Source of the DNA: Sedimentisphaerales bacterium
GTDB taxonomy: Bacteria > Planctomycetota > Phycisphaerae > Sedimentisphaerales > Anaerohalosphaeraceae
DNA: 32,893 bases
Assembly: GCA_016928585.1 (NCBI GenBank)
Contig: JAFGKL010000132.1
Span: 1 to 32,893 of the forward strand
Direction of reading: 5' to 3'
Shown: in pieces, positions 1 to 32,893 of the stretch
Position numbering within the stretch: position 1 is the stretch's first letter
Layout of the letters: each line of letters starts with the position of its first letter
Made by a program: the position numbers and the translations under genes
The notes under the pieces: generated by a model
Seen by the model: the letters and a program-made list of their open reading frames with translations, nothing else
Databases searched by the model: none
Told to the model about the DNA's origin: nothing

Positions 1-90
1 AAGAAAAAAGCTACTAAGAAAAAAACGACCAAGAAGAAAGCTACTAAGAAGAAAGCCAAGAAGAGAAAAAAAGCTAAAAAGAAAAAGTAG
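1..90 (+). CDS. C-terminal tail of a Lys/Ala/Thr-rich chromatin-type protein (partial)
   Basis: Frame 1 is open from the window edge to a TAG at 88-90 and encodes 29 residues, almost all Lys with Ala and Thr, in repeats of the KKKAT type. Such tails are typical of bacterial histone H1-like proteins and of HU proteins with basic C-terminal extensions, which bind DNA non-specifically. The body of the protein lies outside the window, so H1-like and HU-like identities cannot be separated. A good intrinsic terminator follows within 30 bases, which supports this as a real gene end. Other Lys-rich tails, such as those of some ribosomal proteins, remain possible. Confidence 0.7.
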   Translation, partial: KKKATKKKTTKKKATKKKAKKRKKAKKKK

Positions 91-118
91 GCTTTTGAAA
101 TCTTTTGGATTTCTCAAA

Positions 119-159
119 ATGGAAGGTTCTCTCGCCACGGCAGGGCCTTCCATTTTTTT
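119..159 (+). terminator. Rho-independent terminator of the Lys-rich gene
   Basis: An 8-bp perfect stem (ATGGAAGG at 119-126 with CCTTCCAT at 145-152) is followed directly by seven T (153-159). It lies 29 bases after the stop codon at 90 and separates that gene from the promoter at 169. Confidence 0.85.
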
Positions 160-168
160 GTTAACCCC

Positions 169-196
169 TTGACAAATCCCAAGTTAACCTTATATT
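169..196 (+). promoter_or_regulatory. sigma70-type promoter of the coiled-coil lipoprotein gene
   Basis: TTGACA at 169-174 and TATATT at 191-196 are separated by 16 bp. This is close to the housekeeping consensus and sits about 50 bases before the ATG at 248. Confidence 0.7.
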
Positions 197-247
197 TAAG
201 CAATAAAACAAGCATTCACTAAAGCTTTAATTTAAAGGATCGTAATA

Positions 248-604
248 ATGAAAAAACAGATCATACTGGCAATTATTGCTGTTATATTACCTTCTTTTGT
301 TCTTGTAACCGGCTGCGAAGAACAGCAATCAACAATTAAAGATAAGCGGGTAAGACTTATAGCAAATCAAAATCTTGAGCTAAAAAAACAGCTTCAGGAA
401 AAGGACCGAGAGATAGATCGCCAAAAAGAACTTGTTGCGGATTGCCAGGCTGCAAAAGAACAACAAAAACAGACGTATGATAGATCAACTGAGGGACTAT
501 TTCAAATAGTAAGATCAGTTTCCCAGCAGACCGAGCAGATTAAACAACTAACTGATGAAAATGAACAACTAAAAGCAGAGATTGCAAAACTTAAAGGAGA
601 ATAG
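248..604 (+). CDS. Small coiled-coil lipoprotein, unknown function
   Basis: 118 residues. The N-terminus is a type II signal peptide: Lys-Lys, a hydrophobic stretch at about 4-20, then the lipobox VTGC with the lipidated Cys at position 23. The mature part is Gln/Glu/Lys-rich and reads as heptads over residues 35-60 and 85-117, so it should be an extended coiled coil in the periplasm, anchored to a membrane. There is no catalytic motif and I do not recognise a family. AAAGGA at 234-239 is a well-placed ribosome binding site. The gene has its own promoter and ends 38 bases from the convergent pyrG, so it is probably monocistronic. A structural or envelope-spacing role is possible but unsupported. 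Confidence 0.8.
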   Translation: MKKQIILAIIAVILPSFVLVTGCEEQQSTIKDKRVRLIANQNLELKKQLQEKDREIDRQKELVADCQAAKEQQKQTYDRSTEGLFQIVRSVSQQTEQIKQLTDENEQLKAEIAKLKGE

Positions 605-642
605 TCAACGCAAATCCCTGCGGTCGGTTATAGCCAACCATA

Positions 643-2409
643 TCAGGAACATATCTTTTGGGCAATATTTATAGCATCCGGCAGGTCGCTTTCCCTAAAA
701 TGGAGCTTCATTGCTGCCGCAACAAGTCCAACGAACATCGGTTGAGGATCCAGTGGTCTTGAAGTAAGACACGGATGAGCCTGGGTACCAATAAAGTATG
801 GATGCTCGGGCAGCTCAAATATTTGCATTATCGGGTAATCTGGCGCCTTACCAGAGAAAACAAGACCAGCCTTTTCAAACTGTTCGATATACCCAGGATC
901 AACTTCATATCGATGCCTGAAACGCATTCTGACCATATTCTTCTTGCCAAAAAGTTCAAAAGCAATGGTTCCGGATTTAACTTCAATGTCCCTTCCGCCA
1001 AGCCGCATGTTGCCTCCAAGCCCTTCTATCTTTTTCTGCTCCGGAAGGATATCGATAACCCCGTTCGCACAATTCGGATCGATCTCCGTGCTGTTGGCAT
1101 CCTTTAGTCCGCACACATTGCGGGCAAACTCAATAACAGCCACCTGGAATCCAAGACATATGCCGAGATAAGGCAGGTCATTTTCGCGGGCATATCTGGC
1201 ACACGCGATCTTGCCTTCTGTACCCCTTGTTCCAAAGCCGCCGGGCACTATTATGCCGCTCACATCCTTTAGCTCTTCGGTAACATTGCTATCGGTCAGC
1301 CTGGTAGTATCGATCCATTTGATATTGACCTTGGCGCCAAGCCAGATACCGGCGTGTTCGAGTGCATTTATAATAGAAGCATAGCTGTCACGGACAGAAG
1401 TATATTTGCCAGTAATGCCTATGGTGATATCACGTGTTTTTTTCGTGATCTTGTCGGTAAAATCGCACCACCTGGCCCATTCCTTGCGCTCTTTACGCAG
1501 ATTAATCCTGTCTTCGATCTTTAACAGTCTCAGTACCTCAAAATCCAGACCGCAATCGCGAAGCATCGATGGAATCGTATATATGCTGGCCGAATCGTGC
1601 ATGCTGAATACACGTTCAAAAGGAACGTTACTGAAAACAGATATCTTCTGGCGGGCTGTTTGGCTTACCGGGTTTTCCGCCCGGCAGGCAATAATATCCG
1701 GCTGGATACCGGTCTGCATCAGCATTTTTATGCCAAGCTGGGCAGCCTTTGACTTTTGCTCGCCCAAAGTTTTGGGCTCCATGATATACGTAAGACCGAC
1801 AAAGCAGCAGCTTCCCGGCCCCTCTTCATATGCAAGCTCACGCATTGCCTCGATATAGAAAGCATTCTCAAGGTCCCCTACCGTACCACCGATCTCAACA
1901 AAAACTATATCTGCATCTGAATCTATAGCAAGATTTCTTAGTTTCAGTTTAACTTCGCCGGTAACATGCGGGATCATCTGGACATCCCGCCCGAGATAAT
2001 CGCCATGCCGTTCTTTTGCAAGAACCGAGTTGTATATCTGGCCGGAAGTGGAAAAATTCGCCTTGGACAAGTTCTGATCCAGCATCCGCTCATAAGTGCC
2101 AAGATCCATATCCGTTTCCATACCGTCATCAAGAACAAATACTTCACCGTGCCGGAAGGGATTGAGCGTACCGGAATCGATGTTCAGATACCCTTCAAGC
2201 TTAATAGGAGCCACTTTAAGCCCCTTATCCTGCATAAGCTTTGCAAGACATGACGAAAATATTCCCTTGCCCAAACCGCTCATAACCGTTCCCATCACGA
2301 TAACGTAACGGCACTTGCCCTTCTTGTAGCCTGCAGGCATGGGAGAAAAGTACTCCGTGTCAGTCGAAACATCGCTTATTTTGCTCAATAGCTCTCTACT
2401 GTCCGGCAT
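643..2409 (-). CDS. pyrG: CTP synthase (glutamine-hydrolysing), divergent form
   Basis: Makes CTP from UTP, ATP and glutamine in the cytoplasm; 588 residues from the chosen start. The synthetase domain has the P-loop-like MSGLGKGI (43-50), HGEVFVLDDG (87-96) and VEIGGTVGD (171-179). The glutaminase domain has the oxyanion segment VPGGFGTRG (388-396), the nucleophile Cys418 in GICLG, and His545. The frame stays open up to a TTG at 2442, but the ATG at 2409 has a GAGGAT site at 2413-2418, overlapping the stop of upstream kdsB, and is the better start. Odd points: the family HPE motif reads HPC, so the triad Glu is Cys547; the KLDPY-type metal motif reads KLEGY; the UTP-loop KTKPTQ reads KSKAAQ; and about 30 extra residues precede the synthetase domain. 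It is the second gene of a kdsB-pyrG operon. The family call is firm; normal glutaminase activity is not assured. Confidence 0.93.
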   Translation of the reverse strand: MPDSRELLSKISDVSTDTEYFSPMPAGYKKGKCRYVIVMGTVMSGLGKGIFSSCLAKLMQDKGLKVAPIKLEGYLNIDSGTLNPFRHGEVFVLDDGMETDMDLGTYERMLDQNLSKANFSTSGQIYNSVLAKERHGDYLGRDVQMIPHVTGEVKLKLRNLAIDSDADIVFVEIGGTVGDLENAFYIEAMRELAYEEGPGSCCFVGLTYIMEPKTLGEQKSKAAQLGIKMLMQTGIQPDIIACRAENPVSQTARQKISVFSNVPFERVFSMHDSASIYTIPSMLRDCGLDFEVLRLLKIEDRINLRKERKEWARWCDFTDKITKKTRDITIGITGKYTSVRDSYASIINALEHAGIWLGAKVNIKWIDTTRLTDSNVTEELKDVSGIIVPGGFGTRGTEGKIACARYARENDLPYLGICLGFQVAVIEFARNVCGLKDANSTEIDPNCANGVIDILPEQKKIEGLGGNMRLGGRDIEVKSGTIAFELFGKKNMVRMRFRHRYEVDPGYIEQFEKAGLVFSGKAPDYPIMQIFELPEHPYFIGTQAHPCLTSRPLDPQPMFVGLVAAAMKLHFRESDLPDAINIAQKICS

Positions 2410-2416
2410 AATATCC

Positions 2417-3154
2417 TCAATCCTTTTTCGTTTTTTCAACAAATCTTTTGTATTGCTCCGGCGTATCTATTCCCTCCCAGCAGTGCCTTACCTTAGCCGT
2501 AATTATCGAAAAACCACACTCGATAGCACGAAGTTGTTCCAGCTTTTCGCTGAGTTCCAGCGGCGTCTGGGCTTTTTTAGTTATCGCAAGAAGAAAATCC
2601 CTCCTGTAGGCATATATCCCAAGGTGTCTTAGATACATGTCTTTGTCGCCAATGCCAGCGTCATCTCGACTGTATGGTATCACAGATCGCGAAAAATATA
2701 TCGCCCTGCCGGCCTGATCAGTTATACATTTAACGACATTTGGGTCGGCTATCTGGGCTGCATCCTCAAAAGAAGCAACCAGCGTTGCCATGTCCGCATC
2801 GGGGTTGTCTTTCAGCAAACCGGCTAGCTTGTCAATACAATCCGGATCGATCTGAGGCTCGTCGGCCTGAAGGTTGATTATGATATCAGCATCAATATTT
2901 GCCACAGCCTCGGCAATACGGTCGGTTCCGCTTTGATGATCGGGCGAGGTCAGGATGCATTCGGCACCGAATAAATCGCAGGCATCGACAACCTTCTGGC
3001 TGTCCGTAGCGATAATGACTTTTTGTATTGATTTGGCACTTTTCGCACGCTCATAGGTGTGCTGGACGAGGAATTTGCCGGTATCTTTAGCGAGAACTTT
3101 CCCGGGCAGGCGTGTTGACTCGTATCGAGCGGGTATAACAACAACTATATCCAC
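2417..3154 (-). CDS. kdsB: 3-deoxy-manno-octulosonate cytidylyltransferase (CMP-Kdo synthetase)
   Basis: Transfers CMP from CTP to Kdo, activating it for addition to lipid A; cytoplasmic. 245 residues, the normal length. Visible motifs: the nucleotide-binding PARYESTRLPGK (8-19), SGTDRIAEA, the metal-binding region NLQADEPQ (family usually QGDEP), and YLRHLGIYAYRRDFL followed by LEQLRAIE near the C-terminus. The start is a GTG at 3154 with GGAAGG about 8 bases upstream. The adjacent pyrG begins 7 bases after this stop, so the two genes should be cotranscribed, pairing CTP supply with a CTP-using step. The gene implies an outer membrane with Kdo-containing lipopolysaccharide. Confidence 0.93.
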   Translation of the reverse strand: MDIVVVIPARYESTRLPGKVLAKDTGKFLVQHTYERAKSAKSIQKVIIATDSQKVVDACDLFGAECILTSPDHQSGTDRIAEAVANIDADIIINLQADEPQIDPDCIDKLAGLLKDNPDADMATLVASFEDAAQIADPNVVKCITDQAGRAIYFSRSVIPYSRDDAGIGDKDMYLRHLGIYAYRRDFLLAITKKAQTPLELSEKLEQLRAIECGFSIITAKVRHCWEGIDTPEQYKRFVEKTKKD

Positions 3155-3210
3155 TTAAAACCTTCCGTGCAGTAATTTCTCATTTTTTAGCTAAAAACCA
3201 CTGCCCGAAT

Positions 3211-3239
3211 ATGATATGCGAAAACCCTGTTAATGTCAA
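3211..3239 (-). promoter_or_regulatory. Promoter of kdsB-pyrG with an overlapping inverted repeat
   Basis: On the minus strand, TTGACA (3234-3239) and TATCAT (3211-3216) are exactly 17 bp apart, predicting a start near 3204, about 50 bases before the GTG. A perfect 9-bp inverted repeat (AACCCTGTT at 3223-3231, AACAGGGTT at 3238-3246) spans the -35 box and part of the spacer. It could be an operator, or a weak terminator hairpin lacking a clean T tract. Confidence 0.65.
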
Positions 3240-3405
3240 CAGGGTTATTTATTAAAATTTTTAATCCACCATCGCTCGGCTAACACAATTACTTATGATG
3301 CTTACTGGAAGCAGGCTATTATATAAATTGGCAAAAGTTTTGGAGTAATCAGCATCTTTTCTCATTATTAATAGACATTTCACATATCTGCTGAAAACTA
3401 TCTGA

Positions 3406-3434
3406 TTGTCACAACAAACCGATTCTGTTAAAAT
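3406..3434 (+). promoter_or_regulatory. Promoter of the acyltransferase gene, probably giving a leaderless mRNA
   Basis: TTGTCA (3406-3411) and TAAAAT (3429-3434) are 17 bp apart. The predicted start, about 3441, is next to the ATG at 3443, and there is no Shine-Dalgarno sequence before that ATG. Confidence 0.55.
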
Positions 3435-3442
3435 CCGCAGTT

Positions 3443-4474
3443 ATGGAATCTTCTACGAGCACAAGAAACTTTGTAGCATATTTAAAGGGTCTTGCTCTTA
3501 CCGTAGTCATAGCCAACCATTACATTAACCTGTGTTATCCCGGTAAATATATATTTTATGCACGTCTGACTATAAGCATCTTTTTCGTTTTAAGCGGCTA
3601 TGGTATATACCATTCTCTAAGTAACACTTACAAAAATGGCACAAATATATTGTTAAATACACTGAAATTTTATTATAAACGTGCCGTTCGCATTCTGCCG
3701 CTCTATTGGATATCTCTTATCACTGCTTCGTTTATTATGCCCGAGATTTTCTCTTTTTCGAAATTTATCCTTTTCCCATTCATCAATTATCCCGGCAAAC
3801 TCTTTTGGTTCGTAGCATTCATACTTCAATGCTATTTAGTGGCCCCGTTGTTGTTTTTTATCATATGCAAGCTCAAAAAAAACGGTTATTTCATTTACCT
3901 CTGCCTTATCTTCTTGTTCGCCTGCGGCTTGATGTCTTTGTCCCGTCAACAGAACTATACAAAATATTTCGAGATCAAATATCTCGGGATGCCGTGGGGA
4001 CAAATCTTATTATTTGCCGCAGGAATGCTGCTGCCCCGGATTATCAATGATTTTCGAAGCTTCTGTTCAAACAAATTGTATACCGCCGTTTCATTTATTC
4101 TTTTTGTCATAACTCTTCTGTTTGTACGGCATGTTATCTTCACTGAAGGCGACATCGGTCTGAATAGATTTTTATTGCTGTTGTTTTTCGGCAGTGTTGT
4201 AGCTTTTTGCATGTTCTCGATTGCGGCAAATTTCACTCCACTGTTAAGCACACCGTATACATTGATCGGAACTTATTCATATTCGATATATCTGCTGCAC
4301 TGGCCCTTTTTCAAGCTTCTCGACAAATGCGAAACAATCGATATCGCTTCTCTTCCGATAATTAGCACTGTAATATTATTTTCTCCCCTGTTGATTTTGT
4401 TTTGCGCAGGTATAGAAAAAGGGCTTAGTTTACTGATTAAAAAGACTAATACAATGATTGGCATACAGCCGTAG
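3443..4474 (+). CDS. Membrane acyltransferase, acyltransferase-3 (OafA/YrhL-like) family
   Basis: 343 residues, nearly all hydrophobic, with roughly ten membrane segments. Family marks are the N-terminal stretch with His26 in ANHYI (the presumed catalytic-His region), FFVLSGYGIY at the end of the second or third helix, the YYKRAVRILPLYW segment, and the C-terminal SYSIYLLHWPFF. This family transfers acyl groups, often acetyl, to sugars of O-antigens, capsules, exopolysaccharides or glycans; the acceptor cannot be read from sequence. No periplasmic SGNH domain is attached. The neighbouring kdsB fits surface-polysaccharide decoration, but it is on the other strand. Start chosen because the N-terminal helix begins there; no clear ribosome binding site, in keeping with a leaderless transcript. 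Confidence 0.85.
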   Translation: MESSTSTRNFVAYLKGLALTVVIANHYINLCYPGKYIFYARLTISIFFVLSGYGIYHSLSNTYKNGTNILLNTLKFYYKRAVRILPLYWISLITASFIMPEIFSFSKFILFPFINYPGKLFWFVAFILQCYLVAPLLFFIICKLKKNGYFIYLCLIFLFACGLMSLSRQQNYTKYFEIKYLGMPWGQILLFAAGMLLPRIINDFRSFCSNKLYTAVSFILFVITLLFVRHVIFTEGDIGLNRFLLLLFFGSVVAFCMFSIAANFTPLLSTPYTLIGTYSYSIYLLHWPFFKLLDKCETIDIASLPIISTVILFSPLLILFCAGIEKGLSLLIKKTNTMIGIQP

Positions 4475-4526
4475 TAGTATAGAAATGGCATATTAAGCCT
4501 TACAACGTGGCAAAGTAAGCATCGTC

Positions 4527-4554
4527 TTTGACAGATAAAGCCTTGTCTGTCAAA
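4527..4554. repeat. 9-bp perfect inverted repeat
   Basis: TTTGACAGA (4527-4535) and TCTGTCAAA (4546-4554) flank a 10-nt loop. It lies 53 bases after the acyltransferase stop, so it may end that transcript, but no T run follows. It could also be a protein-binding palindrome upstream of the promoter at 4577. Confidence 0.5.
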
Positions 4555-4576
4555 AATTAATCGAAATAAAAAATAC

Positions 4577-4605
4577 TTGAAGATTGTTATTTGTTAGCAT
4601 AGAAT
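4577..4605 (+). promoter_or_regulatory. Promoter of the prepilin-leader gene
   Basis: TTGAAG (4577-4582) and TAGAAT (4600-4605) are 17 bp apart, about 65 bases before the ATG at 4669. Confidence 0.5.
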
Positions 4606-4668
4606 GGTAGATGTTCTTGGTATGGTAAAGCGTAAATATAAGATACTTTCAGAAAGAAAGGCTCTAAG

Positions 4669-5499
4669 ATGAAACGTGGATTTACGCTTATCGAATTGTT
4701 AGTGGTTATCGCAATCATTGCACTGCTCTTATCCATCATGCTGCCAAGTCTGCAGAAGGTAAAACAACTGGCAACAGCCGCAGTTTGCCTGTCAAACGAA
4801 AGGCAATTGTCCATAGCCTGGCACAGCTACGCGGGCGATAATGTCAGAATATTAAACGCCGATACGGGGGATACCACCACAGGAACTTATTATGCAGGCT
4901 CCCCCGCTATTGAACTAAGAAGTTTTGTAGCCGATCCACAGGATGAAAACGGGAACCGCCACAACACAACGCTCGAAGACAAGATCAGGGGCTATAAAAA
5001 GGGCAGCTTCTGGCCTTATATTGAAAACCACAAGGCGTATCATTGCCCAAGTGATTCGCGTATTGCAAAGGAGCCAACTACACCAATGACAGGTTTCCCA
5101 AATACGATTGGCGGCTACCGAAGTTACTCGATGGGTGCACCTTTGTCCCAGTGGGCTGTCTTAGATCCTCCCGTCACAGGTGAAGGCGATGTTGTAGTCA
5201 GCAAGCTAGATCAATTTCTCCGGCCCAGCTCTAAAATAGTCTGGCTTGAGGAAGCCGATGGTTTCGGCTGGAACCACCGCACGTGGAACATGTACTTAAA
5301 TCAGTACAGATGGTGGGATCCATTCGCAATATGGCACAACGGCTCCAGTACCTTTGGCTACGCAGATGGACATGCTGATCGTTATAAATGGAAAGAAGAA
5401 GAAACCATCAGGATCGCAGAAGAACAACTAAAAGATATAGCAGTTAATCCGGATAATGTGGATTATCTCTGGTTCAGGACGGCTTACATCCCCGGCTAA
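4669..5499 (+). CDS. Prepilin-type N-terminal cleavage/methylation protein (DUF1559-like pseudopilin)
   Basis: 276 residues. The N-terminus KRGFTLIELLVVIAIIALLL is a classic type IV prepilin/pseudopilin leader: peptidase cleavage after Gly4, methylated Phe5, and Glu9 at mature position 5, followed by the hydrophobic helix. The rest is a soluble domain ending with a GYADGHADRYKW motif. The H-x9-DG-type C-terminus of planctomycete G/H-type pseudopilins is similar, and such proteins occur in many copies per genome. Two Cys (CLS and CPS) could form a disulphide. AAAGG precedes the ATG by 8 bases. It is a single gene here. The likely role is as a pilin-like subunit of a type II secretion or pilus-like fibre, possibly the same machinery as the PilM cluster at 9521-15248. 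Confidence 0.9.
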   Translation: MKRGFTLIELLVVIAIIALLLSIMLPSLQKVKQLATAAVCLSNERQLSIAWHSYAGDNVRILNADTGDTTTGTYYAGSPAIELRSFVADPQDENGNRHNTTLEDKIRGYKKGSFWPYIENHKAYHCPSDSRIAKEPTTPMTGFPNTIGGYRSYSMGAPLSQWAVLDPPVTGEGDVVVSKLDQFLRPSSKIVWLEEADGFGWNHRTWNMYLNQYRWWDPFAIWHNGSSTFGYADGHADRYKWKEEETIRIAEEQLKDIAVNPDNVDYLWFRTAYIPG

Positions 5500-5566
5500 G
5501 AACCCCCGCTGCCTTAAACACCGCCAAAGACGGGTCACATAGACACACACTATATATAAGCTAAGC

Positions 5567-6745
5567 TTACATCGCCCTTGCGCCGATCCAGAACCCGGCC
5601 ACCCATGTACCGATAGCACTTCCAAGATTGGCAAGTATAACAACCAGTAATATCCGCGTCACAGGATTCATCCAGAAACCCTTAACAGACATGATATCAT
5701 GTGGCAGCCGCTTAAAGTCATCGACCGTTGGCCGTTTTATCCACGCCTGAACCAGCCCCGATACGAACCCTGCCGCAACCATAGGATTCAAGCTTGTTAA
5801 AGGCGCGGCAATAAACGATGCGATAACCGTAAGCGGATGCGCCAGAGCAACCGCTGCACCTATCGCAGAGAACACCCCGTTTACAAGCACCCATATCAAA
5901 AGATCAATTTTGGAATGTTCAATGCCGCCTTTGAAAAAACCCGCAACTAAAAGGCCAACGATCAAAATCGGGACCACCCACTTCAATATCGTCGGCAATA
6001 TCGTCTTCGGCGGAAGCTGCATTATCGGCTCCAGGTCGATATCCTGTTGTATATGTTCTACAATACCGTTTACGTGTCCAGCTCCAACAGCAGCCACAAC
6101 AACCGGTCCCGGTGCATTGCGTATCTTCTGAGACAGATAAACATCACGCTCGTCCAGCAATCGCTCTTTTATCTGCGGATAGGACTCCGCAAAGGATTCC
6201 ATCATGCTTTCAAGCTGATCGGAATTCTTCATCTTTTCAACTGTATTTTCGTCGATCTCTTCATTATCGATAAGCGAATAAAGCAGACTCAGTGTCAGCT
6301 TGAACTTCTGGAAAAAACCCAACCCCCTCCACACACGTTTTAAAGTGATCTCGATATCCCTGTCTGCAAGAATAAGTTCTGCACCGGTTTCCGCAGACAG
6401 CTTAACACATTCAAGCATCTCGGCTCCGGGTTCTACGCCAAGCTCGTCGCCAAGCTTTCTGTAAAAAGCGCTCATTACAAGCTGGGCAAGCAGCAGCACA
6501 GATTTCTTCTGTTTAATAACCTTGAAGATATCCATCTTTTCCCAGTTGTCTTTTTCGACCATTGCACGGCAGCGGGCCTCACAAAGCTCGGTGCATATCG
6601 AGTTTGGACTTACGGCTTTAACAGTGTTACGGACGTCTTCGACACTTTCTTTGGAAACATGGGCCGTCCCAACAAGATAAACGTCTTTACCGTCAATTTT
6701 AATATGTTTTACGCTGTCGGCCAGCGTGGTATCGTTTTCGGGCAT
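5567..6745 (-). CDS. TraB/PrgY-family membrane protein
   Basis: 392 residues. The soluble N-terminal TraB domain carries the conserved blocks LVGTAHVS (24-31), ELCEAR (53-58), ADRDI (127-131) and VGAGHVNG (220-227); the Glu and His residues of these blocks are the presumed metalloprotease-like active site of the TraB/TIKI clan. The C-terminal third has about four membrane helices (about 255-272, 282-303, 305-330 and 365-390). In Enterococcus, TraB/PrgY inhibits a peptide pheromone; the role in other bacteria is not established. The frame can start at a TTG (6748), but the next codon is ATG with AGGA six bases upstream, so 6745 is used. It is transcribed alone. Confidence 0.9.
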   Translation of the reverse strand: MPENDTTLADSVKHIKIDGKDVYLVGTAHVSKESVEDVRNTVKAVSPNSICTELCEARCRAMVEKDNWEKMDIFKVIKQKKSVLLLAQLVMSAFYRKLGDELGVEPGAEMLECVKLSAETGAELILADRDIEITLKRVWRGLGFFQKFKLTLSLLYSLIDNEEIDENTVEKMKNSDQLESMMESFAESYPQIKERLLDERDVYLSQKIRNAPGPVVVAAVGAGHVNGIVEHIQQDIDLEPIMQLPPKTILPTILKWVVPILIVGLLVAGFFKGGIEHSKIDLLIWVLVNGVFSAIGAAVALAHPLTVIASFIAAPLTSLNPMVAAGFVSGLVQAWIKRPTVDDFKRLPHDIMSVKGFWMNPVTRILLVVILANLGSAIGTWVAGFWIGARAM

Positions 6746-6936
6746 CAAAAATCCTGTTTTAACAATAAGATCAAAGAACTGTAATTTTACTAAAAAGACC
6801 TGCTGATTTCAACTGCCTAAAACAACTTTACACATTTTAAGGGCCCTCCCGGCTCCGATATATATCGCATTGATCGGTAAAGACAACAAACCTTAATTAA
6901 AAATCAGTGATTTTGAGTGTACAGGGGTTTTTTTCA

Positions 6937-6945
6937 TGTTAAAAT
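6937..6945 (+). promoter_or_regulatory. Extended -10 element of the beta-mannosidase gene
   Basis: TGTTAAAAT fits the extended TGnTAnAAT form. No convincing -35 box is present at 17 bp. The predicted start near 6952 leaves about 29 bases of leader containing the AAGGA site. Confidence 0.4.
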
Positions 6946-6980
6946 GCCCGGAACATTTAATTTAATTAAGGACTTAATGT

Positions 6981-9500
6981 ATGCCAACAAGGGTAATGGA
7001 TCTTTGCGGGGATTGGGAGTTTAAGGAATATCCTGTCAAAGCACGAAGAATGCGTGATCTTCAAACCGGCGGATGGATAAAAACGCAAGTGCCGTCTTCG
7101 ATCTATACTTCTCTAATCGATGCCGGAAAGATAGATAGAAAGCAGATAAACACACACCCCGAAAAATTTCTGCATATCAGCGACAAGCCATGGATATACA
7201 GAAAACAATTCGACGCAGACAAAGAACTGCTTAACTCGGACAAAATAATGCTTGTTTTCGATGGGCTGGACACGGTAACACAAATATGGCTCAACGACAA
7301 GTTAATAGGTAAAACGGAAAATATGTTCATCGCACATCGATTCGATGTTACAGAGCTTTTAAAACCTAAAGATAATGTTCTGGCTGTTAAGTTCAACTCC
7401 GCCACTGAACATGCCGAAAAACTCATGAACCGATACGGCAAACTCAGCAGGCTTGCTTTCGGCTTCAGTTGCAGGGCATACATCCGAAAGGCTCAGTATC
7501 AGTTTGGATGGGACTTTTGCCCCGCTTTTCCCGGATGCGGAATATGGAGATCTGTCCGCCTTGAAGCGGCAAAAAAAGCACGCATAGAAGATGTACATAT
7601 CAGGACCATCGACTGCAGCGAGCAATATGCCGACATAAAGATAGACCTGGAAGTAGAAACCATAACAAAGACACAAATGGCCTGTAAATTTGAAATAAGC
7701 GACGGAAAGGCAAAAATAACCCAGGAGATAGAGGTAGACCCCAGGCATGAAAAACAATCTACCGTCATACGGATAGAAAAACCAAAACTGTGGTGGCCCA
7801 AAGGACATGGAAAACAGTCTCTTTATAATTTGTCCATAAAACTTGAAAACAGTCACGAAATGATCGACTCCGTCACAAAACAGTTTGCAATTAGAACTGT
7901 AAGAATAAGACGTAACAAGCAAAAAAACGGAGAAAACTTTCAGTTCGAGATAAACAATAAACCTGTCTACATTAAAGGAGCCAACTGGATACCGCCTTCG
8001 ATATTCCCGTCACAGACTAGTAGCGAGCAATACAAATCATTACTGGAAAAAGCATCAAAGGCAAATATTAACATGCTCAGGGTCTGGGGCGGAGGATGTT
8101 ACGAGAGTGAAATGTTCTACGGCATATGCGATCGACTTGGGATAATGGTATGGCAGGATTTCATGTTTGCCTGCGCGTATTACCCTGACAGAAAATGGTT
8201 CCTTGACCAGGTCACCCATGAGGCTAAAGCAGTAATCAGACAGCTCAGAAATCATCCGTCGCTTGTAATATGGTGCGGAAACAATGAGATCGACTGGCAG
8301 CACACTACCAGCGAACACGGCAAGGGAAAAAAGTTCTATGGAAAAAGAATCTACCACAGCCTTCTGCCCGGCCTCTTGCATGAACTTGACCCGGACAGGG
8401 ATTACATACCAAGCACACCATTTAGCTGTGATAGCAATAAGCCCAATGACCCAAATAGCGGAACATTTCATCAGTGGTATGTATGGAGTGGATATTCCCC
8501 AACCAGAGATTATTTGTACAGCACCGGGCAAATGCCGCGGTTTGTCAGCGAGTTCGGGATGCAGTCGGCACCGTGTATAGAAACCGTAAGAACATTCTGT
8601 TCAAAAAAAGAACTGTATATTGGTTCAAAGGAGTTCGAAAAACATAATTACCAGGTTGACGGCACCCAACGTATCGCAAGATATGGATCGGAACTATTCA
8701 CAGAAAGCAAAAAACTTGAAGATCATTGCTATCTGACACAAATAACGCAGGCTCGCAGAGTAAAAAAACACGTGGAGCATTTACGAGCAAACAACAACAT
8801 CAATCGCGGAGTTATGTTCTGGCAATACAATGACTGTGCCCCATGCTTGAGCTGGTCATGCACCGACTATTTAGGCGATCCCAAGGCACTCTATTATTAT
8901 ACCAGAAGATTTTACAATCCGATATTGGTAGTGCCAACCGGCATTGAAGAGCAATTCGATGCGGCAAGATGCCTGCCGCTTAAACCAAGCGGCGTTGTAA
9001 TTGTAAATGATTCAATAGAAGCAATAACAGGAATGCTGAATTGTATCCTTATGGATTTTAAAGGCAATGTCATAGACAAAATCGTACTGCCGGTAGCATC
9101 GGAGGTTTCGGGCATATCGGGAACATTCAAGCTGCCCACTGCTTTAAGTCAGCCCGATAATCCGGAAGAAACCATACTCGTATTACAATTAGAGAATAGA
9201 GGAAAACTATTATCAGAAAACGTATTGACTTATCTCCCCGACAAATACCTTAAGCTTCCAAAAGCACAGGTCATCAGCAAACTGGAAGCTGTCTCGGAAA
9301 GAAAATGGAAAGTACAAATAAGCTCACAAAAGTTTATAAAGGACCTGCAGATAACCTGCGATCCGCTCTGCTGGGCAGAGGATAATTTTATGGACATTTT
9401 ACCGGGACGTAATTATCAGGTCGTACTCGAATTGCTGGAGATCGTAAATAAAAAAACCATAAAAGTTGGCTTCAGATCTATAAATTCCGTATTAGGCTGA
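6981..9500 (+). CDS. Glycoside hydrolase family 2 beta-mannosidase
   Basis: 839 residues, the usual length for a GH2 beta-mannosidase. Order: an N-terminal jelly-roll sugar-binding domain (about 1-200) with the beta-mannosidase hallmark RKAQYQFGWDF and CGIWRSVRLEA; immunoglobulin-like domain (about 200-320); TIM barrel (about 325-650); C-terminal beta domains. The acid/base is Glu436 in WCGNNEI and the nucleophile is Glu524 in RFVSEFGMQ. It should release mannose from the non-reducing ends of beta-mannosides. There is no signal peptide, so it acts in the cytoplasm on imported oligosaccharides such as mannobiose or N-glycan cores. AAGGA lies 8 bases before the ATG. No transporter or other glycosidase flanks it, so the substrate route is unknown. 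Beta-glucuronidase or galactosidase activity is less likely given the FGWD and CGIWR blocks. Confidence 0.92.
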   Translation: MPTRVMDLCGDWEFKEYPVKARRMRDLQTGGWIKTQVPSSIYTSLIDAGKIDRKQINTHPEKFLHISDKPWIYRKQFDADKELLNSDKIMLVFDGLDTVTQIWLNDKLIGKTENMFIAHRFDVTELLKPKDNVLAVKFNSATEHAEKLMNRYGKLSRLAFGFSCRAYIRKAQYQFGWDFCPAFPGCGIWRSVRLEAAKKARIEDVHIRTIDCSEQYADIKIDLEVETITKTQMACKFEISDGKAKITQEIEVDPRHEKQSTVIRIEKPKLWWPKGHGKQSLYNLSIKLENSHEMIDSVTKQFAIRTVRIRRNKQKNGENFQFEINNKPVYIKGANWIPPSIFPSQTSSEQYKSLLEKASKANINMLRVWGGGCYESEMFYGICDRLGIMVWQDFMFACAYYPDRKWFLDQVTHEAKAVIRQLRNHPSLVIWCGNNEIDWQHTTSEHGKGKKFYGKRIYHSLLPGLLHELDPDRDYIPSTPFSCDSNKPNDPNSGTFHQWYVWSGYSPTRDYLYSTGQMPRFVSEFGMQSAPCIETVRTFCSKKELYIGSKEFEKHNYQVDGTQRIARYGSELFTESKKLEDHCYLTQITQARRVKKHVEHLRANNNINRGVMFWQYNDCAPCLSWSCTDYLGDPKALYYYTRRFYNPILVVPTGIEEQFDAARCLPLKPSGVVIVNDSIEAITGMLNCILMDFKGNVIDKIVLPVASEVSGISGTFKLPTALSQPDNPEETILVLQLENRGKLLSENVLTYLPDKYLKLPKAQVISKLEAVSERKWKVQISSQKFIKDLQITCDPLCWAEDNFMDILPGRNYQVVLELLEIVNKKTIKVGFRSINSVLG

Positions 9501-9520
9501 TCTAAAAACAGGCTTATTAA

Positions 9521-11491
9521 TTAAGGAATACCGCCGGGCATCATACCAGGCCCCATGAATCCGCCAGGCATACCCATAGGCATAACAGGTGTAGTAGCCC
9601 TCGTTCTCGTCTTATCTACACCTCCCTGACCGCGGGTATAAAAAACCATTACCTTTTCTTCCTCAGCCTGCTTTATCATGTAAAATTCCTTTTTAATATC
9701 AGAGGGCCAGTTTGTGCTCTTTACTGCAAAATGTTTAATATTTTCTCCGTCTTCGGTATAAAGAACATCGGCATAGGATCTTGGACTAAGAACGGTTTCG
9801 CCTTCCCAATCGCTAACAGTCACGATATCAACAAGAACAACACCGGTAGAAAAATCTATCTCATTGCTGATTTCTACGTCTTGAACGTCAGCCCTTCTCA
9901 TATCTTCGAGATTATTCTTGTCTTTTTCCTCTTTCGGGTCCTCTTTAACAAGGTAACCTATTTCCTGGCCCGGCCCTACGGTAAAATCGTGTGACCTCCA
10001 TTTCCCATGATGGAATTTTGCTACTTTAATCGTTACCGATTTTTCATCGTCCTTGGCCACCTCAATTGGGAACAGTTGTACCATTTTGGGGATTGAAATC
10101 TCCTCGGTTACGTCAGAAAAATCACTCCATAGGACTACCTGGTCCATAAAAGACTTTTGTTCCTCAGTAAACCAATCCATGCCGGCTATAGGATTGAAAA
10201 CACCAAGCCGGATACGATATTGATATGTTTGGCCGGCTTCGACCGTATCATCGTAAGACCAAAAGATAAGAGGATCTCTCATTGTGCTAAGATTTGTATC
10301 CTCTTCTAACAAACGCGTTTCAAACTCATCAAAAATACTTTTAACGCTTTTTTCTTCTTTTTTGGCTTTTGCCAATGCAGCTTTTCTCTGCTGCTCTTTT
10401 TTCTCTGCCTGGAGACGAGCGCTGTTAGGTTGCCTGCTCCTGGGTTGATTTCTTTGAGTACCTCCCCCGCCAAGCCCCCTCATCATACCGCCCCCGGGAC
10501 CGCCTGCCGCTCCTTGCCTTAAATTGTCCTGTCTTGCCTGTTGTTTAGCAGCTTCCCGTTCTGCTTTTTTTTGTTCCAGCTCCTGACGCTTGGCTTCTTC
10601 GCGTTCCTTTTCCAGGATATCAATTAGATCCTTGTGGTATTCCGGAGGGAGCCATTCATCGGAATTTGTGGCGAACTCGTAAGCTTCAGGCTGAAGAATT
10701 TCCCGCTGCATCTCGAAAGTTTTGAACTGATCCATAATAAAATTAATACCAAAGCTAAGTTGTTTGGCACGTTCTGGAACAGCAAGTAAAGAACTAAGAT
10801 GTTCTATCTTTGATCTTGGTACAACACTCCATTCACTCCATTTTTTATTATCAAGCAATTCCCGTCTTTGCAGTTCAACCGAAGCAAAAACAGGTTTAGC
10901 AAGCTGGTTATCTCGCCAGTCACCCCGTACACGCGGACCTGAAAAGCTATTCTGAAAGTTCTTATAAAGCTCGGCAACATCAAAAGATGCCTGTACGGTG
11001 ACAAGATCTATATCGCCTAGCTCCGTCAGAACGCTGGAATATGGCACTTTTACATCGACGGCCTCTGTAGGAACATGCGCTACCGAACGGATAGCTTCTG
11101 CAATTGGGTTTTGGACCAAGCCAATCTGAGGAACTTCATAGACAGGGTTATCAGTTCTGATCTGAACACCATGCGGAGGCAGTGGATAGTAAACATTTTT
11201 CGAGATACCAACTATGGGACATTCCAGGGCACTTAAGAATCTGTCTATATACTGTTGACCTTCGTACTCCTTGGTTTCTACGGGCTCATTAAGCATTTCC
11301 TCAAGAGCAGTTACCTGTTTCTTTATATATGGATCGATTTGAGATGGGGTGAATTTCCGACCGTCATATTCGACTGAATAAGGACTGGAAAGTACAAAAA
11401 TCCACAAAAGGATCAGTGATATAATTATTGCAACTCCGAGGACGACCTTATCTATGTATAATTCTACAAAATTGCCTTTTTTCTTCGTCAT
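9521..11491 (-). CDS. Single-pass inner-membrane protein with a Met/Gly/Pro-rich tail, third gene of the pilMN cluster
   Basis: 656 residues, not assignable to a named family. A short cytoplasmic start is followed by one membrane helix (about 14-33) and a long periplasmic part. At about 300-380 is a charged Glu/Lys/Arg/Gln coiled coil interrupted by a Gly-rich stretch (GGPGGGMMRGLGGGG). The final 25 residues are rich in Met, Gly and Pro. The segment near 415-435 (TVEAGQTYQYRIRLGVFNP) looks like a beta-strand domain. It is downstream of two genes on the same strand with a 73-bp gap, so it probably belongs to the same machinery, perhaps as a PilO/PilP-like alignment protein; that is inference from position. 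The ribosome binding site is weak (GGGGC). It ends 20 bases from the convergent mannosidase gene. Confidence 0.8.
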   Translation of the reverse strand: MTKKKGNFVELYIDKVVLGVAIIISLILLWIFVLSSPYSVEYDGRKFTPSQIDPYIKKQVTALEEMLNEPVETKEYEGQQYIDRFLSALECPIVGISKNVYYPLPPHGVQIRTDNPVYEVPQIGLVQNPIAEAIRSVAHVPTEAVDVKVPYSSVLTELGDIDLVTVQASFDVAELYKNFQNSFSGPRVRGDWRDNQLAKPVFASVELQRRELLDNKKWSEWSVVPRSKIEHLSSLLAVPERAKQLSFGINFIMDQFKTFEMQREILQPEAYEFATNSDEWLPPEYHKDLIDILEKEREEAKRQELEQKKAEREAAKQQARQDNLRQGAAGGPGGGMMRGLGGGGTQRNQPRSRQPNSARLQAEKKEQQRKAALAKAKKEEKSVKSIFDEFETRLLEEDTNLSTMRDPLIFWSYDDTVEAGQTYQYRIRLGVFNPIAGMDWFTEEQKSFMDQVVLWSDFSDVTEEISIPKMVQLFPIEVAKDDEKSVTIKVAKFHHGKWRSHDFTVGPGQEIGYLVKEDPKEEKDKNNLEDMRRADVQDVEISNEIDFSTGVVLVDIVTVSDWEGETVLSPRSYADVLYTEDGENIKHFAVKSTNWPSDIKKEFYMIKQAEEEKVMVFYTRGQGGVDKTRTRATTPVMPMGMPGGFMGPGMMPGGIP

Positions 11492-11564
11492 TTAAATGTG
11501 CCCCAAAACCACTAATACATCAAAGTGTTAAAATGTAATTATGCTTCCTGCTTGATTTATTCTA

Positions 11565-12818
11565 TTATCTCCTGTTACCTTCAGGAGAGGCTTCTTTCTT
11601 CTTGGTCTGACCGAGAAGCTCCTTGACCGATTCAGGTTTTAACGAGTCATAACCTGTACAATCAAAGATGTACTCGCAAACAAGATACAAAGAAACAACT
11701 GCGTCATCTCCGTAACGATAATCCCGATGATTTTCACTTTCACGGTCCACGGGTTCCACAGATTGACCTAAAACAGTTATCTGGTTATGTTTATAAGTTT
11801 TAAGCTCTCCATTTGCTTTGAAACCTACATGAAAAGAGTGCTCTTTTGCGCTGCAAAGCTCCTGAATAAACGACATCATAGTTCTTGAGTTAACAACAAG
11901 GCCTACACTAAAATGAACGACATCATAATTAGCATCAGATTTTCTGCCTGTCCATGGTTCCACTCCAAGGATCTGATCGTCATGCTCAAGAACATAATAT
12001 GGCGTATCAGGACCTCTCATACGTGATTCTCTACTGGTGGTGAAAGACTCGTCAACCTTTGTCTGAAAAGCAACACCATAAAGCCGTTTTACGGGAGAAG
12101 TGTAAACATTGTTACTGCCCGCATTCATTGCTCGGATGGTTTCTACGACATCCTGATAGATCCAATAAGCAACTTGTGAATACCAACAATCTTCGAGAGC
12201 GGTTTTCTGCCCAGGATATTTATAATCCTCCCAAAAATCATACCACTTAAAAACCTGTGGACTTGCATATAACAAGATCGATTCGGCTCTTTTGTTGCAA
12301 ACAGCGTCAATAATCGCGTCGTCAGCCCCTCTTGACCTGGATGAACTCGACCGTACAACTCTTGATGAAGTGTCTCTTCGAGAAGTTTCTTTTCTAAAAT
12401 CAACTTCATTAGGCGCATCGAGAGCTTTCATCTTTTTAAGCAAACCTTCCGACCCATGAATGGCTTCGCGAAATTTCTTTCCAAAATCAATATACAACTG
12501 ACTTGAAGCATCCTTAATGGAAAACACATCATAATCCAATAGTTCTCTCAAAGAAGATTGATTGACCATCTCAATAATGGTATCCGCTTCGGCTTTGAAC
12601 TGCTCCTGGTATAGCTTCTCCTGCTCATATTGATTTCGTGGAGGAATTTCACCTTCTCTTACTAGCGATTTGATCCGGGTTCCCTGAGAAAGACTCTGCT
12701 TCTTAATACTTTCTTTTAAGGAACCGCCAACCAGTTTGGCTGGTATTAAGATCGCAATAGCAACAACTGCAATAACAACAGGTACGATCAAAACGATATA
12801 TTTTTTAATAAAATTCAT
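11565..12818 (-). CDS. Single-pass inner-membrane protein, possible PilO-like or Amuc_1100-like component
   Basis: 417 residues. A short basic N-terminus is followed by a membrane helix (about 8-27), a helical periplasmic segment, a Ser/Arg-rich linker (about 145-165), and a C-terminal alpha/beta part ending in a Lys/Glu-rich tail. One N-terminal helix, a coiled region and a ferredoxin-like C-terminal domain is the layout of PilO and of the Akkermansia pilus-cluster protein Amuc_1100. I see no sequence motif that proves this; the call rests on layout and on the PilM-PilN gene directly upstream (87-bp gap). AGAGGAT sits 7 bases before the ATG. Confidence 0.75.
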   Translation of the reverse strand: MNFIKKYIVLIVPVVIAVVAIAILIPAKLVGGSLKESIKKQSLSQGTRIKSLVREGEIPPRNQYEQEKLYQEQFKAEADTIIEMVNQSSLRELLDYDVFSIKDASSQLYIDFGKKFREAIHGSEGLLKKMKALDAPNEVDFRKETSRRDTSSRVVRSSSSRSRGADDAIIDAVCNKRAESILLYASPQVFKWYDFWEDYKYPGQKTALEDCWYSQVAYWIYQDVVETIRAMNAGSNNVYTSPVKRLYGVAFQTKVDESFTTSRESRMRGPDTPYYVLEHDDQILGVEPWTGRKSDANYDVVHFSVGLVVNSRTMMSFIQELCSAKEHSFHVGFKANGELKTYKHNQITVLGQSVEPVDRESENHRDYRYGDDAVVSLYLVCEYIFDCTGYDSLKPESVKELLGQTKKKEASPEGNRR

Positions 12819-12905
12819 TTAACAATCCTCTATAAAGGACCAGGGTATTTCTCTAGACCTACATTTAAATAAACGACTGGTAAATAATTACCTTGTCAAA
12901 TCTGG

Positions 12906-15248
12906 TTAACTTCTCTTTCGTTTTCTGGAACTAGATCCGGAAGAAGATTTCTTCTCCTCAAGTTCTGGAGCATTCTTCCACAATAGCTTTACATTCAATC
13001 TGAACCAGTGATCTCTTGTGATATATAAGGGATCCTCGCTGTAAGCGCCATATTTTTTCCTTCCAAGATCCTTTTCGGAAAGCGCCGGATTCTTGCGTAT
13101 ATCTTCCATTGTAATTAAGTCATAAGTTTTGCTGATCTCTTCATTTGTCATAGGATCGAAAAGAACAGTCTCTTTTTTTACCACGTCCATTGCTCTTTCG
13201 CCAAAACCTGTCATAGATCTCATTGTCGCTGTCGGTTTTGACTCGACCCTTTCGACAACCCTCTCAATGCCAATACCACCCGGCATATCATTGTCAGAAA
13301 GGTCAACAGGACCCATCTCTAGTTTGAAATGTGTAATATTGCTTTTTTCGAAAAGCTCAAACTGACACTTTGGGATGATCTTTGAAAGGTTTGCCAAACG
13401 GGTTACCATACCCCATTTACTTCGATCGTTAGCAACACCCGAGGGATCAAGCAATTCTTCCGGAAACTCATAGGGAGTATACCCTTCCATAGTTATAACA
13501 AACCCTGAACCGTCATTTTCCACCTCCTCTTTTTCTACCTCCCTGGAAGGCAGTTGTTGGCCCGGCATCATACCAAATTGTCCACGCATCATCATAGGCC
13601 CCATCGCTCCCATAGGCCCCATAGGCCCCATAGGTCCCATAGGTCCCATCATTTCAGAAAGACCTTCTGTAGGCGCTGCTCTTCTGGTTGATTTTCTAAT
13701 TTTACCGAATACCGCATCCTTCAAGCTGCTCGCAAAATCAATTGACAGAGCTGTAACGAACAACTGCTTCCGCTTCTTACGATCGATGGATTTTACTGTC
13801 TCAATTTTACCTTCTTCGAAAGATGTGTAAAATTCAGCATCATCGGGGTTATTTTCGGAATTTGGTAAGGTTCTGACAATAGTTTGATGCAGTTGCGGGA
13901 TGACGTCTCGATATTTGAAAACGGACATTTCCTTGCCGATCATACCTTTTATAGAGGATTCTTTGCTGTTTTCACTCTTCAGATCGCTTTCCGCTTTTTG
14001 GGCAATATTGATTACGCTGGCAACCTGCCTTCTGACAGATTCATTCTTTTTATATTTTCCGGAATTTGCAAGAGCATTTACAAGACTTAAAACAGAAATA
14101 ATAAGCAAGATCGACGCAGCAATAGTAAACATTTTACTTTTTCTTGCCCAGGTCATTGAACGTATAAGCTTCTTCGGAAGAAGGTTGACTTCTATTTTTC
14201 CTTCTCCAAGCAACTGAACACCAAGCCCATAAGTAATCCCAAAATCGGCGATGTTCTCATGGAACTTAGCTGAAGAAACATCCTGAGCTGTGCTCAGCTT
14301 CTTGAAAGATGCAGGCTTTACAACCGGAATACCAAGGGACTGTTGTAAATATTTAGCAATCCCCTGAAGCTTCATACCACCGCCAAGGGCAACAACTTTT
14401 GAAAACCCTTTATCCCTGCCCGGACCACTGTTAGCATAAAACCCCAGACTCCTTTGGACTTCACTGCCAAGATCTGTAAAGACTGGCTTCATAGCAGTAA
14501 AAATCTGACGAACATATTTACTCATCGGGGCGGTTCGCTTAAGTTTTTCAGACTTTCTAAAGCTGAGTTTAAATGCGTCTGCGATCGCCTGAGTGAAAGC
14601 ATTGCCTCCAATACGAATACTCCTTTGCCAGACGCTCTCTTTTGTACATACTATAAGGGTGGTACTTTCAGCTCCCATATCCAGAATGACCGTAGCTTTG
14701 GAACTTGATGAATCCCTGATTATATCGAAATGGCAAAAATTATAAGCTGCCATAGGTGCTATCTGAACACAGGCAACTTTCATATTCTTTCGGGTAAAGT
14801 GGTCCATAACACTGTTGAGAATTTCGTTCTTAATCGCGAAAATACCTACTTCAGCGTTAGAGTCATCGGGCTCGCCCATAAGTTGCCAGTCCCATTCTAC
14901 CTGGTTGATGTCAAAAGGTATTTGCTGGACTGCCTCGAACTTAACGATCTCTGGGATTCTTTTTTTCTCCACAGGGGGAAGTTTAATAAACCTTGCAAAG
15001 CCATTATTGCCGGCAACTGAAATGGCCACTTCATCTTTGCCAAGGTCATTATTCTCGGTGAACTGACCAAGTGACTCGTCAATTATCTGGATTCTTTGTT
15101 CTTCAGTAATACCTTCTGAAGTGAGAATTCGGCTGTGTTCAATATAAGCAAAACCAATTACTTCAAATACCTCATCGACTTTGCGCAGACGTAAGGCCTT
15201 AAGAGAATTTGTCCCAACATCAATTGCCCATACTGAAGCTGCGGCCAT
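12906..15248 (-). CDS. PilM-type actin-like ATPase fused to a PilN-like membrane part
   Basis: 780 residues, about twice the length of PilM. Residues 1-350 are a PilM/FtsA actin-like ATPase: first phosphate loop AIDVGTNSLKAL (9-20), second loop VILDMGAESTTLIV (187-200), and adenosine motif VVALGGGMKLQG (285-296). Then comes VNLLPKKLIR (354-363), the hallmark of a PilN N-terminus that normally docks into a separate PilM, and one membrane helix (about 372-391). The C-terminal periplasmic part starts as a coiled coil and has Gly-Pro-Met triplets at about 535-552 and a Ser/Arg/Lys tail. The fusion covalently ties the cytoplasmic ring to the inner membrane. It should help assemble a type IV pilus or type II-like secretion machine, but no pilB, pilC or pilQ is in the window. 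AGGAG precedes the ATG. It heads a three-gene minus-strand cluster. Confidence 0.88.
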   Translation of the reverse strand: MAAASVWAIDVGTNSLKALRLRKVDEVFEVIGFAYIEHSRILTSEGITEEQRIQIIDESLGQFTENNDLGKDEVAISVAGNNGFARFIKLPPVEKKRIPEIVKFEAVQQIPFDINQVEWDWQLMGEPDDSNAEVGIFAIKNEILNSVMDHFTRKNMKVACVQIAPMAAYNFCHFDIIRDSSSSKATVILDMGAESTTLIVCTKESVWQRSIRIGGNAFTQAIADAFKLSFRKSEKLKRTAPMSKYVRQIFTAMKPVFTDLGSEVQRSLGFYANSGPGRDKGFSKVVALGGGMKLQGIAKYLQQSLGIPVVKPASFKKLSTAQDVSSAKFHENIADFGITYGLGVQLLGEGKIEVNLLPKKLIRSMTWARKSKMFTIAASILLIISVLSLVNALANSGKYKKNESVRRQVASVINIAQKAESDLKSENSKESSIKGMIGKEMSVFKYRDVIPQLHQTIVRTLPNSENNPDDAEFYTSFEEGKIETVKSIDRKKRKQLFVTALSIDFASSLKDAVFGKIRKSTRRAAPTEGLSEMMGPMGPMGPMGPMGAMGPMMMRGQFGMMPGQQLPSREVEKEEVENDGSGFVITMEGYTPYEFPEELLDPSGVANDRSKWGMVTRLANLSKIIPKCQFELFEKSNITHFKLEMGPVDLSDNDMPGGIGIERVVERVESKPTATMRSMTGFGERAMDVVKKETVLFDPMTNEEISKTYDLITMEDIRKNPALSEKDLGRKKYGAYSEDPLYITRDHWFRLNVKLLWKNAPELEEKKSSSGSSSRKRKRS
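13593..13648 (-). repeat. Imperfect 9-bp tandem repeat encoding Gly-Pro-Met
   Basis: About six tandem copies of a 9-bp unit (plus strand CCCATAGGC with T/C changes) encode Gly-Pro-Met triplets within the pilM-pilN fusion. Near-identical units are prone to slippage; gain or loss stays in frame. Confidence 0.85.
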
Positions 15249-15320
15249 ATCTATAATCTCCTATGATTGTATTTAAAGCCAATCCCGAAAAACAAATTTA
15301 TCGCTGTGGCATAAATACGC

Positions 15321-15349
15321 TTGTCTGATCAATTAACTATCCCTATCAT
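15321..15349 (+). promoter_or_regulatory. Promoter of mtaB, probably giving a leaderless mRNA
   Basis: TTGTCT (15321-15326) and TATCAT (15344-15349) are 17 bp apart. The expected start (about 15356) falls next to the ATG at 15358. Confidence 0.5.
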
Positions 15350-15357
15350 AAGGGGCT

Positions 15358-16731
15358 ATGAAAGCTTTTTCTATTTATACGCTAGGGTGCAAGGTCAACC
15401 AATACGAATCCCAGCAGATACGCGAGCTTCTGGAAAGCTACGGGCTAAAACTGGTAGATTTAGCAGAATCTCCCGGTCTGGTTGTTCTCAACAGTTGCTG
15501 CGTCACCCATATAGCATCGGCAAAGAGCCGTCAATTAATCCGAAAAATCCTCAAATATAATCCAAACGCAACTATAGTAGTAACCGGCTGTTTACCTATA
15601 GGGCAGGCCACAGAACTCGGCGACATCAAGGAAACCAAAAACATGCACCTCGTAAACCAAAAAGAGCATTTGGAATCGGTATTAGAAAAGGCTGTATTTA
15701 GTTATCAAAACAGTAAAACACCAAAAACACACAAAATCAAGCATAAAACCGAGATATCAGCTATTAAAGCAATAAATCAGGCAAAATCTGCCGCTGACAG
15801 CGAAGATTCCTCAAAGGCAAAAAGAGCAAAACCAAAAATGGAACTATTAAAAAAGTATGCTGGCCAAACCAGGGCGTTCCTAAAGGTACAGGACGGTTGC
15901 GATGGGCACTGTACATACTGCATAGTTCCAAAGATACGTAACAAGATAATATCAAAATCTATAAGCGACGTACTGGAAGAAGCTTACAACTTAATATACG
16001 CAGGACATAAAGAAATTGTTCTAACTGGCATATTTCTAGGGGCTTACGGGCAAAAAACTGTACGGAGAAAAAAACAGGACGCTGCAAAAAAAGATAAACT
16101 GGCGGAATTATTAGGTAAACTTGCACAAATTCAGGACTTAGAGCGGATAAGGCTAAGCTCTCTGGAGCCTGCTGATGTAACAGAAAAACTGTTAGATGTC
16201 TTCTGCCAAAACCCTAAGATTATGCCACATATGCATTTACCGCTGCAATCCGGATCGGACAGAATATTGAAAAGAATGTGCAGGCAGTACAGCGTAGCAG
16301 ATTTTTTAGAGGTTGTAGATCAGATAAAAGATCGATTAGTAAAACCTGCTATAACAACGGATATAATTGTAGGTTTTCCGGGAGAAAGCGATGATGATTT
16401 TCAAAAAACTTTCGAGATAGCAAAAAAAGTCGGCTTTTCAAAAATACATGTTTTCAGCTACAGCAGCAGAAAAAACACCGCCGCAGCAAAAATGGACGGA
16501 CATATTAAGCCGGAAATCATAAAGAAAAGATCAAAGCAGTTAAGCGGCCTTGATTGGCGTCTGCAAAGCAAGTTCAGAAAGCAGTTTATAGGGGAAAAGG
16601 TGAAAATTATTGTCGAGGGTACCGATCCGGTCAAAGGAAGGTGCGAAAGGTATTTTATGGTCGAGTGCCCCCAACTGAATGGAGATAAAATTAACAGAGG
16701 CGACCTTATCGAAGTGCAGGTCGACAAGTGA
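15358..16731 (+). CDS. mtaB: tRNA t6A37 methylthiotransferase
   Basis: Radical-SAM enzyme that turns t6A at position 37 of ANN-decoding tRNAs into ms2t6A; 457 residues. The N-terminal UPF0004 domain holds the second-cluster cysteines Cys11 (YTLGCKVNQYES, the MtaB signature), Cys47 (NSCCVT, with an extra Cys48) and Cys78 (TGCLP). The radical-SAM site is CDGHCTYC (Cys181, 185, 188). Later blocks HLPLQSGSDRILKRM and TDIIVGFPGESDDDF are typical, and a TRAM-like end closes the protein. A Lys/Ser-rich insert of about 55 residues (about 108-165) joins the first two domains and makes the protein longer than usual. The start is fixed by Cys11; AAGGGG is only 2 bases away, so leaderless initiation is plausible. 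Confidence 0.92.
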   Translation: MKAFSIYTLGCKVNQYESQQIRELLESYGLKLVDLAESPGLVVLNSCCVTHIASAKSRQLIRKILKYNPNATIVVTGCLPIGQATELGDIKETKNMHLVNQKEHLESVLEKAVFSYQNSKTPKTHKIKHKTEISAIKAINQAKSAADSEDSSKAKRAKPKMELLKKYAGQTRAFLKVQDGCDGHCTYCIVPKIRNKIISKSISDVLEEAYNLIYAGHKEIVLTGIFLGAYGQKTVRRKKQDAAKKDKLAELLGKLAQIQDLERIRLSSLEPADVTEKLLDVFCQNPKIMPHMHLPLQSGSDRILKRMCRQYSVADFLEVVDQIKDRLVKPAITTDIIVGFPGESDDDFQKTFEIAKKVGFSKIHVFSYSSRKNTAAAKMDGHIKPEIIKKRSKQLSGLDWRLQSKFRKQFIGEKVKIIVEGTDPVKGRCERYFMVECPQLNGDKINRGDLIEVQVDK

Positions 16732-16895
16732 AGTGTCTGAGCAAGCAGGTAAAGAACTATAAGCAACAAACTGCCGGGGGTTTTAAATCATAAATAAAGG
16801 ACAACCAAGACCAAGCCTTGGAAGCCATTTTCAAAAAGCTTCTATTCTAAATTATCACATTTTACACGAATAGTTTCTTAGCAGGCAAGATAGCC

Positions 16896-17051
16896 TTACT
16901 CACTATCCTCGCCCGAAATCGAATCAGCGGTCTCGGCTGTTGATTTGCCAAGCCACTGCACATCACGGCCTATGCCTGCTATAGTATTACAGCCGGCTAA
17001 GACAAAAATGGTGAATGCCACTATGAACGATAAAATGATCTTCCTAAACAT
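16896..17051 (-). CDS. Entericidin-like small lipoprotein
   Basis: 51 residues. A Lys-containing start and a hydrophobic stretch are followed by VLAGC with lipidated Cys21. The mature part, CNTIAGIGRDVQWLGKSTAE and about ten more residues, matches the entericidin EcnA/EcnB pattern (GCNT, then G-G-DI/VQ, then a small amphipathic helix). Entericidins are outer-membrane lipoproteins; in E. coli ecnA/ecnB form an antidote/toxin pair linked to bacteriolysis in stationary phase. Only one copy is present here, so whether it acts as toxin or antidote cannot be said. GAGGA lies 7 bases before the ATG. The gene stands alone between mtaB and the DUF3795 gene. Confidence 0.85.
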   Translation of the reverse strand: MFRKIILSFIVAFTIFVLAGCNTIAGIGRDVQWLGKSTAETADSISGEDSE

Positions 17052-17282
17052 TTCGTATCCTCGCAAAATATTAGTCTTCCCTGATTAATATCACCTGCCT
17101 ATCGGTATTTTAAGGAATAAACAGCTCGGTGTAAATAAAAAAATAACAAACCGTAATTATTGATAATTGATATTAAAGGCAAAAATCGAGCGGCCTAGCC
17201 TCTCTGGAGGCTGCTTGGAAAATGACTTTTTAGTTGTTCACTCTCGCCTTTTAACATCGTCTGACAATTGTTAAATTGCTTG

Positions 17283-17311
17283 TTGTTGATGGCCCAAAAA
17301 AGTGTTATAAT
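17283..17311 (+). promoter_or_regulatory. Promoter of the DUF3795 gene
   Basis: TTGTTG (17283-17288) and a perfect TATAAT (17306-17311) with upstream TG (extended -10) are 17 bp apart. The predicted start is about 17318. Confidence 0.7.
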
Positions 17312-17344
17312 ACTAGTTAAGGACAAATGATCGGGAGAACTAAA

Positions 17345-17659
17345 ATGGCAGAAGAAACAGCAGAAAAAATAGTTGCGTATTGTGGATTAGTATGCAGCGA
17401 TTGCGGAGCATACAAAAAAAATAAATGTGAAGGTTGCCATAGCGATAAGCCTATGAATATGGGCTGCAAGGTAAAGCCGTGTGCGATCGAACACAACTAC
17501 AGCACATGCGCCGAGTGTAGCGATTTTGCCGATCTTAAGGACTGCAAAAAACTAAACAATTTCATATCAAAATTATTCGCGATTATTTTCCGTTCGGACA
17601 GGATCGGCAACCTTTACAAGATAAGAGAAGCAAAATTTAAAATGATCGATAATAATTAA
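17345..17659 (+). CDS. DUF3795-type Cys-rich small protein
   Basis: 104 residues from the chosen start. Ten Cys (13, 17, 20, 28, 31, 41, 46, 55, 58, 67) in the order CGLVCSDCGAY, CEGC, C, C, CAEC, C match the DUF3795 family, common in anaerobes and of unknown function; the pattern suggests zinc or iron-sulphur binding. No signal peptide, so cytoplasmic. The frame also has an ATG at 17327, but that is only about 9 bases after the predicted transcript start, whereas the ATG at 17345 has GGAG 7 bases upstream. A second small Cys protein follows 77 bases downstream on the same strand and may be cotranscribed. Confidence 0.82.
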   Translation: MAEETAEKIVAYCGLVCSDCGAYKKNKCEGCHSDKPMNMGCKVKPCAIEHNYSTCAECSDFADLKDCKKLNNFISKLFAIIFRSDRIGNLYKIREAKFKMIDNN

Positions 17660-17736
17660 CGAACATTAAATGATTTATTGTTTGCTTAGCAGAATTATCA
17701 CATTGAACATAAAGATAAATAGTAGGGAGAATAAAA

Positions 17737-18036
17737 ATGGCCAAGCAAGACACATCGAATGATCATTACGAAGAATTCAAACTGGAACACGTTAAGAATG
17801 AAGCCCCCTTTGAAATACATGGCAGATGTTTCAAGTGTACCTATTGGCAAACACTGGAAAACGGGTTTCCCAATAAAGAACAGAATGTTAGAGGGATCAT
17901 AGGAGAACACCTCGGTGAATGTAGACGAAGAACGCCTCTATGGAACAATAACCGCACCGAGTGGCCGGTAACTTATGATTTTGACTGGTGCGGTGAATTT
18001 GATGCAAAAGCCGGAAAAGGCGGGTTGGCGTTTTAG
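17737..18036 (+). CDS. Small four-cysteine protein, unknown function
   Basis: 99 residues, soluble, with no signal peptide. Four Cys are placed as CFKC (31, 34), GECRRRTP (62) and a WCGEF motif (85), a layout seen in small conserved proteins of unknown function and suited to one metal site (zinc or iron-sulphur). The Trp-Pro before the last Cys (EWPVTYDFDWCGEF) is probably structural. GGGAG lies 8 bases before the ATG. It may share a transcript with the DUF3795 gene upstream. Confidence 0.75.
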   Translation: MAKQDTSNDHYEEFKLEHVKNEAPFEIHGRCFKCTYWQTLENGFPNKEQNVRGIIGEHLGECRRRTPLWNNNRTEWPVTYDFDWCGEFDAKAGKGGLAF

Positions 18037-18104
18037 CATAAAATCGCATCACAACATCGCATCTTAAAAACACTCTAAGGTAAAACCCGCAACAAAAAGA
18101 CTGT

Positions 18105-18139
18105 AAAAAAGGGCTATAGCTGTCGCACTAATAGCCCTT
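18105..18139 (-). terminator. Rho-independent terminator of the small exported protein gene
   Basis: A 9-bp stem (AAGGGCTAT at 18109-18117, ATAGCCCTT at 18131-18139); read on the minus strand it runs into T6 (18105-18110). It lies 32 bases after the stop of the gene at 18171-18377. Confidence 0.75.
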
Positions 18140-18170
18140 GAAAAAATTCGATTGATCACATTTTTATTGT

Positions 18171-18377
18171 TTAAACAACAAAAGTTCTAAGATCATAAAA
18201 ATGGTCTACAAGGGGTCTTGCGGGTGGTGGTCGTTCCTGGATAAATGCAGTTTCAAAACTCTCCGCATTGAAGAAGTAAATTTGTTTTTGGTACCATGCC
18301 GATTCCTGTATTACAAGGGGAGAAATAAATAAGATAAATACAACCCCTAAACAGAGAATTAACGACCACGTTTTCAT
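18171..18377 (-). CDS. Small exported or membrane-anchored protein, unknown
   Basis: 68 residues. Lys2 and a hydrophobic helix (about 4-24) form a signal peptide or membrane anchor, followed by about 44 residues with aromatic residues and an ERPPPARP proline stretch. I do not recognise a family. Support for a real gene: AGGAG six bases before the ATG, a strong terminator just after the stop, and no overlap with another gene. Confidence 0.65.
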   Translation of the reverse strand: MKTWSLILCLGVVFILFISPLVIQESAWYQKQIYFFNAESFETAFIQERPPPARPLVDHFYDLRTFVV

Positions 18378-18762
18378 GTTAATCTCCTTGTTATAACATT
18401 GTCAGTTCGGCATATCACAAAAAACGGCTTTAAAGAATTGATAAACCGACATTCAAAATTTCAATCTCTGCATATTAAACATCCCAAAACGCCAAATCTC
18501 TGCTTTTAATACTGATAATCGCGTTTTTCAGGGAATTGCAGGTGCTCAATAAAAAAAATAACAGCCCGGAAAGCCCGTTATCAGTATTGCCAGTGTGGTT
18601 TATTGCTTCAGACAATTGGGGAATGCCCCAAAGCATGGCTATTGCTCTAAAAAGGCACAGAAGGTATGATTGTTTTGACGAGGGAACACAAATAAATTAA
18701 TATGGCACCAAGGTGTGCTTATATTTTGGATTCTATATTGGTGGTGCCTTTGGACTAAAAAT
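18378..18762. other. Intergenic stretch upstream of the sensor kinase, with possible RNA structure
   Basis: No convincing gene. It holds a perfect 11-bp inverted repeat (AATACTGATAA at 18508-18518, TTATCAGTATT at 18578-18588) around a 59-nt loop, and a compact hairpin TTGGGG-AATG-CCCCAA (18616-18631). A possible 18-codon frame (18702-18758) ends 4 bases before the kinase ATG but lacks a well-placed ribosome binding site. No promoter was clear. Confidence 0.5.
18508..18588. repeat. 11-bp perfect inverted repeat with 59-nt loop
   Basis: Arms 18508-18518 and 18578-18588 are exact reverse complements. The distance suits either a long RNA stem or two half-sites for a regulator. Confidence 0.6.
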
Positions 18763-21459
18763 ATGGGTAATACTGAAAAAGAATATATCGATGAGATAAA
18801 AAAGCTTCGCAAGAAGATAGAATATTACGAATCTATACATTCCGGCTCGTTGGAAACCGAGCGATCCCATGAATATCATCTGGGGCTCGAAAAACTGATA
18901 ACAAACATCTCTATGAACTTTATCAATCTTCCGCCGGAAAAAATTGACGACGGTTTAAACAAGGCTCTCGGAACACTGGGAGAATTCTTCCAGGTGGATC
19001 GCTGCTACATCTTCCTTTATAACGAAAACATTACAACAATGACCAACACGCATGAATGGTGCGCCAACAGTATCGAGCAGCAAAAAAATCGTCTGCAGGA
19101 TACACCATGCCTAACCTTTCCATGGTTCACTGGTCAGATGAAAAATCTTAAAACAGTCTACTTCGACCAGGTAGCTAAAGCTCCCCCGGAAGCCAAAGCA
19201 GTCAAGCACGAATGGGAAACTCAAAAAATTAAATCGATAATATGCGTACCCATGATTTCCGGAAAAGGCCTTGTTGGTTTTGTAGGATTTGATTCGGTGC
19301 AAATCGAAAGACAGTTCAAAGACGATACGAGGATATTATTACGGATTGTCGGAGAGATATTTGCCAATGCTCTTGCAAAGCAACATTACGATGAAGAACT
19401 TATTCATAAAACCGAACAACTAAATGTCCTGTTGGGGGCGGCAGAAAGGCTGAACGTAACACTTGAAGTTGAAACTGTAATGCGGGAACTTGTAGCCTCT
19501 GCAATGGAACTGACAAAAGCAGCGGCGGGAACCGCAGGGCTTATCAAAAAAAACAAAATGGTCTTTAGCGAATATAACAACGCCGGAGAGATTATCGCTG
19601 TCGATTATGAGTTTGAAAAAGGTTATGGCGTTCCCGGCTGGATAATTGAAACTCGCAAACCATATATAACAAATGACACTGAAAAAGATCCGCACGTGAT
19701 ACCTGAGATACAAAAGAAACTGGGATTTTATAACTTGATAAATATTCCTATACTCAACGCTGCCGGTAAACTGCTTGGTTGTTTTGAAATACATAACACG
19801 TCAAACAAACGCGATTTTAATCAACAGGACATAGAGGTGCTGCAGGGACTTGCTGGTTTAGCTGCAGTTGCTCTTGAGAACGCCCTGCTTGTTGAACAGC
19901 AATACAGAACCAACCTTGCGCTTAATCTGAGCGAACAGCGATTCAAGGCTATTGCCGACTACACTTATGACTGGGAAAACTGGATCAGCCCCAGTGGAAA
20001 GTTGCTATGGGTAAATCAGGGAGTCGAAAGGATCACCGGTTACTCAATAAAGGAATGTATGGAAATGAAAGATTTTCCATTGCCGATGATATTAGAGGAA
20101 GACAAAGAAATCGCAAGAAAAAGCATAAGACAGGCTGTCAAAGGAAGTACTGGAAATAATGTAGAGGGCAGGTTCAAACGAAAAGACGGATCAATTGTCT
20201 GGGTAGCTACTTCGTGGCAGCCTATTTATGATAAAAATGGAGTATACCAGGGCCACCGATCAAGCATACGCGAAATAACCGCCAGAAAAAAAGCTGAGAT
20301 GGAACTAAGAAAGTCACAGCAAATGCTTAAGCTTATACTCGACACGATCCCGACGCATGTCTTCTGGAAAGATCTTGACCTCAATTATCTTGGGAGCAAT
20401 TCGCATTTCGCAAAAGATGCTGGATTAAATTCCACCGAAGAGATCATAGGCAAAAATGATTTTGAACTAAGCTGGCACAAGCAGGCCGAGTTATATCGAG
20501 CGGATGATCGCAAAGTTATTGAAACAGGAAAAGCCAGGATCAATTATGAGGAGCCCCAGACATGGAAAGACGGCACACACCTATGGCTTAAAACTAGTAA
20601 GGTACCGTTAAGGGATATAAATGGGAATATAATAGGCATACTTGGTACTTATGAAGATATAACGGAACGTAAGCAGGCACAAAAAGAACGTGAAAAACTC
20701 CTGAAAACACTCGAAGTAAAAAATGAGGAACTCGAAAGTATTGTCTACGTAAGCTCTCACGATCTTCGTTCGCCTTTGTTGAATATCCAGGGTTATTGCA
20801 GCGAACTCAAACAAAGCATTGATTCTCTCATGGCGTTTTGTGAAAAAAATGAATTCGAAGAGGAGGTCAAACATAAGTTATCATCATTGATAAAAGAAAT
20901 ACCGCCGCCGCTTCAATACGTAAAAGAAGGTGCATTAAGGATCAATATGCTTCTCGATGGACTTTTACGGCTGTCACGTCTTGGCGTAGAAGCGATACAG
21001 ATCAAAAAAATAGATATGAACAAAATCATCGAAGATATACTAAGTAACATGAATTACCAGGTAGAGGATTCCGGGGTGGATGTGGAGGTATCGCAACTGG
21101 CAGAGTGTACCGGAGATCCGGGCCAAATATATCAGGTGTTCACCAATTTGCTCGACAATGCAATCAAGTATATGGATAAAGGCAGAAAAGGTAAAATAAC
21201 TATAACCAGCAAAATCGAAGAAGAAAACAGTATTTATTGTGTGCAGGACAACGGCATCGGGATAGCTGACAGCCATAAGGAAAAAGCCTTCCAGATATTC
21301 CAGCGTCTTGATCCAACAGGACCTACACGCGGCGAAGGCCTGGGCCTTACGATAGTCAGACGAATACTGGATCGAAACAACGGCAGGATTTGGGTGGAGT
21401 CCACGCCCGGCCGGGGTAGCTGCTTTTACGTATCGCTCCCGATAAATATAAATCAATAA
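18763..21459 (+). CDS. Sensor histidine kinase, GAF-GAF-PAS-PAS-HisKA-HATPase
   Basis: 898 residues from the chosen ATG. Order: short coiled coil (1-30), GAF (about 60-215), GAF (about 232-385), PAS (about 398-520), PAS with PAC (about 520-645), HisKA with phosphoacceptor His666 in VSSHDLRSP, and HATPase with N box NLLDNAIKY, G1 DNGIGIAD and G2 GEGLGLTIV. There is no membrane helix, so it is a cytoplasmic sensor; the bound ligands cannot be read. The HisKA type resembles that of phytochrome-like kinases, but the GAF domains show no obvious chromophore Cys motif. No response regulator gene is near, so it is an orphan. The frame extends to a GTG at 18715, but the added residues are a hydrophobic Trp-rich stretch unlike a coding start and have no usable ribosome binding site. 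Both starts have weak sites. Confidence 0.9.
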   Translation: MGNTEKEYIDEIKKLRKKIEYYESIHSGSLETERSHEYHLGLEKLITNISMNFINLPPEKIDDGLNKALGTLGEFFQVDRCYIFLYNENITTMTNTHEWCANSIEQQKNRLQDTPCLTFPWFTGQMKNLKTVYFDQVAKAPPEAKAVKHEWETQKIKSIICVPMISGKGLVGFVGFDSVQIERQFKDDTRILLRIVGEIFANALAKQHYDEELIHKTEQLNVLLGAAERLNVTLEVETVMRELVASAMELTKAAAGTAGLIKKNKMVFSEYNNAGEIIAVDYEFEKGYGVPGWIIETRKPYITNDTEKDPHVIPEIQKKLGFYNLINIPILNAAGKLLGCFEIHNTSNKRDFNQQDIEVLQGLAGLAAVALENALLVEQQYRTNLALNLSEQRFKAIADYTYDWENWISPSGKLLWVNQGVERITGYSIKECMEMKDFPLPMILEEDKEIARKSIRQAVKGSTGNNVEGRFKRKDGSIVWVATSWQPIYDKNGVYQGHRSSIREITARKKAEMELRKSQQMLKLILDTIPTHVFWKDLDLNYLGSNSHFAKDAGLNSTEEIIGKNDFELSWHKQAELYRADDRKVIETGKARINYEEPQTWKDGTHLWLKTSKVPLRDINGNIIGILGTYEDITERKQAQKEREKLLKTLEVKNEELESIVYVSSHDLRSPLLNIQGYCSELKQSIDSLMAFCEKNEFEEEVKHKLSSLIKEIPPPLQYVKEGALRINMLLDGLLRLSRLGVEAIQIKKIDMNKIIEDILSNMNYQVEDSGVDVEVSQLAECTGDPGQIYQVFTNLLDNAIKYMDKGRKGKITITSKIEEENSIYCVQDNGIGIADSHKEKAFQIFQRLDPTGPTRGEGLGLTIVRRILDRNNGRIWVESTPGRGSCFYVSLPININQ

Positions 21460-21475
21460 GAGGGCTTGTGCTAAA

Positions 21476-21510
21476 AAGATTGTACTTTACACTCAACAAA
21501 GTATAATCTT
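21476..21510. repeat. 13-bp inverted repeat covering both promoter boxes
   Basis: AAGATTGTACTTT (21476-21488) and AAAGTATAATCTT (21498-21510) pair with one mismatch (G-U in RNA) around a 9-nt loop. The repeat spans the -35 and -10 of the next gene. It also starts 17 bases after the kinase stop, but no T run follows. Confidence 0.7.
21480..21507 (+). promoter_or_regulatory. Promoter of the secretin-domain lipoprotein gene
   Basis: TTGTAC (21480-21485) and a perfect TATAAT (21502-21507) are 16 bp apart, fully inside the inverted repeat at 21476-21510. Confidence 0.65.
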
Positions 21511-21531
21511 CTTGACCTAAAAGGAAAGATC

Positions 21532-22347
21532 ATGAAAAACAGTAAAAAAGAAATGACAGGAAAAAGAACGATCAATTTGTTACTGCTTTCGTTCATGTTG
21601 ACACAGGCGATATTGTTTTTTGCTGGCTGCGAAGAAACCACAAGAAGTCGCGCAAATGATGAGTTTGACCAGATCGACCGGGAAATAGAAACATGGAAAA
21701 CCCGCGCTATGCAAAGCTCTGGCGGTGATAACATAAAGATTGTGCTCGATTTCCTGCGTACGGAAGAAAGTGAATACAACAAGCTTCAGGCCCTGTGGCA
21801 ATATACTGATGAAAATGTAGCTATAACAGCAGGCAAAGATGAATTCAGAAGATCGGGACTCCGCATAGGTATCGCAAGAGGAGACATGGCCCTAAGATTA
21901 GATGCCGTGCAAAACACCACAAAAAGCTCCGAGCGAACACAGCAGTTCATCGTGGTAGCTAACAATTCAACCGGACAAATAAACGTCGGCACAGAGATTG
22001 CCACCCCTGTATTTTTCTATCGTGGCAGACGCTATAGTAGCACAGGCTATGAATTTCGCAAAGTAGGCAAGTTCCTCGAAGTAACCGCAAGAAAACTTGG
22101 CAACGGAATGGTAGAAGTTGAGGTTATACCTGTTTTCTCAAACCTCGTTTCAGGCAGCGGAAAAATGAACCAGATACGAATGACCGAGCTTAACACAAAG
22201 GTAATTCTAGCAAATGGGCAAAGCATGGTAATAGGAAGCACCGACGGACAGGCAAACAACATTGCAAACGCACTGTTAGGAGTTGAAAAGAACGGCATCA
22301 GGCAAAAAAACTTGCTCGTATTGACTGCCCATTTTACTGAAGATTAG
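21532..22347 (+). CDS. Lipoprotein resembling a stand-alone secretin domain
   Basis: 271 residues. The signal peptide has a long basic start and lipobox FAGC with lipidated Cys33. Residues 35-110 are helical and charged. Residues about 130-271 follow the order of a secretin C-domain: a GTEIATPVFFYRGRRY strand pair, VGKFLEVTARKLGNGMVEVE, then VILANGQSMVIGS, and a final KNLLVLTAHFTE (family: LLVFITPxI). N-domains and the membrane-spanning length of a full secretin are missing, so it is unlikely to form a normal outer-membrane pore. It could be a diverged secretin, a pilotin-like partner or an unrelated beta protein. AGGAAA lies 7 bases before the ATG. Confidence 0.75.
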   Translation: MKNSKKEMTGKRTINLLLLSFMLTQAILFFAGCEETTRSRANDEFDQIDREIETWKTRAMQSSGGDNIKIVLDFLRTEESEYNKLQALWQYTDENVAITAGKDEFRRSGLRIGIARGDMALRLDAVQNTTKSSERTQQFIVVANNSTGQINVGTEIATPVFFYRGRRYSSTGYEFRKVGKFLEVTARKLGNGMVEVEVIPVFSNLVSGSGKMNQIRMTELNTKVILANGQSMVIGSTDGQANNIANALLGVEKNGIRQKNLLVLTAHFTED

Positions 22348-22417
22348 AACATAACATATTAAATATCGTAATTAAAGTCAGCTAAAAATGATTTTATAAA
22401 TAGTAAAGGATAATTAA

Positions 22418-22918
22418 ATGTCAACAATTGATAATCTAGAGTCAGCATTCGCCGGAGAAAGCCAGGCAAATCGTAAGTACCTCGCATTTGCCAAAAAAGC
22501 CAGGGCTGAAGGTTATGAACAAATAGCAAAACTTTTCAGGGCTGCTGCCGCCGCTGAAACGATACATGCACATGCACATCTGCGGGCTATGGGCGGCGTT
22601 AAGTCAACACAGGAAAATCTGCAGGAGGCCGGCGGCGGAGAAAAATACGAATTTCAAAAAATGTACCCGGAATTTATAGCTCAGGCAGAGGCCGAAGGCA
22701 ACAAGACCGCCCTGCTGTCGTTTAAAAACGCAATGGCGGTTGAGCAGGTACACTTTAGCCTTTACAATTCGGCAATGGAAACACTGAAAAAAGGTGACGA
22801 CCTCCCCTCCGCTAAAATTTATGTATGCAGCGTATGCGGCAATACGGTTCTTGACGAAGCACCGGACAAGTGTCCCGTTTGCAATGCGGGAAAGTCGGCT
22901 TTTGAAGAAGTGGCATAG
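22418..22918 (+). CDS. Rubrerythrin
   Basis: 166 residues, normal length. The ferritin-like diiron domain (1-130) shows Glu14, ETIH (Glu47, His50), Glu90 or nearby, and VEQVH (Glu109, His112). The C-terminal rubredoxin-type domain has CSVC (137, 140) and CPVC (152, 155) for one iron. It reduces hydrogen peroxide to water with electrons from rubredoxin or NADH-dependent donors, in the cytoplasm, and is typical of anaerobes and microaerophiles. AAAGGA precedes the ATG. No rubredoxin, Fur/PerR or superoxide reductase gene is adjacent. Confidence 0.95.
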   Translation: MSTIDNLESAFAGESQANRKYLAFAKKARAEGYEQIAKLFRAAAAAETIHAHAHLRAMGGVKSTQENLQEAGGGEKYEFQKMYPEFIAQAEAEGNKTALLSFKNAMAVEQVHFSLYNSAMETLKKGDDLPSAKIYVCSVCGNTVLDEAPDKCPVCNAGKSAFEEVA

Positions 22919-22959
22919 TAAACTTATCCTCGTAAATAATGGGCACAAAAGGATTGTTA

Positions 22960-22988
22960 TTTACACCCGGCAGAACTTGTTGTATAAT
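22960..22988 (+). promoter_or_regulatory. Promoter of the DegT-family gene
   Basis: TTTACA (22960-22965) and a perfect TATAAT (22983-22988) are 17 bp apart, about 50 bases before the GTG at 23037. Confidence 0.7.
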
Positions 22989-23036
22989 CCCGACCTTAGA
23001 TAATTATTCTGAATTGAGAACCCAGGGAGTTTTTTA

Positions 23037-24161
23037 GTGGATATAAAAATAAATCTTTCCAGCCCGGACATCTCCGAGGCAGAGATAAAGGCTGTATGCG
23101 ATGTATTGAGAACACCCAATCTTTCATTAGGACCCAAACTGCCTGAGTTCGAAAAGTGCTTTACGGATTTTACCGGAAGTAAGCGAGCTGTAGCCGTAAA
23201 CAGCGGAACCAGCGGCTTGTATCTCTGCTTAAAAGCTCTTGGCATCGGACACGGTGACGAAGTTATAACAACCCCATTTACTTTTATCGCATCGGCAACA
23301 TCCATCATGATGGTCGGTGCAAAGCCGGTATTCGTTGATATTGATACAAAGAGCCTCAACATCGATCCGGAAAAGATCGAAGCGGCAATCACTGAAAAAA
23401 CAAAAGCCATATTGCCGGTTGTCGTCTTTGGCAACCCCGAAGGATTGGACAAAGTTTGCCAAATAGCGGCAAAGCATAAACTGCCCGTTATCGAGGACAG
23501 TTGTGAAGGGCTCGGCTCATCGCTCGGCGGAAAAAAAATCGGTACATTTGGAACTATGAGCACGTTCGCATTTTATCCAAATAAGCAGATAACCACCGGT
23601 GAAGGCGGCATGATAATAACCAATGATGATCAACTGGCAGATATGTGCGTTTCGCTTCGTAACCAGGGACGCGGTAAAGGCGGAGGATGGCTTGGACACG
23701 ACAGGCTCGGCTACAATTACCGCCTCAGCGATATTAACTGTGCTTTGGGTATTGTGCAGATGTCACGCCTGCCTGAGTTTATCGAAAAAAGAAAAAATGT
23801 AGCAAAGATGTACCAGGAAATATTGGCTGACGACAAACGCCTGACACTACCCCGGGAACCCCGGGGATGCGATGTAAGCTGGTTTGTATTCGTTGTCAGG
23901 CTAAGCAATGACTTTACCCTTAAGCAGCGAAACACCCTGCTTACAAAAATGCTCGAAAAAGGCATACAGGTCAGCAATTATTTCCCGCCCGTTTACCTCC
24001 AGCCGTTCATGGTCAAAAAGTTCGGTTACAAGGAAGGTGATTTCCCCTTAACAGACAGCGTCTGTAAGAGCACCATCGCCCTGCCGTTCCACAACAATTT
24101 AACACAGGATCAGGTAAGCACAGTCTGCACCGAACTTTTAGGATGTCTTGAAGAACTTTAA
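23037..24161 (+). CDS. DegT/DnrJ/EryC1/StrS-family PLP sugar aminotransferase
   Basis: 374 residues, normal length. Marks: AVNSGTSGLYLCLKALGIG (PLP phosphate binding), TPFTFIASATSI, the PLP-ring Asp and flanking residues in IEDSCEGLGS, and the Schiff-base Lys183 in FYPNKQITTGEGG. RNQGRG and the LGYNYRLSDINCALG block follow, then PPVYLQPF near the end. It aminates a nucleotide-linked keto-sugar for surface polysaccharide or glycoprotein synthesis; the exact sugar cannot be told. The start is GTG with AGGGAG about 8 bases upstream. No other sugar-nucleotide gene is adjacent, so it is likely monocistronic. Confidence 0.92.
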   Translation: MDIKINLSSPDISEAEIKAVCDVLRTPNLSLGPKLPEFEKCFTDFTGSKRAVAVNSGTSGLYLCLKALGIGHGDEVITTPFTFIASATSIMMVGAKPVFVDIDTKSLNIDPEKIEAAITEKTKAILPVVVFGNPEGLDKVCQIAAKHKLPVIEDSCEGLGSSLGGKKIGTFGTMSTFAFYPNKQITTGEGGMIITNDDQLADMCVSLRNQGRGKGGGWLGHDRLGYNYRLSDINCALGIVQMSRLPEFIEKRKNVAKMYQEILADDKRLTLPREPRGCDVSWFVFVVRLSNDFTLKQRNTLLTKMLEKGIQVSNYFPPVYLQPFMVKKFGYKEGDFPLTDSVCKSTIALPFHNNLTQDQVSTVCTELLGCLEEL

Positions 24162-24195
24162 AAAACTCAAACGCTGACATTTCCTAAATAGTGGG

Positions 24196-24217
24196 AATAT
24201 TAGATTGATCTAATATT
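24196..24217. repeat. 10-bp perfect inverted repeat with 2-nt loop
   Basis: AATATTAGAT (24196-24205) and ATCTAATATT (24208-24217). It lies 34 bases after the aminotransferase stop. AT-rich with no T run, so it could be either a weak terminator or an operator-like palindrome. Confidence 0.55.
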
Positions 24218-24299
24218 ATTCATAGGCCGCAAGTAACGCCGCTATTATAGGACTCCCTCATAAATAGCATCAAATTCTATTAAAAAAAACCTCCAAAAT

Positions 24300-24328
24300 T
24301 TGACCCGCACCGGTTTATTTCTTAAGTT
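24300..24328 (+). promoter_or_regulatory. Weak promoter candidate
   Basis: TTGACC (24300-24305) and TAAGTT (24323-24328) are 17 bp apart. The -10 is poor, so this is tentative. Confidence 0.3.
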
Positions 24329-24593
24329 TTAACTGTAAGGACAAGACAACAAAAGTCAAACCGATTTGGTCAGAAAGGAATCCAAAATTAAACCTGTAGA
24401 TAAGGTGCGCAGTTAGGCAAAGTAAGTAAAATTTTATGTTCGGGTTGAGCCCGTTGTAACGACAAAACCGGCAAAGAAGATTTCTGCAGAGATATTGAAA
24501 TATCCTCCTATGGTCTGATGCCGTCGACACGAGCTGAGAAAGGCATAAAGCAAAAAATAAAAATTAAATTGCTTTAGGGGAAAGGGTTTAAAC

Positions 24594-24872
24594 ATGTATT
24601 GGCGTAACAAATTATTTTTCACATTGGTGATTTATTTTACGGGATTTGCCACTGCTATTTATGTGCTTGTTCCCGAAGACGCCCAGGCTATGGAAGTAAG
24701 GGAGAAAACTCTGGGAACGGTTTATTCCGAAAAAAAATTCAACTCACAGGCTTTTGCTCAGAAAACGAGCAACGGATTACACAAATTTATTAGTTTCGCC
24801 GAGGACAAGGCTTCGGAGGTAAAGAGGCGCGTAAAAGCCAAACTTGCCGAAGGACAGGGTGATAGCGATTAA
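24594..24872 (+). CDS. Small protein with N-terminal membrane anchor, unknown
   Basis: 92 residues. A short basic start and a hydrophobic helix (about 7-26) form a signal or anchor; an AQA before Met33 could be a signal-peptidase I site (VPEDAQA). The remaining 60 residues are charged and helical, ending in a Lys/Arg-rich segment and an acidic tail. AAAGGG lies 8 bases before the ATG, and a clear terminator follows the stop. No family recognised. Confidence 0.7.
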   Translation: MYWRNKLFFTLVIYFTGFATAIYVLVPEDAQAMEVREKTLGTVYSEKKFNSQAFAQKTSNGLHKFISFAEDKASEVKRRVKAKLAEGQGDSD

Positions 24873-24900
24873 TACAATAAACACCTGATTTTTCGCTCTT

Positions 24901-24941
24901 ATGCCGGCTGTGATACGGGGGGATCGCAACCGGCATCTTTT
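24901..24941 (+). terminator. Rho-independent terminator of the small membrane protein gene
   Basis: ATGCCGG (24901-24907) pairs with CCGGCAT (24930-24936), with further pairing inside, and TTTT follows at 24938. It lies 29 bases after the stop. Confidence 0.7.
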
Positions 24942-24950
24942 ATGCGCATT

Positions 24951-24987
24951 AAAAAAAGTGCCGCCGGGAGGAGGATCGGCAGCACTT
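24951..24987. repeat. Hairpin 1 of the GGAG-loop array
   Basis: An 11-position stem with one C-A mismatch (24956-24966 with 24977-24987) closes a 10-nt loop GGAGGAGGAT. Seven A lie before it (24951-24957), so on the minus strand it reads as a stem followed by T7, a terminator. On the plus strand it precedes a strong ribosome binding site at 24991. Confidence 0.8.
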
Positions 24988-25004
24988 AAAAAGGAGGCTT
25001 GGAG

Positions 25005-25079
25005 ATGAAAAACTTATCTTTCCATATGTATAGATGCTTCCGAAAACACTTTGTTGCACAAAAAATAAAAAAAAACTAA
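25005..25079 (+). CDS. Candidate 24-residue basic peptide
   Basis: An ATG at 25005 preceded at 7 bases by AAGGAGG (24991-24997), the strongest Shine-Dalgarno match in the window, opens a 24-codon frame ending in TAA. The peptide is basic (Lys/Arg/His-rich, one Cys, HMYRCFRKHF in the middle). The second copy of the underlying repeat (25268-25313) keeps HIYRC in the same frame with only third-base changes over those five codons, but has a TAG two codons upstream and no start. It may be a true small protein, a leader peptide, or chance within a structured RNA. Confidence 0.4.
   Translation: MKNLSFHMYRCFRKHFVAQKIKKN
25023..25068. repeat. Diverged 46-bp repeat, copy A
   Basis: Aligns without gaps to 25268-25313, with 30 of 46 positions identical by hand count. 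It begins 36 bases after hairpin 1. Confidence 0.65.
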
Positions 25080-25190
25080 AAAAACACAAAAAAGTCGACC
25101 AATTGAGTCAACCCTGCCAAACCCCCAAACTGTCTATTTTACCAGAAACTCTGGTTATAATGCCATTAAAGTCAGAATAAGCCTGCTCAC

Positions 25191-25226
25191 AAAAAAACGT
25201 TGCCGGCAGGAGGGAAGCCGGCAACG
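25191..25226. repeat. Hairpin 2 of the GGAG-loop array
   Basis: A perfect 10-bp stem (25198-25207 with 25217-25226) closes the loop AGGAGGGAA. Seven A precede it (25191-25197), giving T7 on the minus strand. A TATAAT at 25156-25161, preceded by the short palindrome ACCAGA-AAC-TCTGGT, lies just upstream on the plus strand. Confidence 0.8.
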
Positions 25227-25267
25227 CTTAATTAATTATATCGTTTTTGTTTTGAAAGTAGGTTATT

Positions 25268-25313
25268 CACATATACAGATGCCGTGGAGAAGCATGTCAT
25301 ACATAAAAAATAA
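25268..25313. repeat. Diverged 46-bp repeat, copy B
   Basis: Partner of 25023-25068, with no gap. It begins 42 bases after hairpin 2, a spacing close to that of copy A. Differences in the first 15 positions are all transitions. Confidence 0.65.
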
Positions 25314-25331
25314 CTTTTTTTCAAAAAATAT

Positions 25332-25369
25332 AAAAAAACGCCGCTAAGAGGAGTTACAGCGGCGTTTTT
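25332..25369 (-). terminator. Hairpin 3 of the array; terminator of the LolA-like gene, possibly bidirectional
   Basis: CGCCGCT (25339-25345) pairs with AGCGGCG (25358-25364) around a loop holding GAGGAG. Minus-strand reading ends in T7 (25332-25338), 35 bases after the stop of the gene at 25404-26705. Plus-strand reading ends in T5. Confidence 0.85.
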
Positions 25370-25403
25370 GGGAGAATGCAATTATACTTTTTATATCTGT
25401 CGT

Positions 25404-26705
25404 TTATCTCAGCGGCATTGCTTCCAGTTCTGCAAGCGCTTCCTCGCTGACGCGTTTAACCGTCAGATCCCCAAAGATAACCATGTATCTGCCGTTATCT
25501 TCACGCCATCTCATCAGAACCGCATCGGGATTTTCGGCAGTAACCCTGTCTCCGTAATAAGCAACGGCTTTATTTTCAGAAGCTAATGTGCTAAAGAAAA
25601 CAGTAGAAAACTCGAGGTTCATACAGCCTTGTCCCGCTTCCTTCATGATATCTTGTTCAGATTTTCCGGCATACATTGTCCCTGCCCCTGATCTTAAAGC
25701 ATTTCCTACCTGATTTGATAATGTCAGAGTCTTTACAGCAAGTGTCTCAGGATATTTCCCATTGAAAAGCTTTGCATAAAAGCGTAAGCCTTCTATAACA
25801 CTTTTTTCATCACCTAAAAACTCTAGCTGATCATCAAGGGTTTTATAGTCTTCCGGGATAACAGGGATAAAATCTTCCTGAGTAAAGTTCATATTCCATT
25901 GAAAGTCGCCTGTAATCGTCTTAGAGAGGAATTCCCCATTTTGATCATAGGTCTCAGCTTCTATTTTAAGCGGCAATTCAGTTGCCGCGTCAACCCATAA
26001 CCTGGCTTCCGTTCTACCGGAATCTTCCGAAATAATAAGATCAGTAGATTCAAAACCAACTACCTTAACACCATCTATATAGCTGGTACCGAGCTCTTTA
26101 TAGGGATTCTCGATGAATCTCTCAATAAAGAGTAATGGGCTGGTACTGTCCTGTCCGGTCTCTTTCAAAGCTTGATTAGCAGCTTCCATAATTTTATCAT
26201 CTAGTTTGATCTCGATGAACAATTTTTGCTCAGGAATAAGGCTTATCATGATCCCTTCAGAGGCCACGACATAATTTTCACCGAAAAGCTTCATGCGACC
26301 GGTTTCTTTATCCGGAGTATAAGTTTTTGATACAAAACCATAATCTTTTGATATCAACATCTGGAATTCCGAATAATCGGACACATCGGCGCTGGTCGTT
26401 TGCACACGATACGCATATGAGTGTATGCCCATAACTTTTTCGAGTACATCGGCCAACGCAATGCTTCCGGTATTCGTCATTAAATTCATCCCGACAAGCA
26501 CCGCTGCTATTATCATAGCCGCTGCCGCGAATTTAGTTACTTTACTGTTCATAATGGTTCTCCATAATAAATTTTGCCGAGAACCGGACACACCAAAGTT
26601 AAGCAGAAGCTTTTTTTCGAGCAGATCGCGATGCCCGTGATCCGGTGCATCGTCAAATTCAATATTCTTTAGATATTGCTCTATATCTTGTTTGTTATCG
26701 TTCAT
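25404..26705 (-). CDS. Membrane-anchored LolA/RseB-like protein paired with an ECF sigma factor
   Basis: 433 residues from the chosen start. The cytoplasmic N-terminus (1-57) is charged, then one membrane helix (about 58-76), then a long extracytoplasmic domain. That domain begins ADVLEKVMGIHSYAYRVQTT and carries repeated strands of the LolA/RseB fold (KLFGENYVVASEG, RLWVDAATELPLKIE). Position directly after the sigma gene (13 bases) and a single-pass topology suggest an anti-sigma factor or its stress-sensing partner; I see no zinc-binding HxxxCxxC motif, so direct sigma binding is unproven. The frame stays open to 26768, but those codons overlap the sigma gene. GAGG lies 7 bases before the ATG at 26705; the ATG at 26711 is too close to it. 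Confidence 0.82.
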   Translation of the reverse strand: MNDNKQDIEQYLKNIEFDDAPDHGHRDLLEKKLLLNFGVSGSRQNLLWRTIMNSKVTKFAAAAMIIAAVLVGMNLMTNTGSIALADVLEKVMGIHSYAYRVQTTSADVSDYSEFQMLISKDYGFVSKTYTPDKETGRMKLFGENYVVASEGIMISLIPEQKLFIEIKLDDKIMEAANQALKETGQDSTSPLLFIERFIENPYKELGTSYIDGVKVVGFESTDLIISEDSGRTEARLWVDAATELPLKIEAETYDQNGEFLSKTITGDFQWNMNFTQEDFIPVIPEDYKTLDDQLEFLGDEKSVIEGLRFYAKLFNGKYPETLAVKTLTLSNQVGNALRSGAGTMYAGKSEQDIMKEAGQGCMNLEFSTVFFSTLASENKAVAYYGDRVTAENPDAVLMRWREDNGRYMVIFGDLTVKRVSEEALAELEAMPLR

Positions 26706-26718
26706 TTTCATACCTCGC

Positions 26719-27291
26719 TTATTGAACAACCGCTCCGGCTGCTTTGAGCTTTTTTCTAAGCTTTTCAAGGCCCCGGTTCAGCTGACTTCGGATAGTGGCT
26801 GGTTTCTGGTCCAGTATTTCGGCAACTTCGGTTAGTTTCATATTTTCAAAAAAACGTAACGCGATGACAGTCTGGTACTTAGGTTTAAGGCTAAGAACTG
26901 CCTTTTTCAAAAGCAGCTTTTTATCCTCTAGATCAACGTCAGCGCTGACGTTCAGGACAAAACCGGAGGAGCAGTTCCGTGCAACCGATTGCATCGCCTC
27001 GGCCCTTCTTACAGAACTTCTAAGATGGTCATTGGCTGCATTGGTCGCGATCCGATACAGCCATCTGCGAAAATCACCAATATCGCCCTTAAAAGTACCC
27101 ATAGAGCTCATAACCTTAAAAAAGACCGTAGAGGTAACATCCTCCGCGACATGTCGGTTAAATAACCTCCGTGAGCAATAGCGAAAAACCTGGTCATAAT
27201 GCATGCGATACAGCTTTGCAAAGGCGGCAGGGTCACTGCACGCTTTCTGCAACAGGATATCCGTTTGGGTTTCGCTGTTCTTCTGGTTCAT
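26719..27291 (-). CDS. ECF-family RNA polymerase sigma factor
   Basis: 190 residues from the chosen start. Region 2 (about 22-90) holds AFAKLYRMHYDQVFRYCSRR, AEDVTSTVFFKVM and FRRWLYRIATNAANDHLR. Region 4 (about 125-182) holds LKPKYQTVIALRFFENMKLTEVA and a helix-turn-helix ending in PATIRSQLNRGLEKLRKKL. It directs RNA polymerase to a small set of stress or envelope promoters. The frame opens at 27330, but that codon lies at the predicted transcript start; the ATG at 27291 has GGAACG six bases upstream and a usual ECF start. It forms an operon with the LolA-like gene. Confidence 0.92.
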   Translation of the reverse strand: MNQKNSETQTDILLQKACSDPAAFAKLYRMHYDQVFRYCSRRLFNRHVAEDVTSTVFFKVMSSMGTFKGDIGDFRRWLYRIATNAANDHLRSSVRRAEAMQSVARNCSSGFVLNVSADVDLEDKKLLLKKAVLSLKPKYQTVIALRFFENMKLTEVAEILDQKPATIRSQLNRGLEKLRKKLKAAGAVVQ

Positions 27292-27334
27292 GTCGTTCCA
27301 TATTAACTTTTTGCTTATTTTAGCTGTCATCGTA

Positions 27335-27363
27335 ATTATAAACGCAGAATATCACAAAACGTT
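27335..27363 (-). promoter_or_regulatory. Promoter of the ECF sigma operon
   Basis: On the minus strand, TATAAT (27335-27340) lies 17 bp from AACGTT (27358-27363). The AAC core of that -35 resembles ECF promoters, which would allow autoregulation; the -10 is housekeeping-like. Confidence 0.45.
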
Positions 27364-27392
27364 GCATTTTTCTCAAAAACTCGCCCTATCCA

Positions 27393-28124
27393 TCAAAAAC
27401 AGGGGTTTGAAAGGTCAATGATATTCGTAACGGTGCTTTTGGATTTGTCTATGATATAGGCACTAAGATTTGTCCACTTTGGGCATTTGTCAAGAACATC
27501 AGAATCTCCGGTAGCAATGATCTTGTCAGAAGATATAAGTTCTCTGTCCGGATTGATAACCAGTTCAACTTCCCACGGCCAGCTATTCTTCTCGATTAAT
27601 TCATAGATAAGGGTTTTTAATTTCCCGGAATTGGAAACTGGACTGTCAAACAGCCAAAGAGAATGTGATACGCCTAATTCACCTAAGGACTCGGCTATTA
27701 ACTCAAGGGCATCTGTGGTCTCTACAACTGTCCGATATGTCCCGTGGATGCCTGCAATATCACGTACACAACCGTCACATGCAATAAAAACAAAACCACC
27801 ACTCAGAAATGTTTCAATAGTAATAAGAAGGTTATAGCCGTCGATAACAATGGCTCGATCTTTCAATAAATCTACTGCGATCTGTTTTTCTTTTCTGGCT
27901 TTTAACTGGGACTCAGAGCATGCACATCGCATAACAGCAAAACGTTGTCGTTTGGTAAGACCAAATCTGTCGCCGACAAGTTTAAGGCAACTCTTTTCGG
28001 AATAGCCCCTGCCGAGCAAAAGCGACATATCGCCAACAGCCCGGCAAAGATCCGGAAGAGCCTTCATCTCAAAAAGCTTGGCATCTTCGGGGTTTGCTCC
28101 TCTATGTTTTCTTCTGTCCGGCAT
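27393..28124 (-). CDS. DUF434 protein with PIN-like C-terminal domain
   Basis: 243 residues, soluble. The N-terminus PDRRKHRGANPEDAKLF is the DUF434 signature, followed by a helical segment with GLTKRQRFAVMRCACS. From about 90 a second domain starts with AIVIDGYNLLITIE, the Asp-containing first strand of PIN/NYN-like nucleases, and later acidic residues lie in LWLFDSPVS and IIATGDSDVLD. A metal-dependent RNase role is possible by fold, but no function is established. The ribosome binding site is weak. It ends 30 bases past the predicted sigma promoter region. Confidence 0.82.
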   Translation of the reverse strand: MPDRRKHRGANPEDAKLFEMKALPDLCRAVGDMSLLLGRGYSEKSCLKLVGDRFGLTKRQRFAVMRCACSESQLKARKEKQIAVDLLKDRAIVIDGYNLLITIETFLSGGFVFIACDGCVRDIAGIHGTYRTVVETTDALELIAESLGELGVSHSLWLFDSPVSNSGKLKTLIYELIEKNSWPWEVELVINPDRELISSDKIIATGDSDVLDKCPKWTNLSAYIIDKSKSTVTNIIDLSNPCF

Positions 28125-28169
28125 TTGACAATGATCTTTACTGGGGATTAGGGTGTTTATACAAAAACC

Positions 28170-28856
28170 TTATAATAATCCTTTTAGTGCTTTATTGGAT
28201 TTAGGCGTAGATTTCCAGTTGAACGTTTGATAGCTGTTCCTGCCGGTAATAAGTGTCATTTCGCCTTCAGCTTTATAGTCAGGGTCGAGCCAGCCGGTAA
28301 CCCAGATTTGTTGATTGCTGTTTTGTATACCGCCTCCGTCAAAATTACTTGCAAGAATAGCGATTTCACCTTTGGCTATAAAAAAAAGTTTTGTAGGATC
28401 TTCACCGTTCTCGTCAAAAAATACAGCCCCCGGATCCACATTACCCTTGAACTTGGCATTCATTACATAATTCATTCTCGGGTTAGTGCCTTTATTATAA
28501 TCTGCATACCAGCTCCCTGCCACTTTGCCGTCCGGAGAGATAGTAACAATAAAGTCACCGGTAGTATTGCTTTGTTCAACACTGGCCTCAATAAAAATAT
28601 CTCTGTCGATAACAGGTTGACCCTCGGAAAGATCTGTGTTTGCTTCCTGTCCGCGACTTAACAAGCTGTCCTTTTTTTCCCACGGCAAAACCTCATGGGA
28701 TGATTTTGGATCTACACTTTTCGGCAAATTTCCGAACAAAGCATTTATGTCCATCCAATAAATTATCAGCCCGATAGCAACAACAACAAGCAGCATCAGA
28801 ATTGCATATCCAGAACGGTTGGATTGTGATGATCTTTTTAAGCCTTGCATCTCCAT
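28170..28856 (-). CDS. Single-pass membrane protein with exported beta-rich domain, unknown
   Basis: 228 residues. A basic, Ser-rich N-terminus is followed by a membrane helix (about 17-35), then a linker and a beta-rich exported domain (about 85-215) with repeated phrases such as DGKVAGSWYADYN and KAEGEMTLITGRNSYQTFNW. Both suggest a lipocalin- or sheet-like fold that compares a value over several strands, but I do not recognise a family. GGGAG lies 8 bases before the ATG. It is upstream of the DUF434 gene by 45 bases on the same strand and may be cotranscribed. Confidence 0.78.
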   Translation of the reverse strand: MEMQGLKRSSQSNRSGYAILMLLVVVAIGLIIYWMDINALFGNLPKSVDPKSSHEVLPWEKKDSLLSRGQEANTDLSEGQPVIDRDIFIEASVEQSNTTGDFIVTISPDGKVAGSWYADYNKGTNPRMNYVMNAKFKGNVDPGAVFFDENGEDPTKLFFIAKGEIAILASNFDGGGIQNSNQQIWVTGWLDPDYKAEGEMTLITGRNSYQTFNWKSTPKSNKALKGLL

Positions 28857-28965
28857 AAATGTTCTCCCTTATTTTAGATTCGTTAAAATATTCTACTCGA
28901 AAAGCCCATACAGTCAAGCAAACATGTTAACTCGATTATGCATATGTAATTGCAGGAAATACGGA

Positions 28966-28994
28966 TTGACATACCACCATTTTGGGGCTAACAT
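28966..28994 (+). promoter_or_regulatory. Promoter of the RNase Z-like gene
   Basis: TTGACA (28966-28971) and TAACAT (28989-28994) are 17 bp apart; predicted start about 29001, leaving a 15-nt leader. Confidence 0.65.
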
Positions 28995-29015
28995 CGTGTT
29001 TTTAGGCGAAAAACG

Positions 29016-29864
29016 ATGGCAAGTCACAGACTTTTTAAACTTGAAATAGACGGAATGGAGATTATCGGGTACTCGGTAGCCGGCGAGGAAACCGTCATAG
29101 GAATGCCCCAGCTCGATGTCTGCTTCGATATCGGCAAGGCACCTGACCAACTCATACCCATCAATAATGTGCTGCTTACGCATGGCCACATCGACCATGC
29201 GGCTGGACTGGCATACTATTTGTCACACAGGAACTTCTGCGGACAAAAACCCGGAACTGTATTTGCGCCTGAAAATCTTATCGACCCAATAAAAGACATC
29301 ATAAAGGCATGGGGAAAACTGGATGGCAACCAGATACCCGCTAAGATCGTCGGAGTAAAGCCCGGAGATGAGTGCAGAATAAAACCCAATCTAATTGCAA
29401 AGGTTTTCCCTTCAAGGCACAGCAAAGGTTCCGTAGGTTATACGATTATTGAAAAACGAAAAAAACTCAGGGACGAATACATCGGACTAACCGGACAACA
29501 GCTTGTAGAGCTTAAAAGAAAAAACGTAGAGATAGACAGGTCAATAGAGATTCCCATCGTAACTTATCTCGGAGACACAAAATTCGTCGATTTCTCGTCG
29601 CTGGATTATGTAGCAAAAAGCAAAATACTTATAGTAGAATGCACTTTCTTTATCGATGATCATATCGATCGGGCACAGGCCGGCAAGCATATGCACGTCG
29701 ATGAGTTTGCCCAACTGATCGGCAAGCTCCAAAACGAACACGTCGTCGTCATGCACACCACTCAGAGGACCGGCATCGGAGAAATAAAAAAAATTCTGCA
29801 GCAAAAATTAACCGCAGAATATCTCAAAAAGATAGTTATTTTGATGGATCGGGATAACCAGTAG
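29016..29864 (+). CDS. Metallo-beta-lactamase-fold hydrolase, RNase Z-like
   Basis: 282 residues, cytoplasmic. The metal motif is THGHIDHAAG (His56, His58, Asp60, His61). Further ligands fit SRHSKG (His at about 134), YLGDTKF (the GDT of RNase Z) and HTTQRT near the end (RNase Z: HFSQRY). The KHMHVDEFAQL block matches the RNase Z HEAT/HST region. RNase Z trims the 3' end of tRNA precursors lacking CCA. The match to these blocks is good, but the length and loop differ from E. coli RNase Z, so a relative with another substrate is possible. The only upstream site is a weak AGGCG before the ATG. Confidence 0.85.
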   Translation: MASHRLFKLEIDGMEIIGYSVAGEETVIGMPQLDVCFDIGKAPDQLIPINNVLLTHGHIDHAAGLAYYLSHRNFCGQKPGTVFAPENLIDPIKDIIKAWGKLDGNQIPAKIVGVKPGDECRIKPNLIAKVFPSRHSKGSVGYTIIEKRKKLRDEYIGLTGQQLVELKRKNVEIDRSIEIPIVTYLGDTKFVDFSSLDYVAKSKILIVECTFFIDDHIDRAQAGKHMHVDEFAQLIGKLQNEHVVVMHTTQRTGIGEIKKILQQKLTAEYLKKIVILMDRDNQ

Positions 29865-29889
29865 CAAAACTGGCAAAATAAGGAACTTC

Positions 29890-30192
29890 TCAGACACTTA
29901 TGGGCTGGGGTTTTTCGAAAGACTTAAGTGATTGCGGCTCAGCAACCTTCCTGTAACCTAAAGCCGCTATTACTTCAAGAACTTCTGTCCACGTCGGGAA
30001 AGGCTTTTGATTCTCTCTTTTGTACTGATCTATTGCCATCAGAAATTGGAACTGTTCATCCGTCATTTCACCTTCTTCGGCGGCTCGTCTTTCCTCTGAC
30101 CTGCGGTGACCGGGACCACGTCTGCGATCGAAGCCTATGCGACGCTCTGTAACTTCCTGCCTTCTCTCAAGAAAACTTTTCTCTTCAGACAT
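29890..30192 (-). CDS. Small conserved Arg-rich protein, unknown
   Basis: 100 residues, soluble. The N-terminal half is Arg/Glu-rich (ERRIGFDRRRGPGHRRSEER), the second half carries MTDEQFQFLMAIDQYKR and PFPTWTEVLEVIAALGYRKV, which reads like a small helical domain. Similar small proteins with the DEQF...AIDEYKR pattern occur in planctomycetes as hypothetical proteins. GAGGA lies 7 bases before the ATG. It follows the gene at 30227 by 34 bases, so they are probably one transcript. Confidence 0.78.
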   Translation of the reverse strand: MSEEKSFLERRQEVTERRIGFDRRRGPGHRRSEERRAAEEGEMTDEQFQFLMAIDQYKRENQKPFPTWTEVLEVIAALGYRKVAEPQSLKSFEKPQPISV

Positions 30193-30226
30193 TGCAACAT
30201 CCTCAAATACAGATCAACCTTCGGGA

Positions 30227-30556
30227 TTAAAACTGCTCGTCAAAATACTCTTCATCAATATCGTCGCTGTCTAAACTAAATTCGTCCTCATTGAAGACCA
30301 TATCGTAAAAATCATTGTATTCATTCTGAGATTCGATCAGAACGTGTGCAACGTCAAGATGATCCTCAGGAACCATGATTGCTATACCGCTAAAATTCGA
30401 TGGATCTGTTTGAGTTTTAATAGCAACTGGAATATTCTCTTCGCTAAGGATCTCTTTGTAATGCTTTGCAAGATCCATGTCTTCTGCAAAGGCAACTGTA
30501 ACAAAATCCTTTAGCTGGGTCTTGGAAGACTGCTTTTTTTCATGGCGATTGGGCAT
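30227..30556 (-). CDS. Small acidic-tailed protein, DUF2007-like
   Basis: 109 residues, soluble. The core (about 17-83) with FVTVAFAEDMDLAKHYKEIL, EENIPVAI and GIAIMVPEDHLDVAHVLIE has the alternating pattern of the DUF2007 ACT-like small domain, found in putative signal-transducing proteins. The C-terminus is strongly Asp/Glu-rich. GGGAG precedes the ATG. First gene of the pair with 29890-30192. Confidence 0.72.
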   Translation of the reverse strand: MPNRHEKKQSSKTQLKDFVTVAFAEDMDLAKHYKEILSEENIPVAIKTQTDPSNFSGIAIMVPEDHLDVAHVLIESQNEYNDFYDMVFNEDEFSLDSDDIDEEYFDEQF

Positions 30557-30871
30557 TTCTATCTCCCGAAATAAAATGACAACTAAACAAATTCAAAACT
30601 TATTCCAACGAGGGCTTCTTCGTCAAAAGATCAGGCATGATTAATCAAAAATTGCTCAAAAAATGCACAACTAATTCCAAATGCCCATTTCGATAGTACC
30701 GCAAATGTCGAATTTTCCGGTTATAGCGTCTATAGATGCAAAATTTTTAAAAAAACACGAATTTTTTTGTTGCATGATACACGAAATAGGTTAAGAATAT
30801 GCCTCTCAAAGGCGTTTTGACGGCTGTTGCCGCGTTATTATTGGAACATATTTTTACATGGAGGTCACAAA
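30557..30871. other. Intergenic region between the DUF2007-like gene and the histone-fold gene
   Basis: No gene and no confident promoter. It contains A- and T-rich runs around 30740-30770. A weak TTGCAT (30772-30777) with AAGAAT 17 bp on may serve the histone gene. Confidence 0.4.
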
Positions 30872-31078
30872 ATGGCAAAGAAGAAGAAAAAAGCAGCATC
30901 AAAGAAAGAAGTCTTGGTAGTCGCCAGCAAGGTAAAAGCTTACATCAAGAGCAAAGGCATGATGACGTCATCTGATGCTATTGCTGCTCTGAGTGATCAG
31001 ATCTACGGCATGCTTGATTGTGCCATGAAAAGGACCAAGGCTAACCGTCGTAGCACAGTAAAGCCTCAGGACCTTTAG
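30872..31078 (+). CDS. Bacterial histone-fold protein with Lys-rich N-terminal tail
   Basis: 68 residues. After a basic tail (KKKKKAASKK), residues 14-30 form the first helix (VLVVASKVKAYIKSKG). Residues 33-58 form a long second helix (SSDAIAAL...CAMKRTKAN). The end RRSTVKPQDL gives the R-x-T-x4-D motif (Arg60, Thr62, Asp67), which in archaeal and eukaryotic histones joins the second loop to the last helix. The last helix is very short and the protein stops right at the Asp-Leu. Single-fold bacterial histones are known from Bdellovibrio and Leptospira and can bind DNA. The frame reaches a CCT-containing start at 30827, but the ATG at 30872 has GGAGGT seven bases upstream. Confidence 0.8.
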   Translation: MAKKKKKAASKKEVLVVASKVKAYIKSKGMMTSSDAIAALSDQIYGMLDCAMKRTKANRRSTVKPQDL

Positions 31079-31136
31079 CAGGACCGGTTCTTTTGAGCAC
31101 TAGATCGGCAGCTTGTAATTAGTCAAAAAAAGATGG

Positions 31137-31161
31137 GCCGCTCCGACATCGTTGGGGCGGC
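31137..31161 (+). terminator. Hairpin after the histone-fold gene
   Basis: GCCGCTCC (31137-31144) pairs with GGGGCGGC (31154-31161) with one T-G wobble. What follows (TCCTTCATT) is only weakly T-rich on the plus strand; seven A upstream give a better terminator on the minus strand. Confidence 0.4.
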
Positions 31162-31333
31162 TCCTTCATTACAGGGGGAGGTCTCATTTTGTCTTTAAAT
31201 ACCAAAAAAAGTGCCTTGAGATCATATAAAAATTAAGTAAAAACATCCTTGTATAAACTCTCGCATAATTATTTTTGTGAAAATACCAAAAAAATACCCC
31301 TTTCAACATCATAAAGTTATATTTTTAAAGCAT

Positions 31334-31362
31334 TTGACATAAAAATTCCGATAATATATGTA
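31334..31362 (+). promoter_or_regulatory. Promoter of the GT4-GH57 operon
   Basis: A consensus TTGACA at 31334-31339, with TATGTA (31357-31362) 17 bp on, or TATATG at 15 bp. Leader of about 115 bases. Confidence 0.5.
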
Positions 31363-31485
31363 AATGAAACTTAAGATTTTTCTCTAAACTGCTTTCTTAA
31401 GGATGGGACAAGCATTGTTAATGGACAGGTTGTACAAACGCAAATGCTCTAAAGGATTGGGAGCAACCAGGCATGGAGAAATATC

Positions 31486-32793
31486 ATGAGGGTGTTCATG
31501 CTTGGATGGGAATTCCCTCCGTTCATTAGCGGTGGTCTCGGCACAGCATGCTATGGTCTAACAAAGGCCATGAATAAAATGGGACTTCAAGTCTTCTTTG
31601 TACTACCCAAACCTGTAAACTCGGAACACTCCACCCACGTCAGGATGCTCAGCCCGAGTACCGCTAGAATACCGGGAGCAATATCGTTCGAGCTTGAGGA
31701 CATGGAAAATGTTAAATTCCATGCGATTAACTCTCTCGCGTTTTCCCCGTATGCACGCCCCGAAGAATATCAGCAGCTTTACGAAGAAGCGATCAGGCTT
31801 AAACGTCTAAGAGAAATTCAAGAGAGCGATTCATATCTCGAACACCCCGGCTGTTCAGATCATTATGGCGGAGACATGTTTTACGAAATACAGCGTTATG
31901 CAGCATCCTCAACAAGGATAGCCATGCAGGAGGACTTTGATGTCATCCACGCACATGACTGGATGACATACCCGGCCGGGATAGCGGTTGCATACGCTAC
32001 TGGAAAACCATTGATCATACACGTTCACTCGACTGAGTTTGACAGAAGCGGCGAAAACGTCAATCAGAGAATTTATGACATTGAGCGGCATGGCATGCAT
32101 GTCGCATCAAAGATAATAGCAGTAAGCCACCTGACCAGAAAGATCGTAATAGATCGCTACGGAGTAGAGCCGGACAAAGTCAAAGTGGTTTATAACGGCG
32201 TCGAACGCAACGGCCAGGGCATAAATGCACTCAGCAACGTCGGGATCAGAAAAGAAGAAAAGATCGTCCTTTTCCTCGGGCGGATAACCATGCAGAAAGG
32301 ACCTGAATATTTCCTTGATGCCGCAAAGCAGGTGCTTGACGTAGTAGATAATGTCAAGTTCGTTATTGCCGGTTCGGGAGACATGATGGGACGCATAATA
32401 GAAATGGCTGCCCAGATGGGTATTGGACAAAAAGTCCTATTCACCGGTTTCCTGAGAGGCAAGGACGTGGAAAAAGTATATGACATGGCAGACCTGTACG
32501 TAATGCCTTCGGTTTCCGAACCGTTCGGGATTGCCCCTCTGGAAGCGCTGAATCGGGATGTCCCCGTATTGATCAGCAAACAGAGCGGCGTTTCAGAAGT
32601 TTTGACACACGTCTTAAAGGTGGACTTCTGGGACACAAAGGAAATGGCCAATAAGATAATAGCCGTTTTGAAGCACCCGTCTTTACGAATGACATTACGG
32701 GAGCACGGCAATTTTGAAGTTCGCAAACTCCGATGGGAAGACGCAGCAAGGAAGTGCGTGGACGTCTACAACGAAATGATGATGACCGTTTAG
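31486..32793 (+). CDS. GT4-family glycosyltransferase, glycogen-synthase-like
   Basis: 435 residues, cytoplasmic. The N-terminal Rossmann domain starts VFMLGWEFPPFISGGLGTAC, the starch/glycogen synthase start with the GGLG loop. HAHDWMTYPAG follows. The C-terminal domain has FLGRITMQKGPEYFLDA and the nucleotide-sugar motif SEPFGIAPLE (E-x7-E). It should transfer glucose from a nucleotide sugar to alpha-1,4-glucan or a related chain. Directly downstream (23 bases) is the GH57 gene, the usual pairing for glycogen or maltodextrin metabolism in such bacteria. GGAG lies 8 bases before the ATG. Trehalose or sucrose synthase-like roles are less likely. Confidence 0.88.
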   Translation: MRVFMLGWEFPPFISGGLGTACYGLTKAMNKMGLQVFFVLPKPVNSEHSTHVRMLSPSTARIPGAISFELEDMENVKFHAINSLAFSPYARPEEYQQLYEEAIRLKRLREIQESDSYLEHPGCSDHYGGDMFYEIQRYAASSTRIAMQEDFDVIHAHDWMTYPAGIAVAYATGKPLIIHVHSTEFDRSGENVNQRIYDIERHGMHVASKIIAVSHLTRKIVIDRYGVEPDKVKVVYNGVERNGQGINALSNVGIRKEEKIVLFLGRITMQKGPEYFLDAAKQVLDVVDNVKFVIAGSGDMMGRIIEMAAQMGIGQKVLFTGFLRGKDVEKVYDMADLYVMPSVSEPFGIAPLEALNRDVPVLISKQSGVSEVLTHVLKVDFWDTKEMANKIIAVLKHPSLRMTLREHGNFEVRKLRWEDAARKCVDVYNEMMMTV

Positions 32794-32816
32794 CATTTTA
32801 ATGGAGCAGGACAAAT

Positions 32817-32893
32817 ATGCCTTCAACATGTTTCTACTTTCAGGTGCATCAGCCCTTTAGACTTAAACATTACACTGTTTTTGACAAAAGTCC
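32817..32893 (+). CDS. GH57 family alpha-glucan enzyme, N-terminal start only
   Basis: The ATG at 32817 opens a frame of 25 codons that runs off the window end. The start, with CFYFQVHQPFRL and then YTVFD, is the N-terminal signature of glycoside hydrolase family 57 (H-Q-P in the first strand), which includes alpha-amylases, amylopullulanases and branching enzymes. Which activity cannot be told from so little. AGGAC lies 5 bases upstream. It follows the GT4 gene closely and should be cotranscribed. Confidence 0.85.
   Translation, partial: MPSTCFYFQVHQPFRLKHYTVFDKS

Follow-up and report, generated by a model that had tools for sequence, protein, structure and literature searches.

Three hairpins follow one another behind a sigma-factor operon in the window (the whole 32,893-nucleotide stretch of Sedimentisphaerales DNA analysed here), and they raise the question of which strand carries them and whether they do more than end transcripts. 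The preliminary description had offered three readings of them, namely a plus-strand RNA presenting GGA loops to CsrA, tandem minus-strand terminators, or a small peptide gene with a decayed copy. We see an even chance that the array consists of short anti-Shine-Dalgarno small RNAs accompanied by a sigma-operon 3′ end of the same design, a function read from the sequence, and these small RNAs are probably stress-linked.

Organization of the locus

The array sits 3′ of a pair of minus-strand stress-response genes, one encoding an ECF sigma factor (26719–27330) and the other a membrane-anchored protein (25404–26705) whose weak RseB-like match falls just under Pfam's cut-off. On the far side lies a convergent plus-strand gene of 92 amino acids (24594–24872), conserved in 32 of the 39 family genomes, with its own plus-strand terminator (24901–24936), which the sister genome (contig C88, locus L020), the sole same-genus genome searched, retains.

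The hairpins occupy positions 24956–24987, 25195–25229 and 25335–25368, each preceded by seven A, at or within a few bases of where they had been described; the span 25198–25226 given earlier for hairpin 2 is the core of the one delimited here. On the plus strand, the loops of hairpins 1, 2 and 3 are GGAGGAGGAT, AGGAGGGAA and AGAGGAGTTA, and the AGGAG or GAGG motif reported for them is present, but what matters is its complement, CCUCC. On the minus strand, they read AAGTGCTGCCG-ATCCTCCTCC-CGGCGGCACTT, AAGCGTTGCCGGC-TTCCCTCCT-GCCGGCAACGTTT and AAAACGCCGCTG-TAACTCCTCT-TAGCGGCGTTTT, respectively, each a GC-rich stem followed by a T-run, as in intrinsic (Rho-independent) terminators. Hairpin 3 with its T-run (25328–25368, minus strand, loop UAACUCCUCU) would end the ECF-sigma/RseB-like operon, while hairpins 1 (24951–24987, minus strand, loop AUCCUCCUCC) and 2 (25191–25229, minus strand, loop UUCCCUCCU) would end two short paralogous units, A and B; hairpins 2 and 3 are kept in the sister genome. 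All three terminator loops expose CCUCC or CUCCU on the minus strand, an unpaired C-rich anti-Shine-Dalgarno motif that stays while the stems differ from hairpin to hairpin.

The transcribed strand and the loop motif

The stems of eight hairpins (three from the window, four from the sister locus and one from contig C117 of the same genome) contain 86 Watson-Crick and 10 G-U pairs on the T-run strand and no would-be G-U pair on the other strand, a count that is favoured at stem ends by a stem finder working on the T-run strand; several wobble pairs lie within the stem, two in hairpin B of the sister genome among them. Because of these wobble pairs and the T-runs, the array is likely to be transcribed from the minus strand, and the loops then read in the sense CCUCC, the anti-Shine-Dalgarno letters. 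The earlier reading as tandem minus-strand terminators was right as far as it went.

The same data weigh against a plus-strand RNA whose GGA loops bind CsrA. Although the plus-strand loops read AGGAGG and CsrA is encoded in 31 of the 39 family genomes, including the sister genome, the G-U pairs of the minus strand become C·A mismatches on the plus strand, only hairpin 3 has a plus-strand T-run, and a family-wide small RNA of the same design (see below) carries its T-run on the CCUCC strand. In CsrB/RsmZ-type RNAs the GGA loops are on the strand that is transcribed and folds, whereas in the array the wobble pairs and T-runs favour the opposite strand, and we regard this reading as very improbable. 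A search for csrA, proposed earlier as a check, found the gene in relatives, as stated, but not in the organism's own 73%-complete genome; since CsrA is common in the family, that absence is not the argument against the reading.

In a scan of the window plus 20 further stretches of the same genome (293,571 bases), a CTCC loop on the T-run strand was seen in 3 of 35 terminator-like hairpins, all of them in the array. The corresponding figures were 4 of 15 in the sister genome (192,929 bases), all at the orthologous locus, and 1 of 38 in genome G006 (400,000 bases). The CTCC loops of the array are not due to chance. Being a terminator alone would nevertheless account for the strand and the T-run, and the stem and T-run are on the minus strand in all three hairpins. 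Hairpin 3 might end the operon with hairpins 1 and 2 as back-ups or as leftovers of lost operons, the loop being functionless and shared through common descent or recombination, a reading to which we assign a substantial probability, though one short of even. The persistence of the loop on differing stems and the rarity of CTCC loops elsewhere speak against it, as do two further observations presented below, the conservation of the intergenic stretch and the recurrence of the loop in a covarying small RNA.

The 46-bp block and putative promoters

A 46-bp block reported to align without gaps was confirmed at 25023–25068 (copy A) and 25268–25313 (copy B), both taken on the minus strand: 30 of 46 positions are identical, a level reached by one of 300 dinucleotide shuffles of one side (mean best, 23.8). 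In gapped comparisons from which the hairpins were left out, copy A of the window was matched as well by 47 of 2000 shuffles when compared with copy B of the window, by 6 of 2000 with copy B of the sister genome and by 5 of 2000 with copy A of the sister genome, and window B against sister B by 0 of 2000. Copy A of the sister genome did not differ significantly from shuffles in its likeness to window B (251 of 2000) or to sister B (388 of 2000). A relationship between copies A and B outside the hairpins is probable from these alignments, not overwhelming, and the likeness is modest.

The earlier remark that the repeat goes beyond what terminators explain holds, in that the block lies, in minus orientation, upstream of hairpins 1 and 2, at the place expected for a promoter, and copy A contains an ECF-like one. 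The reference for this is the promoter of the sigma gene itself, TGCAAC-N15-GCGTTTATA (27337–27366, minus strand), which is conserved: the sister genome and G010, from another genus, have the same boxes, and variants occur in members of the order that are less closely related. With AAC and CGT it agrees with the ECF hallmark, AAC at −35 and CGT at −10 (PMC8103513, in part). The putative promoter of unit A, TGCAAC-N15-GCATCTATA (25029–25058, minus strand), has the AAC but CAT where the hallmark has CGT, and the far end of hairpin 1 lies ~70 bases downstream of where it ends; in some sigma-gene promoters from other families within the order, GCATTTATA likewise occupies the CAT/CGT place. Neither copy B, whose promoter-like spacing is weaker (TGTATG-N15-GCATCTGTA), nor copy A of the sister genome fits a promoter well.

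Allowing a spacing of 15 or 16, four sites within two mismatches of the sigma promoter were found in 585,840 strand positions of the own-genome sample: the sigma promoter, block A and two others. Only the sigma promoter and block A lie within two mismatches of TGTAAC-N15/16-GCGTCTATA in that sample, a consensus that is partly circular, the source pattern having been widened to include block A. The widened ECF pattern gave more matches than its reversed control across 39 genomes. Among the ECF-motif sites at 30 other loci, none led to a terminator within 300 nt as block A of the window does. Separately, TGTAAC-N15-GCGTCTATA recurs in genomes G007, G003, G006, G005 and G019, several times before membrane or exported-like frames, and is a candidate for the ECF motif of the family. 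The sigma promoter also lies very near the start codon, an arrangement kept across genera (27337–27366; L020:5417–5446; L103:847–876), and because of this closeness the sigma mRNA may be leaderless.

With its promoter in the 46-bp block, unit A would give a small RNA of ~74 nt (24951–25024, minus strand) with CCUCC in its 5′ part as well as in its loop. Unit B would give one of ~72 nt (25191–25262, minus strand) and has no 5′ CCUCC. Both 5′ ends are predicted. The Shine-Dalgarno sequence and 24-codon frame previously noted in this region belong to the remaining reading, a small peptide gene at 25008–25079 with a decayed copy. The letters are there, a strong AAGGAGG followed by ATG, but the AAGGAGG is the complement of CCUCC in the predicted minus-strand RNA; the frame is not conserved in the sister genome, where copy A lacks the Shine-Dalgarno sequence and has a frame of 8 codons only, and in copy B it differs at 8 codons, every change altering the amino acid. 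A peptide gene is scarcely credible here.

Conservation in the sister genome and beyond

The stretch with copy B and hairpin 3 (25184–25379, minus strand) is 85% identical in the sister genome (L020:3379–3575), above the flanking genes (67% in the upstream gene region and 71% in the sigma region). This is one of the observations that plain terminators do not lead one to expect. Another feature of the sister locus favours them, in that an additional ECF-sigma operon lies between copy A and the 92-amino-acid gene (L020:822–3263) and ends in a hairpin sharing its core, AAAAGCTGTCGG-CCTCCTC-CCGGCAGCTTTT, with the preceding one. Given this common core in adjacent hairpins, such hairpins may act as sites of recombination and could have been exchanged through it. 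The extra operon between them looks as if it had been inserted or lost by recombination between terminators.

Copies in relatives, called for by the preliminary description, were found in the sister genome and in no other genome besides the organism's own in a DNA search with the whole array across 40 genomes, and that search found no second copy of the array in the genome itself. Other low-E matches of the whole array were A-rich or coding and were set aside. No CCTCC hairpin was found 3′ of the conserved 92-amino-acid gene in other genera, and no CCTCC loop 3′ of relatives of the RseB-like gene outside the genus. Nor was a CCTCC-loop hairpin found 3′ of 12 non-sister ECF loci, bar one with the loop TTCCT, and the orthologous sigma operons of other genera end without CCUCC-loop hairpins.

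A model of the seven hairpins from the window and the sister locus (R1) recovered one further strong case in the same genome, on contig C117 behind an LRR-like gene. Beyond the genus its matches were weak; two (L085 and L075) led to the family-wide small RNA described next, and others, being terminators with other loops, were discarded. In the same genome, a CCUCC-loop terminator stands behind an LRR-like gene at L094:1501–1549.

A small RNA of the same design across the family

By itself, the pattern CCTCC...T7 shows no enrichment (own genome, 16 matches and 10 in the reversed control; sister genome, 14 and 24). Folding of 30 pattern matches revealed CCTCC-loop hairpin terminators on contigs C98 of the genome and C38 of the sister genome, which are orthologous as judged by their neighbours. 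A model built from these and two relatives (R2) had matches, many of them weak, in 38 of the 39 genomes of the family when E up to 1 was allowed. The best 30 matches represent one small RNA, with CCUCC repeats in the 5′ part followed by a small hairpin and by a terminator whose loop is mostly CCUCC (L251–L280, e.g. L251:1281–1376 and L264:1501–1588), and dnaA adjoins it in 7 of these 30 loci. At E up to 0.01, a refined model (R3) matched 36 of the 39 genomes in the family and, in the rest of the order, 7 of 109; across the phylum it matched 7 of 294 genomes at E up to 0.001, six of them family members. These counts include the genomes that trained the model. One match outside the order (G179) has no CCTCC and was taken as chance.

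In 26 chosen rows, 95.6% of cells pair, compared with 85.4% in shuffles, both sides change in 9 of 15 pairs, and the covariation is 0.406, a value reached by none of 500 shuffles, against 0.203. In the same rows, CTCCT is present at the 5′ end in 26 of 26 and CCTCC in the terminator loop in 23 of 26 (the exceptions being G015 and both G022 copies), frequencies somewhat inflated because the rows were found with a motif-containing model. G004, G015, G022 and G043 have second copies within ~600 bases, some of which lack the loop motif. In Rfam, 10 loci of this small RNA had no match at gathering level, and in 13 related loci the only such match was a tRNA.

This small RNA resembles the array in its CCUCC-loop terminator, its 5′ CUCCU and, in some genomes, its second copies nearby. 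It differs in having an extra hairpin, the first of its model, which the array lacks, and in lying at another locus. Against R3 the array reached 16.7 bits (E 0.06, copy B) and the sister units 22.1, 21.6 and 17.2 bits; the array appears to be a sibling design of the family small RNA, its membership in R3 not being proven by these scores. The presence of the same loop in a covarying small RNA speaks against plain tandem terminators.

Proposed action and comparison with known systems

On the anti-Shine-Dalgarno reading, RNAs of ~70–80 nt and the 3′ end of the sigma operon would present CCUCC or CUCCU in the terminator loop, the copy A RNA also in its 5′ tail. These RNAs would most likely keep ribosomes off target mRNAs by pairing with their Shine-Dalgarno sequence (AGGAGG), and by virtue of its ECF-like promoter copy A is perhaps the repressive RNA arm of the neighbouring sigma factor's response. 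Here transcription starts, sigma dependence, pairing and targets of the array RNAs are all what we infer. A Shine-Dalgarno-like word precedes the first ATG in 57 of 161 long frames compared with 12 of 161 at a control position, so the organism has targets of the AGGAGG type. Exported proteins with a strong Shine-Dalgarno sequence tended in the same direction as targets in three genomes, significantly in none.

A scan of the window against Rfam gave no gathering-level match. Permissive settings yielded 31 matches in the array, all below threshold and several to small RNAs with C-rich loops, for which the same Shine-Dalgarno-blocking action is described as is proposed for the array. The multicopy LhrC1–5 of Listeria monocytogenes, induced by cell envelope stress, bind the Shine-Dalgarno region of targets through C-rich motifs in loops, a single-stranded stretch and the terminator loop, as demonstrated by experiments including loop mutants (PMC4132741, in part). 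LhrC (RF00616) resembles the array in these C-rich loop motifs, the terminator loop included, but differs in using UCCC, in its two-component system and in its phylum; the array scored 24.2 bits against a gathering threshold of 110. The cuckoo RNAs of Alphaproteobacteria, ar14 (RF02344) and CcsR1–4 (RF02791), carry the motif CCUCCUCCC, as given in the description of RF02791, and CcsR1–4 lie as four copies together behind a stress-sigma promoter (PMC10253847, in part). They differ from the array in being co-transcribed with a DUF1127 gene and processed by RNase E, and the scores (22.1 bits for ar14, gathering 58.8; 17.3 bits for CcsR1, gathering 65.3) were again below threshold. MicA, RybB and MicL of Escherichia coli are translation-repressing small RNAs controlled by an envelope-stress ECF sigma factor (PMC8103513, in part). 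By comparison, the sigma dependence of the array is a prediction. To our knowledge, MicA, RybB and MicL form no CCUCC-loop array beside a sigma operon.

As far as the Rfam and literature searches go, the principle of C-rich anti-Shine-Dalgarno loops is already known, while the small RNA family and the phylum are new to it. Small RNAs of Planctomycetes appear hardly described in the literature searched, where no paper was found to mention small RNA together with Sedimentisphaerales. The analysis yields a small RNA that has covariation support and spans an entire taxonomic family, together with a locus at which an ECF sigma factor may control anti-Shine-Dalgarno repressors of its own; if true, small RNAs with C-rich loops extend to a phylum remote from those in which they are known. 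The design shared by the array and the conserved family small RNA suggests a little-known layer of translation control. We put forward only tentatively, as a reading less likely than not, that the lineage uses a whole class of anti-Shine-Dalgarno hairpin RNAs, comprising the family-wide small RNA and locus-specific arrays. In such arrays, an ECF sigma operon would supply repressor RNAs of its own, transcribed from promoters next to it or formed by the 3′ end of the operon mRNA, and the regulatory element would be the terminator hairpin itself.

Two minor observations concern other hairpins. In the sister genome, a CCUCC-loop hairpin with a T-run, divergent from a Fur-like gene (L219, minus strand, ~355–315), is possibly a further small RNA. 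Terminators at L074, L077 and L080 share an AUCC/CAUCCAC loop across three genera.

Follow-up and report, generated by a model that had tools for sequence, protein, structure and literature searches.

A predicted Leptospira-like FtF histone with a conserved gene-specific leader in a Sedimentisphaerales bacterium

What does a small basic protein with a histone-like C-terminus do in a planctomycete that also encodes HU, and to which of the known bacterial histones is it closest? The gene in question lies in a contig of a Sedimentisphaerales bacterium, of which the whole stretch of 32,893 nucleotides (hereafter the window) was analysed. A first-pass annotation had described a minimal histone-fold protein of the Bdellovibrio kind. 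The coding region can be divided as follows, with HLp denoting the histone of Leptospira perolatii.

30872 to 31078, plus strand: gene for a face-to-face (FtF) type alpha3 histone of 68 amino acids (ORF translation, PDB search, profile search, AF2 model and Foldseek)
30872 to 30907, plus strand: Lys/Ala-rich N-terminal tail, residues 1-12, predicted to be disordered (AF2 model)
30923 to 30952, plus strand: helix alpha1, residues 18-27, with predicted DNA-contact lysines K20, K22 and K26 (AF2; alignment to HLp K15, K17 and K21)
30971 to 31042, plus strand: helix alpha2, residues 34-57, the dimer interface, with R54 as the equivalent of HLp tetramer residue R49 (AF2, alignment)
31043 to 31075, plus strand: loop 2 and short alpha3, with N58 (tetramer), R60-x-T62-x4-D67 (RD clamp) and C-terminal L68 (translation, alignment)

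The translation, MAKKKKKAASKKEVLVVASKVKAYIKSKGMMTSSDAIAALSDQIYGMLDCAMKRTKANRRSTVKPQDL, has a pI of about 10.2 and carries 17 basic and 5 acidic residues. The reading frame is genuine rather than a chance one, since it matches a solved histone at E = 3.6e-19 and has relatives in 121 of 148 related genomes. The R-x-T-x4-D motif noticed earlier at the C-terminus was found there (R60-S-T62-V-K-P-Q-D67-L68), ending one residue short of the terminus. The strong ribosome binding site was also recovered, as a Shine-Dalgarno GGAGG at 30860-30864 that is the only perfect copy among the window's 27 likely genes.

No significant family was returned by Pfam or NCBIfam, and the protein may therefore often escape annotation. 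In a phmmer search of the PDB, the best chain was 9qt0 (HLp), with 33 of 58 aligned residues identical (57%), followed by HBb of Bdellovibrio (8cmp, E = 1.8e-5) and HTkC of Thermococcus (0.036). A profile of 41 relatives gave the same order (HLp 6.1e-27, HBb 2.8e-11, HTkC 1.9e-7), and Foldseek with the AF2 model placed 9qt0 at rank 1 (rmsd 0.9, TM 0.94 by target), ahead of HBb and, after it, HTkC. The nearest characterised sequence is thus an FtF histone, with HLp on top in both sequence and fold. The 'DUF1931' label on 9qt0 is merely the depositor's name, and a DUF1931 pseudodimeric histone, with two fused folds per chain, is ruled out for a protein of 68 residues with a single fold.

The AF2 monomer model, built from 77 sequences (mean pLDDT 82.8), contains helices at 18-27 and 34-57, a single turn near 65-67 and a disordered N-terminus. 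The shortened alpha2 and truncated alpha3 that mark alpha3 prokaryotic histones are both present in the model, which matches HLp, HBb and HTkC in Foldseek at rmsd 0.8-1.2. The RxTxxxxD residues that structure loop 2 (R60, T62, D67) are invariant in the 77-sequence alignment. These results uphold the earlier proposals of a single histone fold, here that of an alpha3 bacterial histone, of a short last helix, a Lys-rich basic tail and a protein unlike archaeal nucleosomal histones; the description 'two long helices' was loose, holding for one helix (24 residues) and not for the other, which is only of medium length (10 residues). The tail has a median length of 17 amino acids in the protein's own family and 5 in the largest sister family. 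Because it is long in the one and nearly absent in the other, the core fold probably does not depend on it. A separate histone (L049, 4902-5183) bears a long AAPAKK-repeat tail resembling linker-histone tails.

According to PMC11390915, FtF histones use for their dimer-dimer interface an Arg and an Asn located where alpha2 ends and loop 2 starts, and both residues are missing from HBb-type bacterial dimers. The window histone has both (HMM positions 48 and 52, here R54 and N58), and R54, N58, R60, T62 and D67 are invariant in 41 close relatives from planctomycetes and Leptospiraceae. The crystal contacts of HLp, including its DNA-contact residues (PMC12701072), were mapped onto the window histone with an offset of +5. 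In HLp numbering, DNA-contact residues A13, S14, K15, K17, K21, T27 and T57 are identical, as are tetramer residues R49, N53 and R55 and clamp residue D62. Changes are conservative at K54 (to R), T56 (to S) and R59 (to K), while G29 (to S), S52 (to A57), T61 (to Q66) and F63 (to L68) differ; the last three are tetramer contacts, and their alteration speaks against an HLp-type tetramer. As R54 and N58 are invariant and the HLp contacts are largely kept, the protein belongs with FtF histones and not with HBb-type dimers. The earlier likening to Bdellovibrio gives way on this point, and also on the search scores and the Foldseek ranking given above; judged from sequence and modelled fold, the histone is of the Leptospira-like FtF type.

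The likeness to HLp (PDB 9qt0/9qt1/9qt2; PMC12701072) covers the fold, R49/N53/R55, the RD clamp and most DNA contacts. Besides the three altered tetramer contacts, the window histone differs in its Lys/Ala-rich tail and in its neighbours, which are glycogen genes rather than the SMC/MAP genes found at HLp; its host encodes HU, whereas no HU is reported for Leptospira (PMC12701072). HBb (Bd0055; PDB 8cmp, 8fvx, 9ezz) shares the alpha3 histone fold, the short alpha3 and R-x-T-x4-D, but has E and D in place of R54 and N58 and matches less well in sequence than HLp. HTkC (PDB 9f2c), an archaeal FtF histone, shares the class and the fold (rmsd 1.2) at only 30% identity, and tails are generally absent from archaeal FtF histones (PMC11390915).

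The gene is present in 59 of 66 near-complete genomes among the 148 relatives, and a class-wide sample contained it in 84 of 95 Sedimentisphaerales genomes vs 14 of 302 genomes outside this order. Across the phylum, 159 of 392 Planctomycetota genomes match the profile, the weaker matches possibly including other alpha3 types. Named relatives come mostly from Sedimentisphaerales/Phycisphaerae MAGs of Planctomycetota. FtF histones (PMC11390915) and the persistence of histones (PMC10627809) have been reported for this phylum before, and the window histone adds to the FtF kind already published. Since HU is encoded in the window's own genome and in 133 of the 148 relatives, the histone is one of at least two architectural proteins. 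In genus g54 (G089, G092, G098, G106, G108, G120, G123, G138), the histone was not found in any sampled member; several of these genomes are above 90% complete and all have HU, so that the absence appears to be a clean loss. These findings add a planctomycete order that has, alongside HU, a tetramer-type bacterial histone as a near-core gene; Leptospira, with a histone reported without HU, and a Sedimentisphaerales genus in which no histone was found offer a natural comparison. Histones 71-75% identical occur in MAGs labelled Actinomycetes, Deltaproteobacteria and Nitrospira (L057, L063, L073, L074), which reflects either mislabelled bins or horizontal transfer.

The surroundings of the gene contain three further features.

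30227 to 30556, minus strand: DUF2007 protein, conserved divergent upstream neighbour (Pfam, synteny)
31135 to 31163, plus strand: hairpin 3' of the stop codon, probable terminator (sequence; in many relatives a T run follows the hairpin)
31486 to 32793, plus strand: GT4/GT5-type glycosyltransferase, probable glycogen synthase, conserved downstream neighbour (Pfam, synteny)

In a set made up of the window and 80 named loci, 49 have the glycosyltransferase cluster downstream. A GH57-like enzyme comes next in 44 and a debranching-type enzyme in 43 (both names being read from sequence), and 31 have the divergent DUF2007 gene on the upstream side. This linkage to a glycogen-type cluster and a DUF2007 gene extends across the order (window 31486-32793, loci L032-L096). 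The downstream hairpin is absent from the output of a generic scan. Given this hairpin and the gap of about 400 bases before the next gene, the histone and the glycosyltransferase are likely to be on separate transcripts, and an operon of the histone with glycogen genes is unlikely.

The conserved, histone-specific 5' leader was the least expected finding and is the part worth following. Its elements in the window are listed below.

30770 to 30798, plus strand: promoter-like TTGCAT-N17-AAGAAT (family consensus TTGCAA-N17-CAAAAT/CACAAT, 31 leaders)
30821 to 30832, plus strand: leader hairpin CGGC-TGTT-GCCG, weak in the window, with a longer hairpin at the same place in most relatives
30838 to 30864, plus strand: histone-specific leader motif TTATTGGAAC-N9-CATGGAGG, which includes the Shine-Dalgarno sequence (family alignment, pattern search)

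Among 31 distinct upstream regions of the protein's own family, TTGCAA-N17-CAAAAT or CACAAT-like hexamers stand 71-84 bases before the ATG, followed by TTATTGGAAC, a T-rich spacer and CATGGAGG; the promoter-like element of the window is missing from the generic scan's output. The pattern TTATDGGAAY-N4..24-CAYGGAGG occurs once in the window's own genome, at 30838-30864. Of the 37 family genomes, 27 have a single copy, in every case (27/27) directly upstream of the histone, while a reversed control pattern gave 1 match. Some genomes contain two histones (G013 C185 and C15; L021/L037, L065), with a different leader at L065 and L021/L037. Immediately 5' of TTATTGGAAC, most leaders have a hairpin, the stems being unrelated in sequence (such as TCGACTC/GAGTCGA, AGCCAA/TTGGCT, CGCCTG/CAGGCG and CCGGCG/CGCCGG). 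In a position-anchored test, most individual leaders exceed their own shuffles, though as related sequences they are not independent; the window's own 4 bp hairpin is weak (p = 0.125 vs shuffles), and in two sister families p<=0.1 was reached in an unconvincing 5 of 12 and 8 of 32. A consensus fold computed from the MAFFT leader alignment contained no pairs, for which shifting stems and loops of unequal length are the probable reason; an Rfam search of the leader returned no family above chance. That the stem changes in sequence while keeping its place would speak for an RNA structure rather than a protein operator. It is possible, though we hold it only tentatively, that the mRNA leader (hairpin, UUAUUGGAAC, U-rich spacer, CAUGGAGG) controls histone dosage, perhaps through the histone itself or another RNA-binding protein at the ribosome binding site. 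In that case the leader would be a device dedicated to controlling a bacterial histone post-transcriptionally. Its gene specificity provides a testable handle on how histone dosage is set in bacteria. CsrA control, considered for the GGA motifs near the Shine-Dalgarno sequence, was set aside, as no CsrA gene was found in the window's own genome (73% complete).

The observed fold, nearest relatives, key residues and distribution are best explained by an FtF alpha3 histone like HLp of Leptospira, which probably acts as a nucleoid protein beside HU; tetramer, wrapping and abundance we infer from them. Two chains would form a histone handshake dimer, and two such dimers would join as a ring, with R54, N58 and R60 of each contacting the C-terminal end of the other. 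The lysine-lined rim (K20, K22, K26, T32, R59, T62, K64) could then wrap about 60 bp of DNA without sequence specificity, assisted by the basic tail. HLp itself wraps DNA as a ring of four copies, and a similar tetramer, with about 60 bp wrapped, is the most likely state. A role as a major chromatin protein, as suggested in the first-pass annotation, is plausible, the perfect Shine-Dalgarno sequence and the gene's retention in the order being indirect pointers to it; dominance in chromatin is not implied, because HU is encoded too, and the histone is dispensable in genus g54, a whole genus of the order without the gene.

A histone that bends DNA as a dimer, like HBb, shares the alpha3 fold and the R-x-T-x4-D clamp, and HBb chains are the next best structural matches (rmsd 0.8-0.9; 8cmp at E = 1.8e-5); with scores about 40-50 bits below that of HLp, and with the R54 and N58 that bacterial dimers lack (PMC11390915) both kept, this is quite improbable. 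Somewhat less remote, if still unlikely, is the reading in which the histone-fold protein serves locally or in regulation, say in connection with the neighbouring glycogen genes or a growth phase, instead of as a bulk nucleoid protein. The presence of HU in most of the same genomes, the conserved linkage to glycogen genes, the conserved gene-specific leader, which suggests regulated expression, and the genus without histone all point that way, but the DNA-contact residues match those of a protein that wraps DNA non-specifically, the Shine-Dalgarno sequence is perfect, the hairpin and long gap before the glycosyltransferase gene argue against an operon, and retention in the order is near-universal. 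Chance motif similarity in a generic helical or lysine-rich protein, for which the want of a Pfam or NCBIfam family might speak, is already refuted by the solved-histone and fold matches and has a negligible probability.

Elsewhere in the window, the stretch at 4669-5499 has a prepilin-like N-terminus (MKRGFTLIELLVVIAIIALLLSIMLPSLQ), of a kind common in planctomycetes.
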